A stretch of 64,000 nt of DNA, taken from NCBI RefSeq assembly GCF_026130175.1, contig NZ_JAIGNI010000149.1, forward strand, positions 1-64,000. Reading direction: 5' to 3'. Shown one piece after another: positions 1 to 64,000 of the stretch. This DNA comes from Lyngbya sp. CCAP 1446/10. GTDB taxonomy: Bacteria > Cyanobacteriota > Cyanobacteriia > Cyanobacteriales > Microcoleaceae. How positions within the stretch are numbered: the first letter of the stretch is position 1; each line of letters begins with the position of its first letter. A program made the translations under genes and the position numbers. The notes beneath the pieces were generated by a model. The model had not been told where the DNA came from. It searched no databases and saw only the letters and a program-made list of their open reading frames with translations.

Positions 1-916
1 AACGAGCGGGGTATATATTGATGAATAACCACCGTTTAGCGTCAATTAAAGTAATTCGGGATTGGGGTGATCGCTTAAACATTTTGTCGGGATTAATCCC
101 GCTTGGCTGTTCACCCCGCAGCGCGGATAAAGCATCTTTTGCTGAATGAAATCTATCTTCAATTGCGGGTTCAATTATCTTCTCTAACCAGTCGGCAAAC
201 TCTGTAGAAATAGAAACGCTATTGCGGAATTTTACCTTCAGCTTGTGTCTGGGTAAATCCGATGGAAATTTCTGGGTTAACAAGAAAAGCAGCGTTGTTC
301 CTAATCCATACAAATCTGTTGATAATACAGCTTTTCCTCTGAATTGTTCTGGTGCCATGTAACCGTAGGTTCCGACAACGGTACTGCCTCCAGTAATAGT
401 ATGATGGTAAGTGTTTTGAACTGCACCAAAATCAACTAGAAAGACTCGCCCATTTTTTTGGATAATAATATTTTGAGGTTTAATATCTCGGTGGATCGCA
501 GCAGGTAACAGCGATTGCAGATAAGCTAGAATTTCTAGCAATTGATAGGCGATATGACGAACTTGCGATTCATTTGGTTTCCAGCCATTTTCTATCAACT
601 GTGCGAGAGATTTTCCCGGTGCGAGTTGTTGGGCGATATAAAAACAACGATCTTGGGAAGTATCAACTTGAAAGTAGTCAATGTAGCGAGGAATTCCCGG
701 ATGATTCAATCCAGATAAAGTTTTTGCTTCTCGTTCAAATAACTCGATTTTCTTCCATTCAGTTGTCAGGCGCAGGGATAAAGCTTTGAGTGCAACTTTT
801 TGATTGCTGTTTAAATCTACAGCAGCATAGGTGATTCCAACTCCACCCTGTCCTAATTTGCCGATAATGCGATATCTTTCAGCAATGATTTTTTCCGATT
901 GTTCTAGTGTTTCCAT
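1..916 (-). CDS. Serine/threonine protein kinase, C-terminus outside window
   Basis: Partial gene, read from an ATG at 914-916 leftwards and open to base 1 (about 305 codons). The translation starts METLEQSEKIIAERYRIIG and shows the Hanks-type kinase marks: glycine loop (GQGGVGITYAA), VALKALSL lysine, HRDIKPQNI catalytic loop, DFGAV and the GTYGYMAPEQF activation segment. It phosphorylates Ser/Thr of unknown targets. It is a close tandem paralogue of the kinase at 946-3723, with only 29 bp between them, so a duplication is likely. What follows the kinase domain lies beyond the window edge, so any sensor domain is unknown. Confidence 0.93.
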   Translation of the reverse strand, partial: METLEQSEKIIAERYRIIGKLGQGGVGITYAAVDLNSNQKVALKALSLRLTTEWKKIELFEREAKTLSGLNHPGIPRYIDYFQVDTSQDRCFYIAQQLAPGKSLAQLIENGWKPNESQVRHIAYQLLEILAYLQSLLPAAIHRDIKPQNIIIQKNGRVFLVDFGAVQNTYHHTITGGSTVVGTYGYMAPEQFRGKAVLSTDLYGLGTTLLFLLTQKFPSDLPRHKLKVKFRNSVSISTEFADWLEKIIEPAIEDRFHSAKDALSALRGEQPSGINPDKMFKRSPQSRITLIDAKRWLFINIYPAR

Positions 917-945
917 ATTTTTATGCGTGGGGTTATTTTGGATAA

Positions 946-3723
946 TTAGTAGGTTGCGCCGCGAGATTTGAGTATTTTGGCTGCTACTTCTCGGTCGGGG
1001 TTAGAGTTTGTTTCTGCTATCTTTAGCGGCGTCTCGCCATGGCAGTTGGTAGTGTTAATTTTTGCACCTTTAGCAAGTAGCAATTTTAAGATTTCTACCG
1101 TGCCATAATGTGCGGCTTTATGCAGTGGAGTTGTGTCACATATATCTCTGTTATTGACATCTGCACCGTTTTTAATGAGCAGTGCAGCAATATCATTGTG
1201 TCCGATCGCGATCGCTCGATCCAATGGAGTTTGACCAGCGTCATTTCTAGCGTTAACCCTTGCACCTTTAGCAATTAGCAGTTCAGCGATATCTTGAGAT
1301 CCTCGATCGACAGCAAGATGCAGGGGGGTTGTTCTGTGATTATCCTGGATATTAATTTCTGCACCTTTAGCAATCAGCAATTTTAAGATTTCTACCGTGC
1401 CATAATGTGCGGCTTTGTGCAGTGGAGTTGTGTCAGATCCATCTATGTTATTGACATCTGCACCGTTGTTAATTAGCAGTGCAGCAATATCATTGTGTCC
1501 GATCGCGATCGCTCGATACAATGGAGTTTGACCATTCTTATTTCTAGCGTTAACCCTTGCGCCATTAGCAATTAGCAGTTCAGCGATATCTTGAGTTCCT
1601 TGAGCAACAGCAAGATGCAGTGGAGTTTCAATCAAGATATCTTTGGCATTAACGAATGCACCTTTCGCAATGAGTTGTTTGGCTACATCCTTAAGTTTGA
1701 AACTCACAGCGATATGTAGTAAAGTGCTGCCATATTTGTCTTCACTATTAACATCTGGGTTTTTACTAATCAGCAGCGCCACTGTATCGCGGAGGCTCAT
1801 TTCTACCGCGATATTCCGTGGAGTTTTTCTGTGATTATCCTGGATATTAATTTCTGCACCAGGCTCTAACGTCGGCAGTTGATTGATATTCTGCATATTC
1901 TTGAAGACAGCAATATCTAGAGGAGTCCATCCAGAATTATTTTTAATATTGACTTGCGCCCCATTAGCAATTAAAAAAGATACCATTTTTGGGCGATTAT
2001 CTTGAACAGCTAGGTATAACGGAGTATTTCCAGATTGGTCCCTAGCATCGATATTCAGCATTAGCAAAGCAGCAACTTCTTTTGTGGTTGCATAGTGCAG
2101 TGGAGTTCTTTTTTGACTATCCCGAATCGCAACATTTGCACCGTCTTTAATTAGCTGTTGTACCAACTCCTTAAAACCTATTTTTGCTGCGTTATGTAAT
2201 AAGGCTATACTCTTGCCATTTCGGGCATTTTCTTCTTTGATGTTAATTTTTGTGCCCGCAGCGAGTAGTATCTTTGCGATTGCCTTTGATTGCGTCGTAT
2301 GCAGAGGAGTCATACCTTTATTGTTTTTAGCATTGACGTTTGCGCCTTTAGCAATCAGGAACTTAGCCATTTCAGGCGATTCCGCAAAGAACAGAGGAGT
2401 TGCAGCCCTACTATTGCCACGTAAAAACATTTTGATATATAGACCCCAACCCCATGTAGGAGTCCACCTATCTAAATGATGTTCTCTCTGGGCGTTAATA
2501 TCTGCACCTTGAGCAATTAGCATTTGTGCCACTTCTATGCGATCGAATGCAGCAGCAAAGTGTAACGGTGTAAAGCCATATCTATCCTTAGCGTTGACAT
2601 CTGCACCCTTGGCAATTAACAATTCTGCCACCTCTTTTGAGGCAGCCAAGTGTAGTAAATTCTGGTTATTTACCCTGGTATTAGCACTAATACCAAGATC
2701 CAGATAATGCCTAACAGTGTTACTATCTCCCTGTTGAACAGCCTGGAAAACTGCATCGGGGGTAAATCCAATCCGGCTGAGGATGGGATATTTAAAGTGA
2801 TTGAAAACAGCAACAGTAACAACAGCAGCAATTCCTATTGTGAGGCGTTTTTTCCATTGCGTCGATCGATTAGACTTAACGCTAACTATTCGAGGATTGC
2901 GAAGCAATTCAAGCGCTTTTTTTGCCGATTCAAAGCGGTTTTCTAAATCTGGCGCTATCATTTTTTTTAACCAATCGGCAAATGCTGAAGAAATATTAAT
3001 TTGAGAGCAAACATCTATATCTAGTATATTTGTTGGTAATTCGGTGGGGGAACGGTGGGTTAGTAAATACAACAACGTCGCTCCTAAACCATATAAATCT
3101 GTTGCAGGTACGGCTTGTCCGAGAAATTGTTCTGGAGCCATATAACCATAGGTTCCAACTACGGTACTTCCTCGCATTAAAGTATTGTAATAAGTGTTTT
3201 GCACTGCTCCAAAATCTACTAAACAGACTGTCAAATGTTTTTGTTTCTGGGAATTAATGGGCGATTTTAAAACAATATTTGCTGGTTTAATATCCCGGTG
3301 GATCACAGGTGGTGTCTGTGAATGGAGATAAACTAAAATCTCCAAAATTTGTGTTGCAATGCGTCGAATTTCCGCTTCACGAGCGTGCCAGCCATTTTCG
3401 ACTAAACTTGCTATAGATTGCCCTTGTGCCAGTTCTTGTACTATATAAAAACAACGGTTATCGGGAGTATCGACATAAAAATAATCCAAATAACGCGGAA
3501 TTCCCGGATGATTCAATTTTGATAAAACATTGGCTTCTCGTTCAAATAGTTCCAGGACTTTCCAGTCATTCATCTTTTGTAAAGACAAAGCTTTGAGTGC
3601 GACTCGCTGGTTTGTTTTGAGGTCAATGGCTTCATAAGTTGTGCTACTACCGCCTTCTCCGAGGAGATTTTTAATCTGATAGTGTTTGACTAAGTTATGG
3701 GGAATTTGTTGAACAATATCCAT
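946..3723 (-). CDS. Ser/Thr protein kinase with ankyrin repeats
   Basis: 925 residues. Kinase domain about 15-275: glycine loop LGEGGSS at 21-27, Lys44, HRD at 142-144, DFG at 170-172, APEQF near 196-200. A single membrane segment lies at about 293-308, after which the chain is made of roughly 18 ankyrin repeats (about 325-925) with the usual TPLH/AAELLIAKGA pattern. If the kinase is cytoplasmic, the ankyrin part is predicted to be outside the plasma membrane; it probably binds protein partners. Some repeats are nearly identical at DNA level, showing recent growth of the array. Substrates are unknown. Start ATG follows an AT-rich leader and matches the paralogue upstream. Confidence 0.93.
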   Translation of the reverse strand: MDIVQQIPHNLVKHYQIKNLLGEGGSSTTYEAIDLKTNQRVALKALSLQKMNDWKVLELFEREANVLSKLNHPGIPRYLDYFYVDTPDNRCFYIVQELAQGQSIASLVENGWHAREAEIRRIATQILEILVYLHSQTPPVIHRDIKPANIVLKSPINSQKQKHLTVCLVDFGAVQNTYYNTLMRGSTVVGTYGYMAPEQFLGQAVPATDLYGLGATLLYLLTHRSPTELPTNILDIDVCSQINISSAFADWLKKMIAPDLENRFESAKKALELLRNPRIVSVKSNRSTQWKKRLTIGIAAVVTVAVFNHFKYPILSRIGFTPDAVFQAVQQGDSNTVRHYLDLGISANTRVNNQNLLHLAASKEVAELLIAKGADVNAKDRYGFTPLHFAAAFDRIEVAQMLIAQGADINAQREHHLDRWTPTWGWGLYIKMFLRGNSRAATPLFFAESPEMAKFLIAKGANVNAKNNKGMTPLHTTQSKAIAKILLAAGTKINIKEENARNGKSIALLHNAAKIGFKELVQQLIKDGANVAIRDSQKRTPLHYATTKEVAALLMLNIDARDQSGNTPLYLAVQDNRPKMVSFLIANGAQVNIKNNSGWTPLDIAVFKNMQNINQLPTLEPGAEINIQDNHRKTPRNIAVEMSLRDTVALLISKNPDVNSEDKYGSTLLHIAVSFKLKDVAKQLIAKGAFVNAKDILIETPLHLAVAQGTQDIAELLIANGARVNARNKNGQTPLYRAIAIGHNDIAALLINNGADVNNIDGSDTTPLHKAAHYGTVEILKLLIAKGAEINIQDNHRTTPLHLAVDRGSQDIAELLIAKGARVNARNDAGQTPLDRAIAIGHNDIAALLIKNGADVNNRDICDTTPLHKAAHYGTVEILKLLLAKGAKINTTNCHGETPLKIAETNSNPDREVAAKILKSRGATY
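1078..1632. repeat. 297-bp duplicated block (three ankyrin repeats)
   Basis: The stretch starting near 1078 recurs at an offset of exactly 297 bp (from 1375), with few differences, including the run around the word ATTTCTACCGTGCC at 1091 and 1388. 297 bp equals three 33-residue ankyrin units, so the copy kept the frame. The end of a related unit also recurs near 1835-1860. Confidence 0.8.
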
Positions 3724-4353
3724 AGCATTATCCTGAGTTGATGAGTACCAACAAACATTTTTTATTTGGGTTTTTACAACCCAAGTTTTGAGAAAATATT
3801 CAATAAAAATTGAGCGTTTGAGTAAAATTCAAACAATTCAATAGAAAAGTCAATGAATGACTATGTATATGTGCTTAAATTTCAATGACCGTATTCCTAC
3901 GGATAGCTTACCCAGAATTTTAGAGTGTCATATCACCTTTAGCAAAAATTTGCGGTTGACAGATTTTGCCGTAGTCAATTCCAATAAGCACTTGTAACAG
4001 AGCGGGTTAGATCGTAATTTCAGGCTTTGAGTTGTCAATTATTAATCTTATTTGACTATCTCGAATCGCAAACAGGACGATCGCTTTTGTGCAAGCGCCC
4101 TCTCGGCCCTCTGCGCCCTCTGCGTTAAATAAAAAATTAGGCATCGGGAATACACGCAGCAGACCAAACAATCGATCGCACTCCTCAATTTTCGATGGGA
4201 TCTAAAATTCACATAAAGTTCCATCCCCTTTAGCAAAACCCTTCCTAAGATAGAAGATAGGGACGATCGACCTAAAAGCCGATCGAGGGGCAAACGCCAA
4301 GCACCTGAAAATCCCCAACTAGCGAGCCGCAAGACAGGGAGAACATCAAAATC
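3724..4353. other. Intergenic, AT-rich, no gene seen
   Basis: This is the 630-bp gap between the divergent kinase and fbp genes. No convincing ORF or RNA gene is seen. At 4047-4067 a 21-bp word matches the ankyrin-coding DNA at about 2118-2138 with one mismatch. A CCCTCTGCG tandem lies near 4088-4125. The last ~150 bp would hold the fbp leader, with an AGGGAG word 16 bp before its ATG. Confidence 0.5.
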
Positions 4354-4827
4354 ATGGTAAACGCGCCAACAGGGGAAACCCGTCTGGGCCCGACCGAGCA
4401 GGTGCAAGCCTTAGACCGCGATTGCACAACCCTATCCCGTCACGTACTCCAGCAACTCCACAGCTTTTCAGCAGATGCTCAGGATCTCAGCACTCTGATG
4501 AATCGCATCGGGTTGGCTGCTAAGCTGATCGCGCGCCGACTTAGAGCCGGGTTAATGGCAGATGCTTTAGGGTTTACAGGGGCTGTGAACGTGCAGGGAG
4601 AATCCGTCAAAAAGATTGATATCTATGCTAATGAAGTGTTTATCTCGGTATTCCAGCAAAGCGGACTTGTCTGCCGCTTGGCTTCCGAGGAAATGGAAAA
4701 ACCCTACTACATTCCCGAAAATTGTCCGATCGGACGCTACAGTCTGCTCTACGACCCCATAGATGGTTCTTCCAATCTTGACATCAATCTCGATGTCGGC
4801 TCAATATTCAGCATCCGCAAGCAAGAG
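4354..4827 (+). pseudogene. fbp: Fructose-1,6-bisphosphatase class I, 3' truncated
   Basis: Residues 1-158 match the N-terminal half of class I fructose-1,6-bisphosphatase (Calvin cycle and gluconeogenesis; fructose-1,6-bisphosphate to fructose-6-phosphate). The metal-binding motif DPIDGSSN is at 134-141 and the family is about 350 residues long. Homology stops exactly at base 4827, where a 198-bp inverted-repeat element starts. The frame then runs 43 foreign codons to a TAA at 4957-4959. The missing C-terminal half is not found downstream, so the event involved a deletion as well as the insertion. Cyanobacteria usually keep a second, class II FBP/SBPase, which would cover the loss (inference). 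Confidence 0.88.
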
Positions 4828-5025
4828 CTACGGTGTGCACACAAGTCTAGTTGGAAATCAAATGACGGAAAAAAACGGAAGTTTATTTTTTTAATCCTTG
4901 ATTTTCCGTTAATTATTATCAATAAGGTAAAACTATTGATAAATAAATCGATCGTCTAAAAACTTTGCCTACTCAGGATTGTGTCAGACAGAGCCAAGTT
5001 TTTAGGACTTGTGTGTACACCGTAG
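4828..5025. mobile_element. MITE-like element with 20-bp terminal inverted repeats
   Basis: The left end CTACGGTGTGCACACAAGTC (4828-4847) pairs with the right end at 5006-5025 with one mismatch. TA at 4829-4830 and 5023-5024 could be a TA target duplication as made by IS630/Tc1-mariner elements (inference). A second inner repeat, CTAAAAACTT at 4956-4965 and its complement at 4996-5005, forms a hairpin. It has no transposase and is 198 bp long. Confidence 0.75.
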
Positions 5026-5036
5026 ATCTCTACTGG

Positions 5037-5513
5037 TTAAAGTTCGTGAAAGTAATACATCACAACGCCAGTTACTGGATCGTTCTCGATACTGAGATAA
5101 CCCGTTTTGAGCATTGCTGTGAAAGCCTCTTCCACTTCGGCAAAAGTAGCGCCCGTTGCCATCACCCCTTGGGTTACAGATAATCTGGCATTTTTTGTAT
5201 AAGCTGCCTTCAGGAGTTTAATCCCTAACTGTTCGGGGGTTTGCTTGGGGTATGTCGAGGCGATCGCCCCGCCGATCGGAGATAGCGGTATACCTTGGGG
5301 AGATACGCCGAGTTTGCCCCTGAGACTAGCATTGTGTTCGTCCACCATGTTCGGTAGCAGCAGCAAGTCAAACAATTGCCCGAACCCAAACAAGCCAAAG
5401 GTACACAGCCACAGCAAACCCGTGCCAATCTTGCCGTTGTAGAGACGGTGGAGTCCGAAGGGGCCGAAAAAACAAGCAGCCCATAACAGGTAACTAACAC
5501 CTAAATTGCTCAT
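5037..5513 (-). CDS. TM2-domain membrane protein
   Basis: 158 residues from the ATG at 5511-5513 (MSNLGVSYLLW). An in-frame ATG at 5564 adds 17 residues that look unlike the family. The N-terminal ~60 residues form the TM2 domain: two hydrophobic helices around the turn FGPFGLHRLYNGKIGTG and an FGFGQLFDLLL segment. The C-terminal ~70 residues are soluble and resemble a small winged-helix-like region (KNARLSVTQGVMATG). The function is unknown; TM2 proteins are inner-membrane proteins. The gene ends 11 bp from the inverted-repeat element that removed the end of fbp, so the same event could have brought the two genes together. Confidence 0.8.
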   Translation of the reverse strand: MSNLGVSYLLWAACFFGPFGLHRLYNGKIGTGLLWLCTFGLFGFGQLFDLLLLPNMVDEHNASLRGKLGVSPQGIPLSPIGGAIASTYPKQTPEQLGIKLLKAAYTKNARLSVTQGVMATGATFAEVEEAFTAMLKTGYLSIENDPVTGVVMYYFHEL

Positions 5514-5640
5514 TTTATGACCGTCCTGTCTGGTTATTCTAAGAATTGGAGTCCCTTTATACATTTTGTACTTTCTATCTGGTGTTTGAACAGTTTGACA
5601 CCAGCAGATCTTTGTGCATTGTCCGAAGTTATTGGTTATT

Positions 5641-5723
5641 TAAGCTGTTGTGCATTTAAATTGTATATTTCGACGATCGATCAAAAATCTTCTCCCCTCT
5701 CCCCCTCTCCCTCTCTCCCCCTC
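5641..5723 (+). repeat. Dispersed element, copy A
   Basis: Core TGTTGTGCATTTAAATTG (from 5646) continues into TATATTTC and, after a short spacer, a pyrimidine run (CTCCCC words, 5690-5723). The same core plus polypyrimidine/polypurine block recurs inverted at 19841-19938 and 51065-51148. Confidence 0.75.
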
Positions 5724-5756
5724 AATCACCATACACAATTGGGATGCAAAACAGCT

Positions 5757-5797
5757 TACTACCAATGCCCCATGCCCCATGCCCCATGCCCCATGCC
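5757..5797. repeat. Tandem array of an 8-mer (CCCCATGC)
   Basis: Four to five direct copies of CCCCATGC in the acsF upstream region; a simple-sequence repeat common in filamentous cyanobacteria. Confidence 0.85.
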
Positions 5798-6017
5798 CGT
5801 AAGTAATTGTGCGTAGCAATTCTTAACGCCAGCAAAATATTTTCAGGGTCGAAAACTTGGTACACTGGAGGGCGTGGAATATTTCAGCAGCTTTTACCTG
5901 AATGCCACACAAAGCGCAAAAGTGCGCCGCACAGCGCTGGTAGGAGATAAAAGGGCGATCGCCCCTTCCGATACCTCAAACGAGCGAGCAATTATAAGCA
6001 AAAAATCCAATAAAAAT

Positions 6018-7091
6018 ATGGTAGATTCCCTCAAAAAACCAGCTTTTGCAGAACAGCAAGAAGCGAAAACCCCAGCCAAAGAAACTATTCTCACGCCGAG
6101 ATTTTACACAACAGACTTTGACGAGATGGCCAAAATGGACATCTCCATCAACGAAGCCGAACTCGAAGCAATCATCAAAGAGTTCCGCGTTGACTACAAC
6201 AAAACCCACTTCGTGCGCGATGCCGAGTTCGATCAATCTTGGGAACACATCGACGGCGAAAAGCGCAAGTTATTCATTGAATTCCTCGAACGCTCTTGCA
6301 CCGCTGAGTTTTCTGGCTTCTTGCTCTACAAAGAATTAGCACGCAAGCTCAAAGACAAAAATCCGGTACTCGCCGAAGGTTTCTTGCTGATGTCCCGCGA
6401 TGAAGCGCGACACGCCGGATTCCTCAACAAAGCGCTGTCGGACTTTGGTTTGTCCCTGGATTTGGGTTTCTTGACAAAGAGCCGCAGTTACACATTCTTT
6501 AAGCCGAAGTTTATTTTCTACGCCACTTACTTATCCGAAAAAATCGGTTATTGGCGCTACATCACGATTTATCAGCACTTGAAAGCGCATCCTGAAGACC
6601 AGATTTATCCGATTTTCCGATTCTTTGAAAATTGGTGCCAGGATGAAAACCGCCACGGAGATTTCTTTGATGCGGTGATGAGAGCTCAGCCTCAAATGCT
6701 GAACGATTGGCGCGCTAAGCTTTGGTGCCGTTTCTTCTTGCTGTCGGTATTCGCGACAATGTATCTCAATGATATCCAGCGCGGTGGTTTTTATCGATCG
6801 CTCGGACTCGATGCTCGCGAATACGACATTGAAGTGATCAAAAAAACCAACGAAACCGCAGGTCGCGTCTTCCCCGTGATGCTAGACGTGAACAATCCAG
6901 AATTTTATGAACGGCTGGATATTTGCCTCAAAAACAATCAGCAATTGACCGCAATTGTCGCTTCTGAAACTCCGAAATTCTTGCAATTGTTCCAAAAATT
7001 GCCTCTGTATTTGTCCAACGGCTGGCAGTTGGTGAAACTGTACTTCATGAAGACGATCGAATCGCCTTCTGTTGAAGGTGCAGTCCGTTAA
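6018..7091 (+). CDS. acsF: Mg-protoporphyrin IX monomethyl ester oxidative cyclase
   Basis: 357 residues from the ATG at 6018 ([10 protein letters not shown]); the frame is open further upstream to 5874, but the shorter start gives the family length. It is a diiron enzyme that uses O2 to close the isocyclic ring E, making divinyl-protochlorophyllide for chlorophyll a. The ligand helices are visible: [26 protein letters not shown] and [14 protein letters not shown]. The gene is monocistronic, with a strong terminator 27 bp downstream. Cyanobacteria often carry two isoenzymes for high and low oxygen; which one this is cannot be told here. Confidence 0.96.
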
Positions 7092-7117
7092 GTTTTGATT
7101 TTTCATCCTCTGTTACG

Positions 7118-7149
7118 GCGGTTCTGCGGAAGTAGAGCCGCTTTTTTTT
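7118..7149 (+). terminator. Rho-independent terminator of acsF
   Basis: Stem GCGGTTCT / AGAGCCGC (one G-T pair) with an 8-nt loop, followed by eight T (7142-7149). Confidence 0.85.
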
Positions 7150-7412
7150 GGTATGATGTTAGGTTGGTTTTCGTGAAAGGGCGATCGGGTTTCAAATTCA
7201 ATTGAGGAACTTTATGAAGAAGTTAACTGTGAGATGAAAAGTGAGTAATACGAGTACCGGAAGACGCAACTCTTTTGAACTAGAAGATATTCAAAGGCAA
7301 TGGAGAGAATGGCAGTAGAAAAGTAAAAAAATATTTTTAGCAAGTTGGTAATTTTTACGCTATTCTCAACTCAGTATTTTAAAATTCAGGCTCTCAAATC
7401 TACGATATTCCG

Positions 7413-8936
7413 GTGCACTTTATGCAAGCGAACAAAAAACAATCCCACAAATCAATTGTGATTTTTTATCTAGGAATGCTCGGCATTTTCCTTGTGTCCT
7501 TAACTCTGCGCTTTTGGGAACTGGAGCGATTTAACACTTTCGTATTTGACGAGGTTTATTACGCCAAATTTGCCAACGATTATCTCACCAGAACTCCTTT
7601 TTTCAACGCTCACCCGCCGCTTAGTCAATACATAATTGCGATCGGGATTGCGATCGGCACTCATCTGCCTTTCGGGAAAACCGCCGTCAACAGCCTAGCA
7701 GGCTCAATTCTTTCACCTTGGGACTACCGCTGGATTAATGCTCTCACAGGTTCCTTTATCCCGCTAGTTGTCGGAGCCTTCGCCTATCAGCTCCTTCGCC
7801 GCCGCACCTTTGCTTTTCTTGCTGCTTTATTTATCGCCTGCGACGGTTTATTTTTAGTTGAATCTCGCTACGCACTCAATAACATTTATCTAGTTTTATT
7901 CGGAATACTTGGTCAATTATTTATTCTTAAAACCGTAGAAGCTGAAGGCAAAAAGCGCTTGCTTTGGCTAGTATTAGCTGGGATAGGATTCGGTGCATCT
8001 GCTGCTATCAAATGGAACGGATTGTGGTTTTTGTTGGGGGCTTATCTCATTTTAATCTGCGCTTGGGCCGTGCGTTTAATTCAGGCAAAGAGAGGAAATG
8101 AAGAACCAATCCGCGAGGTGAATTCTGCTCTCCTTCCGCCCGAAAGTCCAGTACAAAAATTGACTGAGCTAACTTTTGTTGAAGTATGCTGGAGTCTAGC
8201 TGTAATTCCTCTTTTAGTTTACAGCATCTGCTGGATTCCTCACCTGCATCTCAATCCAACTCCCAATTTCTGGCAGATGCAAACGGAAATTTTGACTTAT
8301 CACGAACGCATTAAAAGTGGCCCTAGTGTGCATCCTTACTGTTCCGCGTGGTACAGTTGGCCTTTGATGCTCCGCCCCATAGTTTACTTCTACAAAACTG
8401 CTAGCAACAATGCACAACCAGATCCGGTTTTGCCACCTTTACCCAGCGGTGCAACTGAGACAATTTTTGACGTTCACGCGATGGGAAATCCTTTCCTTTG
8501 GTGGTTTTCCACTTTAGCTTTAATCTTAGTAGCAGGAGTTTTAATTCACCGAATTGTCGTGTGGTTCCAAACGCGCAAAGTGGCCTCTGTTGACAGCCTC
8601 GAACAGCAGCAGCCGATTTTGTTTCCACCAACGGCCCAAATGTGGATGTTGTTATATTTGATAGTTAATTGGGCTGCTAATTTGCTGCCTTGGGTGAAGG
8701 TGAGTCGCTGCGTATTTTTGTATCATTATATGGGCTGTTCTGTGTTTGGAGCCTTAGCACTTGCTTGGTGGGTTGATAGGTGGCTGCACAGCCCTCAAAC
8801 TCGCCTTCGAGGTATGGGAGTAACAATAATCTTTCTGGTTTTGGGTGCTTTTATTTTCTGGATGCCTATCTATTTGGGACTGCCTTTGTCGCAAATGGAA
8901 TGGAAAATTAGAATGTGGCTGCCGTCTTGGGTTTAA
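7413..8936 (+). CDS. PMT-family (GT39-like) membrane glycosyltransferase
   Basis: 507 residues from GTG 7413; an ATG at 7422 is an equal choice. About ten hydrophobic helices. The first extracytoplasmic loop has the paired acidic residues of PMT/GT39 enzymes (FVFDEVYYAKFANDYL, Asp46-Glu47) and the NAHPPLSQYI motif. Such enzymes move a sugar from a polyprenyl-phosphate carrier onto a protein or glycan outside the membrane; the acceptor here is unknown. The 263-bp upstream gap has no gene, only short peptide-like remnants, and no operon partner is present. It converges on trmB with a shared hairpin between them. Confidence 0.88.
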   Translation: MHFMQANKKQSHKSIVIFYLGMLGIFLVSLTLRFWELERFNTFVFDEVYYAKFANDYLTRTPFFNAHPPLSQYIIAIGIAIGTHLPFGKTAVNSLAGSILSPWDYRWINALTGSFIPLVVGAFAYQLLRRRTFAFLAALFIACDGLFLVESRYALNNIYLVLFGILGQLFILKTVEAEGKKRLLWLVLAGIGFGASAAIKWNGLWFLLGAYLILICAWAVRLIQAKRGNEEPIREVNSALLPPESPVQKLTELTFVEVCWSLAVIPLLVYSICWIPHLHLNPTPNFWQMQTEILTYHERIKSGPSVHPYCSAWYSWPLMLRPIVYFYKTASNNAQPDPVLPPLPSGATETIFDVHAMGNPFLWWFSTLALILVAGVLIHRIVVWFQTRKVASVDSLEQQQPILFPPTAQMWMLLYLIVNWAANLLPWVKVSRCVFLYHYMGCSVFGALALAWWVDRWLHSPQTRLRGMGVTIIFLVLGAFIFWMPIYLGLPLSQMEWKIRMWLPSWV

Positions 8937-8962
8937 TAGGATTTACCCACAGATTCTACTTT

Positions 8963-8987
8963 GTAGGGTGCGCAGTGCGCACCTTAC
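8963..8987. terminator. Bidirectional hairpin between convergent genes
   Basis: GTAGGGTGCGC (8963-8973) and GCGCACCTTAC (8977-8987) pair over 11 positions with one G-T. It lies between the PMT gene and trmB. The GTAGGGTGCG word also appears in the hairpin at 46004-46068, so it belongs to a dispersed family. Confidence 0.5.
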
Positions 8988-9030
8988 GATTTTCATAGAG
9001 TAGATTACTTAGCGATGAGATAAGATAGCA

Positions 9031-9663
9031 TTATTTGTGATACAGTGCTCGATAAACTGGTTCGCCTCGTTTGAGAGTAGCAATTTCTCTTTCAGTAGCA
9101 ACAGTCAGGGGATTTTCTGCTAGCCATTCCCCGCTATTTTGACGCTGAAAACTGGGATGAGATGAAAAGCGATCGCACATTTCGACTTCTACTTCCTCAA
9201 TATCCGATTGAATAAACACTTCACCGCCAACAGCCAGATAAGTAGCCAACTCGCTGACTAATTCCTGCTGTACTACCCGCCGCTTGTGGTGCTTTTTCTT
9301 GAACCACGGATCGGGAAATTGAATGCTGACTCGCTGCAAAATACCAGCGGGCAAAGTTTCTAAAATTGGTTTCAGGGAACTATTAGCATTGCAAAACAAA
9401 TAGTGGAGATTTGTCAACCCTTTTTCGTCCCGCCAAACATTCGCCTCATCTACCAGAGGTTCTCGAATTTCTAATCCGAGAAAATTCCAATCTGTTTGGA
9501 TTTGCGCCATGTGCCACAAAAACCTTCCTCTGCCGCAGCCGATATCTAAATGTAGTGGTAAATTTAAATTAGCATAGATTTTAGTCCAATCCGGCGCAGT
9601 GGCGGATGTTCTATATCTCATGGATAGGGGATTTACGTGTTCCCGAACTCTAACTCTTCCCAA
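9031..9663 (-). CDS. trmB: tRNA (guanine-N7)-methyltransferase
   Basis: 210 residues. Makes 7-methylguanosine at position 46 of tRNA variable loops using S-adenosylmethionine. The SAM-binding motif [15 protein letters not shown] (about 39-53) and the family signature [14 protein letters not shown] (about 116-129) are present, with [17 protein letters not shown] at the C-terminus. The length is normal. The ATG start fits the family N-terminus [13 protein letters not shown]. It is probably transcribed alone. Confidence 0.95.
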
Positions 9664-9784
9664 TTTTGATGTCTCCTGAATATAATTTTTAATCGCTGAT
9701 GTCGGCGGATTAACGCGGATTAACGCAGATGAATTGAGAAATAAAAAATCGCAGTGTTATGATTTTTTATTTCTAATTATTGTA

Positions 9785-10579
9785 TCAAGCTTCTGGTTCA
9801 ATCCCTGCTGCTCTTAATTGTGCGGCTAATCTTTGCGATCGTCCTCTTTCTTGTTCAGCTTCTTGTTGAACAAGGGCTATTTCTTGTTGAACAAGGGCCA
9901 TTTCTTGTTGAACAAGGGCTATTTCTTGCCTTTCCCTTTCCACCATCTCTGCTCCCCACAATAACATCTGTCCGCTCTCATCCCACCAGCGCAACCAATA
10001 TCCGGTTCTTTCGGCTTTTGTTCCCAGCCAAACACCCAGAAATAACCCAACTTCAGCGATCCAATAACGGCCATTTGCATCGGGTTGTTGTGCCTGATAC
10101 CTTTCTCCTGAATCCAACTGATATATTTCTAAAAATCCTGTCCCAGGTTCAAAAATTGCATAGATTGGGACTCGCAATACTTGTTCGTAAAAAAACCATT
10201 TTCCCGGTGGATAAGTTCTTTTATTAGAATATTCATCATTGGCAGTAGCCGACACAAATTCCATCACTATATCTGGAATTTCTCCTTCTAAATTAGGAGT
10301 ATAACTACGGCGAATTTCTTGATTAGGAAATGGCTGTACGTTGCGGGCATAAAACCAGTCTGGAGCTTTGACAACTAGCTGGTTGTTTAATGTCGCGCAG
10401 ATCGCCATATTGGGGGCAATTAGTATTCCTGCTACTATGAAGCCTGCAATTTCTAATATTTCTCGCAAGGCCACAGCTAGGAGAGGTTGGTCAATATTTT
10501 CCACAGGTTCCTCGTCTAAAATGAAGTCGGCGGGCAATTTTTGCCAGGTAATTTTTAAGTCGGTTGTACTGACTGTCAT
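9785..10579 (-). CDS. Uma2 family (DUF820) nuclease-fold protein
   Basis: 264 residues. The centre has the Uma2 pattern (GEIPDIVMEFVSA, YYPPGKWFFYEQVLRVPIYAI-like segment, then FLEIYQL), a PD-(D/E)XK-fold family that is hugely expanded in cyanobacteria and has no established function in most members. The C-terminus is a coiled coil made of a short repeat (ALVQQE, three copies, encoded by a direct DNA repeat at about 9860-9930) and ends in QLRAAGIEPEA, nearly the same as the Uma2 protein at 56952-57701. It starts 16 bp after csaB on the same strand, so the two are probably co-transcribed. Confidence 0.85.
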   Translation of the reverse strand: MTVSTTDLKITWQKLPADFILDEEPVENIDQPLLAVALREILEIAGFIVAGILIAPNMAICATLNNQLVVKAPDWFYARNVQPFPNQEIRRSYTPNLEGEIPDIVMEFVSATANDEYSNKRTYPPGKWFFYEQVLRVPIYAIFEPGTGFLEIYQLDSGERYQAQQPDANGRYWIAEVGLFLGVWLGTKAERTGYWLRWWDESGQMLLWGAEMVERERQEIALVQQEMALVQQEIALVQQEAEQERGRSQRLAAQLRAAGIEPEA

Positions 10580-10595
10580 GGTATTTTACCTCTTA

Positions 10596-11639
10596 CTAGG
10601 ATTGTTGGAGTGCGGTTTGCAATACTTCCCGATGGAAGAGCGATCGCCCTACTATAAATTTTATCCTTTCCTGCGATAATGCGTCGCCGTTGGCGTAGTG
10701 TTCGATCCAGGTTTTGCTGATTAAATAAGGATCTTCGGGCAATTCTGATAATAAGTACCCCGGCATTTCTAACTCGTCCATCAATTGACTAACTTTGGGA
10801 TCGTAGCTGAGAGCAAAGCAGCGGCATTCTTCCGAAGCTGCCATAATTAAACTATGGTAGCGCATCCCGATCGCCATTTCGACTCCCCGGAATAGTCCTT
10901 TCAATTTTCTCGGATCGTCTAAACTAAGTATCTCACTTCGTTTCGGCAGGGCTTCGTACAAATGCTTCGCAATTTCTAAGTCGCGAGATGCTTGAAAAGG
11001 TATCAGTAAAATTAAGGCTCTGGTTGCTTTTTGAAAGTCAACTAAAGCTTGAGTTAAAATTGACAATCTGGCCGGAGTTAACGTAGGATGGGAACGCAAA
11101 CAAACTGCAACTCTGGGCGCTGGTAAATCCCATAAACCGGATACAGGGGAATTTTCTAAAGCCCACACGGGATCTGGTGCTAAAGTGAACGGAATTTGCC
11201 AATCTGTAAGTAAGGTAGCTGAGCCTTTATCCCGCACGCTGACGGCGGTGCATCCAGCAAAACACCGCTGAGATAATTTGCGGGTAATCTCTCGATTTAA
11301 AGGCCCAATTCCCTGGGCCCAAGCAACTGTTTTTAAGCCCATTTGTTGCGCTAGTCCCATTAAACCCCCATAATAGAAAGGGCTGATCATGCTGGTAGCG
11401 TCTTGGATTAAACTGCCGCCTCCCCAGATTAGCGCGTCGGAGGTGCGGAGTGCTTCGAGGACTTGAAACGCATTCATACGATCGCGCGCAGCTACCCCAT
11501 ACCGCTGATTTGTCTCGACAGGATTGCCAGACAGGACGATCGGCGTCACCCCATCTGGTAACATTTGCAGTAGCGATGCCAACAGCGCCTCGTCGCCACC
11601 GTTGCCTTTACCGTAATAGCCGCACAAAATTGCTCGCAT
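10596..11639 (-). CDS. csaB: Polysaccharide pyruvyl transferase CsaB
   Basis: 347 residues. CsaB adds ketal-linked pyruvate to a cell-wall polysaccharide, which in other bacteria anchors SLH-domain surface proteins. Family features: CGYYGKGNGGDEALL at the N-terminus, WGGGSLIQDATS, TVAWAQGIGPL, RDKGSATLL, APDPVWAL and GMRYHSLIMAA. Full length. It is followed closely by a Uma2 gene. The upstream leader holds a heptanucleotide repeat array. Confidence 0.93.
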   Translation of the reverse strand: MRAILCGYYGKGNGGDEALLASLLQMLPDGVTPIVLSGNPVETNQRYGVAARDRMNAFQVLEALRTSDALIWGGGSLIQDATSMISPFYYGGLMGLAQQMGLKTVAWAQGIGPLNREITRKLSQRCFAGCTAVSVRDKGSATLLTDWQIPFTLAPDPVWALENSPVSGLWDLPAPRVAVCLRSHPTLTPARLSILTQALVDFQKATRALILLIPFQASRDLEIAKHLYEALPKRSEILSLDDPRKLKGLFRGVEMAIGMRYHSLIMAASEECRCFALSYDPKVSQLMDELEMPGYLLSELPEDPYLISKTWIEHYANGDALSQERIKFIVGRSLFHREVLQTALQQS

Positions 11640-11712
11640 TTCTACTCTTGGTTTATAATGGGGAATCTAAGTATTACAATATCTAATTGTTGCGGTCGAT
11701 TCGTAAAATATT

Positions 11713-11747
11713 TTAACAGTTAACAGTCAACAGTTAACAGTCAACAG
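11713..11747. repeat. Heptanucleotide array (AACAGTC/AACAGTT)
   Basis: Five copies of a 7-bp unit between csaB and the DUF2499 gene, the STRR type typical of filamentous cyanobacteria. Related arrays occur near 30410, 32585, 37280, 49310, 61386 and 63240. Confidence 0.85.
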
Positions 11748-11808
11748 CCTTAAACAAATAAATACATATTTTATCTTCCCCGTTCTCTGTTATTTTAGAA
11801 TACAAAAA

Positions 11809-12123
11809 ATGCACGCTTTGTCAATTCCCACCTGGATTATTCACATCTCTAGCGTCGTCGAGTGGATTGCCGCCATCTGGTTGATTTGGACTTACGGCGA
11901 AGTCACTCAAAACCGAGCTTGGTGGGCCCTTTCCGCCGGAATGCTGCCCGCCCTAGTCAGCGCCATGTGTGCTTGTACTTGGCACTATTTTGACAACTCC
12001 CCAGCCCTTGAATGGATCGTTACCCTGCAAGCGGCGATGACTCTCATCGGCAATTTTACTCTGTGGGCGGCGGCTTGGTTGATTTGGCGATCGGCTCAAC
12101 CACCAGAAAAAATTCAAGATTAA
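11809..12123 (+). CDS. DUF2499 membrane protein
   Basis: 104 residues with three to four hydrophobic helices. It begins MHALSIPTWIIHISSVVEWI, the signature of DUF2499, a family of cyanobacteria and plastid-bearing plants. The function is unknown. The short cytosolic tail ends QPPEKIQD. The DUF3593 gene, another family of the same taxonomic range, lies on the other side of dnaE; I recall the two being neighbours in some genomes but cannot verify that here. Confidence 0.85.
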   Translation: MHALSIPTWIIHISSVVEWIAAIWLIWTYGEVTQNRAWWALSAGMLPALVSAMCACTWHYFDNSPALEWIVTLQAAMTLIGNFTLWAAAWLIWRSAQPPEKIQD

Positions 12124-12139
12124 AAGAGGTGTCAAATCA

Positions 12140-12559
12140 ATGAAAAATAGCACTTTTTGGGCAACATTTACAACAAGTTCACTTTTGCTAGCAGCCGGAT
12201 TTTTGCTTCCCAGCCAAGCCAGCAACAACCGACTGCAAATCGCCCAACAGCCAAACTGTAAAAGCCCTCAAACCACGGTTGATATGACTTTATGTTCGAC
12301 TCAGGAGTTTAAAGCAGCAGACACCAAACTCAATCAATTATATCAGCAAATTCTGCCAATAATCAACAGCAAACAAAAGCAGAGATTGACTACGGCACAG
12401 CGTACTTGGGTAAAATTTAGAGATCAAACTTGTAATTATTCAGCAGGACACTTTGAAGGCGGTACTTTAGCTCCTTCTGTCTACATTTCTTGCAAAGCAA
12501 AAGTGACACAACAGCGCGTTAAAGATTTGGAAGGTTATTTGGAGCAAGCAAATTTGTAA
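12140..12559 (+). CDS. LprI-like (DUF1311) secreted protein
   Basis: 139 residues with an N-terminal signal peptide (hydrophobic segment about 12-24, LLLAAGFLLPSQAS). The mature part has the DUF1311/LprI pattern: CKSPQTTVDMTLCSTQEF, then LNQLYQQILPII, LTTAQRTWVKFRDQTCNY and a late cysteine ISCKA. Four cysteines would form two disulfides. Members include mycobacterial lysozyme inhibitor LprI, but most are uncharacterised. It begins 16 bp after the DUF2499 gene, possibly co-transcribed, with AGAGGTG upstream of the ATG as ribosome binding site. Confidence 0.83.
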   Translation: MKNSTFWATFTTSSLLLAAGFLLPSQASNNRLQIAQQPNCKSPQTTVDMTLCSTQEFKAADTKLNQLYQQILPIINSKQKQRLTTAQRTWVKFRDQTCNYSAGHFEGGTLAPSVYISCKAKVTQQRVKDLEGYLEQANL

Positions 12560-12792
12560 GCAAATTAACCGAATTAGCTATTAGATTACCGACTTCTTCT
12601 GTGAGATGTTGTACCTGCGGTAAAACTCTGGTTTTTGATCTAAAATATAGCATCAAAACCTATATTTCTCGTTCAAAAAACCTTTTTTTGTACGTTGAGG
12701 GTGCTGTAAAATAAAAAATCAATTTATCTTTTTCAACGGCAATCGTGTACAATCTAAAGTCTAAAAACTAAAAGCTAAAATCTCAAATCGCC

Positions 12793-15456
12793 ATGTCCTT
12801 CGTTGGTTTGCACATTCACAGCGATTACAGCCTCCTAGATGGCGCTTCTCAGCTACAGCCGCTCGCCGATCGGGCGGTGGAATTGGGGATGCCCGCGATC
12901 GCCCTTACAGACCACGGAGTGATGTATGGTGCGATCGAACTCATCAAAGTTTGCCGAAATAAAAATATCAAGCCCATAATTGGCAATGAAATGTATGTCG
13001 TCAACGGCGACATCGAAGTCAAAGTTCGAGGTAGAAGAAAATACCATCAAGTTGTCTTAGCAAAAAATACCCAAGGCTATAAAAACCTCGTCAAACTCAC
13101 CACAATTTCCCACTTAAAGGGAATGCCAGAACGAGGTATTTTTGCCCGCCCCTGTATCAACAAAGACCTACTAAAACAATACTCCGAAGGTTTAATTGTC
13201 ACCAGCGCTTGTTTGGGTGGCGAAGTTCCCCAAATGATTCTGCAAAACAAGCTAGATGAAGCCCGCGAAGTTGCCAAATGGTATAAAGAAGTATTTGGGG
13301 ATGACTACTATATAGAAATTCAAGACCACGGTTCCCAAGAAGACCGGATGGTGAATGTGGAAATAGTCAAAATTGCCCGCGAATTCAATATAAAAATAAT
13401 CGCCACTAACGATTCTCACTATATTTCTTGCAACGACGTAGAAGCCCACGATGCTTTGCTTTGTATCAACACCAACAAACTGATTGAAGAAGATAAGCGG
13501 ATGCGCTACAGCGGTACTGAATATCTTAAGTCCGCTGACGAGATGGCGCAACTGTTTCGAGACCATTTGGACGACGAAACCATCAAAGAGGCGATCGAAA
13601 CTACCCTAGAAGTAGCAAACAAAGTATCAAGATACGAGCTAACAGGTGAAGCTCGGATTCCCACAATTCCAATTCCCCCAGAACATACCGCCGATACCTA
13701 TGTAGAAGAAATATCTTGGTTAGGACTATTAGAACGCCTAAAAAGCCGTACCAGAAACGAAATCCCCCCAGTCTACAAACAAAGACTAGAATATGAGCTA
13801 AAAATGATTCAGCAGATGGGTTTCTCTGAATATTTTTTAGTGGTTTGGGACTACATGAAATATGCTAGAGACAACAATATTCCTGTCGGGCCAGGACGTG
13901 GTTCTGCGGCAGGTTCTTTAGTTGCTTACGTCCTCAACATTACCAACATAGACCCCGTACACCACGGATTGCTATTCGAGAGATTTCTAAATCCCGAACG
14001 TAAATCTATGCCAGATATCGATAGTGATTTTTGCATAGAAAGACGCGACGATATGATTAAATATGTTACGGAAAAATATGGTACAGACCGCGTAGCACAA
14101 ATTATTACTTTCAACAGAATGACATCAAAAGCTGTCTTGAAAGATGTTGCCAGAGTTTTAGGTATTCCCTACAAAAAAGCCGACGAAATGGCAAAAATGA
14201 TTCCCGTGTCGCGGGGGAAACCGGAAAAACTCAAAGTGATGATTTCCAATGGAACACCGGCACAGGAATTTAAAGATAACTACGAAAATACAATTTGTAT
14301 CAATGCAGAAACTGGCACCGAAGTTCCAGTGCGTCAGTGGATTGACATGGCAATTCGCATTGAAGGAACTAACAAAACCTATGGCGTTCATGCCGCCGGT
14401 GTGGTGATTTCTTCCCAACCCCTTGATGAAATTGTACCATTACAAAAGAATGACAATGGTGCAGTGATTACCCAATATTTCATGGAAGATTTGGAATTTT
14501 TGGGGTTGCTGAAGATGGATTTTCTGGGACTTAAAAATTTAACAACTCTCCAAAAAACAGTCGAGTATGTTAAGCACACGCAAAATAAAACTATCGATGC
14601 CGAAGCTTTACCTTCTGACATAGAACGCAGAGCTCAAGAGACATTTACTCGAATCAAAAAGTTGCCTGAAGATGTAGAAAAGACTTATCAACTATTAGAA
14701 AAAGGAGATTTAGAAGGTATTTTTCAGCTAGAATCTTCTGGGATGCTGGATGTAGTAAAAAAAATTAAACCTTCCTGTCTGGATGATATTTCTTCTATTC
14801 TGGCGCTTTATCGTCCCGGCCCGCTGGATGCTGGTTTGATTCCACAATTCATCGATCGCAAACACGGTAGAGAAGTGGTTAAATATGACCATCCGCTGTT
14901 AGAACCAATTTTAAAAGAGACCTATGGAACGCTTTGTTTCCAAGAGCAAATTATGCGGATGGCTCAAGATTTGGCGGGCTATTCTTTAGGTCAAGCTGAC
15001 TTGCTGCGTCGTGCAATGGGCAAGAAGAAGGCTGATGAAATGCAGAAGCAAAAGGAAACATTTATTGATGGGGCAACTAAGAATGGTGTCACTCAAAGAA
15101 TTGCCGAAGAGTTGTTCGGGCAAATGCTACAATTCGCAGAATATTGCTTGAGCTATGACACGAAGATATTGACTGTGGAATATGGGCCGATGGCTATTGG
15201 CAAAATCGTTGAGGAAGAAATTGAATGTACTGTTTATAGTGTTGATAGTAATGGTCATATTTATACACAGTCAATTGCACAGTGGCATCGCCGGGGGCAG
15301 CAGGAGGTCTTTGAGTATTGTCTGGAAGATGGCTCGACAATTCGCGCCACAAAAGATCACAAATTTATGACTGCTGACGGCCAAATGCTGCCCATTGACG
15401 AAATCTTTGAAAAAGGATTAGAATTAAAACAAATCAACTCTAGCTCAGATATATAA
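12793..15456 (+). CDS. dnaE-N: DNA polymerase III alpha subunit, N-part with IntN
   Basis: 887 residues: a 784-residue extein followed by a 103-residue intein N-half. The extein has the PHP domain ([16 protein letters not shown]), the polymerase core with catalytic aspartates in [13 protein letters not shown] and [16 protein letters not shown], and stops at LQFAEY, the standard cyanobacterial DnaE insertion point. The next residue, Cys785, starts the intein ([14 protein letters not shown]). The product must be trans-spliced to DnaE-C to give a working replicative polymerase. The TAA at 15454-15456 is followed after one base by the ATG of the endonuclease gene. Confidence 0.97.
15145..15453 (+). 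other. DnaE intein N-fragment (IntN, 103 aa)
   Basis: Begins with Cys1 at 15145-15147 (TGC). Block A is [14 protein letters not shown] and block B is [14 protein letters not shown], with the expected TxxH. It closely resembles the well-known split DnaE IntN halves over its whole length and ends in a divergent [10 protein letters not shown] tail. Confidence 0.96.
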
Positions 15457-15457
15457 A

Positions 15458-16237
15458 ATGTATCTCGACTATAGAAAACTAAAATCCGAACACAAGCAAC
15501 AAATCATTTCTGCTTTTAATCATGGTATGGAGTATCGAGAAATTCCTAACTACCTTGGTGTGAGCGAAAGAGCGGTTTCAAGAGTTTTAAAAGAAGCTGA
15601 CATTAATACTAAGCGGCGAAACCGCTATACTTTAAATGAAAGCTATTTTGATGTAATTGACTCTCAAGCTAAAGCCTATTTATTAGGATTGATAGCTGCT
15701 GATGGCTGCGCTACTCACACTAATTATGTAGCTTTTGAATCTATTGACAAAGAACTCACAGAAATGCTCAGCGTAGAGCTACAATATTCTGGTGAGATTA
15801 GAGTTGTTCAGCCTCAAAATTATGCTCCTCACTACCGAATAAATTTTTCTTCTGAAAAACTGGCAAGCTCTTTACACGCCTACGGCATAATACCAGGAAG
15901 GACTTTTTCAGGAGTTACTTATTTCCCTAACTCACAATATTTAGCATCTTATGTGTTAGGCTACTTTGACGGTGACGGTTGTGCTTATGCAAACAAAGGT
16001 AGAAGTGGCGGTTTAGTCTGCATCGTCGGTTCCTTTGAATTTGCCTGCGAACTAGCAAGGCACTTAGGAATGGGTTCTGTACAAGAACATCAATTCAAAA
16101 AAGTTTATTACTGGAGAATATTTAGTCGAAAAAATATACAAGCGTTCTATGATTTTGTTTATCAGTATCCCAGATTGGGGCTGCAACGAAAAAAAACTAA
16201 AATTGAAGATATTCTCAGGAGTTACAAACATGGTTAA
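15458..16237 (+). CDS. LAGLIDADG homing endonuclease between intein halves
   Basis: 259 residues. N-terminal helix-turn-helix (about 20-46: MEYREIPNYLGVSERAVSRVL). Two LAGLIDADG motifs follow, LLGLIAADGC (about 69-78) and VLGYFDGDGC (about 164-173), each keeping the catalytic aspartate, so it looks intact. Such enzymes cut an intein-free allele and drive copying of the element. It has no clear Shine-Dalgarno; its ATG starts one base after the dnaE-N stop, so translation by reinitiation is likely. Its last codons overlap the start of dnaE-C by 8 bp. It sits exactly where the endonuclease domain lies in a full-length intein. Confidence 0.93.
   Translation: MYLDYRKLKSEHKQQIISAFNHGMEYREIPNYLGVSERAVSRVLKEADINTKRRNRYTLNESYFDVIDSQAKAYLLGLIAADGCATHTNYVAFESIDKELTEMLSVELQYSGEIRVVQPQNYAPHYRINFSSEKLASSLHAYGIIPGRTFSGVTYFPNSQYLASYVLGYFDGDGCAYANKGRSGGLVCIVGSFEFACELARHLGMGSVQEHQFKKVYYWRIFSRKNIQAFYDFVYQYPRLGLQRKKTKIEDILRSYKHG
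16217..16221 (+). promoter_or_regulatory. Ribosome binding site for dnaE-C inside the endonuclease gene
   Basis: AGGAG, eight bases before the ATG at 16230. This decides the IntC start over the longer open frame from 16149. Confidence 0.85.
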
Positions 16238-16337
16238 AATTATTAGTCGAAAATCACTAGGAACTCAAGAAGTATATGATATTGGGGTTGAACGAAATCA
16301 TAATTTTACACTAGAAAATAGTCTGGTGGCATCTAAC
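16230..16337 (+). other. DnaE intein C-fragment (IntC, 36 aa)
   Basis: 36 codons starting MVKIISRKSLGTQEVYDIG. Block F is YDIGVERNHNF and block G is SLVASN with the terminal Asn, followed by Cys+1. All residues needed for trans-splicing are present. Confidence 0.96.
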
Positions 16338-17888
16338 TGTTTTAATAAATCCCATTCAATGGCCTATGCCTATATCACTTATCAAACTGCTTATTTAAAG
16401 GCCAATTTTCCGGTAGAATACATGGCTGCACTTCTGACTGCTAACAGAGGCGACCAGGAGAAGGTACAGAGATATATTGCTAATTGTCTCAAGCTGAAAA
16501 TTGACGTTGAGCCACCTGATATTAATGGCTCTGAACTTACTTTTACGCCGCTTCCTATAGAGATGACAAAGGCCGAAAAACATAAAATTTTGTTTGGGAT
16601 TTCGGCGGTTAAAAATGTGGGTGAGGGGGCTATTGAAAATATTTTGGAGGCGCGCAAAGAAGGGGGTAATTTTAAGTCACTGCCGGATTTGTGCGATCGC
16701 GTAAATCTACATTCTGTCAACCGCCGCGCCCTAGAAGCCTTGATTCAGTGTGGTGCTTTTGACAAAATCGATCCCAACCGCCAGCAATTGGTAAACGACC
16801 TCGAAGGGGTGATGAAATGGGCCCAAGACCGCAAGAAAGATCGAGAAAGTGGTCAAGGTAATCTGTTTGACTTGTTAGGTGGGAATAGCTTTGACAAGTC
16901 GGTGAATAAATTTGAGTCTGCACCAAAATCAAAGACTGTCAAAAATTTTGATACACAGGAAAAATTGCGTTTAGAAAAAGAATTGCTTGGTTTTTATGTA
17001 TCAGAACATCCCCTGAAGTTTTTGCTGCAATCTAATCAAGATCCAGATGTTGTGACTCTGGCACAGTTAGCCGATAAAAAGGGTAAAGTATCGGTTATTG
17101 TCATGCTCAATGCTATCAAACTGGTAGTGACGAAAAAAGGCGACGCGATGGCAATTTTGCAATTAGAAGATTTGACACATCAAATCAAAGCTGTTGTGTT
17201 TCCCAAGGCTTACGAACAACTCAAACCTTACATTGTAGAAAATGCGATTTTGCTAATTGGTGGGAAAATAGAGAAAGATGGCGAGGAAATTCAGATAATT
17301 GTAGATACTGCAAAGCCTGTAGAAAAACCAGAGGTTACAGAGGAAATTGAGGTAGCCCAACCGGAAATACAAAATTCTTGGGCGGCGCCATCCCAAACAC
17401 AAAATTCTTGGGTGGCGCAACCGGAAAGACAAAATTATTTGGCGGCGGAACCGGTCAACTTTGCCCGATCGACAAAACCAGTGCAAGTTCTAGAAATGGT
17501 CATTGTCAAGCTTACACCGCCGCAGGTGCAAGATACGAAAAATCTCAATTCCCTCAAAGCTATTTTGCAAGAACTTTCCAATCGTGGAGAGGATGCTAGC
17601 GTTTCTGTCGGGGGAATCGTTGTCGGTGAATATTCCTGTCAACCGCTTCGCATCAACCGTCAGTTGTGGATACAAGATGGCGAGGGCGCTGTTAGCCGTC
17701 TCAAGTCGGCGGGATTTGATGCTTGGGTTTTCCCTCTCGACAGTCGCGGGGATGCTGCAATATTTCGAGAAGTGCGATCGCAACTTAACATACATTCTTG
17801 GGCCAGTCGTTTACTTGACGCGGATGTCGATCGCATTTCCCAGTATCTCAACTATCTCGCCCAACTAAACAAACGCCCGCCAAACTAA
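16230..17888 (+). CDS. dnaE-C: DNA polymerase III alpha subunit, IntC with C-part
   Basis: 552 residues from the ATG at 16230. Residues 1-36 are the intein C-half; Cys37 (TGT at 16338) opens the C-extein CFNKSHSMAYAYITYQTAYL, the normal partner of the dnaE-N extein. The C-extein (516 residues) carries the helix-hairpin-helix region and an OB-fold (VSVIVMLNAIKLVVTKKGDA). A low-complexity linker with repeated QNSW words lies at about 400-430 and makes this part longer than in model cyanobacteria. Start choice rests on the AGGAG site and on exact match to IntC length. Confidence 0.96.
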   Translation: MVKIISRKSLGTQEVYDIGVERNHNFTLENSLVASNCFNKSHSMAYAYITYQTAYLKANFPVEYMAALLTANRGDQEKVQRYIANCLKLKIDVEPPDINGSELTFTPLPIEMTKAEKHKILFGISAVKNVGEGAIENILEARKEGGNFKSLPDLCDRVNLHSVNRRALEALIQCGAFDKIDPNRQQLVNDLEGVMKWAQDRKKDRESGQGNLFDLLGGNSFDKSVNKFESAPKSKTVKNFDTQEKLRLEKELLGFYVSEHPLKFLLQSNQDPDVVTLAQLADKKGKVSVIVMLNAIKLVVTKKGDAMAILQLEDLTHQIKAVVFPKAYEQLKPYIVENAILLIGGKIEKDGEEIQIIVDTAKPVEKPEVTEEIEVAQPEIQNSWAAPSQTQNSWVAQPERQNYLAAEPVNFARSTKPVQVLEMVIVKLTPPQVQDTKNLNSLKAILQELSNRGEDASVSVGGIVVGEYSCQPLRINRQLWIQDGEGAVSRLKSAGFDAWVFPLDSRGDAAIFREVRSQLNIHSWASRLLDADVDRISQYLNYLAQLNKRPPN

Positions 17889-17997
17889 GCCGACGTGCAT
17901 CTAATTTTCAAAATCATCTTTCTTTTAATCTCTTGTGGGGTGGGCTTCGACGCCGCCCCAAAAATTAAATTCCAATACCACAACAGCTTAACTACCG

Positions 17998-18336
17998 CTA
18001 TTCTCCCGCGTCTACAACACAATCTTGATCCTCACCACTATTTTGTGAAGATTCTTTAGCCTTAATCACCGCTTCCCGAAAACCTAAAACTACTAAAATA
18101 TTGGCAAGTGTCAAAAATAGTTCCGCAGAACCGTGCAGCCAATCGACATTTGCTAGAGACTCATTGTAGACAACTTTTGCGTAAATTGCGGCAGGAATAG
18201 TCACAGCCACAAAAACCAAAGTGCCGTAAAATCCCATCAGAGCTAAACGGGGTGTTTTTCCAGATTTAGTCAAAAACCAGAGAAATCCCAAGTAGGGAAA
18301 TAGGGATAGCACAAATAAACTTTCTTTGGAAATCAT
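17998..18336 (-). CDS. DUF3593 membrane protein
   Basis: 112 residues with three hydrophobic helices (about 5-20, 32-54, 68-90). It resembles DUF3593, a small membrane family of cyanobacteria and plants with unknown function (FPYLGFLWFLTKSGKTPRLALMGFYGTL is split here over positions 13-40). The C-terminus is charged and soluble. It converges on dnaE-C; a GC-rich inverted repeat (GGGGTGGGC / GCCGCCCC) lies at about 17936-17960 between the two ends. Confidence 0.8.
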   Translation of the reverse strand: MISKESLFVLSLFPYLGFLWFLTKSGKTPRLALMGFYGTLVFVAVTIPAAIYAKVVYNESLANVDWLHGSAELFLTLANILVVLGFREAVIKAKESSQNSGEDQDCVVDAGE

Positions 18337-18623
18337 TAGTAATTGGTGAGCGACCAGATATCATGATAAATTAAAAAAACAAAAATTAATGTGAATAATT
18401 TTTAAGCTTTTACTTTGAATTTTTTATGTCTAATTTGACAAATTAACCCATTTTTATCGAACCGCTAGAGACTCACCCAAGTCCATAGCTTTTAACTTCC
18501 TCCGCAGCAGGTCGCTAGTCTTAAAAAAACCTAACCCACGCGGAGACACAACCCGTAACTTTTCCTCTAACACCGTTGTTAGCATAACACATTTTCAACT
18601 GCTCCAGTCTGTCAATTATTCCT

Positions 18624-19280
18624 CTACCCAGCTATCAGAAACTGAGACATTTCCAAAGTTATCTGTCTGCTGGGAGGCATCAAGCAAGGCTCGCTCAAAA
18701 CCTCTAAATCTAAGCCGGGTTTTCTATCTGCTGCGATAATTTCCTTGAGCTTAGCATCAAAATCAAAACGCGGGCCACAATCCCAAACTTTGAGTTCCAA
18801 GCGTCCGTTCAATACCGTAATTTTCAGTTGAATAGGAGTTTCTACTGGCAGATTTGTGTGAGCGTGGCGAACAGCATTAGTGAAACCTTCCGCTAAAGCT
18901 AACTGAAACTGGAACCAAACCTCATTGGAAATCGATAAATCTTGCAACTGCTCAAACCAGTCCAAAACTTTAGTTAAAGAATTCATATCCGTGTTAACTT
19001 GCAAGCTGATCTGTTTAACAGAACTTTCATTCAGTTCTTCTTCCTGCTCAATGTCATCTTGCCAATCCCACTTATTTTTTAACAAATTCATTAACCCATC
19101 TAAAGGGGTAGCCTTTTTTGTTTGTTTGGAGCAATTGCGACCTTCTACTTTGTAAATTTTGCTCACAGACAAACAATTTCGACCATCGGGAGTCCGGGTG
19201 TAACTCAGCGCGTCTGCAATCTGCCACATGAGTTTGATCCCTCTGCCGCCTTCTGCTAGTTCGTCTATGCTGTTCAACAT
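18624..19280 (-). CDS. RsbW-like anti-sigma ATPase, apparently permuted
   Basis: 218 residues from the ATG at 19280; a GTG at 19325 would add 15. The HATPase parts are in the wrong order: the G2/C-terminal part (LAEGGRGIKLMWQIADALSY, TRTPDGRNCLSV) is at the N-terminus, and the N-terminal half with the N box (LALAEGFTNAVRHAH) and G1 box (VWDCGPRFDF) is at the C-terminus. After G1 the chain ends LDLEVLSEPCLMPP and has no second G2 box. RsbW-like proteins phosphorylate STAS partners and bind sigma factors. The usual order is seen at 59272-59706. It may be a fused remnant of two tandem genes or a true circular permutation; activity is uncertain. Confidence 0.75.
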   Translation of the reverse strand: MLNSIDELAEGGRGIKLMWQIADALSYTRTPDGRNCLSVSKIYKVEGRNCSKQTKKATPLDGLMNLLKNKWDWQDDIEQEEELNESSVKQISLQVNTDMNSLTKVLDWFEQLQDLSISNEVWFQFQLALAEGFTNAVRHAHTNLPVETPIQLKITVLNGRLELKVWDCGPRFDFDAKLKEIIAADRKPGLDLEVLSEPCLMPPSRQITLEMSQFLIAG

Positions 19281-19731
19281 TTGTTTTCCCTGTCTAAAAG
19301 TATTAGTTGTTACCACATTTAACACCCGCCGAGCAAAGCTGTAGTCTTTTATACGTGCTTACTCAGTATTATTTTGGCGATCGCACCACAATCTTATCTT
19401 TTTTATAGAAGGCATCGCATCAGCAATATGTCTTAAGAGTCTAAGCCAATTGGCTTATTTATCGATCGCCTGTACGGAGAACGATCGCCCTCCGCAGCAA
19501 AATCCAACTACATCGGGTACAAATTACCGAGCCACTGCCGGAGCCAGCCATTTACCCCAGCAGTCAAAAGCTCGAAAATACAAGGCATTCAGCGCCTGCA
19601 AACGGCGACTCGCCCATCACCTGCAAAACTGCTTTGAGGTGTTTGCTCTCATCCTAAAGGTGTAAGTAATATCCGCAAATGCGATCGCCGACAAATCTTA
19701 CACCGTCGAGGCGTATCAATGCACTAGACTA

Positions 19732-19826
19732 GGACTTGCGCCAACAACCCGGTTTCTGCTAAAAATATTGGGTTTGACAGCGAAGAATTAACAAGAAAAC
19801 CAGGTTTTTAGCCCCTGCGTAAGTCC
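19732..19826. repeat. Inverted-repeat element with CCCGGTTTCT core
   Basis: Ends GGACTTGCGC (19732-19741) and GCGTAAGTCC (19817-19826) pair over 10 bp with one mismatch, extended by AGACT/AGTCT outside. Inside are AACCCGGTTTCTGC and AAACCAGGTTTTTA. The same core recurs three times at 20737-20852. Confidence 0.7.
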
Positions 19827-19840
19827 AGTCTGTTATGTTC

Positions 19841-19938
19841 GAGGGAGAGAAGGGGAGAAGGGGAGAAGGAGAGAGGGGGAGGATGTCAAAAGTACGGAAT
19901 AAGTAATTGAAATATACAATTTAAATGCGCAACACCTT
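19841..19938 (-). repeat. Dispersed element, copy B
   Basis: Purine run of GGGAGAAG words (19841-19883) followed by the core AATATACAATTTAAATGCGC (from 19911), the inverse complement of copy A. It ends directly at the start codon of the pentapeptide gene and supplies its leader. Confidence 0.7.
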
Positions 19939-20682
19939 ATGACCAAAATTAAACTGACAATTCTGGCCGCAGCGATACTGCTACTCCCATTTTGCGCAGC
20001 AGTTCCCTTACCAGCCCAAAATATGTCTCTACTCAGGCGGCTGATAGCAACAAGAGAATGTCCCGGATGCGACTTATTTGGGGCTTCCTTGAGCGGTGCA
20101 GATTTGTTTGGGGCTTCGTTGAGCCGCGCCACTCTCAGCAGGGCCGACTTAGTTGATGCCGACTTGACGGCGGCGGATTTAATGGAAGCTAATTTAAACA
20201 ACGCCAACATGAAAAATGCCTTTTTGGCCTACGCCGACCTCAGCAAAGCCGACATGAGCAGGGCCGACATCAGGGGAGCCAACTTAGAAAATGCCAACCT
20301 CAGCGAGAGTTCTCTGATCGACGCATCCCTTCAGTTGGCTAACTTAAAATGTAGTAATTTGAGAGCAGCGAAACTAAGTCGAACAGACCTGAGAAATGCC
20401 GATTTTACTGGTGCAAATCTCATCGGTGCAGATATCAAAGAAGCTGATTTAAGCGGTGCAAATTTCAGCGGTGCAGACCTCAGAGGGGCAGATTTGAGCG
20501 ATGCGAGATTGAACAAAGCTAATCTTACAGATGCTAATTTATGCGGCGCCCGGATGCCGAACCGCAAAATATCTCGGCGAGGTTGTGAAGTTAACAAACA
20601 ACAACCGATTAGCTCGAACAATTACTGCAATTATTGCCGTCCCATCAAGGACTGGTGGCTGAATGTTTTAAGGTTCAATTAA
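19939..20682 (+). CDS. Secreted pentapeptide-repeat protein
   Basis: 247 residues. Signal peptide at 1-27 (LTILAAAILLLPFCAAVPLPAQN). About 30 consecutive A(D/N)LxX pentapeptides follow, from CPGCDLFGASLSGADL to DANLCGARM, which should fold into a right-handed quadrilateral beta-helix in the periplasm or thylakoid lumen. The C-terminal ~45 residues are not repetitive. The role is unknown; such proteins are abundant in cyanobacteria. The gene is flanked on both sides by repeats with the CCCGGTTTCT core, and its leader is a dispersed-element copy. Confidence 0.88.
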   Translation: MTKIKLTILAAAILLLPFCAAVPLPAQNMSLLRRLIATRECPGCDLFGASLSGADLFGASLSRATLSRADLVDADLTAADLMEANLNNANMKNAFLAYADLSKADMSRADIRGANLENANLSESSLIDASLQLANLKCSNLRAAKLSRTDLRNADFTGANLIGADIKEADLSGANFSGADLRGADLSDARLNKANLTDANLCGARMPNRKISRRGCEVNKQQPISSNNYCNYCRPIKDWWLNVLRFN

Positions 20683-20736
20683 GCGGTACGATCGCGATAA
20701 CTTCCTTTTTGCTTCTGGGCGATCACTAGCGAACCC

Positions 20737-20852
20737 AGAAACCGGGTTTCTTCGCAGATTTCTCGTTACCCAAACCAAAACTCGTGGAAACCCGGTTTCT
20801 CGCCCCCATGCGTCATTAACTACTACAAACTCAACTCAGAAGCCCGGTTTCT
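20737..20852. repeat. Three palindromic AGAAACCGGGTTTCT-type cores
   Basis: Cores at about 20737-20752, 20787-20801 and 20838-20852, each a near-perfect palindrome of the same word. Same family as the element at 19732-19826. Confidence 0.75.
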
Positions 20853-20872
20853 TGCTATACAACTGCTTTTCT

Positions 20873-21847
20873 CTACTTGGAAGTACCTAGAAATTTGCTC
20901 ACTACCCGCAGATATTCTACACCGCCGATTTGTGCCGAATTATTGTGTCCTCCATCAGGAACCATGTAAAGCTGTTTGGGCTCTGGTGCTGCATCAAACA
21001 GTTTTTTGCTCATTTGGGCTGGAACTACACTGTCAGCAGTCCCGTGAATAAATAGCACGGGCATTTGTAGCCGATCGACCTTTGATAGAGAATCAAACCG
21101 CTGCGTCAGCAAATAATTTATCGGAAACACCCTAAATAGCGGTTTTTGGAAATCCACCATTGCCAGTACCGAAGTAAAAGAACCCTCCACAATTAACCCC
21201 GCGGCCTCCGGGTGGCGCACTGCCAGATCGATCGCAATTGCCCCTCCCAAAGAATGACCATAGATATAAATTTGATTTGGGTGAATCCCGCGCTGTTTCA
21301 CCAAATAATCCCAAGCCTGTTCAACATCCTCATAAACCCTAGATTCACTGGGAAAATCGCCCTGGCTTTTTCCGTAACCGCGATAATCGATCAGAAACAC
21401 CGACAAACCTAAGCGATGAAATCTATTAGCGTGTTCGACATTTGCTCCCACATTTGAACCATTACCGTGCAGGTACAAAACTACCCGCCCTAACTTCTCC
21501 TTGTTAAGTGGAGAAACCGGAATTGCCTCTTTTGATTCTCCCAAACTCAAAGGAACCGAAACTGCTTCTCTGACTTCGCCCCGAAATTTGCCGGGTTTTT
21601 CCGAGGCAGGAATCCACCACCCGTGCACACTTTCCACCGCCCCTGTTTTAGCTGGAATTGGCAGCCAAACATCTTGATATTTCAACTGAAAATCATCTGG
21701 CGTAGTTGCGATCGCCCGCGCCGGAAAAAAGATAAACTTACCTTGCGCTGCCAATAGAAATAGACAAGCACCAGAATAAGCGATCGCCAAAACCATCCCA
21801 AAAGTTATTAGCGGTTTAGACAAAAGAAATACCAAAAACTTGTTCAT
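20873..21847 (-). CDS. Membrane-anchored alpha/beta hydrolase
   Basis: 324 residues with an N-terminal hydrophobic anchor (about 14-34). Alpha/beta hydrolase fold of the Bem46/serine aminopeptidase type: oxyanion motif YLHGNGSNVGAN, nucleophile elbow GHSLGG, acid in HGTADSVVP and histidine in DGGHNN, so the triad is complete. The substrate is unknown. A proline- and serine-rich insert before the HGNG motif is probably a loop. It lies 124 bp downstream of the gatA stop on the same strand. Confidence 0.9.
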   Translation of the reverse strand: MNKFLVFLLSKPLITFGMVLAIAYSGACLFLLAAQGKFIFFPARAIATTPDDFQLKYQDVWLPIPAKTGAVESVHGWWIPASEKPGKFRGEVREAVSVPLSLGESKEAIPVSPLNKEKLGRVVLYLHGNGSNVGANVEHANRFHRLGLSVFLIDYRGYGKSQGDFPSESRVYEDVEQAWDYLVKQRGIHPNQIYIYGHSLGGAIAIDLAVRHPEAAGLIVEGSFTSVLAMVDFQKPLFRVFPINYLLTQRFDSLSKVDRLQMPVLFIHGTADSVVPAQMSKKLFDAAPEPKQLYMVPDGGHNNSAQIGGVEYLRVVSKFLGTSK

Positions 21848-21971
21848 AGAAAATAGGCACGGGGGGAAATTAGATATCGCTTAAAAGCTAACGGTCGTAA
21901 ATGATTAATTTAGACCATTAGCCAAGATCTATTACTAACTTCCGTCGCCCCGTTCCGCCGACTTTCAAAAA

Positions 21972-23432
21972 TTAATCCAATTTCGGGCGATGCAAGTGCC
22001 AATTGGTAGACTGTTCGTAAGCATGAGCCACTTGAAACAACCGAGATTCTTGCAAAACATTACCAATCAGTTGTATGCCCACTGGCAGTCCTTGATCATC
22101 AAATCCGCAGGGCAAACTCAAAGCTGGCAAACCAGCAAGATTCACCGGAATAGTCATCAAATCTGACAAATACATACTCAGGGGGTCGTTAAATTTTTCG
22201 CCTGCCTTAAAAGCCGTAGTCGGAGCAGTGGGACAGACCAAAACATCAACTTGAGAAAAAGCCTTTTCAAAGTCTTCTTTAATCAAAGTCCGAACTTTTT
22301 GAGCTTTGAGATAATAGGCGTCGTAATATCCAGCCGACAACACATAAGTGCCGATCGCAATCCGGCGTTTAACTTCCGCGCCGAACCCTTGAGAGCGAGT
22401 TTTGGCATACATATCCAACAGATTATCGGGATCGGGCGATCGGAAACCATACTTGACTCCATCATATCTCGCCAAATTCGCCGAAGCTTCCGAGGGAGCA
22501 ATAATGTAGTAAGTGGGCAAACCGTAGCGGAATCGGGGACAAGAAATGACTTGAATTTCTGCTCCCAATTGTTGAAATTTTTCGATCGCCTTAGTCACAG
22601 CATCTTTAACACCAGAGTCCAACCCGACGCCAAAAGTTTCTTTAATTACACCAATTCTAATCTGACCCTTCGGTCGCAAACTGGGTCTCAAAGCTTGGGC
22701 GTAGTCAGGAATTGGGACATTCAGACTCGTGGAATCTCTCGGATCATAACCCGCGACGGCCCCCAACAAAATCGCCGCATCCTCAACAGTCCGGCCAAAG
22801 GGCCCGATTTGATCGAGAGAAGAAGCATAGGCCACCAGACCGTAGCGAGAAACCAAACCATAGGTCGGTTTCATCCCCACCAAGCCACAAAAAGCAGCAG
22901 GTTGACGGATCGAACCCCCAGTATCCGAACCCAAGCTCACGACGCATTCTCCGCCAGCTACCGCCGCGGCAGAACCGCCAGAAGATCCTCCGGGCACGCG
23001 CTCCAAGTCCCAAGGATTGGCGGTAACTTGGTACGCAGAAGTTTCCGTCGAGCTCCCCATTGCAAACTCGTCCATATTCGCCTTACCCACAATCACAGCA
23101 CCGGCTGCGTGGAGTTTGGAGACAACAGTTGCATCGTAGGGAGGCACAAAATTTTCCAAAATCCGAGATCCACAGGTTGTGGGAATGCCCTCGGTGCACA
23201 TATTGTCCTTAACGGCGATCGGGATACCGGCCAACAGCCCAATTTCCTCGCCTGCTGCAATTTGGGCATCCACTTTGTGGGCCTGCGCCAATGCGCTATC
23301 TGCTGTCACGCACAGAAAGCTTTTCAATTTCGGCTCTAGCTGGGTAATTCGGTCTAATCTTTCTTGAGTAATTTCCACAGCAGAGCGTTCTTTATTGACC
23401 AGTTGTCGGTGCAACTCGCGGATGGATGCCAT
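21972..23432 (-). CDS. gatA: Glu-tRNA(Gln) amidotransferase subunit A
   Basis: 486 residues from the ATG at 23430-23432 ([12 protein letters not shown]), preceded by AAAGGT at a good distance; an ATG 33 bp further upstream is less likely. GatA frees ammonia from glutamine for the GatCAB complex, which turns Glu-tRNA(Gln) (and Asp-tRNA(Asn)) into the amidated form. The amidase Ser-cisSer-Lys triad is visible: Lys in [11 protein letters not shown], Ser in [11 protein letters not shown] and [16 protein letters not shown]. GatB and GatC are not in the window. Full length. Confidence 0.96.
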
Positions 23433-23650
23433 GCTCGTACCTTTATCAATTCTACTTTCAGCCACTTAGCCAATATAGCTGGCAATTGCTCCCACTTACA
23501 GCCCTTCTTGATCTGCGTCTATCTGCGTGCATCTGCGGTAAAAAAAAGCTAAGTATTTGCCCCAACGATCCCCAAGAACACAATTTCATCCGGAATTATC
23601 CCCAAAACCAAAGATATATGGTAAGAAGTTCCCGATGCCCCGTTGGAAGA

Positions 23651-24106
23651 ATGCCACCTAAAGCTCACCTAGAATCTCACCTGACGGCAGAGGAACTCAA
23701 ACTTCGCTACCGGCAGGCACACAACACCACAGAGTCGCGCCGCTGGCACTTGCTACTCTTAGTTTCTCGAAATTGGACTATCAAACAATCAGCCCAAGTC
23801 GTAGGTATCAACTACGACTACGCCAAAGAAATTGTCCAGCGCTACAACCGAGAAGGGCCTAACTCTGTGAGAAACCGCAGCGGAGACCGCCAGCCCCCTC
23901 CTGCAAAATCCTTGCTGAGTCCAGAACAGCAAGAAGAACTGCGACAAGCGCTGCAAGGCTCTGCCCCCGATGGCGGAGACTGGACAGGCCCCAAAGTAGC
24001 TCTCTGGATTGCCGAAAAGACTGGTAGCGCTCATGTCTGGCCCCAACGTGGCTGGGATTACCTCAAGCGGTTGGGTGTTGACTGGCGGCGGCGACGCAGA
24101 AAGTAG
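23651..24106 (+). CDS. Free-standing IS630-like winged HTH protein
   Basis: 151 residues from the ATG at 23651 (MPPKAHLESHLTAEELK); the frame is open upstream without family support. It has the two-part helix-turn-helix of IS630-family transposases: LVSRNWTIKQSAQVVGI and a winged part with DGGDWTGPKVALWIAEKTG, ending RLGVDWRRRRRK. The DDE nuclease domain is absent, and a strong terminator follows after 19 bp. It could be a domesticated DNA-binding protein or a transposase remnant. The gene is divergent from gatA. Confidence 0.75.
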   Translation: MPPKAHLESHLTAEELKLRYRQAHNTTESRRWHLLLLVSRNWTIKQSAQVVGINYDYAKEIVQRYNREGPNSVRNRSGDRQPPPAKSLLSPEQQEELRQALQGSAPDGGDWTGPKVALWIAEKTGSAHVWPQRGWDYLKRLGVDWRRRRRK

Positions 24107-24125
24107 ATAGTTCGCAATATTTTAG

Positions 24126-24166
24126 AGGGAGTCGATCGCACTCCTCGCGATCGACTCCCTTTATTT
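24126..24166 (+). terminator. Rho-independent terminator of the HTH gene
   Basis: Perfect 14-bp stem AGGGAGTCGATCGC (24126-24139) and its complement (24147-24160), 7-base loop, then TTTATTTT. Confidence 0.88.
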
Positions 24167-24175
24167 TGGCAGAAG

Positions 24176-24412
24176 TCATTGGGCATTAGTCATTGGGCAT
24201 TGGCCAAACAGGGCATTGGGCGAAGCGAAGCGAAGGGATTGGCCAAACAGGGCATTGGCCAAACAGGGCATTGGCCAAACAGGGCATTGGGCATTCGTCA
24301 AAATAACAGGTGCGTCACTCGATCGATTGTCGCTCTTTGTTGAGAATTTTCGATGTATCCGCACCCTACGGCTCAAATCCCAAATCCCAAATCCCAAATC
24401 CCAAATCTTAAA
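24176..24412. repeat. Two simple tandem arrays
   Basis: At 24176-24296 the unit GGGCATTGGCCAAACA is repeated about four times with variants. At 24370-24412 the unit TCCCAAA is repeated four times. They fill most of the 391-bp gap before the beta-lactamase-like gene; no gene is seen. Confidence 0.8.
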
Positions 24413-24497
24413 TCGAGAATCTCAAATCTTAAATGGTTTGACTCTTGTAACAATAGCTGCTTAGATTGAATTTGGTTGTGTTGAGGATGTCGAATAT

Positions 24498-25799
24498 ATG
24501 CGAGGAATCGGGCGTTTTTTGTCGATCGCAAACAAGATGGCGGCAGTAGCAGCCAGCATCGGACTGGTTCAAGTGTTAACCATCGCCAGTTCATTCTCCC
24601 AATCTAACCCGCGTTCCCTAGACGAACTCTACAAAACTCGCGATCGACTTGTCACCCAATTAGAACAACCCGCCTCACCCTCCCCAGAACCAACGCTTCT
24701 CTCCCGGCTAGTTCCCATCACCGCCAATCCTCAAGCACAACTGATACAGCAGTTGCAAGCGGTGGAAGTCCAAATATTAGTAGAACAGAGAGCTAACGAC
24801 AACTTACAGCAAGCAGTCCGTTTAGCCAACCAAGCCGTAGAAACGGGACGAAAGGAAAATCAGTCGATCGCATCTTCGCAACAAACTCAATTTTTGTGGT
24901 ACCAGGCCCTCAACAACTTACACGAAGTTCCGCAAAATTCATTTTTAGCTCCCCTCACAGCCTCAAAAACTCAAGAATACCGGGAAAATTTCACCGCAGC
25001 CACCTCTCAAGTGCAGCAAGCAAAATCAGATTTTTTGGCCGAGTTGGCTCGCGAAAGCGGTTTATCTAGGCAAGCGTCGATCGGCATTTGCCACCTTTCT
25101 AGAGAATGCGTCAACCTGCGGGGCGATGTGCCACCTGCCAGCCCGGCCAGCTTAATAAAAGTGCCGATTGCTGTCGCCCTGATGCAAAAACTCGAACAAG
25201 AAAAAATTAGTCTGAACCATGAAGTATTCGTCGAGCGAGGCAATTTCACCGAAGACTCATCGACAAAGATTGTGTCCAATCGCAATTACCCGGTACAGCT
25301 ACTGTTAGAAGAAATGATCGATCGCAGCAGCAACATCGCCACCAATCAACTGATCGATTATTTGGGTTCCGATTACATCAATCAATTCTTAGAAAATCGC
25401 GGCTATCAAGTCACCCGCGTCAACTTCAAATTAATGGGGGAAAAAATTATGCCCTCCAACCCCGGTTCCGGGCCCAACCGCTTGACTGCTAACGAACTCA
25501 CCGAAATGATGGTGCAAATTTACAACGGCGAAACACCGGGTGCTAAACTGTTAGTAGAAACTCTTAACCAGCAGTACGATCGCGCTCTGGGATTTGCCGC
25601 CTTGAAAGGAACTAGGGCTCAGTGGTTGGGCGAAAAAACTGGCGAAAATTCCCTGGTGCTCGGCACAACATTAGCAATGAACATTGACGGCGAATCCTAC
25701 GTGATGACTGTGATAGACAGCCGCACAAGTGGCGATCTACAAATCCGCCAGTCTATTGCTAAAATTGCCGATTATATCAGTAAGAATCCCAGCTTTTAA
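24498..25799 (+). CDS. Class A beta-lactamase-like serine hydrolase
   Basis: 433 residues. N-terminal export signal (about 8-35), a helical, Gln-rich region (about 40-190), then a class A beta-lactamase fold: SxxK as SLIK (Ser218, Lys221), the SDN position as SSN in DRSSNIATN, and KTG in GEKTGENS. It may be a periplasmic penicillin-binding or beta-lactamase-related enzyme. The altered SDN motif and long N-terminal region fit a cyanobacterial group whose antibiotic hydrolysis is unproven. It is preceded by tandem repeats and appears to be a single-gene unit. Confidence 0.85.
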   Translation: MRGIGRFLSIANKMAAVAASIGLVQVLTIASSFSQSNPRSLDELYKTRDRLVTQLEQPASPSPEPTLLSRLVPITANPQAQLIQQLQAVEVQILVEQRANDNLQQAVRLANQAVETGRKENQSIASSQQTQFLWYQALNNLHEVPQNSFLAPLTASKTQEYRENFTAATSQVQQAKSDFLAELARESGLSRQASIGICHLSRECVNLRGDVPPASPASLIKVPIAVALMQKLEQEKISLNHEVFVERGNFTEDSSTKIVSNRNYPVQLLLEEMIDRSSNIATNQLIDYLGSDYINQFLENRGYQVTRVNFKLMGEKIMPSNPGSGPNRLTANELTEMMVQIYNGETPGAKLLVETLNQQYDRALGFAALKGTRAQWLGEKTGENSLVLGTTLAMNIDGESYVMTVIDSRTSGDLQIRQSIAKIADYISKNPSF

Positions 25800-26117
25800 G
25801 AACTCCGGGGCTAGGTTCACCAAAATACGAATCTGGTTTAAGCATCAATCCTGGACAGGTTAGAAGCCCATCCCACAAATCCTGCTTTTGATTGCTATAG
25901 CAACCGCCAAGATGATTAGGAAGTTCTACATTTTAATTGTTATATCTCAAAAAACAATCAAAGTATTGTGGAATGGGCTTCGAGCCGCGTTCCGAATCGG
26001 CAATTTAAAAGAGCAACAGCCGATCGAGAAGTTCCTTCTTCCCTCTTCCCTCTTCCCTCTTGCTTCTTCCCTCTTGCTTCTTCCTTCTTCCTTCTTCCTT
26101 CTTCCTTCTCTTAAACA
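25800..26117. other. Intergenic region with IR element and pyrimidine array
   Basis: 318 bp. Holds an inverted-repeat element (25863-25981) and a CTTCCCTCTTCC-type simple array (26032-26110) that runs up to the next start codon. No gene seen. Confidence 0.6.
25863..25981. repeat. 119-bp element with 16-bp inverted ends
   Basis: GAAGCCCATCCCACAA (25863-25878) and TTGTGGAATGGGCTTC (25966-25981) pair with one mismatch. An internal palindrome TTGCTATAGCAACC is present. MITE-sized, with no coding capacity. Confidence 0.65.
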
Positions 26118-26945
26118 ATGCCGCATCAAAAACTTAGCGTTTCCGTCAAAGGCGAAGGATTTCCGATTCTCTGCTTGCATGGCCATCCCGGTTCCGGCGA
26201 TTGTATGTCTGTCTTTACAGAACACTTATCACAACGGTTTCGGACGATCGCCCCAGACTTGCGTGGCTATGGCAACAGCCGCACCTCAAATCCCTTTGAA
26301 ATGACCGACCACTTGCTTGATTTAGAAGCACTTTTAGACCGATTGGGAGTCGATCGCACTTTAGTCATCGGCTGGTCTTTGGGAGGGATTTTAGCCCTGG
26401 AATTAGCCATGAAATATCCCCAGCGAGTCACCGGTTTGATTATCTTGGCATCCGCCGCCAAACCGCGCGGAAGTCACCCGCCCATCTCTTGGCAAGATAA
26501 TCTTTACACCGGTTTAGCCGGAATTATCAACTGGGCGATACCCGGTTGGCAGTGGAATATTGATACTTTTGGCAGGCGATCGCTCTTTCGCTACTTGATA
26601 CAGCAGCATACAGCGACCCCTTACCGCTACTTAGCACGGGCAGCTACTCCCGCCTACATCCAGACTTCCAGCAGCGCTACAAAGGCCTTAAATACCGCTC
26701 TCAGGGCCGGATACGATCGGTTGCTGCACCTCGGCGATATTCAATGTCCCTGCTTGGTGATGGCCGGAGAGGGCGATCGACATATCACCTCAGCATCCAG
26801 TTTAGAGACAGCCCGCCACCTTAAAAACAGTCAATGGCAGTGCTATCCAAATACAGCCCACTTGTTTCCTTGGGAAATTCCCGATCGGGTAATCGCAGAT
26901 ATCGATCGTTGGATTGAGAATTTCCCTCAAGCCGCTAGCAATTGA
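26118..26945 (+). CDS. Alpha/beta hydrolase
   Basis: 275 residues, soluble. HGHPGSGDCM near the N-terminus, APDLRGYGNS, nucleophile elbow GWSLGG, acid in MAGEGDRHI and histidine in NTAHLFPWE: a full catalytic triad of the alpha/beta hydrolase-1 family. The substrate is unknown. The start ATG follows a long pyrimidine array (CTTCC words), so its ribosome binding site is weak or absent. It is not related closely to the membrane hydrolase at 20873-21847. Confidence 0.88.
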   Translation: MPHQKLSVSVKGEGFPILCLHGHPGSGDCMSVFTEHLSQRFRTIAPDLRGYGNSRTSNPFEMTDHLLDLEALLDRLGVDRTLVIGWSLGGILALELAMKYPQRVTGLIILASAAKPRGSHPPISWQDNLYTGLAGIINWAIPGWQWNIDTFGRRSLFRYLIQQHTATPYRYLARAATPAYIQTSSSATKALNTALRAGYDRLLHLGDIQCPCLVMAGEGDRHITSASSLETARHLKNSQWQCYPNTAHLFPWEIPDRVIADIDRWIENFPQAASN

Positions 26946-27052
26946 TAGAGCCACATTGTGAGGAACCAAACATTTTAGATCCAAGTTCAATCTCCAGATT
27001 TACGATCTGTCAAGTAAATCTAAAATCTAAAATCTAAAATCCACTATCCGCT

Positions 27053-27319
27053 CTAAACAAGCAAAAGCCCTCCCTCACCAAACTTTCCCAAATCATCTGC
27101 AACAGTCAAACTAATAGGTTTGCAGCGATGAAGCGAAACACTAATACCTTCTGCACCTTCATTTTCTATGTCTTCTACATATCCTGCTTTTTCACCTTCC
27201 GCCTCTTGAGCAGTCAAGAAGGGGCCAAAATAGTAAATGCACTGCGGCGCTGAAGTTTTAACTTCAACCCACCAAGCCAATCCGAAAAAGTTGAGTAAGC
27301 TAATCAAAAGTTCTTTCAT
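27053..27319 (-). CDS. DUF1816 protein
   Basis: 88 residues from the ATG at 27317-27319 (MKELLISLLNFFG); a start 12 bp upstream is possible. It contains the DUF1816 pattern WWVEVKTSAPQCIYYFGPF followed by EAEGEKAGYVEDIENEGA. The family is cyanobacterial and has been linked to phycobilisome-related CpcD-like folds by similarity only; its function is unknown. Acidic, with a C-terminal tail GEGGLLLV. Confidence 0.8.
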   Translation of the reverse strand: MKELLISLLNFFGLAWWVEVKTSAPQCIYYFGPFLTAQEAEGEKAGYVEDIENEGAEGISVSLHRCKPISLTVADDLGKFGEGGLLLV

Positions 27320-27486
27320 GTGATTTTGCAATGTATTTTACGGTTTTTTCCAGAGTGCTGCGGGCAAGGCCTAGGCCTTCGTTATTTACACTTTGTTATA
27401 CTGTGTTGCATTCTTTTTTTCAATCACCAAAGATGCAAGTTTGGGGGCCAGAAGCCCCCGGCTTTAGGATGTGGGGCTAATCACCG

Positions 27487-28866
27487 TTACGATCCGTGGA
27501 CGTGAAACTTTTTGGGCCCGCGCTGGCGGTAAATTTCGTATAAAGCCATTCCCGTTGCTACCGAGACATTCAGGCTAGGAGTCTTTCCCCTTAAAGGAAT
27601 TGAAACTAATCCATCACATCCGCGCTGTATCAAAAGGCTCAAACCGTCAGCTTCACCGCCCACAACTAAAACAGTGGGCCCGGAGAAGTTGATTGTCTCT
27701 ACTGAATCACCTACGCCTGCGGCAGTGCCATAAATCCAGAATCCAGCCTCTTTCAATTCTTCCAGTGCCCGGTTAAGATTGACAACTCTTGCTACTGGGA
27801 GGTTTTCCAACGCGCCGGCTGCCACTTTTCTGACTGCCGAGGTAATCCCAACGGCCCGCCGCTGCGGAATCACCATGCCCTGAGCTCCCAATGCTTCTGC
27901 GGTGCGAACAATCGCCCCTAGATTGTGGGGGTCGTTGAGTCCTTCTGCTACCACAATTACGGGATCTGCGCAAGCAGCCTTAGCCTGTGCGATCAGTTCG
28001 CTCAAATCCAGGTATTCGTAAGCTGATACTTGGGCGGCTACGCCTTGGTGGTTTGCCTTGCGCGTGATGTAGTCGAGGCGCAAATCGTCAACTTCATCGA
28101 TGATGCTGCCGTTGGCTTTGGCTTCGGTGAGTAAGCTGTGAAAGCGGGGATCGTAGCGAAGGTGGGGGACAACCCAAATTCGGTTCAGCACTTGGTCGCT
28201 TTCTAAAGCTGCTTGCACCGCATGGCGGCCATAAATCATGTCGTCTGTGTCTGCGTCTGGTTGCACGACGGTATTTGAGGCAGTGTCAACCGGGCGAGTG
28301 TCTCTGTCTTTGTCTCTGTCTCGGAAATGATTGCCCCGGAATTCTGGCGGGCTACTGTCTCTGTTTTTGTCTCTGTCTTTGTAAAAATTGCCCCGGGATT
28401 CCTGCGGGCTGCCGTCTCTGTCTCGGAAATTGTTGCGGGCTGGCTGTGGGCTGCCGTCTCTGTCTCGGAAATTGTTGCGGGCTGGCTGTGGGCTGCCGTC
28501 TCTGTCTCGGAAATTGTTGCGGGCTGGCTGTGGGCTGCCGTCTCTGTCTCTGTCTCGGAAATTGTTGCGGGCTGGCTGTGGGCTGCTGTATCCGTCTCCG
28601 TCTCTGTCTTTGAAGTTATTTCTGCGGATGGACGGTTGGCTGTCGGAATCGACTCTCCGTTTGAAAATTGCTCGCACGGGCATTTCTCGGGATTGGGGGG
28701 AAAAGCTCGATCGCTTTTGAGGCGCGTCTACTTCGCGAGTGTCGGGACGGGGCTTGCGTTCAAAGCGGGGAAAGGATGGTTTTGAGTCCTGACGGCGGCC
28801 TTCGCTGCGGAATGGTTTGCTGTCGGAATTCGATCGCGAGGAGTTTGGTTTGGTAAATTTTCTCAT
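27487..28866 (-). CDS. rlmB: 23S rRNA 2'-O-methyltransferase, TrmH/RlmB family
   Basis: 459 residues. The C-terminal ~250 residues are a SPOUT methyltransferase: substrate-binding domain from [13 protein letters not shown], then motif 1 [17 protein letters not shown], motif 2 [10 protein letters not shown] and motif 3 [17 protein letters not shown]. It is expected to methylate G2251 of 23S rRNA. The N-terminal ~205 residues are a disordered, Arg/Asp/Asn-rich extension built of a 14-residue repeat ([14 protein letters not shown]) and could bind RNA. It follows mini-RNase III on the same strand, a pairing also seen in Firmicutes. Confidence 0.92.
28300..28620. repeat. 42-bp coding tandem repeat in rlmB
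   Basis: About four near-identical 42-bp units (28409-28590) with degenerate flanking ones, encoding the 14-residue repeat. All units keep the frame. Confidence 0.85.
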
Positions 28867-29123
28867 TGGTTTCTTTTGGTCAAAACGTTTTGGCTGAAGG
28901 CTAATCGATTCTTGATTCTTGATTCTTGATTCTTGGTTGAGGGAGCAATCTTGGGGCTTAGAAATTTGAGCTTTTCGATTGAGGGAGCAAGGATTTTGCT
29001 GTGCTAAACTTGCTAATGCTTGACTAATAAATCCTGTTTTCCTTCGCGATCTTTTTGCTGTTTTAGGTTAGCCACCGTGCAATAATTATTGATTAATCCG
29101 TGGGTTTTTCCAACTCTTAACTA
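28867..29123. repeat. Intergenic gap with (GATTCTT)4
   Basis: A 7-bp array GATTCTT at 28907-28935 in the leader between mrnC and rlmB. No gene seen. Confidence 0.7.
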
Positions 29124-29579
29124 CTAAATACTTTCAGTCTCAAGTTGTAAAAGCGCCAGAACTTCGGTTAATCTTTCGGGATCGGTGAGGTACAAATATC
29201 CGATCAAAGTTTCTAAGCTGCTGGCTTGTTGGTAGATATCTGGATCTGCTCGCTTAGAACGGCCGGATACGGCATTGCGGCCGCGCTTGACAATTGCTAA
29301 TTCTGTACTGTTCAAGTAAGGAGAGATCGATCGCAAGTGACGCGCTTGAGTTTCGGCTCGTACTTGCCCCACCACCAATTCGTGATAAGCTTGCAATCTT
29401 CTGGGTGGCATTAAATACGAACTCCGAATGTAGAGTTCGTAAACTGCATCCCCCAAATATGCCCAGGCTGCGGGCGAAATCCTTTCTATTTCTGCTGGTG
29501 TAACCCTCGCAGGATGCACTCGATTTAAACTGATATCACTTAGACTCAGTTTTGGTTCGTCATCTGCGATCGGCAACAT
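29124..29579 (-). CDS. mrnC: Mini-ribonuclease III
   Basis: 151 residues. RNase III catalytic domain without a dsRNA-binding domain: ISPAAWAYLGDAVYELYIRS (the LGDAVYE motif with the metal-binding Asp and Glu) and SSLETLIGYLYLTDPERL (second acidic pair). Mini-III matures the 3' and 5' ends of 23S rRNA. The neighbour rlmB also acts on 23S rRNA, so the two may form a maturation unit, though 257 bp separates them. The length is normal. Confidence 0.92.
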   Translation of the reverse strand: MLPIADDEPKLSLSDISLNRVHPARVTPAEIERISPAAWAYLGDAVYELYIRSSYLMPPRRLQAYHELVVGQVRAETQARHLRSISPYLNSTELAIVKRGRNAVSGRSKRADPDIYQQASSLETLIGYLYLTDPERLTEVLALLQLETESI

Positions 29580-29957
29580 ACTTTTTTAAATAAAACTTCG
29601 GCACAGCTTGGCTTTTCTAGACTTACTTATTTCGTCTTCTGCCACTTCATAAATTATAGCTTTCACACGAGTGTTCGCTGTGAGAGCTCGAAGCGGGATC
29701 TATCCACAAGCGAGCGGGACGCTCGCACTCCGAAAAAACGCTTTTTACACTCATCTGGATGCTGACCTTCTTATAACATTTTTCCGTGTGTTTACAACAT
29801 ATATTTTACTGCCACTCCACATCCCTCAAAGCATCGGGGGAAATCGCAGCAAAACCTGTCGCAGATTCTGGGAAAATGGTTATTTTTTTTAGCGGCAAAA
29901 CAAAAATTTGCTATCCAGCGTTGATAACCGGATAGCGAATTAAATCCACTTTGCTAC
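29580..29957. other. Intergenic region
   Basis: 378 bp. Contains a GAGCGGGACGCTCGCACTCC word (29713-29732), known to me as a common cyanobacterial intergenic repeat, and the hairpin at 29897-29936. No gene supported. Confidence 0.5.
29897..29936 (-). terminator. Terminator of the STAS gene
   Basis: Read on the minus strand: stem GCTATCC / GGATAGC with a 13-base loop, then AAATTTTTGTTTTG. It lies 21 bp after the STAS stop. Confidence 0.6.
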
Positions 29958-30314
29958 TCAAGCATCCTTGACGTTGATTACCGCCTCATCAACCGAAGGC
30001 TGCAAAGACAAAAATTTCTCTAAGCGAACCAGTTTAACAGTCTGAGTTACGCGGGCATTTGAGACAATTTGCAATGTCCCTTCCAAGGTTTGGGCTTTCT
30101 TGACAAGTTGCACAAGTGCGCCCAAACCGGAACTATCCACAAAGTCTATCTTAGACAAGTCCAAAATTATGTGTTTTGGGCCCTCGTCAATACATTTACT
30201 TAGTACCTTCCGAAAAGTGGCCTCAGAAAAAGCGTCCAGCAGGCCAGTCAGGCGAAATAACTGATAGTTATTCCTGACTTCGCGAGTGCCTCTGAGGCTA
30301 ACGGTCAGGGTCAA
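29958..30314 (-). CDS. STAS-domain anti-sigma factor antagonist
   Basis: 118 residues forming one STAS domain (SpoIIAA/RsbV type). The phosphorylatable serine is in FVDSSGLGALV (Ser61 or Ser62). In partner-switching systems the unphosphorylated form binds an RsbW-like kinase and frees its target. RsbW-like candidates are at 18624-19280 and 59272-59706, but neither is adjacent. It has a good terminator and appears monocistronic. Confidence 0.9.
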   Translation of the reverse strand: MTLTVSLRGTREVRNNYQLFRLTGLLDAFSEATFRKVLSKCIDEGPKHIILDLSKIDFVDSSGLGALVQLVKKAQTLEGTLQIVSNARVTQTVKLVRLEKFLSLQPSVDEAVINVKDA

Positions 30315-30407
30315 TGACTCAGAAATGACACCCTCCTAGCTAGATATGGCTTAAAGTCGAGGCTTCATTATAGGAGTTTTTTGGTTTTTTGTCTACTGTT
30401 TTTTGGT

Positions 30408-30562
30408 CAGCAGTCAGTTGTCAGTTGTCAGTTGTCGGTAGCCAGTTGTCGGTAGCCAGTTGTCGGTAGCCATCTGCACCAATAGCCTCTGTTAACTACG
30501 GCTAAATTTTCGACACTTCGGCAAGCGGGCCAACTACCAACTACCAACTACCAACTGCCCAC
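30408..30562. repeat. Heptanucleotide arrays around carA 3' end
   Basis: GTCAGTT units followed by GTCGGTAGCCAGTT units (30408-30475), and CCAACTA units (30533-30560). They fill most of the gap between carA and the STAS gene. Confidence 0.8.
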
Positions 30563-30572
30563 GGCCCACTGG

Positions 30573-31724
30573 CTAAGCTGGTACTTTCTGATTTTCTCGC
30601 ATTGACTGGACGAATCGATCGAACAAATAGTCAGCGTCGTGGGGGCCGGGACTGGCTTCCGGGTGGTACTGGACTGAGAACATGGGCAGGGTTTTGTGCT
30701 TTAATCCGGCTACGGTGCGATCGTTCAAATTGAGGTGAGTAATTTCTACTTCCGGGACTAGGGAATCTGGGTCGATCGCAAAACCGTGATTTTGGCTAGT
30801 AATTTCTATTTGCTCAGTCAAACCCGCCGGATGATTCAATCCCCGGTGCCCGAACTTCAGTTTAAAAGTTTCCGCACCCAAGGAAAGGCCCAGAATCTGG
30901 TGTCCCATACAGATACCGAACACAGGCTTGTCAGACTTCAACAAAGCTTTTGCAGTCGCGATCCCTTCCGTTACCGCCGAAGGATCTCCAGGCCCGTTGG
31001 ACAGAAAAATGCCATCCGGGTTGTATTTGAGAATTGCCTCGGCTGACGTGTCGGCGGGTACAACAATTACCCGACAGCCGTAACTGGCCAAACGCCGCAG
31101 AATATTGCGCTTAATCCCAAAATCTAGCGCTACCACCGTCCACATTTCGCCGTTAGCAGGCTTGACTGTCGGACTGAACTCCCACACCGCATCTGTGGCT
31201 TCCGACCACTCGTAAACCTCGCGGGTGGTCACTTCTCGCACCAGATTCAGCCCGTCCATGTTGGGGGCATTTTGCACTTGCTCCAAAAGCTCCGCCTGGT
31301 CGAGAATTACGGTCGAAATGCCGCCGTTAATCGCTCCCACGGTGCGAATTTTGCGCGTCAGGGCGCGGGTGTCGATGCCGTAAATGCCGGGGATGTCGTA
31401 CTGTTTTAGGTAGTCTTGCAGGGATTGTGAACAGCGCCAGTTACTGGGGCGACTACAGACGTTACGGGCGATCGCACCTCGAATTTGGGGCCGCGAAGAT
31501 TCTTCATCTTCAAGATTTACCCCGGTATTGCCCAATTCTGGATAAGTAAAAGTAACAATTTGACCGCAATAGCTCGGATCGGTCAAAACTTCTTGGTAGC
31601 CCGTCATTCCGGTGTTGAATACGACCTCGCCGACGACGGTGGCGTCAGCGCCAAAAGACCAGCCGCGGTAAGCAGTACCGTCAGCCAGGACTAGGAGAGC
31701 GGGTTGTGCAGTTGAAAGTGACAT
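30573..31724 (-). CDS. carA: Carbamoyl-phosphate synthase small subunit
   Basis: 383 residues. It hydrolyses glutamine and passes ammonia to CarB for carbamoyl phosphate (arginine and pyrimidine synthesis). N-terminal CPSase domain ([17 protein letters not shown]) and C-terminal class I glutamine amidotransferase with nucleophile Cys272 in FGICMGHQ and His354/Glu356 in [12 protein letters not shown]. Full length. carB is not in the window. The gene stands alone in its orientation. Confidence 0.96.
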
Positions 31725-31915
31725 GGCATCCTTAATTACAGTCGTTTGGTTTAATTCTTACCACTGCCTGGGATTTGATGCTAGCCGGTAATATACAGAT
31801 ATTATTTTGATTTGTGCCAGCCGAGGGTAAAAAGTGCTGGTGACGGATTTCTGGACTATCTATACCAAAAGGCAGTTGTCGTTGTTACGATCGACCTAAA
31901 CCCTTTTATCAAATT

Positions 31916-32560
31916 ATGGCCTGCAAATCTCCCTTACCTTTACCCTCCAACTCAATCAAGCCTCTGCTGAACGCTCAAAACCTGCGGAAACCTATACTGG
32001 CTTTAACCGCGGTTATTTCTCTGAGCAGTTCAATTTTAGTTTACACCGCAGTCAACTCGTCGCGAGCGGCAGCTCAAGAAAGTGAGGGATGCTTCATGCG
32101 GAACTCCAGCGGCCAAACTGTCAGCTTGAGCAGATCAGTCTGCGGTTTTCTCCCTCAAGAATTAACTCCCGCTGCTTCGCCTGATGCCAAGTCGGGAGTG
32201 TTTCTGGTCAAAATTAAACGCCGAGAAGCTAATATCCCAGTCATAGAAGTCACGTTTAACGGCAAACAAAAGTTCGATATGATGGTAGATTCTGGAGCCA
32301 GCGGTACAGTAATTACACCAGCAATGGCTAAAGCCTTGGGCGTTGTTCCCCAGGGATCAGTGCAAGCAAAAACTCCTAACGGAGAGGCTACTTTTCCCCT
32401 CGGTCGCCTGACTTCTGTTGAAGCTGGAGGTCTGGCGATTAAAAATGTAGTTGTTGCTATCTCGCCAGCCCTAGATATCGGACTTTTGGGTCACGACTTT
32501 TTTGGCAATAAAGATGTGACTATTAAGCAAGATGTCATTGAATTTCGATCGCGATCATAA
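31916..32560 (+). CDS. Retropepsin-like aspartic protease, secreted
   Basis: 214 residues. An N-terminal hydrophobic segment (about 26-45) suggests export or a membrane anchor. The C-terminal domain (about 105-214) has one retropepsin motif, MMVDSGASGTVIT (Asp125), plus the later hydrophobic-Gly flap partner IGLLGHDFF, so it should work as a homodimer like TIGR02281-type bacterial proteases. The substrate is unknown. It is followed by a repeat hairpin and converges on trpD. Confidence 0.85.
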   Translation: MACKSPLPLPSNSIKPLLNAQNLRKPILALTAVISLSSSILVYTAVNSSRAAAQESEGCFMRNSSGQTVSLSRSVCGFLPQELTPAASPDAKSGVFLVKIKRREANIPVIEVTFNGKQKFDMMVDSGASGTVITPAMAKALGVVPQGSVQAKTPNGEATFPLGRLTSVEAGGLAIKNVVVAISPALDIGLLGHDFFGNKDVTIKQDVIEFRSRS

Positions 32561-32584
32561 AGAGAAGTTCGGCAGCGGATGCAA

Positions 32585-32640
32585 TTCAGTTGACAGTTGA
32601 CAGTTGACAGTTGACAGTTGACAGTTGACTGTCAACTGAA
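32585..32640. repeat. STRR array forming a long hairpin
   Basis: TTCAGTTGACAGT followed by more TGACAGT units and closed by ACTGTCAACTGAA, so the array ends are inverted repeats. TTTTT follows at 32651-32655, so it may act as a terminator for the protease gene. Confidence 0.7.
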
Positions 32641-32657
32641 TGAACGAACCTTTTTAC

Positions 32658-33770
32658 TCACCGCAAAAACTCAACCAACTGCTGCAATTTCAACCAAGAT
32701 TCGCCACTCGATAAAATGTCCTTAGCGAGAGAAACTCCTGCCGCGTGGGAACCAATAGGAATTGCACCTCCCACTTGAAAAGCCAAAGACGCATTCAAAG
32801 CTACAACATCCATTTGTGCTGCTGTACCTTTGCCTTGCAAAACATTCCGCAAAATCTCGGCGTTTTCCTCAACATTTCCACCTTTCAATGAGCCGATCGC
32901 ACTTGGCGTCAATCCTACCTGTTCCGGGTGCAAAGTAGTCAGTTCAACTTCGCCGCCTGACAAAACCGCCAAATCAGTCACATCACCCAAGCCCGCCTCA
33001 TCCAACTTTTCTCGGCCGTGAACGACTATCGCCAAGTCAGTCCCCAACTCGCCCAAAGCTTGGGCAATAGTTGATACCAGACTAGGATCGAACACTCCGA
33101 TTATCTGCCCTGTAGGGCGCAGAGGATTGACGAGCGGCCCTAAAAGGTTAAAAACAGTCCGTACCTTCAAAGTGCGCCGGAGCGACGCTACAGCCTTAAG
33201 TGCGGGATGCCAACCGGGAGCAAATAAAAAGGTGATGCCTACTTCGTCTACAGCGGCTTTTACCTTCGCAGGATCGGCGTTGAGGTTGACTCCGAGTGCT
33301 TCGAGCACGTCAGCAGAACCGACTTTGCTGGATGCCGATCGATTTCCGTGTTTTCCGACTCTAACTTTGCCTGCCGCGGCAACAAAAGCTACAGCGGTGG
33401 AAATGTTAAACGTGGACGCACCATCGCCGCCGGTGCCACAAGTATCAATTAATTTGAGATGGGAAATGGGAGATTGGCGATCGAAAACGCTCTGGGACTC
33501 ACCTGTCAGCGACTGAGAGTGCAATACCTGAGCCATTCCTGCTAATTCTTGGGCAGAGATGCCTTTGGCTTGGAGGCCTGCTAAAATCGCGCCGGAAAGC
33601 ACCGGGGGTATGGCTTCTGCTAGCCATCCCTGCATTAAGTCGGCGGCTTGGGGGCGTGAGAGAGATTGTCTGTCTAATAGTTGTTGCAGCAGGGCTGGCC
33701 ACAGAGGATTCTCCTCTGTCAGGGTTGAAGCTGCGGATGTATCTGGTGCAAGTACGGGAGAATAAGTCAT
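32658..33770 (-). CDS. trpD: Anthranilate phosphoribosyltransferase
   Basis: 370 residues. It transfers phosphoribose from PRPP to anthranilate in tryptophan synthesis. PRPP-binding [12 protein letters not shown] (about 111-122), [21 protein letters not shown] and the second metal-binding site [12 protein letters not shown] are present. The N-terminus is about 20 residues longer than in many homologues. No other trp gene is adjacent, as usual in cyanobacteria. It diverges from the histidine kinase gene. Confidence 0.95.
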
Positions 33771-34176
33771 TTATTAGTTTTAGTCGAATTTAGCCCGATC
33801 GAGCTTGGTGGCCAAACCGAGAATCGATCGGGATTTTACCAGAGTTGCTGGCGACATTTTACGCCCCGCACCCAGATTTCTGCACAAATGCCACCACCGC
33901 TACAGAAATTTTCCGCCCGAAGCTACCGAATATGAATTTTTTGATACAACAATTGCCCTCTTATTGTGGCAACTTTACAAATAGAAACCCCAGATGATAC
34001 AACTGCTAGCAGTCCGCTGTATTATCTGTCCGCAAAAATAATTAATAGTAACTGCTTTTGATAAAAGCGTGACTTGCCGGTAATTCACAGCATCCTTCTG
34101 CTTAATTAACGGCTCAAATTTGACAGGTGGTAGACCAAAAATATTAAACTCAAACACAAGACCAGGGTATTGAAAC
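33771..34176. other. Divergent intergenic region
   Basis: 406 bp between trpD and the PAS kinase. It must carry both promoters, but no convincing box pair could be fixed. No repeat or gene seen. Confidence 0.4.
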
Positions 34177-37164
34177 GTGGGAAATCAAAAATTAGAAAAT
34201 AAAGCGATAGAATGCCTGAATGTCGCGGAGGCACTACACCAAATGGAAGCAAAATATTACAGTATGTTTGAAAATGCTGTATCAGGCATTTTCCAAACAA
34301 CCCAAGAGGGTCGCTACATCAGCGCTAACCCAGCTTTGGCTCGCATCTACGGATATAATTCCGCCGCAGAATTGATGGGCAGTCTGACTGATATCAGCGA
34401 TCAGCTTTACGTCAATCCCGATCGGCGCGATCAGTTTATTTCTGCTTTGCAATCACAAGGCATCGTATCAGATTTTGAGTCGCAGATTTATCGCCGAGAC
34501 GGCACAATAATTTGGATCGCTGAAAATGCGCGGGCTGTCTGCGATGCAGGGGGGAAATTGCTCTACTATGAAGGCTTTGTGGAAGATATCACCCAGCGCA
34601 AGAACGCAGAAGCTGGACTGCGCTCAAGTGAAGAACGCCTGCGCATGGTAATTGAAGGTGTTAAAGATTATGCTATATTCATGTTAGATACTAAGGGATA
34701 TGTAGCGAGCTGGAATTCTGGAGCCAAAAGAATTTTGGGGTATGAAGCCAGCGCAATAGTCGGCAAAAAATCTGAGTGCTTTTATACGCCTGAAGATATT
34801 GCAATTGGCCAACCCCAAGAAAAATTAATCACAGCTAGGGAAACAGGTAGATATCAAAGTGAAGGGTGGCGCTTGGGCCAAGACGGCTCCCGATTTTGGG
34901 CGAAGATTATTGTTACTCCTTTGCGCAATGAAAGCGGAGAGTTGCAGGGCTTTTCTCAAGTAATGCAGGACATTACTCAGCAAAAGCGGGCTGGAGAAGA
35001 AAAAATGCAGTTGATTGCTTCTTTGCAAGCATCAGAAAGAAAGTTTCGCACTCTGTACGAATCGACTACAGATGCGGTAATGCTGCTCGATGAACAGGGT
35101 TTTTTGGATTGCAATCCGGCAACTTTAGAGTTATTTGGATGCAGCAATGAAGCGGAGTTTTGCGGTAAGCATCCTTCGGAATTTAGCCCGCTGTTGCAAC
35201 CGGAGGGACAAGACTCTACGAGTCTGTCTCAAGAGCGAATTAATACGGCTATGGCAACAGGAAATTGCCGTTTTGATTGGCTGCACCGCCGTTTGGACGG
35301 TTCCCAGTTTCCGGCGGAAGTGCTGCTAACTTCTATGGATATCGGCGGCAAAATGGGCCTGCAAGCTGTGGTGCGCGATATCACTTATCGGGTGCAGGCC
35401 CAGGAGACTTTGAAGCAGGCTAACGAGGTGTTGGAATACCGGGTTAAAGAGCGGACAAGTCAGTTGGAAGCAGCTATTAAAAAGTTGCGTTTGTCGGAGG
35501 AAAAGTTTTCTAAGGCTTTTCGATCGAGTCCCGATCCGATGACTATTACTACTTTTGCTGAGGGTCGTTTTATTGAAGCTAATGATAGCTTTTTGTCGAT
35601 AACTGGTTACAGTTTAGAAGAAATTACCGGCGATACAGTACCGGGATTAAATATTTGGGTAAGGTCTCAAGATCGACTTGATTTTAGGCAATTGCTAGAA
35701 GCACAGGGTGTTGTTCGCAACCAGGAATGCGAATTTCGGGTGAAGTCGGGATCGGTGGTGGTGTGTTTGGTGTCAGCCGAATTGATTAATTTGGAGGGGG
35801 AACTCTGTGTGCTGGTGGTGATGACGGATATTACCGATCGCAAACACGCAGAAGAAGCCCTACGGGAAAGCCAGCGGGCCTTATCCACGCTGATGAGCAA
35901 TTTGCCGGGGATGGCCTATCGTTTTCGCAATGATGCCGATCGCAGTATGGAGTTTGTCAGCGAAGGTTGCTATCAAATATCCGGCTATTCTCCCGAAGAA
36001 TTTATCGGTACCAGGCAAGTTTCTCTCTCGGAATTGACACACCCAGACGATCGCGAAATCTTCTGTAATGCCGTGGAAGTTGCCCTGAAAGAAAATCGAC
36101 CCTATCAGTTAAATTACCGAATTACTGCTAAAAACGGCGAATTAAAATGGGTTTGGGAGCAAGGTTTGGGAGTGTTTTCCGACTCAGGACAATTGATCGC
36201 TTTGGAAGGGTTAATTACTGATATTTCCGACCAAAAACGCAGCGAAGAAGCTTTGCTGCGATCGCAAACAGAGTTAACCCAACAAAAACTTCAGCTTGAA
36301 CATACTTTGCACGAATTGCAACAAACTCAAGCAATATTAATTCACACCGAGAAAATGTCTACCCTCGGTCAAATGGTAGCCGGTGTTGCTCACGAAATTA
36401 ACAATCCCGTTAGCAGCGTCTGCGGCAATCTCGTCCACGTCGGCCACTATACGGAAGATTTGCTGAATTTACTCGATATGTACCAGCAACACTGCCCGCA
36501 GCCACCAGCATCAATTCAAGATAAAATTGAGGATATCGAGCTAGAGTTTCTGTTAGAAGATTTGCCGAAAGCGATGTCTTCGATGCAGATTGGAGCCGAT
36601 CGCATTCGGGAAATTGTGCGATCGCTCAGAAATTTCTCTCGCAAAGACGATTCTCAAATGAGCAAGGTTAATCTACACGAAGGCATTGAAGGGACGCTAC
36701 TAATCCTGCAAAGCCGGTTGAGGGCGCACGGCAACTATCCCGAAATTGCGGTGATTAAGGACTATGGAAATTTGCCTTTGGTTGAATGCTATTCGGGTAA
36801 AATCAATCAGGTGTTTATGAATTTGATCGGAAATGCGATCGATGCGATCGAGGAATACAACGCAGGACGATCCATTGCCGAAGCCAAAGCTAACCGCAGC
36901 AAAATTAAAATTAGGACAGAATACCAAAACTCCAAGGCTATAATTCGGATTTCTGATAACGGCCCCGGTATGCCAGAAGAAGTTTGCCAGCAGTTATTCG
37001 AGGCTTTTTTTACCACCAAACCCGCCGACAAAGGTACTGGTTTAGGCCTGTCAATTTCCTACAAAGTGCTCCAAGAACACGGCGGAATGCTGAGTTGCGT
37101 CTCTGCACCGGGCCACGGAGCCGAGTTTATCATGGAAATGCCGATCGAACAAATTAGTCATTAG
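34177..37164 (+). CDS. Multi-PAS sensor histidine kinase
   Basis: 995 residues from GTG 34177; no in-frame ATG close by gives a better start except the ATG encoding MEAKYYSMF, about 22 codons in. No membrane helix, so cytoplasmic. Five PAS/PAC modules in tandem (about 25-140, 150-275, 285-405, 435-560, 570-695), each ending in an ITDR/DITQ-type PAC, then a coiled coil, the H box VAGVAHEINNPVSS (about 737-750) and an HATPase_c domain with DNGPGMP and GTGLGLSISYKV. The signal is unknown; PAS domains may bind flavin or heme. A response regulator-cyclase operon is encoded next to it on the opposite strand. Confidence 0.92.
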   Translation: MGNQKLENKAIECLNVAEALHQMEAKYYSMFENAVSGIFQTTQEGRYISANPALARIYGYNSAAELMGSLTDISDQLYVNPDRRDQFISALQSQGIVSDFESQIYRRDGTIIWIAENARAVCDAGGKLLYYEGFVEDITQRKNAEAGLRSSEERLRMVIEGVKDYAIFMLDTKGYVASWNSGAKRILGYEASAIVGKKSECFYTPEDIAIGQPQEKLITARETGRYQSEGWRLGQDGSRFWAKIIVTPLRNESGELQGFSQVMQDITQQKRAGEEKMQLIASLQASERKFRTLYESTTDAVMLLDEQGFLDCNPATLELFGCSNEAEFCGKHPSEFSPLLQPEGQDSTSLSQERINTAMATGNCRFDWLHRRLDGSQFPAEVLLTSMDIGGKMGLQAVVRDITYRVQAQETLKQANEVLEYRVKERTSQLEAAIKKLRLSEEKFSKAFRSSPDPMTITTFAEGRFIEANDSFLSITGYSLEEITGDTVPGLNIWVRSQDRLDFRQLLEAQGVVRNQECEFRVKSGSVVVCLVSAELINLEGELCVLVVMTDITDRKHAEEALRESQRALSTLMSNLPGMAYRFRNDADRSMEFVSEGCYQISGYSPEEFIGTRQVSLSELTHPDDREIFCNAVEVALKENRPYQLNYRITAKNGELKWVWEQGLGVFSDSGQLIALEGLITDISDQKRSEEALLRSQTELTQQKLQLEHTLHELQQTQAILIHTEKMSTLGQMVAGVAHEINNPVSSVCGNLVHVGHYTEDLLNLLDMYQQHCPQPPASIQDKIEDIELEFLLEDLPKAMSSMQIGADRIREIVRSLRNFSRKDDSQMSKVNLHEGIEGTLLILQSRLRAHGNYPEIAVIKDYGNLPLVECYSGKINQVFMNLIGNAIDAIEEYNAGRSIAEAKANRSKIKIRTEYQNSKAIIRISDNGPGMPEEVCQQLFEAFFTTKPADKGTGLGLSISYKVLQEHGGMLSCVSAPGHGAEFIMEMPIEQISH

Positions 37165-37345
37165 TCATTAGTCATTAGTCATTAGTCATTAGTCATTGGT
37201 TATTAGTCATTAGTCATTAGTCATTGGTTATTAGTCATTACTTATTAGTCATTGGTTCTTACTAAAAATCACCAACTACCAACTACCAACTATCAACTGT
37301 CAACTACCAACTGTCAACTGTCAACTCTCAACTGTCAACTGACAC
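37154..37345. repeat. Heptanucleotide arrays, entering the cyclase 3' end
   Basis: TTAGTCA units (37154-37250) are followed by CCAACTA and CAACTGT units (37268-37340). The last units overlap the final codons and stop of the response regulator-cyclase gene, whose C-terminus CQLTVES is array-encoded. Confidence 0.85.
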
Positions 37346-39105
37346 CTATCCCAATAAATTCGAGCCACCTTATCCCCCGGATTTTCGCGCAAACAATCCG
37401 CAAAAAGTCCCCCAGCTTCCCCAAAGCTCTTCAAATTGTACAAAGACAAAGCCTCAGCAAACACTTCCAAAGTAGCCAACTTTTTCGCTTTAACCTCCGG
37501 CAAATCCGCATCAAAAACCTCATAAACAGTCACCCATTCAGACTTCCCCTTAACCTGAACCTTATCAATTACCCGAATTGCATAATCAGCAGGATTTGTC
37601 AAGCGATCGAAAGTCTGTTGAGTAATTAACAGCGACACCCCGTAATTCTTCGTCAAATTTTCAATCCGAGCAGCCAAATTAACCGCATCGCCAATCACAG
37701 TACCGTCCATCCGGCTGTTTCCGCCAACAGTACCCAGCATCAAAGAACCAGTATTAATTCCCACCCCAATCTGAACCGGCACATCGCCCGCAGAAGTGCG
37801 CTGTCGATTGTATTCAGCAAGAGTATGCAGCATCGCAATTCCCGCTTTCACCGCATCATCCGCACCCTCGCTAAACAAAGCCATAATTGCATCGCCAATA
37901 TATTTATCAATAAACCCCTGATTTTCCACAATCAGCGGTTCCATATAACTTAAATATGAATTTATAAATTTAAAATTTTCTTGCGGTGTCATCTGTTCCG
38001 AAAGAGTAGTAAAATCGCGGATATCCGAAAATAAAATCGACATTTCCAACTCCACTGCGTCTCCCAATTTAACATCAACAATACTGTCACATCCCAAAAA
38101 AGCTAAAAACTGATTGGGTACAAAGCGACTTGTCGCTGCAACGATTTCTAATTCTGCATCCAGTGAAAGTTCCAAACTGCAATTAACCTCAAAGAGTTCC
38201 TCAATGAACTTTTTGCGCTCTTTTTCCGCTTTTTTGCGATCCGTAATATCTAAGAGAGTATTAATAGCATAGGTAACTTTGGCGTTGGTATCATAAATGG
38301 GAGTTGCAGAAATTTCTACGGGAATAATTTGATCGCCGTTATGCACTTCTATATCGTCAGCGGTGGCATTTTCCCCCCTCAATGCCCGCACAATCGGCAA
38401 ATCATCGGGAGGATATTCTTGATTAGTACCTGCTAAATAGGTTTGATAAACCTCTGAGAATTGCTCGGAACTCGTATCCGGCACAACTCCTTTACCAAAT
38501 ATCTCTTTTGCTTTCTGATTCACATAGTAAACTTTGCCATCAGCGTCCAAAACTCCCACCCCAATCGGCATTGCTTCCAAAAACTGCGTCAAGCGATTTT
38601 CATTTTCATGAAGTAGAGTAATCAGCAAGGCTTGCTCACCATTGAGATGCGCCAATTCCTCATTCATTTGCTGAAGTTGTGCATTTTGTGCTACCAGCAG
38701 TTGATTTTGCCGATAACTGTTTACTGCTTCTTTTACCGTCAAACTCAAGTCTTCTCGTTGCCAGGGTTTGGATATATAACGATATAAATTTGCATTTTTG
38801 ATAGCATTTCCCACCGCTTCAATATCTGCTTGCCCTGTCAGCATGATTTTGATAGTTTGGGGCGAGATTAGATGGACTTGTTTTAATAGCTCATCTCCCT
38901 TCATCTCCGGCATGATATGATCGGAAATAATTAAGGGTACTTCATACCCATCTGACAGTAATTCTTCCAGCAACTCTAATGCTTCCTCCCCACCCTCGGC
39001 AATTTCGATCAGATAAGCATTGCCGACAGCTTCTTGGAGTTCTGTTTTGAGACTTTTGAGTACAGTATTGTCATCATCTACACAGATAATTACCTGTTGT
39101 TTCAT
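37321..39105 (-). CDS. Response regulator - PAS - class III adenylate cyclase
   Basis: 594 residues. Receiver domain (1-125, phospho-acceptor Asp62 in IISDHIMPEM), coiled coil, PAS domain (about 165-295), linker and class III cyclase (about 360-570). Cyclase residues: metal Asp in ILFSDIRDFTTLSEQ and in DKYIGDAIMALF, and GTVIGDAVNLAARIE. The Lys in DKYIGD and the Asp in IGDAVNL favour ATP, so cAMP is the likely product. Its start overlaps the stop of the upstream response regulator by ATGA, so they are translationally coupled. The multi-PAS kinase facing it is a candidate phosphodonor (inference). Confidence 0.92.
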   Translation of the reverse strand: MKQQVIICVDDDNTVLKSLKTELQEAVGNAYLIEIAEGGEEALELLEELLSDGYEVPLIISDHIMPEMKGDELLKQVHLISPQTIKIMLTGQADIEAVGNAIKNANLYRYISKPWQREDLSLTVKEAVNSYRQNQLLVAQNAQLQQMNEELAHLNGEQALLITLLHENENRLTQFLEAMPIGVGVLDADGKVYYVNQKAKEIFGKGVVPDTSSEQFSEVYQTYLAGTNQEYPPDDLPIVRALRGENATADDIEVHNGDQIIPVEISATPIYDTNAKVTYAINTLLDITDRKKAEKERKKFIEELFEVNCSLELSLDAELEIVAATSRFVPNQFLAFLGCDSIVDVKLGDAVELEMSILFSDIRDFTTLSEQMTPQENFKFINSYLSYMEPLIVENQGFIDKYIGDAIMALFSEGADDAVKAGIAMLHTLAEYNRQRTSAGDVPVQIGVGINTGSLMLGTVGGNSRMDGTVIGDAVNLAARIENLTKNYGVSLLITQQTFDRLTNPADYAIRVIDKVQVKGKSEWVTVYEVFDADLPEVKAKKLATLEVFAEALSLYNLKSFGEAGGLFADCLRENPGDKVARIYWDRCQLTVES

Positions 39106-39500
39106 ATCTTCGACAAACCAGATTTAATGGTTTCCAGCAAATCTGCCTCTGACCAAGGTTTAGATAAGCAGCTATGGAGGTTAGCCTGTTTTTTGGCTCT
39201 GTCAATTGCTAATTCATCAGCTTGACCTGTGAGCATAATTTTAATAGCATTGGGATATTTTTGATGAATGCGAATCAGCAACTCATCTCCCTTAATACCG
39301 GGCATTAACCAATCAGAAATAATTACAATAACTCTGGCTTCTTCTTCGTCATAGAGTTCGCCGATTACATCTAAGGCTTCTTCAGCATCTTCGGCTCCTT
39401 CATAGGTGTAGGCATTCCCAAATTCTGCTGCTAGCTGCGTCCTGAGACTGTCTAACACCATTCTCTCATCGTCAACGCACAAAATAACTGGTTTAGACAT
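39102..39500 (-). CDS. Single-domain response regulator
   Basis: 132 residues, receiver domain only. Acidic pocket VDDE (10-13), phospho-acceptor Asp63 in IISDWLMPGIK, and a Lys in CLSKPWSEADL. It is similar to the receiver part of the downstream cyclase (PWSEADLLETIK compared with PWQREDLSLTVK) and probably arose by duplication. It is the first gene of a two-gene operon with the cyclase (4-bp ATGA overlap) and may compete for the same phosphodonor. Confidence 0.92.
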   Translation of the reverse strand: MSKPVILCVDDERMVLDSLRTQLAAEFGNAYTYEGAEDAEEALDVIGELYDEEEARVIVIISDWLMPGIKGDELLIRIHQKYPNAIKIMLTGQADELAIDRAKKQANLHSCLSKPWSEADLLETIKSGLSKI

Positions 39501-39967
39501 CTATTTGTTGTCCTTTTTAATTTTCCTTGGTAACAAAATTAGCAAAAGTAGTAAAAGTGTATTAGTATACCCGATCGCATTTTAAGATGCTAGTTCGCGA
39601 TCGCGCGGGCGACTATCACCTTGGTTGTTAACCAAAATATTTGCTTGCAATCGTCGTGGGAGAGTTCAAAAACCCGATTTCTTTGGTCGGGTGCGATCGC
39701 GAACTAAATCCCACAAGCTGACCGATCGCCAAATCTTTTCCCCTTCCCAGTCGCCGAAACCAAGCAATCTAGATACGTAGCAGCTTAGCTGAGCATAACG
39801 CATCGTACTGCGGTTTTACATCAATTTCCGGTAGAATCCGAGTTATTGACTTTAAAACGTTTTAATTTTTGCCATCCTCCCAATGGGGTAGATTGCAGCT
39901 TAGGCCCAAGCCAGTAATACCCGACCTAGGTTACTGCGTTATATTGTGCCGGAGATCCTTGACTTGC
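39501..39967. other. Intergenic region
   Basis: 467 bp between the hybrid kinase end and the response regulator start. Contains HIP1-like GCGATCGC variants and an AACCCGATTTCTTTGGTCGGG word related to the CCCGGTTTCT repeats. No gene seen. Confidence 0.4.
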
Positions 39968-42900
39968 TCATACAGCGCTCATTGGCAAGAAAACATTAAA
40001 TGTAGTTTGGCCCGGAATTGATTCTACCTCTATTTTCCCCTGATGTTTGTCAACAATCTTCTTGACAATATCTAGTCCCAAACCGCTGCCTTCTCCGGCA
40101 GGTTTAGTCGTAAAAAACGGATCAAATATTTTTACTTTAATCTCTTCTGGTATCCCCTTACCGCTGTCGCTAATGCTAATCTTAGCCTGCCCGGATTGCT
40201 CCGCTAACTCGATTTTTAGCGTACCTCGATAATCCATTGCTTGCAAAGCATTGTGAATTAAATTCGTCCAAACTTGATTCAATTCGTCGGGATAGCATAT
40301 TATTGGTGGGATGTCGGTATAGTTTCTCACTACCTGAACGCCTTGTTTGAATTGATTTTGATAAAGGGTTAAGATTGTTTCAAGGCCTTCTGTAATAATC
40401 GCTGCTGTCTTTTCTCCCGACTGTTCGTAGTGAGCATAAGTTTTCAAGGCAAACACGACTTTCGAGGCTCTGTCTGTGGCCGTGTTGATAGTAGCGATGC
40501 CTCTTTTTAACTCAGAAAGTTTGTAGGCGATTTCTAGTACGTGCAAGCTATCGGGTTTTTGCAGCAGCGGCACAAAGCTGTCAATTTCACTATACACTCC
40601 CATCATTACTAGGCGATCGGCTACGATATCTGCATCGGCTATTTCTAATTCTTGCAGTTGGCTTCTCAAAGCTCTCTTTAATTTGCGTTCTTCTTTCGTT
40701 GATAAGTTTGTTTCTTGTTGCAGGGAACGCTGGAGTAAATTCAAAAAATTATGTGTTTCGTCTGGAGAGAGAGATTGAAACAGTGCGGGAAACTGTTCTA
40801 GAGTTTGATTTAAGAACTTAGAAACATTGCCGGCAGAGGAACGAATTGCACCGAGGGGAGTGTTAACTTCGTGGGCAACTCCGGCAACAAGTTGTCCTAA
40901 AGCAGCCATTTTTTCTGATTGAATCAATCCTTCCTGGGTGGTTTTGAGTTGTTGCAGAGTATCGCTGAGTTCCTGATTTTTCTGGTGCAACGCTGATTCA
41001 GCTTGTTTGCGATCGCCAATTTCTCGCCAAACTGTGTGTAGAATTTTTTTACCATCTACAGGAATTAATGTCAGCAATACTTCTACCCAAAAATCTTCTC
41101 CGTCGGTGCGGCGGTGCATCCATTCAAAGCGGTGACTTCCTCGCAAGAAAGCTGTGGCTGTCATTTCCTTAGATTTCTCAAAAGACTCTCTACCGTCAGG
41201 TTGAATCTCTGGGGAAAGTTGAGCTGGATGTAGGGAAAGAAGCTGTTGTTTGTCTGTGCAACGCATCATTTTAACCGTTGCGGGGTTGCAGTCGATAAAA
41301 GCGTTCCCATCTAACAGCAAAATCGCATCGCCCGATTGCTCATAAAGTTGTCGAAAACGAGCTTCTGACTGCTGGAGTTCTTGGGTTCTTTCTGCGACTT
41401 TGGTTTCTAAGTTGGCATAGAGTTGGGCGTTTTCTATGGAGATGGCGGCTTGGGAGGATAAAACTTTTAAGACTGCTAATCTGTCGGGAGTAAATGCACC
41501 TGTTGTCAGATTATTTTCGAGGTAAATAATGCCGATCGCCTTTCCTTGATGTTGGATTGGCAAACACAAAACTGACTTTGGTTGCTGTTGAATAATGTAA
41601 CAATCAGCAGCCCAGGTAGTCTGGGCCGTGGCATCATTAATTACCAAAGTTTCTTGGGTTCGCCAAACATAGTTGATGATGGTGGTGGGAATTTGCTGCG
41701 AAACGGCTACCGAAGTAGAGGGGGTGTTGCAGGCTTTACCGCTAACGCATTGAGTTGCGATCGCCCATGAATCTCCCTCTGCCAAAATCATCGATCCTGT
41801 TTGGGCTCCCGCATTCTCGATCGCCACTTGCACTAAACTTGAGAGCAACCGATCCAGGTGAATTTCTTCTGACAGGGATTGAGATGCTTTGATTACTGTT
41901 GCCAAGTCCAGAATTTGAGAAACTCCTGAAGTAGTGCTTACGACAGTTCCTGTCATCATTTGGGCAATTGTATCGCCTGTGTTTAAGCTCGTTTTCTGAT
42001 TGAGAATCGGGGCGATTAATTGGGGATAGCATTTTTCTAAATCTTCAACTTTTGCCCGGGCACCCCACCGCGCGTAGGCGTAGTAGGCATCAGTTAAGTA
42101 GACTTGGGCAATTTTTTCTTTGCCCCATTCAAGATAAAATTTGGCTGCGAGTTCGTGGGCTACTGCTTCTTCGTTGATGTACTCGTTTTCTTGGGCGAGG
42201 GCGATCGCGCGATCGTACATTTCCACCGCCTCCAGCCTTTCGCCTAGCACCTGATGCCGCCCGGCCTCTACCAGATAGAACTTATGTAAATGATTCATCG
42301 GAGCATGATGCGCCCACTTTTGCATTTTTTCTTGGTTATTTTTCACCCGATTGAGTATCACATCTTGTTCGGAACTTGAAGCCTCAGCAAATACAGCTAA
42401 ATGTGCCAAAGAATCATAAAAATGGAACAGAGGGACGCAGATCAGTGCTGTCACGCTGCCTAGATATTGTTCGGCTAAAACAGCATTTTTTATAGCTTCC
42501 TGATGTTGACCAAATACATAGTTTAAAATTAGTTTATATAGGTAGATTTGATGAATTTGACAGCCATCATTTGCTCTAATAGCAGTTTTGAGTCCTTCCT
42601 CTTCATTGTAGGACTCACCAATTAAACAAGTGGGATTTGGATTATTACCTAAGAAATTCAGGACTACTTGCCGAACTAATGCGATCCAACTCAATAAAAC
42701 TTCTTGCCGAATTTTACTAATAGCCTTGCTGTATGTTGATATCTTTTGTTCGACCTCCGTAAGCTCTTGACCCAAAAAACATGATACATCGCATATATGA
42801 AATCCACAATGACCGGCCATTTCAAAGTCTCCACTCTCCACGGCGCTTTGATATCCCTCAATCAAAACAGGTAGTGCTTCTCTAAGATGTTTTTTCCAGT

Positions 42901-45900
42901 GCAGGATCAGAGAACCCCAGACATTCAATACCTTAGCCTTGACTTTCTCAACATTGAGCAGCTCAGCCAAATTTGCAGCTAAGTAACCAAATCGATAACC
43001 TGTTTCTATATCTTGGACTACTCCACACAGAATTAATCCGTAAGTAGAATAACCAAATGACGACCAGGTGGCATTGCCATATTTGAGTGATAAATTAACC
43101 ATTTTGCACACAATCAGTAACAGCACTGTTGGTGCAGCAACATAAGCAGCAGGAGCAATACTTGATAGGATATACATGGCTGCTAACGGTTCGGATTCAG
43201 TCATTTCGGGTAGATTAATTAACGCTTCGATGTCTTGTTCGGCACAGAGTAAAGCAGTTTCTTCTAGCCCTTTTTGAATATCGGACTGGCTGGGCGATTC
43301 TGGTAAAATTACTCCCAAATGTTTGAGCACTTGCAGCCCAATGCTAACATCTTCTGTGAGGTTCCCCTGGGAGGCAGCAGCTTGAATTTTTGCATCATAA
43401 ACTTTTACTTTGTCCAGCATCGAAGTCGCTTGTTGGAGAACAATATTAGCGAATTTCTCCATCTGCTCAAACTCACCATTGAGATAAGCCACTTCTGCTG
43501 ATTCCGAGTACAAAGCCAATGATAGCCTATACTGACGCTGCCAACTATCTACAGCTAAAAATTCTAGTCCGGTAGTTAAATATCTTTTTGCAGCACCATA
43601 GGCTATGGAACTTTTAGCTCTACATCCCGCAATTAAATTCAATTGAGCTAATTCATCTCGTTCAGTCGGAGCAATAATGAACTCCTTACCCATATTCAAA
43701 TGGTTGACAATATCGAAAATTTTCTCTTCTATTTCTTCTGCCGTAGGGGCGCTGCCTCCGTTTCCACCCTTCCTTAATAACAGTTGCCCAATTTTGAGGT
43801 GAGTTGACTGTTTCTGAGATTCGGGAATTAAAGAATATGCTGCTTGCTGTACGCGATCGTGTAAAAATTTGTAGGGAACCGATAAATCAGATGTTTGTGC
43901 CACCTCTGATGATTCCGCATCCTGAAAGAACTTGTAAACTTCGCTGATAGGAATCACTAACCCTTCTTGCAGCGATTGCCATAAATCATCCGCTGTTTCT
44001 GTTTGAGATCGTTCGTGAACAATTGCCAGAGTTGATAAGTCAAATTGGTTGCCAATACAAGCAGCTAGTTTCAAAACTTCCTGAGTATTTACAGGCAACT
44101 TTTGCAACTGAATCGCCATAAACTCGACCACATCATCTGTCAAAGCTAGCGCCCTGACTTGGGCAATATCACACTGCCAATAACCACAACTAAAATCAAA
44201 AGCAATTAACCCATCGTCGTGAAGGAATTTGAGAAATTGAGTGGCAAAGAAAGGATTGCCTTGAGTTTTGGTGAACACCAGTTCGCTCAAAGGAACTGCT
44301 TGTTCTGGTGGACAACTTAGCGTATCAGCAATCAGGCAATTTAGGGAAGATTTATCTAAGGGTGATAAAGTAATTTGATTGACTATTGCCGCATTTTTAC
44401 GAAGCTCGTCCAATGTCAAAATTAGGGGATGGGTACCGAAAACTTCGTTATCCCGATAGGCTCCGATTAACAGCAGATAGCGGGTATCTGTCTCACTTAC
44501 CAGCAACTGCATTAGCTTCAGCGAAGCAGAATCTGCCCACTGCAAATCATCCAAGAAAATGACTAAAGGATGCTCTTTTGTGGCGAAGACTCCGATAAAT
44601 TTACCGAAGAGCAAATTAAAGCGATTTTGAGCGGCAATTCCTTCTAGTTCTTGGAATTTTGGCTGCGGGCCGATTAGGTGTTCTAATTCTGGGATGACAT
44701 CGATAATTACCTGGGCATTTTCACCTAAAACTTTTAAGATTTTGGCTTGCCATTTCTCTACATTAGTGCTGGTTTCTGTCAGTAATTGCCGGATCAAATT
44801 CTGGAAGGATTGCACCCAAGCAGAAAAGGGAATATCGCGCTTGAATTGGTCAAATTTCCCTTTGATGAAGTAACCGCGCGCTCCGACAATGGGTTTGTGT
44901 ACTTCGTTGACGGCGGCGGTTTTGCCGATGCCGGAAAAGCCGGCGACTAGCATGATTTCGACCCCCCTATGTCCCCCCTTAGTAAGGGGGGATTCAGGGG
45001 GGTTGGCAACGCGATCGAATGCTGCTAATAATGTGTTAACTTCGGTTTCTCTGCCGTAGAGTTTTTCGGGTATGGCGAAGCGATCGCAAATATCTCTAGT
45101 CCCCAAGGTAAACTGGCTAATCTCGCCTGTTTCTTGCCACTGCTGCCAACAGTTTTCTAAGTCGAGTCGCAGTCCAAAAGCACTTTGATAGCGTGATTCT
45201 GGGTTTTTGGCCATCAATTTCATTATGATGTCATTCACCATTGCCGGGATGGTTGAGACGAGCTCTATGGGGGGAGTTGGAATCCTGGCCAGATGGGAGT
45301 GTACTAACTCCATCGGATCGGTAGATGTAAAGGGTAATTCTCCGGTTAGGATTTCGTAAAATGTGATTCCGAGCGAGTAGAAATCGGTGCGGTAATCGAT
45401 ACCTCGATTCATTCTCCCGGTTTGTTCGGGAGACATATACATTAGCGTTCCTTCGAGAACGTTAGGGCTGGTAATTTCTTGATTTTCTCTGGGCAAGAGG
45501 GAAGAAATACTGAAGTCGATGATTTTAATTTCTTTGGTATGGGGATTAATTAGAATATTCTGGGGTTTGATGTCTTTATGAATAATTCGATGGCGATAGA
45601 GTCCTTCTAATATTTGGACTGTCTGAATTGCTATTGGTAAAAAATCGCAGGTACTTAGTTGGTGAAGGGCGATATATTCGGCAAGAGAGATGCCTCCACA
45701 ATCTTCCATGACTAAAGCAAAACCGTTGCGGTAGTTGGAGAGTGCTAGGGGTTGGACTATTCCTGTTAGGTCAAGATTTTTGGTAATTGTGTATTGATTG
45801 CGAAATTGTACGAGTTCGTTGAAACTGGGATATTCGCTTAATAAAATTTTGATAACGACAGGTTTTTGGTCTGATTGGGAAACGGCTCGGTAAACTTGGG

Positions 45901-45967
45901 TTCTGGCGCCGTTGTAAATGCGATCGAGGATGCGATACCCAGGAATTGTTAGTGATGTGTCTGTCAT
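39968..45967 (-). CDS. Ser/Thr kinase - AAA - GAF - PAS - histidine kinase hybrid
   Basis: 1999 residues. Ser/Thr kinase (about 8-270; Lys in [24 protein letters not shown]), AAA/NTPase with Walker A GFSGIGKT (about 343-350) and [12 protein letters not shown] Walker B, a long helical TPR-like region (about 760-1330), GAF (about 1360-1500), PAS (about 1525-1640), H box [13 protein letters not shown] and HATPase_c at the C-terminus. This layout is the cyanobacterial HstK type of Ser/Thr-His hybrid kinase. HKD replaces HRD but the catalytic Asp is kept. It has no receiver of its own. A palindromic repeat is translated in-frame in the linker before Walker A. Confidence 0.93.
44966..45003. repeat. 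In-frame palindromic repeat ([11 protein letters not shown])
   Basis: Contains CCCCCCTTAGTAAGGGGGG plus a nearby GATTCAGGGGGGTT, a G/C-run palindrome widespread in cyanobacterial genomes (from memory). Here it is read as [14 protein letters not shown] at about residues 322-335 of the hybrid kinase. Confidence 0.8.
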
Positions 45968-46003
45968 GGGATTTTGGATTTTAGATGTTAGATTTTAGTA
46001 ACG

Positions 46004-46119
46004 GTAGGGTGCGTCAGAAGGTGTTTTTTGAGTCGGTAGTCAAAACCTTATAACCTGACGCACCCTACTACAATTGTCGATATTTTTTTGGAAATTTTTG
46101 ATGGCGACGCACCCTACGA
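46004..46119. repeat. GTAGGGTGCGTCAG hairpin element
   Basis: GTAGGGTGCGTCAG (46004-46017) and CTGACGCACCCTAC (46055-46068) are perfect 14-bp inverted repeats, with AAGGT/ACCTT extending the stem. A third half copy ACGCACCCTAC lies at 46107-46117. Located between rnhB and the hybrid kinase, so it could end rnhB transcription. Confidence 0.75.
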
Positions 46120-46129
46120 CTGGTGAATT

Positions 46130-46861
46130 TTAAGATTCTCGGCAAGGACTAAATGACACCCGATGAAAGACAGACACACCGCAACGTTCTAAAGCTAATT
46201 TATGTTTTTTTGTACCATAGCCTTTGTTATTTGTCAAGTCATATTCGGGATAATTAACAGCCATCCGCAAGATTAATTCATCGCGCCAAACTTTGGCGAC
46301 AATGCTAGCGGCGGCAATCTGAATCGATCGCGAATCACCTTTAATCATCGTCTCTTGGTCGATCGCCAAATTAGGTATTCTTTGATTCCCGTCAACCAAA
46401 CACAAATCCGGCGTGACATTCAACTTCAAAATCGCGCGCTTCATTGCCAACAAAGAAGCCTGCAAAATATTCAGGCGATCGATCTCCCGCACCGAAGCCG
46501 CACCAATTTGACAGTCAACCGCCACAGCCCGGATTTTGATAGCTAACCGACTCCGGGCTGTGGCACTCAACTGCTTGCTGTCGCGCACCCCGCAACTTAC
46601 TAATTCATCGAGAACCTCGTCGGGCAAAATGCAGGCCGCAGCCACCACTGGCCCGAACAAAGCTCCTCTTCCGACTTCATCTACACCTGCAATTATTCGA
46701 GGGAGAGGGGAGGAGTGGGAGAGGGGGAGAGTGGGAGAGGGGGAGAGATGGAAAGATGGGAAGAGAGTAAAAATTTCTGCTTCTTCCCTCTTCCCTCTGC
46801 CTTCTGCCTTCTGCCTTCTGCCTTCTGCCTTCTGCCTTCCCTCTTCCTTCATATCACTCAT
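46130..46861 (-). CDS. rnhB: Ribonuclease HII with expanded N-terminus
   Basis: 243 residues from the ATG at 46859-46861, which overlaps the rne stop (ATGAGTGA), so the two are coupled. An alternative ATG is 9 bp further in. The RNase HII core starts at RIIAGVDEVGRGALFGPVVAA (metal-binding Asp-Glu) and continues with VRDSKQLS, CLVDGNQRI and AAASIVAKVWRD. It removes ribonucleotides from RNA-DNA hybrids. The first ~50 residues are low complexity (QKAEGRR repeats, then SPSPTLPLS), encoded by two simple repeats that seem to have invaded the gene start. The frame extends upstream, but only as antiframe of the rne repeats. Confidence 0.92.
   Translation of the reverse strand: MSDMKEEGRQKAEGRRQKAEGRGKREEAEIFTLFPSFHLSPSPTLPLSHSSPLPRIIAGVDEVGRGALFGPVVAAACILPDEVLDELVSCGVRDSKQLSATARSRLAIKIRAVAVDCQIGAASVREIDRLNILQASLLAMKRAILKLNVTPDLCLVDGNQRIPNLAIDQETMIKGDSRSIQIAAASIVAKVWRDELILRMAVNYPEYDLTNNKGYGTKKHKLALERCGVSVFHRVSFSPCRES
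46693..46846. repeat. Simple repeats in the rnhB 5' region
   Basis: Purine array GAGTGGGAGAGGGGGAGAG (46693-46760) and CTTCTGC heptamer array (46800-46838), both translated in rnhB. Confidence 0.85.
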
Positions 46862-49190
46862 CCAAAACGGCTGATGAGCGACGACGGCGGCGGCGGTTGA
46901 TGGCAGGTTCCTCGGGCTCATTGAACTCGATCGGCTCATTGAACTCGATCGGCTCATTGGACTCGATCGGCTCATCAAACTCGATCGGCTCATCGAACTC
47001 GATCGGCTCATCAAACTCGATCGGCTCATCGAACTCGATCGGCTCCTTTGAGAAAGCCATCACCTCGTCGGTTTCCTCCATCTCCTCAAAATCATCGGTT
47101 TCGTCGATCGAACTCTCGTCGTAAATATCCGCCTCATCATCCTCAAAAAATTCAGGCTCAACATTCTCAGTTACAGACATCTCTGCATAATAATCCTCTT
47201 CCTCAACATCCTCTGCTCCCGCCGACGGTTCAAATTCAAATTCGAGTTGCTCAAAAGGAGGCTGATTCGGGGGATTTCCGGGGAGTGTCACCGAAACGAT
47301 CACATTCTTAGGATTTTTCGCGCTGCGATCCGTCAGCACCAAAGGAGAAACCCCCATCAGAGCATAAACATCCTGTTCCTCTGGCGTCATTTCCACCGAA
47401 ATCACCTCAGGAGGCTCCACCATCGGCTTCAGCAGCTCAGACTTAGTTGGGCGCACGCGATCGAAATCCTCGCGCCTGCCAACAGTCGTCATATTCACCA
47501 CCAACCCGAAGCCCTCCGAAGCTGCACGGATGCCGGGGGGAGCCTGATACTCAGAGCGCGTATCCACGACGGGCGCACTCGAAGTATTCGGCAGCCGCAA
47601 CTTGCTGCGCACCGGTTCCTCTTCCACCACCGGCACGGCAAAAGGCTCTTCGCCAATGCGGCGCCGCCGTCGCCGTCTGGTTCCGTTGCCCAAATCCTGA
47701 TAGCTGGGATGGTTGAGCAAGTCTAAAGCCGAGGCGTTACCGCCAGTTTCAATAAAATCCAAACTTTCGCTCTGAGGTTCCCAAGCAGCCCGCTGTGGCT
47801 CTGGAGAACGTTCTTCTCTGACTGGTGCAGCAGTGGCAGCAGCCACAGGCGTTAAGCTGCGACGTTCCACTCCTTCTGGCAAGTTCAACATCACCCGGTT
47901 GGAGGTAGCCACAGTGCGATCGGCCGATTCTCGCACCGCTGGAGCCATGTCATCTTCGCCGGGGAGTTGCACCAGATGACCCAACCCGCTGCAAGTAGGG
48001 CAAGTGTGGCCGAATAACTCGTAAATATTTTGACCTTGGCGTTTGCGGGTGAGTTCTACCAGTCCCAATTCCGACAGTTGAGCGATTTGCGGTCGAGATT
48101 TGTCAGCTTTCAGGGCTTTATTGAAATGTTCCAGCACCTGCAACTGATCGCGGCGGGATTCCATGTCGATAAAGTCAACAATAATCACCCCGGCAATATT
48201 GCGGAGTCGCAGTTGTCTAGCAATTTCCGTTGCTGCTTCGCAATTTGTCCAGAGTACCGTTTCGCGAGCTGTGGCCGATCGAGTAAACGAACCAGAGTTG
48301 ACATCAATCACCGTCAAAGCTTCTGTGGGTTCGATAATCACATAACCGCCCGAAGGCAAGTCTACCCTTGGTCTGAGGGCTTCTCGAATCGCAGCGTTGA
48401 CGCGGAAAAATTCTAAAATCGAGGCGCGCTCTCGGTGGTGGTCGATCAAAACTCCCGCAGGAAGTTTACCGCCATTCCAGCTCATCAACTGCTGCTTGAC
48501 TCGCTTAATCCCATTTTGCGAGTCCACCACAATCCGATTCACGTCACCGCTGAACATATCCCGCAGCACCCGCTGGATAAAATCGTCATCGCGGTTGAGT
48601 AGTGCCGGCGCCCGCGTGGAACCACCTTCGAGTTGAACGGTTTCCCACTGCTTTTGCAGGACTTCCAAATCTTCCATGATGGCTTCTTCGGTCTGGCCTT
48701 CGGCTTCGGTGCGTACCAGCAGCCCCATCCCGGCTGGTTTCACCAAAATTGCTAGGGCTCGGAGGCGGTTGCGCTCGACTTCCGACTTGATTCTGCGGGA
48801 CAGATTGACTCCTCTGCCGTAGGGCATCAGTACCAAATAGCGGCCCGGCAGGGTAATGTTGCCTGTCAGCCGCGGGCCTTTGCTGCCCGTGGGTTCTTTC
48901 ATCACCTGTACCAGCACTTTTTGCTGCGGGGTGAGGAGTTCTGTAATTGCTCCTGCCGATCGCTTGAGCCGCAGTGGGCCAAGGTCTGTGACGTGCATAA
49001 ACCCGTTGCGTTCTGGGTCGCCAATATTGACGAAGGCTGCATCTATCCCAGGGAGTACATTTTCAACAATTCCCAAGTAAATATCACTGACTTGGTGGCT
49101 GCCTGTGGCTACCACGAGTTCTTGGATTTGATCTTCTGAAAAGACGGCAGCAATGCGATGCTGCTCTGCTATAACTATCTGCTTTGTCAT
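46854..49190 (-). CDS. rne: Ribonuclease E/G
   Basis: 778 residues. S1 RNA-binding domain (about 35-120), 5' sensor and DNase I-like catalytic domain with VIVDFIDMESRRDQ (catalytic Asp), and the Zn-link CPTCSGLGH. This endoribonuclease leads mRNA decay and rRNA processing. The C-terminal ~350 residues are non-catalytic, end in an acidic repeat of EPIEFD units and in RRRRRRSSAVLDE, the Arg-rich C-terminal motif known in cyanobacterial RNase E to bind PNPase. Coupled to rnhB. A radical-SAM gene remnant lies upstream, matching the usual cyanobacterial neighbourhood. Confidence 0.95.
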   Translation of the reverse strand: MTKQIVIAEQHRIAAVFSEDQIQELVVATGSHQVSDIYLGIVENVLPGIDAAFVNIGDPERNGFMHVTDLGPLRLKRSAGAITELLTPQQKVLVQVMKEPTGSKGPRLTGNITLPGRYLVLMPYGRGVNLSRRIKSEVERNRLRALAILVKPAGMGLLVRTEAEGQTEEAIMEDLEVLQKQWETVQLEGGSTRAPALLNRDDDFIQRVLRDMFSGDVNRIVVDSQNGIKRVKQQLMSWNGGKLPAGVLIDHHRERASILEFFRVNAAIREALRPRVDLPSGGYVIIEPTEALTVIDVNSGSFTRSATARETVLWTNCEAATEIARQLRLRNIAGVIIVDFIDMESRRDQLQVLEHFNKALKADKSRPQIAQLSELGLVELTRKRQGQNIYELFGHTCPTCSGLGHLVQLPGEDDMAPAVRESADRTVATSNRVMLNLPEGVERRSLTPVAAATAAPVREERSPEPQRAAWEPQSESLDFIETGGNASALDLLNHPSYQDLGNGTRRRRRRRIGEEPFAVPVVEEEPVRSKLRLPNTSSAPVVDTRSEYQAPPGIRAASEGFGLVVNMTTVGRREDFDRVRPTKSELLKPMVEPPEVISVEMTPEEQDVYALMGVSPLVLTDRSAKNPKNVIVSVTLPGNPPNQPPFEQLEFEFEPSAGAEDVEEEDYYAEMSVTENVEPEFFEDDEADIYDESSIDETDDFEEMEETDEVMAFSKEPIEFDEPIEFDEPIEFDEPIEFDEPIESNEPIEFNEPIEFNEPEEPAINRRRRRRSSAVLDE
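46914..47046. repeat. 18-bp coding tandem repeat in rne
   Basis: About seven copies of an 18-bp unit (GAACTCGATCGGCTCATC), encoding EPIEFD hexapeptides (with SNEPIE/FNEPIE variants) just before the Arg-rich tail. Confidence 0.88.
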
Positions 49191-50094
49191 TCATTTTCCT
49201 CAAAAAACTGGCAGCAAGTTAGAGACACTAACGCTGAAAAGTGCCTCTGACTTTAACTGTAATTAGTAGTAGTTTGAAGAGTTATTAGCTGTGAGTTGGT
49301 GCAGGGTGGAAGGAAATTTAACTGTTAACTGTTCACTGTTAACTTAACTATTAACTGTTACAAATTAAGTGCCTAAACCCGCCCTTACAGAGTTATGAGT
49401 TATGCTCAGCAGATAAATCTGAGAGATAGAAATAAGGAGGCTTTTATCGAGTTAGCAATATTGAGTTTTAAGTTGAGAATTGCTTTCCTCAATACTCAGA
49501 ATTCAACACTTGCAACTCTTCCTTTGAACTCAGCGAATAAATTCAGTGACACTCCCACCAATTTCTTAACACACAACTCAACCCAAAAAACTGATAACTC
49601 CGCTTGTCTGGTGGTTGAGGGCTGGTTTTGAGCGAAAGTAAGTAGGAGTGAAAGCGCCTAGATTTTTGTTGAATTCTTGCGCGATCGCACTCAACAGACT
49701 CTACTCTTGGCATTCGACTGCAACCTCCGCCCCTGCCAACCCTAAAACCTTGTCAAAAACATCTATTGTTGAATACCCGCTCTGCGGCTTGAACCATAAG
49801 ATTTTTGAATAAGCCGACGATCTACAACCAGTCGATCGATCGAAATTAATCAATCAATTTGGTTCATGCTCCGCTCCTGCGGGTTTAGCGCTAGATTTAG
49901 CCCGTGAATGTACAAAAAGGCTTGAAGTCTTGAACAGAAGCAGTTTGCACCCAGCCCGCGTTGCTGGTTGACTCTTAGCGACGAGCGACTAAAGCGCTCA
50001 AGCCGCTGCGGCTTCCATAACAAGCAATTATAGCTTGACACGACACATCCCGACGAAAGCCGAAGGTGAAATATTCCACCACGGCTTCCCTATT
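49191..50094. other. Long intergenic region upstream of rne
   Basis: 904 bp, the longest gene-free stretch. Contains TTAACTGTTAACTG-type repeat words (49315-49360). Two small open frames (49395-49631 plus strand, 49850-50041 minus strand) have no features I can support. A GAAGCCGCAGCGGCTT palindrome lies near 50000-50018. Cyanobacterial rne mRNAs have long autoregulated leaders, which would explain part of the gap (established for other cyanobacteria; inference here). Confidence 0.45.
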
Positions 50095-51075
50095 TTAACC
50101 ATAACTCAGGATTAGCTGACTGCGCTGAACTTGCACAAGTTGAATTTCTTGCTGGCTGACTTGTTCCAACATGAACACAAGATGTTCTGGCTTCAGCAAA
50201 TTACCATCGCTGCGACAACTGCCGGTATAGCGCAAGACGGCTATACTTTCAGATTTACCGCCATTCGCGCTAGTTTCTGGTTGCTGCTCTACAAGCTCTA
50301 GTTTATGCAGCCGATCGCGCAAATTCACATCCTGAGTCTTACCCGACTTAGTAGTGTGCACCCGCCAAAAAGCCTCTGTTTGGACGATCGTCCGAACCCA
50401 AGCTTCCCAATTCGCATCAGCAGCGACGCAGACAGGAGCAGAATTCTCACCTTCTAATTCAGGATTTTCTGCCAACGAGCCTGTTGCTGCGACAGTAATC
50501 ATGTACTCAGCGGCTTCTAACAACTGACTAGCAGAAGGAGCTTTGAGATCGATCGACTCAACCCTGTAAATCGGGATATTTTCCGGCAGAGTCGCCGCCA
50601 ATTTTTCCCGAAACACATCAAGATCGATCGACTCAGTGAGTTCAAAATCAGCAATTTCCCCAGTGCTCGTAACACCCAGAGGCAGGGCATTTGCCACAGA
50701 AATTCGAGGATTCGGGTGAAAGCCACCGGTAAACGAAATCGGCAAATCGGCCCTGCGGACAACTCGATCGAACAATCGGAGCAAATCCAAATGACCAACC
50801 AAAGCCATATCGCCTACCTTTCCAAACCAAACCCGAAAACGCTGTTTCCGTTCCGTATTCGGCACAAACTCCCCAGCAAATGCAGGAATTGGCAGCGCAT
50901 CCACAACCACATTGTGTCCGAAATCCGTGCCACAAACCCCGCAGCGCGAACACCCTTCAAAGGAACAGTCAGGAACCGTCGCGGCTTCTAAAGCCTTTTG
51001 CAAGTCAAGCTTTAGCCAGTTTTTATCAATTCCCGTGTCCAAGTGATCCCAAGGCAGAGGCTGATCGAGAGAGAG
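50095..51075 (-). pseudogene. Radical-SAM TIGR03960/DUF2344 protein, 5' truncated
   Basis: The frame encodes the end of a radical-SAM B12-binding protein (LPWDHLDTGIDKNWLK, then a Cys cluster CSFEGCSRCGVCG) and the complete TIGR03936/DUF2344 domain (WFGKVGDMALVGHLDLLRLFDR, FHPNPRISVANALPLG). Intact homologues are about 850-900 residues; here the ~500-residue radical-SAM part with its CxxxCxxC cluster is gone. Homology starts at about 51066-51075, exactly where copy C of the dispersed element begins; the ATG at 51144 is inside that element. An assembly collapse over the repeat is an alternative. The DUF2344 part could still be expressed. Confidence 0.8.
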
Positions 51076-51148
51076 GGGGAGAGAGGGGGAGGGGGAGAGG
51101 ATTGTTGGTCGGTTATCTAGATATACAATTTGAATGCAGAACAACTTA
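51065..51148 (-). repeat. Dispersed element, copy C
   Basis: Purine run of GAGAGGGG words (51065-51100) and core ATATACAATTTGAATGCAGA (from 51121), inverse of copy A. It supplies the stop codon of the asparaginase gene and the start of the truncated radical-SAM frame. Confidence 0.75.
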
Positions 51149-52099
51149 AAGCATCGAAACTTCCCCCACTACCTCCAAGCGCTTAAATTCGCTGAGAGTC
51201 AGGTAAGTGTCAGAAAGAGTTTCGGCGATCGTCGGAGTAATCCAGCCCAACTGCTTGAGCAAATGAATCGCCACAGCAAATTGAGCGCGCTTGCCACCAT
51301 CCGTTATCTTAATCGCCAAACCCATGCCTTCGCCAACCCGGCCAATGCACTGCACCCCTTCGGCGCCGGACTTGCTCACCAATTCGCCTTGAGTCAAGCG
51401 CATCAGTTCCGTGTCAAATTTGCCCTCACCGGCAACCATCATCGGGTGGTGAGTCATAGCCCGCACAATCCGCTCCATATCCACATTGTCGCCGGAGGCC
51501 AACTTAGCGTACAAAGACGCCATTTGTCCCAACTGCAATAGATAGGTAGGAGCGCCGCAGTCGTCGCGAGCGCTGATAAACTCTTCGGCAGGCATTGACA
51601 GCAAGTCAGCCACCTTGCCCAAAATAAGCTGCTGGACGGGATGTTTACGGCGCAAATAAGTTTCCATCGGCCAGTGCATTTGCTGACAGACAGCCAGCAT
51701 TCCGGCGTGTTTGCCGGAACAGTTGTATTGCAGGGGGCTTTTTTTGCCTTCAGGAATGGGGCATTGAAGTTTAGATGGGTCTATGTCGCAGCGCCACAGG
51801 ACGTTAAACACCTGCCGCGATTGCTCGATCGTACCTTGATGAGAACTGCAAATAATCGCTAAATCTCGATCGGTCAATTCGTAGCGTTCCAAAGTGCCGC
51901 TCGCCGTCACAGCCAAAGCTTGAAAAGGCTTGAGAGAAGAACGGATAAATGTCGCCGTTTCCGAGTTACCGGCAACGGACAGAACGCGCCCGCGCTTGTC
52001 GCAGACAGCGGCTTGGGCGCGGTGCCTAGATTCCACAATACCTTCGCGCAGCAGTGTGACTTCCAGTTCGGGAGCTTGGGTTCGTTTTCCCCTTGTCAT
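51146..52099 (-). CDS. Type II-like asparaginase (asparaginase_II family)
   Basis: 317 residues matching the Asparaginase_II family (Rhizobium AnsA type), which hydrolyses L-asparagine to aspartate and ammonia. Motifs: RSSLKPFQALAV (Ser-x-x-Lys), SSHQGT, YNCSGKHAGML and DDCGAPTYLL. No signal peptide. The stop codon lies within the edge of the dispersed element, but the C-terminus EFKRLEVVGEVSML looks normal. Heptamer arrays (TTTAGAT and CAAAACT units) fill the gap to the CGLD27 gene. Confidence 0.88.
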   Translation of the reverse strand: MTRGKRTQAPELEVTLLREGIVESRHRAQAAVCDKRGRVLSVAGNSETATFIRSSLKPFQALAVTASGTLERYELTDRDLAIICSSHQGTIEQSRQVFNVLWRCDIDPSKLQCPIPEGKKSPLQYNCSGKHAGMLAVCQQMHWPMETYLRRKHPVQQLILGKVADLLSMPAEEFISARDDCGAPTYLLQLGQMASLYAKLASGDNVDMERIVRAMTHHPMMVAGEGKFDTELMRLTQGELVSKSGAEGVQCIGRVGEGMGLAIKITDGGKRAQFAVAIHLLKQLGWITPTIAETLSDTYLTLSEFKRLEVVGEVSML

Positions 52100-52257
52100 A
52101 TCAATTTTAGATTTTAGATTTTAGATTTTAGACTGGGGATCGTGAAAGTTTTGAGTTGCCAGTTGTAATTTGTGAGTTGCGGGTTGCTTCGTTAATGTTT
52201 TGGCGATCGTTTTTCACTCAAAACTCAAAACTCAAAACTCCCCTGTTCCGTTCCCGA
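52100..52257. repeat. Intergenic gap with two heptamer arrays
   Basis: TTTTAGA units at 52107-52134 and CAAAACT units at 52214-52240. No gene seen. Confidence 0.75.
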
Positions 52258-52758
52258 TTACAAACAATTCCAAATTAGTCCCCCGGCAACCAGCAATACA
52301 GTCAAACCATAAAATGTCTGCCGCAAACGCCTAAGAATTGGTTCTAGTTCGTAGTTGACTATCAATTGGTCTTGAGCTAAAACTTCGGGAGTTTTCGGCC
52401 AAGCTTGACAATCGTACCAGCCAGACTCTTCGTAGACGACTGTGGGATTGTCCAGGCGCGATCGCACGTAGAACCAACCCAAGTAAAGTCGCAGCAAAGC
52501 TAATCCTAGAATAAAACCGGCACCAGCAGCACCGCACAGCAAAAACTGAACTGGATACTTGCCTGGAGCAAAGCTGGCTGCTGCGAGTGGCCCGGATATC
52601 AAGCAACTCCAACCGCATACCCAAGCCAGTTTTGCCAGATATGCGGGCCAATCGAGAGTTACCCAGCTAAAAAACCAGGATTCTGTAAGTTCTTGGTATT
52701 CATTAACTGGGCGCTGTTCTTGGGGAACAGGACAAATAGAAACAGAAGCGTTTTTCAC
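52258..52758 (-). CDS. CGLD27/Ycf36-like membrane protein
   Basis: 166 residues from the GTG at 52756-52758, one base after the rsfS stop; a TTG further upstream would lie inside rsfS. CPVPQEQRPVNEYQEL is the CGLD27 (DUF1230, plastid Ycf36) signature, followed by two membrane helices (about 50-70 and 80-100) and a C-terminal helix. The family is restricted to photosynthetic organisms; plant CGLD27 has been linked to acclimation, but the biochemistry is unknown. Likely translated by coupling to rsfS. Confidence 0.88.
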   Translation of the reverse strand: MKNASVSICPVPQEQRPVNEYQELTESWFFSWVTLDWPAYLAKLAWVCGWSCLISGPLAAASFAPGKYPVQFLLCGAAGAGFILGLALLRLYLGWFYVRSRLDNPTVVYEESGWYDCQAWPKTPEVLAQDQLIVNYELEPILRRLRQTFYGLTVLLVAGGLIWNCL

Positions 52759-52759
52759 A

Positions 52760-53188
52760 TTAGCGTTCCTCTGCGACTGAAAAATCAAGGCGATCGGCGT
52801 GTCCCCAGAACGCTTCTAAATTGTAGAATTCGCGCTCTTGAGGTTTAAAGATGTGGATAATCGCGTCGCCGTAGTCCATGACGACCCAACTGGCGTCTGA
52901 TAGCCCTTGTGTACGCAGCGGCAACCGTCCCCATTCTTCTTCTATTTGGTCGGCGATGGCTTGGGAGATGGCTCGTACTTGGACGTTGGAAAATCCGGTG
53001 ACGATCGCAAAGTAGTCTGCCAGATAGCATACTTCTGACACTTGGAGCAATACAATATCAACTGCTTTGCGGTCATCGGCAGCTTGGGCAGCCGTGAGGA
53101 TCAAACCGCGCGCTTCGTCGGTTGGGGACATGGCGTCGGTTACTGTAGACTGAGTTCTGGAATATTCGAGTTGGGTTAGATCTGACAT
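52760..53188 (-). CDS. rsfS: Ribosomal silencing factor RsfS
   Basis: 142 residues. RsfS binds ribosomal protein uL14 and blocks joining of subunits when nutrients are low. The conserved core is visible: DRKAVDIVLLQVSEV, DYFAIVTGFSNVQVRAISQAI and VVMDYGDAIIHIFKPQEREFYNLE. It lies downstream of yqeK, as in many bacteria. The first ~25 residues are variable. Confidence 0.93.
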   Translation of the reverse strand: MSDLTQLEYSRTQSTVTDAMSPTDEARGLILTAAQAADDRKAVDIVLLQVSEVCYLADYFAIVTGFSNVQVRAISQAIADQIEEEWGRLPLRTQGLSDASWVVMDYGDAIIHIFKPQEREFYNLEAFWGHADRLDFSVAEER

Positions 53189-53308
53189 TAAGTGTTTAAG
53201 TTCCTAATTGAGACAGTAAAGGGGAATCGGTTGTTGGCGGTTTGAGACTGGAAATAGGAGTTAGGTGGAAGCCAGAAGTAAGTACAGGATTGCTGGTAAA
53301 TTTTACTT

Positions 53309-53944
53309 TTAACTGGTGATTTGTTCGATCGACTTCCCTGTCGAATTTCCTGTTTCCGGCGATCGGCGAGCCATTTGCAGCGCCCAATTGCGCGTAAGTA
53401 CGGTGCGCGGGTGAATGTAGCAGCGAGTTTCTAGCAAATATCTCAGAGAATAATCGCTAGTTTGCCACACGGCTGCATAAAGATTTTGCATACTTGCTTC
53501 GCGCAGTGCTTCTAGTTGGGCTGTGTTGCCGCGGCTCGGCTCTATGGTATCTGCTACAAATACGGTACAACTGAGCTGGCTCATGTTTGGTCTGCCGAGG
53601 GTGTGATTGGCGATTGCTGCCAAAATTTCTCGATCGACCACCCCGAATTCGTCTCTAGCGACGATCGCGCTGGCGTCTGCGTGCAGCAGGTGCGGGTGTG
53701 CTTCCAACACTGAGTCTAACTCTAAACCTTCCTTCTGAGCCATTTGCAGGAGTAGTTGGGGTTTAAAGTATTTTGCCAAATCGTGCAGCAAACCGGCCGA
53801 TCGAGCTTTTGCTTCGTCGAGGCCGTAATGGCGAGCCAAGTCACCTGCTGTTTGTTCGACTCCGAGGATATGTGTGATGCGGGCGGCAGGAACGCGGTGT
53901 GAGAGCCAAGCTAGGACGTTTTCGCGCGTAGGTGCAAGTGTCAA
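53309..53944 (-). CDS. yqeK: HD-domain symmetrical Ap4A hydrolase YqeK
   Basis: 211 residues starting at TTG 53942-53944; an in-frame TAA two codons upstream and a GGGAG 8 bp before it support this start. HD-domain metal ligands: RITHILGVEQTAGDLA, LLHDLAKYF and HPHLLHADASA. YqeK proteins split diadenosine tetraphosphate into two ADP. The usual neighbour nadD is missing upstream; rsfS follows after 120 bp. The C-terminal ~30 residues are variable. Confidence 0.92.
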   Translation of the reverse strand: MTLAPTRENVLAWLSHRVPAARITHILGVEQTAGDLARHYGLDEAKARSAGLLHDLAKYFKPQLLLQMAQKEGLELDSVLEAHPHLLHADASAIVARDEFGVVDREILAAIANHTLGRPNMSQLSCTVFVADTIEPSRGNTAQLEALREASMQNLYAAVWQTSDYSLRYLLETRCYIHPRTVLTRNWALQMARRSPETGNSTGKSIEQITS

Positions 53945-54119
53945 ATATTAACTCCCAAATTGTAGGATCTACTATTTTAGCGTTTTGTTTTAATAGAGTG
54001 CGGTGTCGGGTAGTAGCGGTGTTGGGATATCTGGGATGATTGGGGTGAAGTGGGCGAAGGGGGCGAAGGGGGCGATCGGCTTTACCTGAACAATCCAAAT
54101 ATCTGTTAAAGTAAGTGGC

Positions 54120-54142
54120 TGTAACGACAAATTGTAGTTACA
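54120..54142. promoter_or_regulatory. Possible operator/promoter of the brnTA operon
   Basis: TGTAAC (54120-54125) and GTTACA (54137-54142) form an inverted repeat overlapping a TACAAT -10-like box (54139-54144), 20 bp before the brnT ATG. BrnA-type antitoxins repress their own promoters, so this is a candidate site. No -35 box is clear. Confidence 0.4.
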
Positions 54143-54163
54143 ATATCTAGTGACAATCAAGGT

Positions 54164-54439
54164 ATGGAATTTGAGTGGGATGAGACGAAACGTCTTACCA
54201 ACCTTAGCAAACATGGAATTGACTTTATCGACGTTCCATTAGTTTTTGATGGAGAAATCGTAACAGTTGAGGATGAACGATTCAGTTATGGAGAGCAAAG
54301 GTTTGTGACTTTTGGTTTGTTGCAAGGGCGAGTAGTCGCTATCGTCCATACAGAACGAGAGGAATGTACTCGCATTATTTCTGCTAGAAAAGCAACTAAA
54401 TATGAACAACGAATTTACTTCGAGCAAATCTCAAACTGA
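54164..54439 (+). CDS. brnT: BrnT family toxin
   Basis: 91 residues. Starts MEFEWDETKRLTNLSKHGID, the BrnT signature, followed by FDGEIVTVEDERFSYGEQRF and TERECTRIISARKA-like residues with the catalytic Arg/Lys set. BrnT has a RelE-like fold and cuts RNA. It overlaps the antitoxin gene brnA by 38 bp. Upstream 200 bp are gene-free with a candidate operator. Confidence 0.93.
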   Translation: MEFEWDETKRLTNLSKHGIDFIDVPLVFDGEIVTVEDERFSYGEQRFVTFGLLQGRVVAIVHTEREECTRIISARKATKYEQRIYFEQISN

Positions 54440-54677
54440 CTGGCAACGCCTAGATGCCATGACTGATGAAGATATTGATTTCTCTGATTGCCCTGAAATT
54501 ACGCCTGAAATGTTTGCTAAAGCCGTAGTTGGGCGAGGCTTGCCCAACCCTAAGACTAAAGCTCAAGTTACCTTACGCATTGACAGTGATGTTTTGGAGT
54601 GGTTTAAATCTCAAGGTCGTGGTTATCAAACCCAGATCAACACCTTACTGAGAGAATACATGAAAGCCCATCAATAA
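54402..54677 (+). CDS. brnA: BrnA family antitoxin
   Basis: 91 residues. DWQRLDAMTDEDIDFSDCPE and ITPEMFAKAVV are the BrnA signature; the C-terminus is a ribbon-helix-helix (VTLRIDSDVLEWFKSQG, YQTQINTLLREYM) that binds DNA. It neutralises BrnT and represses the operon. Its TAA overlaps the ATG of the next gene (TAATG), so the NhaC-like transporter is coupled to it. Confidence 0.93.
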   Translation: MNNEFTSSKSQTDWQRLDAMTDEDIDFSDCPEITPEMFAKAVVGRGLPNPKTKAQVTLRIDSDVLEWFKSQGRGYQTQINTLLREYMKAHQ

Positions 54678-56011
54678 TGGACTTGATATTATTTCTAATT
54701 ATTTCATTTGTTTTACTTTTAGTTAGTGCCATAAAAGGTTATTTTGTACTTTATCCGTTGCTAGCTTCTATGGCAATTTTTATTGCCATTTTGTTGAGAA
54801 GGGGATTTCATATAAACAGCTTAATCAAAATGGCTGTGGCTGGCAGTCAAAAATCTTTTTCAGTAATCAGTATTTTACTGTTAATCGGGGCAGTCATGGC
54901 CGTCTGGATGGCTGCGGGGACGGTTCCGGTTCTCGTATATTGGGGAATTAAATTGATTAGCCCTCAGTATTTTATATTTTGGGCGTTTATCTTAACTAGC
55001 ATGGTTTCTGTGCTGCTGGGAACTTCCTTTGGCACTGTGAGTACGATCGGCATTGCTTTAACGATCGCAGCCAAGGGCAGCGGTGTCAATCCCAATACGA
55101 TCGCGGGGGCAATTATTGCCGGAGCTTATTTTGGCGATCGGTGTTCTCCGATGTCTTCTAGCGCTAATTTGATTGCCGCCATTACCCGCACAGACATTTA
55201 TACGAACCTCAAAAATATGGCGGTAACAGCTTTTTATCCGCTGATTGCTTCCAGCATCTTGTATTTAATCTTATCCTTAGCAAATCCCGTAGAAGTTGCT
55301 GGGAACAACCTGGCTTTTGAACTTGGCAAAGCTTTCAATCTCAACTCGATCGCTTTGCTGCCAGCCTTGACAATTTTAATTCTTTGTGTTTTGCGAGTTG
55401 AAGTCAAAATTGCCATGACTGTTAGTCTAATTGCCGGAAGTGCGATCGCCATTTTCCTCCAAGGTTATTCGCCGCTGGACATTCTGCAATTCGCGATCGC
55501 CGGATTCAAGTTAGAATCAACTTCTAGTTTAAAAGATATTGTGGCGGGAGGAGGGATTTTGTCGATGGTCAAAGTTTCAATAATTGTGATTGTATCGACA
55601 GCATTTGCCGGCCTTTTTGCGGGAACTAAAACGCTAGAATTTATTGAATTGTATCTAAACAAAGCTCGAACGAGAGGCGATTTATTTTGTGGAACGACAA
55701 TCATAGGAATGTTAGCGGCTGCATTTGGCTGCACCCAAACAATCGCCATCCTTCTGACTCATCAGTTAGTTGAGGAAAAATATCGAAAAGAGGGATTAGA
55801 TAATTATCAACTTGCTGTAGACTTAGAAAACACCGCTGTTGTGATTTCTCCATTAATTCCTTGGAATATCGCCGGATTAGTGCCTGCAACCATCTTGAGT
55901 GTCAATTCAGATTTTATTCCTTATGCCTTTTATTTATATCTAATTCCCATCTTTAACTTAATTCAAATGAAACTGACAAAATTACCTCAAAAAATCAACC
56001 CAAATAAATGA
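54677..56011 (+). CDS. NhaC-family Na+/H+ antiporter
   Basis: 444 residues with about eleven membrane helices. NhaC-type motifs: GTSFGTVSTIGIALTIAA, AGAIIAGAYFGDRCSPMSSSANL (the DRCSP core) and a repeat half with FGCTQTIAILL and VVISPLIPWN. It probably exchanges Na+ (or an organic ion) for H+ across the plasma membrane. Translationally coupled on both sides: 1-bp overlap with brnA and ATGA with the following EamA gene. It lies unusually in an operon led by a toxin-antitoxin pair. Confidence 0.88.
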   Translation: MDLILFLIISFVLLLVSAIKGYFVLYPLLASMAIFIAILLRRGFHINSLIKMAVAGSQKSFSVISILLLIGAVMAVWMAAGTVPVLVYWGIKLISPQYFIFWAFILTSMVSVLLGTSFGTVSTIGIALTIAAKGSGVNPNTIAGAIIAGAYFGDRCSPMSSSANLIAAITRTDIYTNLKNMAVTAFYPLIASSILYLILSLANPVEVAGNNLAFELGKAFNLNSIALLPALTILILCVLRVEVKIAMTVSLIAGSAIAIFLQGYSPLDILQFAIAGFKLESTSSLKDIVAGGGILSMVKVSIIVIVSTAFAGLFAGTKTLEFIELYLNKARTRGDLFCGTTIIGMLAAAFGCTQTIAILLTHQLVEEKYRKEGLDNYQLAVDLENTAVVISPLIPWNIAGLVPATILSVNSDFIPYAFYLYLIPIFNLIQMKLTKLPQKINPNK

Positions 56012-56898
56012 ACAATAAAATGTCAATGGGTTATTCTTTGGCAGTAGTGGCGACGGTTATTTGGGCTGGTAACTTCATCGTTGCTAGAGCTTTGAATGAG
56101 GATATTTTCCCAGTGGGTTTAGCTTTTTGGCGATGGACGATTGCTGTGGCAACTTTGGCTCCATTTACTGTGCGGGCGGCAGTTGCTGACTGGAAATTGA
56201 TTAAAAAATATCTCCTTTACTTGACTGTATCGGCGCTTTCCGGCGTGACTACTTTTAATACTCTAATCTACGTTGCCGGCCACACAACTTTAGCCGTGAA
56301 TATGGCGTTAATTGCGACTTCTTCCCCAGTTTTTATTGTACTTATGTCTCGTATCTTTTACGGAGAAACTATCTCGTTAACGCGCGCAGTCGGTATTGCG
56401 ATCGCAGTCAGCGGTGTTGTACTGTTAATCGCGGGAGGTTCGTTAGAGAGGCTGCTGAGTATTTCGTTTGCGATCGGCGATTTGTATATGTTGTTAGCAT
56501 CTATCATCTTTGCTGGCTACACGATGCTGGTAAAGCGCAAGCCACCCAACCTGCGGATGACAACTTTCACTTTATCGACTTTTAGCTTGGGGCTGTTGTT
56601 TTTATCGCCCTTCTATGCGCTGGAATGTTGGATTTATCACCCTGTAGTGTTCAATCCTTCGATCGCCCTGGCGTTACTTTATGTCGGGGTTCTGTCATCG
56701 GTGGTGGCGTTTATGGCATGGAATCAGGCGATCGCCCTCATTGGCCCGAACCGCACAGCCTTAATCTATTACCTGATTCCAGTGTTTAGCGGTATTGCTG
56801 CGTGGCTGTTTCTCGGTGAAGCGATTTCGTTGGTGCATATTTTTAGTACATTGGCGATCGTCTGTGGCATTATTATTACTAACCGCACTGACTCATAA
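56008..56898 (+). CDS. EamA/DMT-family transporter
   Basis: 296 residues with ten membrane helices in two EamA repeats (start VIWAGNFIVARALNED, second repeat from FAIGDLYMLLASIIFAGYTM). This family exports or imports small metabolites; the substrate is unknown. It overlaps the nhaC-like stop by 4 bp (ATGA). The last gene of the brnT-brnA-nhaC-eamA unit; convergent with a Uma2 gene 53 bp away. Confidence 0.9.
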   Translation: MNNKMSMGYSLAVVATVIWAGNFIVARALNEDIFPVGLAFWRWTIAVATLAPFTVRAAVADWKLIKKYLLYLTVSALSGVTTFNTLIYVAGHTTLAVNMALIATSSPVFIVLMSRIFYGETISLTRAVGIAIAVSGVVLLIAGGSLERLLSISFAIGDLYMLLASIIFAGYTMLVKRKPPNLRMTTFTLSTFSLGLLFLSPFYALECWIYHPVVFNPSIALALLYVGVLSSVVAFMAWNQAIALIGPNRTALIYYLIPVFSGIAAWLFLGEAISLVHIFSTLAIVCGIIITNRTDS

Positions 56899-56951
56899 AA
56901 TATTGGCGATCGGAAATGGGCGGAATTTAAAAATTTCCGTCAAGATTCCCC

Positions 56952-57701
56952 TCACAACTCCGGTTCAATTCCAGCCGATCGCAATTGAGCCCGCAACTGC
57001 TCTAATTCTTGTTCAGCGCGATCGGCCCTTTCAGAGCCCGCCAACAGCAAATTGCCTTCACTATCCCACCAGCGCAACCAAGGTAACTCCATATTTTGAT
57101 ACCTTCCCTGCCAAATTCCCAATTCAACACCCAACGGTTCAATCGGATAATGGCCGCGTTCATTTGCCGCAACCAATCGGTAGCTATTTTCCATCAGAGC
57201 ATAAACTTCAACACTCGCCTTACTTACCTCATAAATAGCATAAAATCCCGCATGAATCACATTTTCATAAATCCAGAATTTACCAGGCTTAGTTTCCTGT
57301 TGACCAGTTCGCAATAAAGGCGTTCTGTCCCGTTCTTCGGCACCATTTCCCGATACAAACTCTAACACAATCAACGGTGAAATCAATTCTTGCCACATCA
57401 CATAAGAACGGCGCGATTCACCATCAAGCGTTGGCGGCACATTGGGCACATAAAACCAGTCCGGTGCTTCCGCGCCCCGTTCTAACGGCTCAGTTAATCG
57501 CCAATAAATGCCGCTATCTTGACCGATACAGTAGTTACCATCGGGATGAATTCTTTCGAGAATGGGAGTAATGGAATCCGTTAACAGAATGCTTTGGGGA
57601 TGTTCTTGAAAATTTTTCACAAAAGTACCGTCCGATTCTGGTAGCTGAGTGTGATCTGGCCAGCCTGTAGGATTGTTTTCTACATCAAGGGTAAATTTCA
57701 T
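56952..57701 (-). CDS. Uma2 family (DUF820) nuclease-fold protein
   Basis: 249 residues. Uma2 pattern APDWFYVPNVPPTLDGESRR, SPLIVLEFVSGNGAEERD, then FWIYENVIHAGFYAIYEV and VEVYALMENSY. It ends in a short coiled coil, EQELEQLRAQLRSAGIEPEL, like the Uma2 protein at 9785-10579, showing the two are related. The function is unknown. Start ATG agrees with the family N-terminus. Monocistronic. Confidence 0.85.
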   Translation of the reverse strand: MKFTLDVENNPTGWPDHTQLPESDGTFVKNFQEHPQSILLTDSITPILERIHPDGNYCIGQDSGIYWRLTEPLERGAEAPDWFYVPNVPPTLDGESRRSYVMWQELISPLIVLEFVSGNGAEERDRTPLLRTGQQETKPGKFWIYENVIHAGFYAIYEVSKASVEVYALMENSYRLVAANERGHYPIEPLGVELGIWQGRYQNMELPWLRWWDSEGNLLLAGSERADRAEQELEQLRAQLRSAGIEPEL

Positions 57702-57839
57702 AGTATTATTTTAATCCCAAAGATTGTTTGAAACCAGCCTTATTTCTTTGAGTGCTGTTCCCGGCTGGGTTGTAGAAGTAAGGGTTCTCGCGACAGCACT
57801 ACAAAAGCCAAACAGATGTTCACTAACCCAATTATCTGA

Positions 57840-59108
57840 TCACTTTGGCAGCGGTGCCAAGACTTTCTCAGCATGACTCGCCGCCACCGCCGCAAATAAA
57901 GCCTCATAATGATTCAAAGCTTCCTCAAATCCGTAATTCTCCACAGCATAATTTCTACCTTGCTCGCCCAACGCATTCACCCGATCGCGATTTAAGAACA
58001 AATCCTCCACAGCATCAGCCAAAGCCTGCGGGTCTTCCGGCGCTATTACAACCCCGCCACCGCTTTGCTGGACTGCTTTGTGGGCTGTACCAGTTTCAGG
58101 AACCGACGCCAAAATTGCCCGGCCGCTGGCGAGAAGTAATTGAATTTTTGAAGGCATATTGAAGTTAGTAACGCGGCGCTTTTGTACGACTAAACTAACA
58201 TCCGCAGCAGCTAACAATTCGGGCAATTTTTCTCGCGGTTCAAAGGGCAGTAACATTACATTGGTAGCTTTGTAAGTTTCGCAATCTTTTTGCAAGCGCG
58301 CGAGTGCTGTTGATTCTCCCACAATTACAAAAGCGATTTCGGGTATGTGTTTTAAACGAGCCGCTGCTTGGACAACTGTTTGCAAGCCTTGAGTGAGGGC
58401 AATATTTCCAGCATAAAGAACGACAAATTTACCCTTGAGTTTGTGAGTTTCTCGAAAGGAGTTATTTTCTTTGGGTAAGGGGCGAATGAAATTAACATCG
58501 ACCCAATTCGGAACGCAAACTATTTTTTCCGGGGGTACTCCCTGAGAGTGCAATTTTTTGATAAAACCGCTGTCGATGACGCTGACTTGGCTGGCTGTGC
58601 TGTAGGCGAATTTTTCTAAGGCGTCAGCAATCTTAATTAGCAGTCCGTTTTTTTTCACCAAGCCGACGCGCACCGCTGCTTCTGAGACGATATCTTGAAC
58701 GTTAAGGACGATCGGGATATCGCGACTCCAGCCGTAAAAGGCGACTGGGACGCAAATCGGTAAAGGTGGCATTGTCGAGAAAATCACGTCGGGGCGCCAG
58801 CCTCTGAAGGCTTGGACGGCGCTGGAGACGACAAAACTACCGTCTAGCAGGAGCCGGTCTAGCAGGCTGGGGTGAGGGCCGTTGACGCGCAGGTAGCTGC
58901 GCTGAATTGTGACGCCGTTCTGTTCTTCGGTGAGGTAGAATTTGCCCCGATATTGCGGATAAATCCGGCGCTGGGGATAGTTGGGCATTCCTGTGACGAC
59001 TCGGACTTGGTGGCCGCGCTTGACTAGGCCTTGCGCTAGTTCTGTCATTAGGGGGGCAATGCCGATCGGCTCTGGATAGTAGTTATAGGAATAAATTAGA
59101 ATACGCAT
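57840..59108 (-). CDS. Glycosyltransferase family 4 (WcaI-like)
   Basis: 422 residues, GT-B fold. N-terminus MRILIYSYNYYPEPIGIAPL is typical of WcaI/colanic-type GT4 enzymes; the donor-binding half has VPNWVDVNFIRPLP, VLYAGNIALTQGLQ and NMPSKIQLLLASGRAI with the acidic EDPQALADAV helix. It adds a nucleotide-activated sugar to a lipid-linked glycan in the cytoplasm. Neighbours (RsbW-like kinase, STAS-sugar transferase) point to exopolysaccharide synthesis. Confidence 0.9.
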   Translation of the reverse strand: MRILIYSYNYYPEPIGIAPLMTELAQGLVKRGHQVRVVTGMPNYPQRRIYPQYRGKFYLTEEQNGVTIQRSYLRVNGPHPSLLDRLLLDGSFVVSSAVQAFRGWRPDVIFSTMPPLPICVPVAFYGWSRDIPIVLNVQDIVSEAAVRVGLVKKNGLLIKIADALEKFAYSTASQVSVIDSGFIKKLHSQGVPPEKIVCVPNWVDVNFIRPLPKENNSFRETHKLKGKFVVLYAGNIALTQGLQTVVQAAARLKHIPEIAFVIVGESTALARLQKDCETYKATNVMLLPFEPREKLPELLAAADVSLVVQKRRVTNFNMPSKIQLLLASGRAILASVPETGTAHKAVQQSGGGVVIAPEDPQALADAVEDLFLNRDRVNALGEQGRNYAVENYGFEEALNHYEALFAAVAASHAEKVLAPLPK

Positions 59109-59271
59109 AATATTTAGTTTGAAGCAAATTGTCCTGCCACCGCTAACTCCAGCCTACACCCGTTGAATTGCAGAGGATGTAATTGGGTTCCCGGTAGCAT
59201 AACAGGGGGCGGCGCTCAGACCCCTTGCCGGAGCGACAGAAGCTGCCCTGGAGCGGGCAGATCTGGCGCTA

Positions 59272-59706
59272 TCACGTAAGGTTTTTGCGCATTACCAGGC
59301 AGTTGCGATCGTCGGTACGGATATAGCAAAGCTTGTCTGTGAGCTTGTACATAAACACCAGTCCCCTTTCTCCTTCTCTGTCCAACGGATCGCGCTGCTC
59401 TTGGATGATCGAGTCCAGTTTTGCTTTCAGGTTGAAGGGTTGACCCCTGTCCCAAATCCTAATTTCTAAGTCATCGGCAAACACTTTTACCTCAAGGTCG
59501 ATCGGCGTCTCGGACGGCAAGTTCTGGTGAGCATGGCGGACAGCATTTGTAAACCCTTCGTTAACAATCAGGCTGCACTGCCACCACAAGTCGTGTGGTA
59601 TCAGCGGCAGAACAATATTCTCCAACCATTCCGAAACTTGTGTCAGAGCCTTTAGGTCTGTTTTAACCTGAAGGTGGAACTCGGCAATTGGTTGCTCGTC
59701 TTTCAT
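59272..59706 (-). CDS. RsbW-like anti-sigma serine kinase
   Basis: 144 residues from the ATG at 59704-59706 with GGGAGAAG just upstream; longer frames add a Pro/Gly-rich head without support. HATPase order is normal: N box IVNEGFTNAVRHAH (47-60), G1 IWDRGQPF (84-91), G2 GERGLVFMYKL (112-122). It should phosphorylate the serine of a STAS protein. The STAS-sugar transferase gene 545 bp upstream on the same strand is the obvious partner (inference). It is related to the permuted protein at 18624-19280 (NAVRHAH, RNCL). Confidence 0.9.
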   Translation of the reverse strand: MKDEQPIAEFHLQVKTDLKALTQVSEWLENIVLPLIPHDLWWQCSLIVNEGFTNAVRHAHQNLPSETPIDLEVKVFADDLEIRIWDRGQPFNLKAKLDSIIQEQRDPLDREGERGLVFMYKLTDKLCYIRTDDRNCLVMRKNLT

Positions 59707-59775
59707 TTTTCTTCTCCCTGGTCGCCCCCCACCACCGCTGTACTCAGCGCAGGTTGGAGAGGAAAAGGAGGGCAA

Positions 59776-60251
59776 GGTCTTGGCAACATATTAGTTAAGT
59801 CAAGCTTGAATTGAAGAAGCCCGTTTTGCCTCAAGGTGAGCATTCCTTTCGCACCATTTACTCGCACAGAAAATGAGAGACTTCCGATACTGTAACCTGC
59901 CTCGGTAGGGCGTTTGAATAGGAAAAATTCCCTACCGAGGCAGCTTGCGATGAGTGATTTGAGCTTCGACCGTGTTAGCAGTCGATACTTTTGTCAACAC
60001 ACCTGAGTTCTTGTCATCCTCGAAAACCCTGCTGGCGTGATTCGAGTACGATCTCGAACTCGCAAATTGCTAATTAATACTCCGATCGCAGAGCTGGCAA
60101 CTAGCTGCACATTTTCTGTGTGAATTTTAACACTTAATGCTAACGTAAGTATCGCGAACGATCGCCTGCTTAATTTACGTATCAAGTTCGAGTTCCGGCT
60201 GTCCAGAAAGCAACAGCACCTAAAATTTCAGCGGTGGGTTGTTGACCGCTC
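59776..60251. other. Intergenic region with strong hairpin
   Basis: 476 bp between two co-oriented genes of the polysaccharide region. Holds the hairpin at 59897-59943. A 63-codon frame at 59994-60185 is not supported by any feature. Confidence 0.5.
59897..59943. promoter_or_regulatory. 14-bp perfect inverted repeat, function unknown
   Basis: CTGCCTCGGTAGGG (59897-59910) and CCCTACCGAGGCAG (59930-59943), 19-base loop. On the minus strand it is not followed by a T run, so it is an uncertain terminator; it could be an attenuator, operator or repeat. Confidence 0.6.
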
Positions 60252-61250
60252 TTACATAGCGCCACTATTTTTGTTAAACAGCACAGTTATGGTTTTAACA
60301 ATTAGTTTCAGGTCATACATCAGACTCCACTCTTGTTGGTATTTTAAATCTAAACGGATGACATCTTCAAAATCGCGCACTTTAGAGCGACCGTTGACTT
60401 GCCATTCACCCGTCATCCCAGGTTTGACATCCAAACGCTGCCACTGAGGTACTTCATAGCGGTCAACTTCGTCTGGAGTCGGGGGTCTGGTGCCGACTAG
60501 ACTCATTTCGCCTTTGAGTACGTTCCAAAATTGTGGTAGTTCATCAAGACTGGTTTTTCTCAAGATGCGCCCGACTTTGGTAATCCGGGGGTCATTGTCA
60601 TTTTTGAAAAATGCGCCGGAGGCTTGGTTTTTGATTTGGGATTTCATAGCTTCGGCGTTGGTACACATCGAGCGAAACTTCCAAATCTGAAATCTTCTGC
60701 CCATCCAACCACAGCGGGTTTGCGCAAAAAATATCGGGCCCGGATCGTTAATTGTGATAGCTGCGACTATCGGTATGAACAATATTCCTGTAATTATCAA
60801 ACCAACGATTGCCCCAACGATGTCGATGAGTCGTTTTACCCACGATTGCACCGAGGGGTGCGTCATCGGTAGGTGATTGTCAGAGGAGTTGGTCTCTGTG
60901 GGAGTTGAGGTTGCAGAAGGTTGCTCGATCGTCAGCACTTGATCTAGGCTGGTGAGAGCAAATACTGCCATCACTTGTGGCTTGAGGCTCCGAAGCACCA
61001 AGTCACTACCGCGCTGTTTGGCAAATTTCAGATTGCTGACTAAAGCACCGATCCCGCTACTGTCAATAAATGTCGTCTGACTGAAGTCTATGACTATTTT
61101 GCTGGGAACGGTGCTTCCAAAGAAAAGTTGCTGGCAGGTTGTCTTGAAGTTTACGGCTTCAAGTACGCTCAAGCGCACGGGTATGTGAACGGAGGGAATC
61201 TCGTCCAAGTACGTAACCCGAAAATCTGCCTCTGGGGTTTGGCTGACCAT
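60252..61250 (-). CDS. STAS domain - polyprenyl-phosphate sugar transferase fusion
   Basis: 332 residues. N-terminal STAS domain (about 10-110) with FIDSSGIGALV (Ser64/Ser65 phospho-site), a Thr/Ser-rich linker, then a bacterial sugar transferase (about 138-332): KRLIDIVGA, one membrane helix, FRSMCTNAEAM, RKTSLDELPQFWNVLKGEMS and VKPGMTGEWQV. The enzyme half loads the first sugar-phosphate onto undecaprenyl phosphate to start polysaccharide synthesis. The STAS half suggests that an RsbW-like kinase, one of which is encoded 545 bp downstream, controls it. Confidence 0.93.
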   Translation of the reverse strand: MVSQTPEADFRVTYLDEIPSVHIPVRLSVLEAVNFKTTCQQLFFGSTVPSKIVIDFSQTTFIDSSGIGALVSNLKFAKQRGSDLVLRSLKPQVMAVFALTSLDQVLTIEQPSATSTPTETNSSDNHLPMTHPSVQSWVKRLIDIVGAIVGLIITGILFIPIVAAITINDPGPIFFAQTRCGWMGRRFQIWKFRSMCTNAEAMKSQIKNQASGAFFKNDNDPRITKVGRILRKTSLDELPQFWNVLKGEMSLVGTRPPTPDEVDRYEVPQWQRLDVKPGMTGEWQVNGRSKVRDFEDVIRLDLKYQQEWSLMYDLKLIVKTITVLFNKNSGAM

Positions 61251-61385
61251 GAAGTCCTAGTTTCAAATTTCAAGCTGATGTCTTTAGCCTATTCTGTCCT
61301 AGCAAATCCACTATTATTGTTATTAGAAGGCTAGCTTTATGTAAACTTTACAATAATACCCGAAAATTCTGTTGCCAAGGCTAAC

Positions 61386-61440
61386 TACCGTAGTCAACAG
61401 TCAACTGTTAACAGAAAAGTCAACAGTTAACGGTTAACTG
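61386..61440. repeat. Heptanucleotide array (GTCAACA/GTTAAC)
   Basis: AGTCAACAGTCAACTGTTAA and further units, partly self-complementary, in the gap between the DUF3318 gene and the sugar transferase. Confidence 0.75.
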
Positions 61441-61473
61441 GAAAATCTTTGTAGCCAGCGTCGGGGAAGAAGA

Positions 61474-62142
61474 TCAAGAATTGTAGACGTTTTCTGACTG
61501 CGAGGTTTCGCGGGTGATGGGTTTGACTTTGGCTTTGGCTTTCGCTGCGTTGCGTTTCAGGGCCTGGAGACGAGCTTCGTATTTAGCCCGTTGAGTTTTT
61601 TTGGAAGTTTGCTCGATTAAGGTTTTTAAGGCGCTGCCGAGGCTTTTGTAGGCGTTTGGGAGAGTGTAGCCGAAGCGGGTGGCTAGGGCGAGGGCTTTTT
61701 CGTCGGCGTCTACTGCTTCTTTTAAACTTTTGTCTCCGTTGTTTTTTTGGTAAAGCCTCCAGCCGGAGACGCCGCACAAAGATACGGCCAACAGCAGCAG
61801 CAAGCCGTCTTGCACCCAAAGTTCGCCGACGGCGCCGCCTAAACCTATGGCGAGGGCTGCCATTTCCCAACCGTCTCTGGGGATGGTGTCGTTTTGGATG
61901 CGGGCGACTTCGTGCCAAAATAGGAGGTTGCGCTGATCCATTGCTAGCTGTTCCCAGCGGATCAGGTCTATTTGGATTTCTACCTGGTCTTTGCCTATTT
62001 CTTCGCTGCGGATCAGGGTGGGATTAACTTCTATTGTTTTTTCTACTGTTACCCAACTTTGGAGTTCTGGGGGCAGTATATTTTTCAAGCGCCGGATCTC
62101 ACTCATCTCGGCTCTTGCTGTAGAGGTTGCATAGGATGTCAT
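61474..62142 (-). CDS. DUF3318 membrane protein
   Basis: 222 residues. MSEIRRLKNILPPELQSWVT near the N-terminus is typical of DUF3318, a cyanobacterial family. Two adjacent hydrophobic segments (about 92-105 and 113-130) form a membrane hairpin, and the C-terminus is a Lys/Ala-rich helix (LKRNAAKAKAKVKPITRE). A second ATG 36 bp downstream is possible, but the first start is usual for the family. The function is unknown. Confidence 0.83.
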   Translation of the reverse strand: MTSYATSTARAEMSEIRRLKNILPPELQSWVTVEKTIEVNPTLIRSEEIGKDQVEIQIDLIRWEQLAMDQRNLLFWHEVARIQNDTIPRDGWEMAALAIGLGGAVGELWVQDGLLLLLAVSLCGVSGWRLYQKNNGDKSLKEAVDADEKALALATRFGYTLPNAYKSLGSALKTLIEQTSKKTQRAKYEARLQALKRNAAKAKAKVKPITRETSQSENVYNS

Positions 62143-62317
62143 AGCTCCGGCCTATTGATTTTCTAAAGGTTAATATTGTGTGTATTTCTGGAGTATAGCA
62201 AACCTTGAATCCAAATATAGCGGAGCTACGGGGGTCGATCGACCTTTTGGCAATTTTACTGGATTTTACTCGCGTTGTGGGCGATCGCGTTGTGGGCGAT
62301 CGATCGATTCCTTCCGA

Positions 62318-62630
62318 CTATTTCATCATTTGTTCTAAAGTATGCTTGGATTTTTGTAAATCTTCTAGGCAAAATTGAGAGTTGCAAAAGCCGTGGGAGG
62401 CTATTTCGTGGTGTTTTGAGACTTCTCTGATTGTATCTCGGTTGTGGAGTGCAAAGTTAGCTGTGACAAAAAATGTGGCTGTAAATATCTAATCTGTCGA
62501 GAAGTGCCATAATCTTTGACAATCCTCCGCTAGAAATTTCAAATTTTATTTCGTCTGGCAGGGGTTGACCGTATTCTTCAGGGATGTCAAATTCTTCTAG
62601 GTCAAAGCTCAACAAGATTGATTGATTTAT
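62318..62630 (-). pseudogene. Polysaccharide deacetylase remnant (frameshift, truncated)
   Basis: Two minus-strand frames together read LLSFDLEEFDIPEEYGQPLP, DEIKFEISSGGLSKIMALLDRL and then, in the next frame, ATFFVTANFALHNRDTIREV and SKHHEIASHGFCNS: the N-terminal third of a NodB-type deacetylase with its D-E and H-xxx-H metal ligands. A 1-bp change at a T run (about 62483-62488) splits the frame. A TAG at 62318-62320 ends it after ~100 of about 280 residues. The usual start ATG appears as ATA. It overlaps the end of the GT2 pseudogene, so they were once an operon. Confidence 0.8.
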
Positions 62631-63489
62631 AGTAGCCTGCGCGGTCGTTGTATCTAATTTTAAACAAGCAGGTCAACATTTTTAGGGAATTTTTAAGTAT
62701 ATTGATTTGATAAATTTTGTAGAGGTATTGCTGGGAAACTCTGGCGGTCATTTCACCAATTGTATATCCTTTATTTTTAGCTAAAAAAGTAGTTTAACAT
62801 CAAATGAAAATCCGGTAATTGTTTGTCTTTTAAATATTTCTTGGGCCGGTATTTTTTTTAAACCCTTTGAGTCCGACTTGCATATTTCTATAGGATAGAT
62901 TCAGGATTAATCTGGAAATTAAGTTAAATATTTTGCAGGCTATTTTTATGAGTAAGGTAAGATTTTGGAAGTTTTCTAGATCGAGATTTGTGCAACCAAT
63001 TACGACATCAAATTTTTCTAATCTTTCTAGTAAGCGTTCGAGGTGTTCGAGGGAGTAAGCTAAGTCGCCATCCATGAAGCAAATGCAGTCGGCCTCTGCA
63101 TATTCGCTGCCTTTTTTTACGGCATATCCTTTGCCTTTACCAGAAAGAATTGGGTTAAAGCCGGAACCCTTGTAGGGAGAAATTAAAAGCAGACTATTCA
63201 TTACTCCAATCCTCTTCCTGACCGGGAGAGGTCGCCCTCAACTGTCAACTGTCAACTGTCAACTGTCAACTGAATGAAGGTTGCTATAGGAAATTAGTTT
63301 GATGTGATGTGCGGGGAAAGCTTTGAGTTTGTTTTCGATAATTTCCAGTGTATTGTCGGTGGAGCCGTCATTAACAATGATAAAATTGTAAGCGTGATTT
63401 TTTTGAGAAAATTCTAAAATTCTGTCAAAGGTTTGCTCTAGGCAATTTGCTTCGTTGTAAACAGGCAGAATTACTGCGATTTTCATCAT
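62602..63489 (-). pseudogene. GT2 glycosyltransferase, broken by insertion and frameshifts
   Basis: The start MMKIAVILPVYNEANCLEQT and VNDGSTDNT (first Asp motif) are intact, then a 111-bp insert causes a stop at 63259-63261. The gene resumes with GKGKGYAVKKGSEYAEADC and FMDGDLAY (DxD). An A run (62852-62859 in the plus strand as T) shifts the frame after KGFKK, and a T-run change near 62783-62789 shifts it again. The end LKIRYNDRAGYYKSINLVEL stops at 62602-62604. Corrected, it is about 258 residues, like dolichyl-phosphate/polyprenyl-phosphate sugar synthases. The single-base indels are in homopolymers, so sequencing error cannot be excluded for those; the insert is a real structural change. 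Confidence 0.83.
63186..63296. mobile_element. 111-bp STRR-carrying insert with 7-bp direct repeats
   Basis: GAAATTA occurs at 63179-63185 and 63290-63296. Removing the 111 bp between the copies rejoins the GT2 reading frame (HHIKLIS to PYKGSGFN). The insert contains five CAACTGT heptamers and ends CAACTGAATGAA, the same word as at the end of the array near 32634-32644. Confidence 0.75.
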
Positions 63490-63774
63490 TGTTGTTCGAT
63501 CGCGCTTTCGCAGAAATATGCTACCACCTCGGAGGAGAAATCACAAGTCAAGAAAATCACCTAGAAAAAATTCGGGGAAAAAATAAGCATTGTCAACTTT
63601 CGACTGGGTTCCAGGAAAAGTGCGATCGCCATAAATTGTATCATGCTAGAGTTGACCTAGCTCATCTTTATGGAAGGTACGGGCGATCGACAATCTAGAC
63701 ACTCCCAACACCTGAGTCCGAAAAACCCTCATACTACCGCCTGAACTATATACCTCATGAGGTTGTAATTGTCA
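63490..63774. other. Intergenic region
   Basis: 285 bp between the divergent GT2 pseudogene and the deacetylase. Open frames here have no features. No repeat seen. Confidence 0.4.
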
Positions 63775-64000
63775 ATGATAAATTATTTAGTTAACAAATG
63801 GCCGGAGTATTTTAAACCCGGTATGACGCCCCGAAAAAAACGGATTATTAGATTTTTATTAGCATTCTTCCTAGCTTTCATCACGTATCAAGTAATCCTA
63901 GAAATCATCACAGTAGAAATTCCGATTTTCGGCTTTCACGATATAGTTGACCTTCGGAATCTTCAGGAAGTACCGCCGCAGCGCAGAGACTTTCCCGGCG
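63775..64000 (+). CDS. Probable polysaccharide deacetylase, start only
   Basis: The first 75 codons of a gene that leaves the window. MINYLVNKWPEYFKPGMTPR is followed by a membrane anchor (about 24-45, RFLLAFFLAFITYQVILEII) and then IPIFGFHDIVD, the typical entry to a membrane-anchored NodB-type polysaccharide deacetylase, and PPQRRDFPG. The identification rests on similarity of this N-terminal pattern to cyanobacterial deacetylases. It is divergent from the dead deacetylase at 62318-62630. Confidence 0.65.
   Translation, partial: MINYLVNKWPEYFKPGMTPRKKRIIRFLLAFFLAFITYQVILEIITVEIPIFGFHDIVDLRNLQEVPPQRRDFPG

What the first reader, a model, noticed from the sequence alone, without database searches (positions are those of the whole stretch)
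15145..16340. DnaE split intein still in place, with a homing endonuclease gene between the halves
The sequence shows IntN (103 codons) ending dnaE-N, a two-motif LAGLIDADG endonuclease ORF, and IntC (36 codons) starting dnaE-C, all contiguous within 1.2 kb. In well-studied cyanobacteria (Synechocystis, Nostoc) dnaE-N and dnaE-C are far apart and the intein has lost its endonuclease. This looks like the missing intermediate: a full intein broken into three genes without relocation, or a later regain of an endonuclease. It could show how the split DnaE inteins arose.
Basis: partly seen in the sequence, partly recalled or inferred. Interest (0 to 1): 0.92.

Follow-up and report, generated by a model that had tools for sequence, protein, structure and literature searches.

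The report
Mobile DnaE split intein with endonuclease
In this cyanobacterium the DNA-polymerase gene is cut in two by a split intein that still carries its own homing-endonuclease gene between the halves, and related genomes show this three-piece cassette moving between species, decaying, re-fusing and, in one lineage, coming apart into distant genes.

Summary
dnaE-N+IntN (12793-15456), a 259-aa LAGLIDADG endonuclease gene (15458-16237) and IntC+dnaE-C (16230-17888) lie head to tail in three frames. It is not a misassembly: the same order occurs in other Microcoleus-type genomes, in 8 of 8 loci checked in four further families of the order, and in one genome of another order.

Best reading: a mobile three-gene cassette (IntN-HEG-IntC), like the phage "fractured genes". 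The HEG is under purifying selection (median dN/dS 0.15) with invariant motif Asp residues. 28 of 60 family genomes show no intein at the site. Cassette and extein trees conflict strongly, with sharp divergence steps at the cassette edges in some pairs.

The family also holds a decay series: HEG with stop, with insertion, internally deleted, end relic, gone. One genome looks re-fused from the split state. Three genomes of one related genus have separated halves with a HEG 3' relic still before dnaE-C, so there a HEG-bearing cassette preceded separation. No relic was found before 40 dnaE-C genes of other families, so the origin of the classical dispersed DnaE inteins remains an inference. Splicing and cleavage are inferred, not shown.

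The parts
12793..15456 (+). dnaE-N: N-terminal part of DNA polymerase III alpha (784 aa extein) plus IntN
   Evidence: NF007079 1680.7 bits; PHP, DNA_pol3_alpha, finger domains
15145..15453 (+). IntN, 103 aa, begins Cys1; T69/H72 (block B, residue roles recalled) present
   Evidence: TIGR01445 7.6e-15; DnaE intein structures, best E 1e-50
15454..15460 (+). junction TAA-A-ATG between dnaE-N stop and HEG start
   Evidence: TATAAAATG in 11 of 11 genus loci with a HEG printed
15458..16237 (+). HEG: 259-aa HTH + double-LAGLIDADG homing endonuclease
   Evidence: AF2 pLDDT 91; I-Tsp061I, E-DreI, TliVMA and PI-PfuI intein endonucleases
15485..15595 (+). N-terminal three-helix HTH-like region (residues 10-46)
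   Evidence: helices 10-21, 26-33, 37-46; HTH phrogs
15674..15706 (+). first LAGLIDADG motif AYLLGLIAADG, Asp82 invariant in 37 sequences (catalytic role recalled)
15947..15979 (+). second LAGLIDADG motif SYVLGYFDGDG, Asp173 invariant in 37 sequences (catalytic role recalled)
16217..16221 (+). AGGAG, likely Shine-Dalgarno of dnaE-C, inside the HEG 3' end
   Evidence: sequence; a similar stretch is kept in the HEG-less G387
16230..16337 (+). IntC, 36 aa, ends Asn36 before Cys+1; start overlaps HEG stop by 8 nt
   Evidence: (TIGR01443 7.7e-7)
16230..17888 (+). IntC + dnaE-C (552 aa)
   Evidence: NF005616 592.5 bits, below its cut-off of 646

Best explanation
The stretch is a mobile split-intein cassette, IntN-HEG-IntC, inserted in dnaE. 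Inferred working: the three genes are read as one unit with coupled starts; the two DnaE halves are joined by IntN/IntC trans-splicing; the HEG product cuts intein-less dnaE at or near the insertion site and repair copies the 1.2-kb cassette in. Shown by comparison: the cassette has histories other than those of the exteins around it, within the genus and between families. When the HEG decays, the halves stay adjacent, re-fuse, or come apart into distant genes, as in genus g3 of the same family.
For: Same order in 4 of 386 phylum genomes, the window's own included, and 8 of 8 HEG loci of other families. HEG match in 23 of 388 order genomes; 21 of these were seen at this site, G570 and G486 were not checked. 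dN/dS of HEG 0.148 median over 36 pairs of 9 genus genomes; D82 and D173 invariant in 37 sequences; confident LAGLIDADG model. 28 of 60 family genomes show no IntN/IntC at the site; the rpoB tree needs 15 changes, at least 13 forced by starred branches. Cassette against extein conflict: AU p 7.8e-5 or lower in the genus (groups chosen after seeing the trees); across families p 8.4e-9 and 2.7e-34. Edges: G000-G398 third-position difference 4% in flanks, 14-23% in cassette; G000-G417 29% against 7-18%. Decay and relic series.
Against: No cleavage, splicing or expression data. Trees rest on single genes and mostly draft or MAG genomes. Recombination within dnaE could mimic some transfers. Loss by recombination with intein-less alleles must contribute to the patchiness. 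HEG and intein halves do not fully agree: f17 groups with f29/G388/G420 in the HEG tree (96/90) but with the window's genus in the IntN+IntC tree (80/89), and IntN and HEG differ in divergence in some pairs (G000-G411). Not every pair shows steps at the edges (e.g. G404-G398). The intein-less label is still somewhat clustered on the rpoB tree (20 of 500 shuffles as low), as plain inheritance within clades would give. No HEG relic before 40 dnaE-C genes outside the family.
Confidence: 0.8

Rival explanations
1. Ancient, vertically inherited three-gene state (a true relic of the first split) with many independent losses, no present mobility.
For: Same place and order in five families of the order and one genome of another order, so the association may be old.
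Against: Cassette and extein trees conflict at genus and family level; divergence steps lie at the cassette edges in several pairs.
Confidence: 0.12
2. A cis mini-intein was the older state and a free-standing HEG split it by insertion (the Dassa model, recalled); the fused G157/G425 forms are pre-insertion survivors.
For: In 40 virus records HEG relatives are not by a detected intein; G157 and G425 have a clean fused junction with no visible intergenic remnant.
Against: G157/G425 lie among HEG-bearing and relic-bearing relatives; G402 carries, by eye, a translated remnant of split-state intergenic DNA, so re-fusion does happen. Compatible with the best explanation as its first step.
Confidence: 0.35
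3. The endonuclease is a passive or domesticated insert without role in spread of the intein.
For: Several copies are broken and the halves persist without it.
Against: Purifying selection, invariant motif acids, found only at this site in the 21 of 23 genomes checked, histories other than the exteins'.
Confidence: 0.07
4. Assembly artefact.
For: Draft genome of 171 contigs.
Against: Same order in independent assemblies including a single-contig genome (G286) and a 7.5-Mb contig (G397).
Confidence: 0.01

Closest known systems
'Fractured genes' with split inteins and a free-standing endonuclease gene between (Dassa et al. 2009; content recalled, paper not held)
   Same: Host gene broken by a split intein, separate endonuclease gene in the gap; proposed route to split inteins.
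   Different: Recalled as mainly phage metagenomic loci with a Vsr-like endonuclease family in about half; here bacterial chromosomes, DnaE, LAGLIDADG with HTH, and a visible decay and separation series.
Cyanobacterial split DnaE inteins (Ssp, Npu; Wu 1998, Caspi 2003, recalled)
   Same: Same insertion site, IntN/IntC lengths, sequence and split point.
   Different: Classical cases are dispersed and endonuclease-free, and were described as fixed (Caspi 2003 abstract, recalled); here adjacent, HEG-bearing and patchy within one genus.
LAGLIDADG homing endonucleases (I-Tsp061I, PI-PfuI and TliVMA intein endonucleases)
   Same: Two motifs; fold (TM-scores to the query of about 0.4-0.6).
   Different: 10-22% identity in the listed structure alignments; extra N-terminal HTH; separate gene inside a split intein.
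Collaborative homing of introns with free-standing endonucleases (PMC2988022, passages)
   Same: Free-standing HEG joined with a splicing element lacking one.
   Different: There group I introns; here a split intein.
Desulfonema ishimotonii adjacent split dnaE with a DnaE intein (PMC6390638, passages)
   Same: Two adjacent dnaE genes in different frames and a DnaE intein related to cyanobacterial ones.
   Different: The 415-aa intein lies within one of the two genes; the paper says it is not the cyanobacterial split-intein case.

Membership tests
Naturally split DnaE intein | IntN at C-end of dnaE-N and IntC at N-end of a separate dnaE-C, at the known DnaE site | tested here: met
Naturally split DnaE intein | Splicing residues Cys1, block B T/H, Asn36, Cys+1 | tested here: met
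   read from the sequence; residue roles recalled
Naturally split DnaE intein | Trans-splicing to whole DnaE | not testable with these tools
   needs protein work
LAGLIDADG homing endonuclease | Two motifs with acidic catalytic residues | tested here: met
   D82, D173 invariant in 37 sequences
LAGLIDADG homing endonuclease | LAGLIDADG fold | tested here: met
   (78 PDB matches at E 0.001 or lower; of the 50 listed the best are LAGLIDADG enzymes); sequence profile hit 2dch E 1.7e-5
LAGLIDADG homing endonuclease | Cuts a cognate intein-less site | not testable with these tools
   biochemistry needed
Fractured gene (split intein + free-standing endonuclease gene) | Endonuclease gene as own ORF between the split-intein halves | tested here: met
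Fractured gene (split intein + free-standing endonuclease gene) | Endonuclease of free-standing type | tested here: inconclusive
   HTH, own start/stop; of 40 virus records with a relative 6 have an intein N-terminus match, none beside the relative by coordinates (40 of 80 loci scanned, split inteins could be missed). Points to yes.
Conventional full-length intein | Endonuclease domain in frame with both splicing parts in one ORF | tested here: not met
   three different frames with stops

The most novel reading that the evidence does not exclude
All dispersed split DnaE inteins of cyanobacteria descend from this mobile three-gene cassette: the HEG split the intein, homing spread it, and HEG decay with rearrangements inside the dead HEG left the two halves in distant places, so that a selfish-gene life cycle produced the best-known split gene of bacteria, caught here at every step.
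Probability: 0.4. Interest if true: 0.92.

Novelty: new variant of a known kind. Interest (0 to 1): 0.76.

Why it matters
Split DnaE inteins are standard tools of protein trans-splicing, yet how they arose is unclear. Here one bacterial family shows intein-less, HEG-bearing split, HEG-decayed, fused and separated states side by side, with relics linking them. It makes the origin of split inteins testable, suggests that a DnaE split intein can still be mobile, cautions against using the DnaE intein as a once-gained phylogenetic marker (as in PMC5029880, passages), and offers natural HEG-free, fused and split variants for splicing work.

Tried and rejected
Dual-frame coding was considered because the genome search listed open frames of 1564-2109 aa through the HEG. 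Rejected: that column reads through stops; the translations stop at aa 103-111.

The first structure job (12 close sequences) gave a poor model (pLDDT 50.5); 37 diverse sequences gave 91.0.

HEG relics were sought by profile upstream of 40 dnaE-C genes of other families (up to 600 nt each, chosen by me for spread among the 103 IntN carriers) and in 10 further adjacent or split loci: only the three known relics scored (E 7.3e-14 to 2.5e-12); all else had E 0.34 or higher. The universal-origin claim is therefore not supported directly.

Virus relatives beside inteins: none seen in the records of 40 of the 80 loci.

Eight literature searches, read as listings, and passages of eleven papers showed me no description of a HEG between DnaE halves. 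Caspi 2003 and Dassa 2009 are not held, so earlier mention cannot be excluded.
Full report
OBSERVATION. The window is part of contig C59 of a 6.75-Mb draft genome; record titles of near relatives name Microcoleus and Microcoleaceae. dnaE-N with IntN (12793-15456), the HEG (15458-16237) and IntC with dnaE-C (16230-17888) are contiguous, in three frames. IntN has 103 codons and IntC 36, as reported. The HEG has no second match in this genome at E 0.001.

NOT AN ARTEFACT. An even draw of 386 genomes of the phylum gave the HEG in 4, the window's own included, each between dnaE halves: three of one genus and one (G286) of another family and order. A draw of 388 genomes of the order gave 23 with a HEG match. 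The 8 complete or nearly complete ones outside the window's family (families f50, f3, f17, f57, two each) all have dnaE-N, IntN, HEG, IntC, dnaE-C in this order. Two further ones (G570, G486) have the HEG in two pieces and were not followed.

STATE OF THE SITE ELSEWHERE. IntN is in 103 of 386 genomes at E 1e-10. IntC places were obtained for all of these. Read by hand from the coordinates: HEG between in 4 (G000, G039, G352, G286); fused in G157; 0.84-8.2 kb apart in the order N-C on one strand without this HEG in 7 (G011, G215, G207, G027, G002, G066, G298); dnaE-C about 14 kb before dnaE-N on one strand in 4 (G385, G089, G179, G247). The other 87 have the halves on different contigs, on opposite strands or more than 90 kb apart.

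THE FAMILY. Of 61 family genomes, 60 had a match (G399, 74% complete, had none). My assignment: HEG frame intact and in place 10 (one, G388, at a contig edge with IntC at the end of another contig); HEG broken in place 3 (stop in G411 and G420, 2.5-kb insertion with transposase-like frames in G417); HEG remnants between adjacent halves 3 (G418, G431 with both ends left and the middle gone; G396 with the last 10-13 codons); adjacent without recognisable HEG 7; one open frame (fused) 3 (G157, G425, G402); separated with HEG 3' relic 3 (G255, G423, G429); on separate contigs or incomplete 3 (G435, G320, G389); no IntN or IntC at the site 28. For 11 of these 28 the joined exteins are displayed; the others are judged from the match pattern and the row counts. 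Several of the 28 carry other inteins in dnaE. Two named records outside this count, UBA9251 and Microseira wollei, have an intact and a frame-broken HEG.

MOBILITY. On an rpoB tree of 57 of the 61 genomes (G352, G401, G426 and G399 left out: no or partial rpoB, or no dnaE) the intein-less label needs 15 changes, at least 13 forced by starred branches; shuffled labels give 19.3 on average and 20 of 500 are as low. On dnaE-N (63 rows) it is 19, shuffled 20.3. Within the genus, HEG data reject groups of dnaE-N and the reverse: p-AU 7.8e-5, 3.5e-62, 8.2e-49, 1.8e-8. These groups were chosen after seeing the trees. Across families HEG data reject the window's family as one clade (p 2.7e-34), and extein data reject G286 (f29) with G388 and G420 (p 8.4e-9), a group that HEG (100/98) and, more weakly, IntN+IntC (89/86) show. 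Against full co-movement: f17 sits with that group in the HEG tree (96/90) but with the window's genus in the IntN+IntC tree (80/89). One HEG test, four family genomes held together, was not rejected (p 0.29). Third-position differences change abruptly at the cassette edges in both directions in some of nine chosen pairs, not in all. In 15 of 45 pairs of ten genus genomes HEG dS and flank dS differ more than twofold. The MAG G414 holds an intein-bearing and an intein-less dnaE contig, 97% alike over 71 nt up to the site and 95% over 225 nt after it: two alleles, perhaps two strains.

THE ENDONUCLEASE. Its median dN/dS is 0.148 (36 pairs), against 0.061 for dnaE-N (28 pairs) and 0.128 for the intein parts (36 pairs). 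D82 and D173 are invariant in 37 sequences. The model (pLDDT 91.0) matches I-Tsp061I, E-DreI and intein endonucleases, with TM-scores of about 0.4-0.6. Relatives outside this locus are distant: below 60% in all 147 phage and 9 plasmid records, 23-33% in the 80 virus loci kept. In the 40 virus records scanned, 6 have an intein N-terminal match, none beside the HEG relative by coordinates. I infer a free-standing HEG type that joined the intein.

DIRECTION OF CHANGE. Three genomes of genus g3 (Planktothrix-like is my guess; no call names it) with separated halves keep about 30-40 codons of the HEG end directly before IntC; one relic has a stop. G255 and G423 are sisters, so this is at most two events. 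There a HEG-bearing contiguous state came first. The fused G402 keeps in frame, by eye, DNA like the intergenic leader of the split G401 and G412, so I read it as a re-fusion. For G157 and G425 the direction is open. Upstream of 40 dnaE-C genes of other families no relic was found; there the link to this cassette is inference.

MECHANISM. Shown: the arrangement, conservation, conflict of histories, decay and relics. Inferred: coupled translation, trans-splicing, cutting of intein-less dnaE, homing by repair. Loss must also occur, probably by recombination with intein-less dnaE.

COMPARISON WITH WHAT IS KNOWN. The arrangement matches the 'fractured genes' of Dassa et al. 2009 (title seen in reference lists; content recalled). 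PMC5029880 (passages) treats the DnaE intein as gained once with convergent losses; PMC2823733 (passages) treats split DnaE as a clade marker; PMC9403480 (passages) reports one Thermosynechococcus genome lacking it; PMC6390638 (passages) reports adjacent split dnaE genes and a DnaE intein in a Desulfonema, of another kind. The passages that I saw do not discuss transfer within a genus. I saw no description of a HEG between DnaE halves in eight searches, but key papers are not held. Verdict: a new variant of a known kind, with an unusually complete set of evolutionary states.

Noticed in passing
L023:2435-4177 (genome G193): Three extra partial IntN copies (about residues 54-98) downstream of the full IntN within 3 kb; unexplained.
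   Followed up: no
L067:5434-7876 (genome G421): Intein-less dnaE followed by a second partial dnaE piece that spans the same site; may be left from replacement of an intein-bearing allele.
   Followed up: partly
L025 and L070 (genome G414, a MAG): Both an intein+HEG and an intein-less dnaE contig in one bin.
   Followed up: partly
L009:4100-4754, L032, L055-L062 (genomes G157, G420, G418 and others): Other intein-like pieces further upstream in dnaE in several family genomes.
   Followed up: no
L011, L013-L015 (family f2 genomes): DnaE halves on one strand 1.7-8.2 kb apart, with kinase-like frames (by eye) on the other strand between them in the two inspected (G207, G002).
   Followed up: partly
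L008:5277-5951 (genome G011): Another ORF (Uma2-like by eye, untested) between the halves instead of the HEG.
   Followed up: no
L035:5196-7703 (M. vaginatus HSN003, G417): HEG interrupted by 2.5 kb with two transposase-like frames (IS630- and IS66-like by eye).
   Followed up: partly
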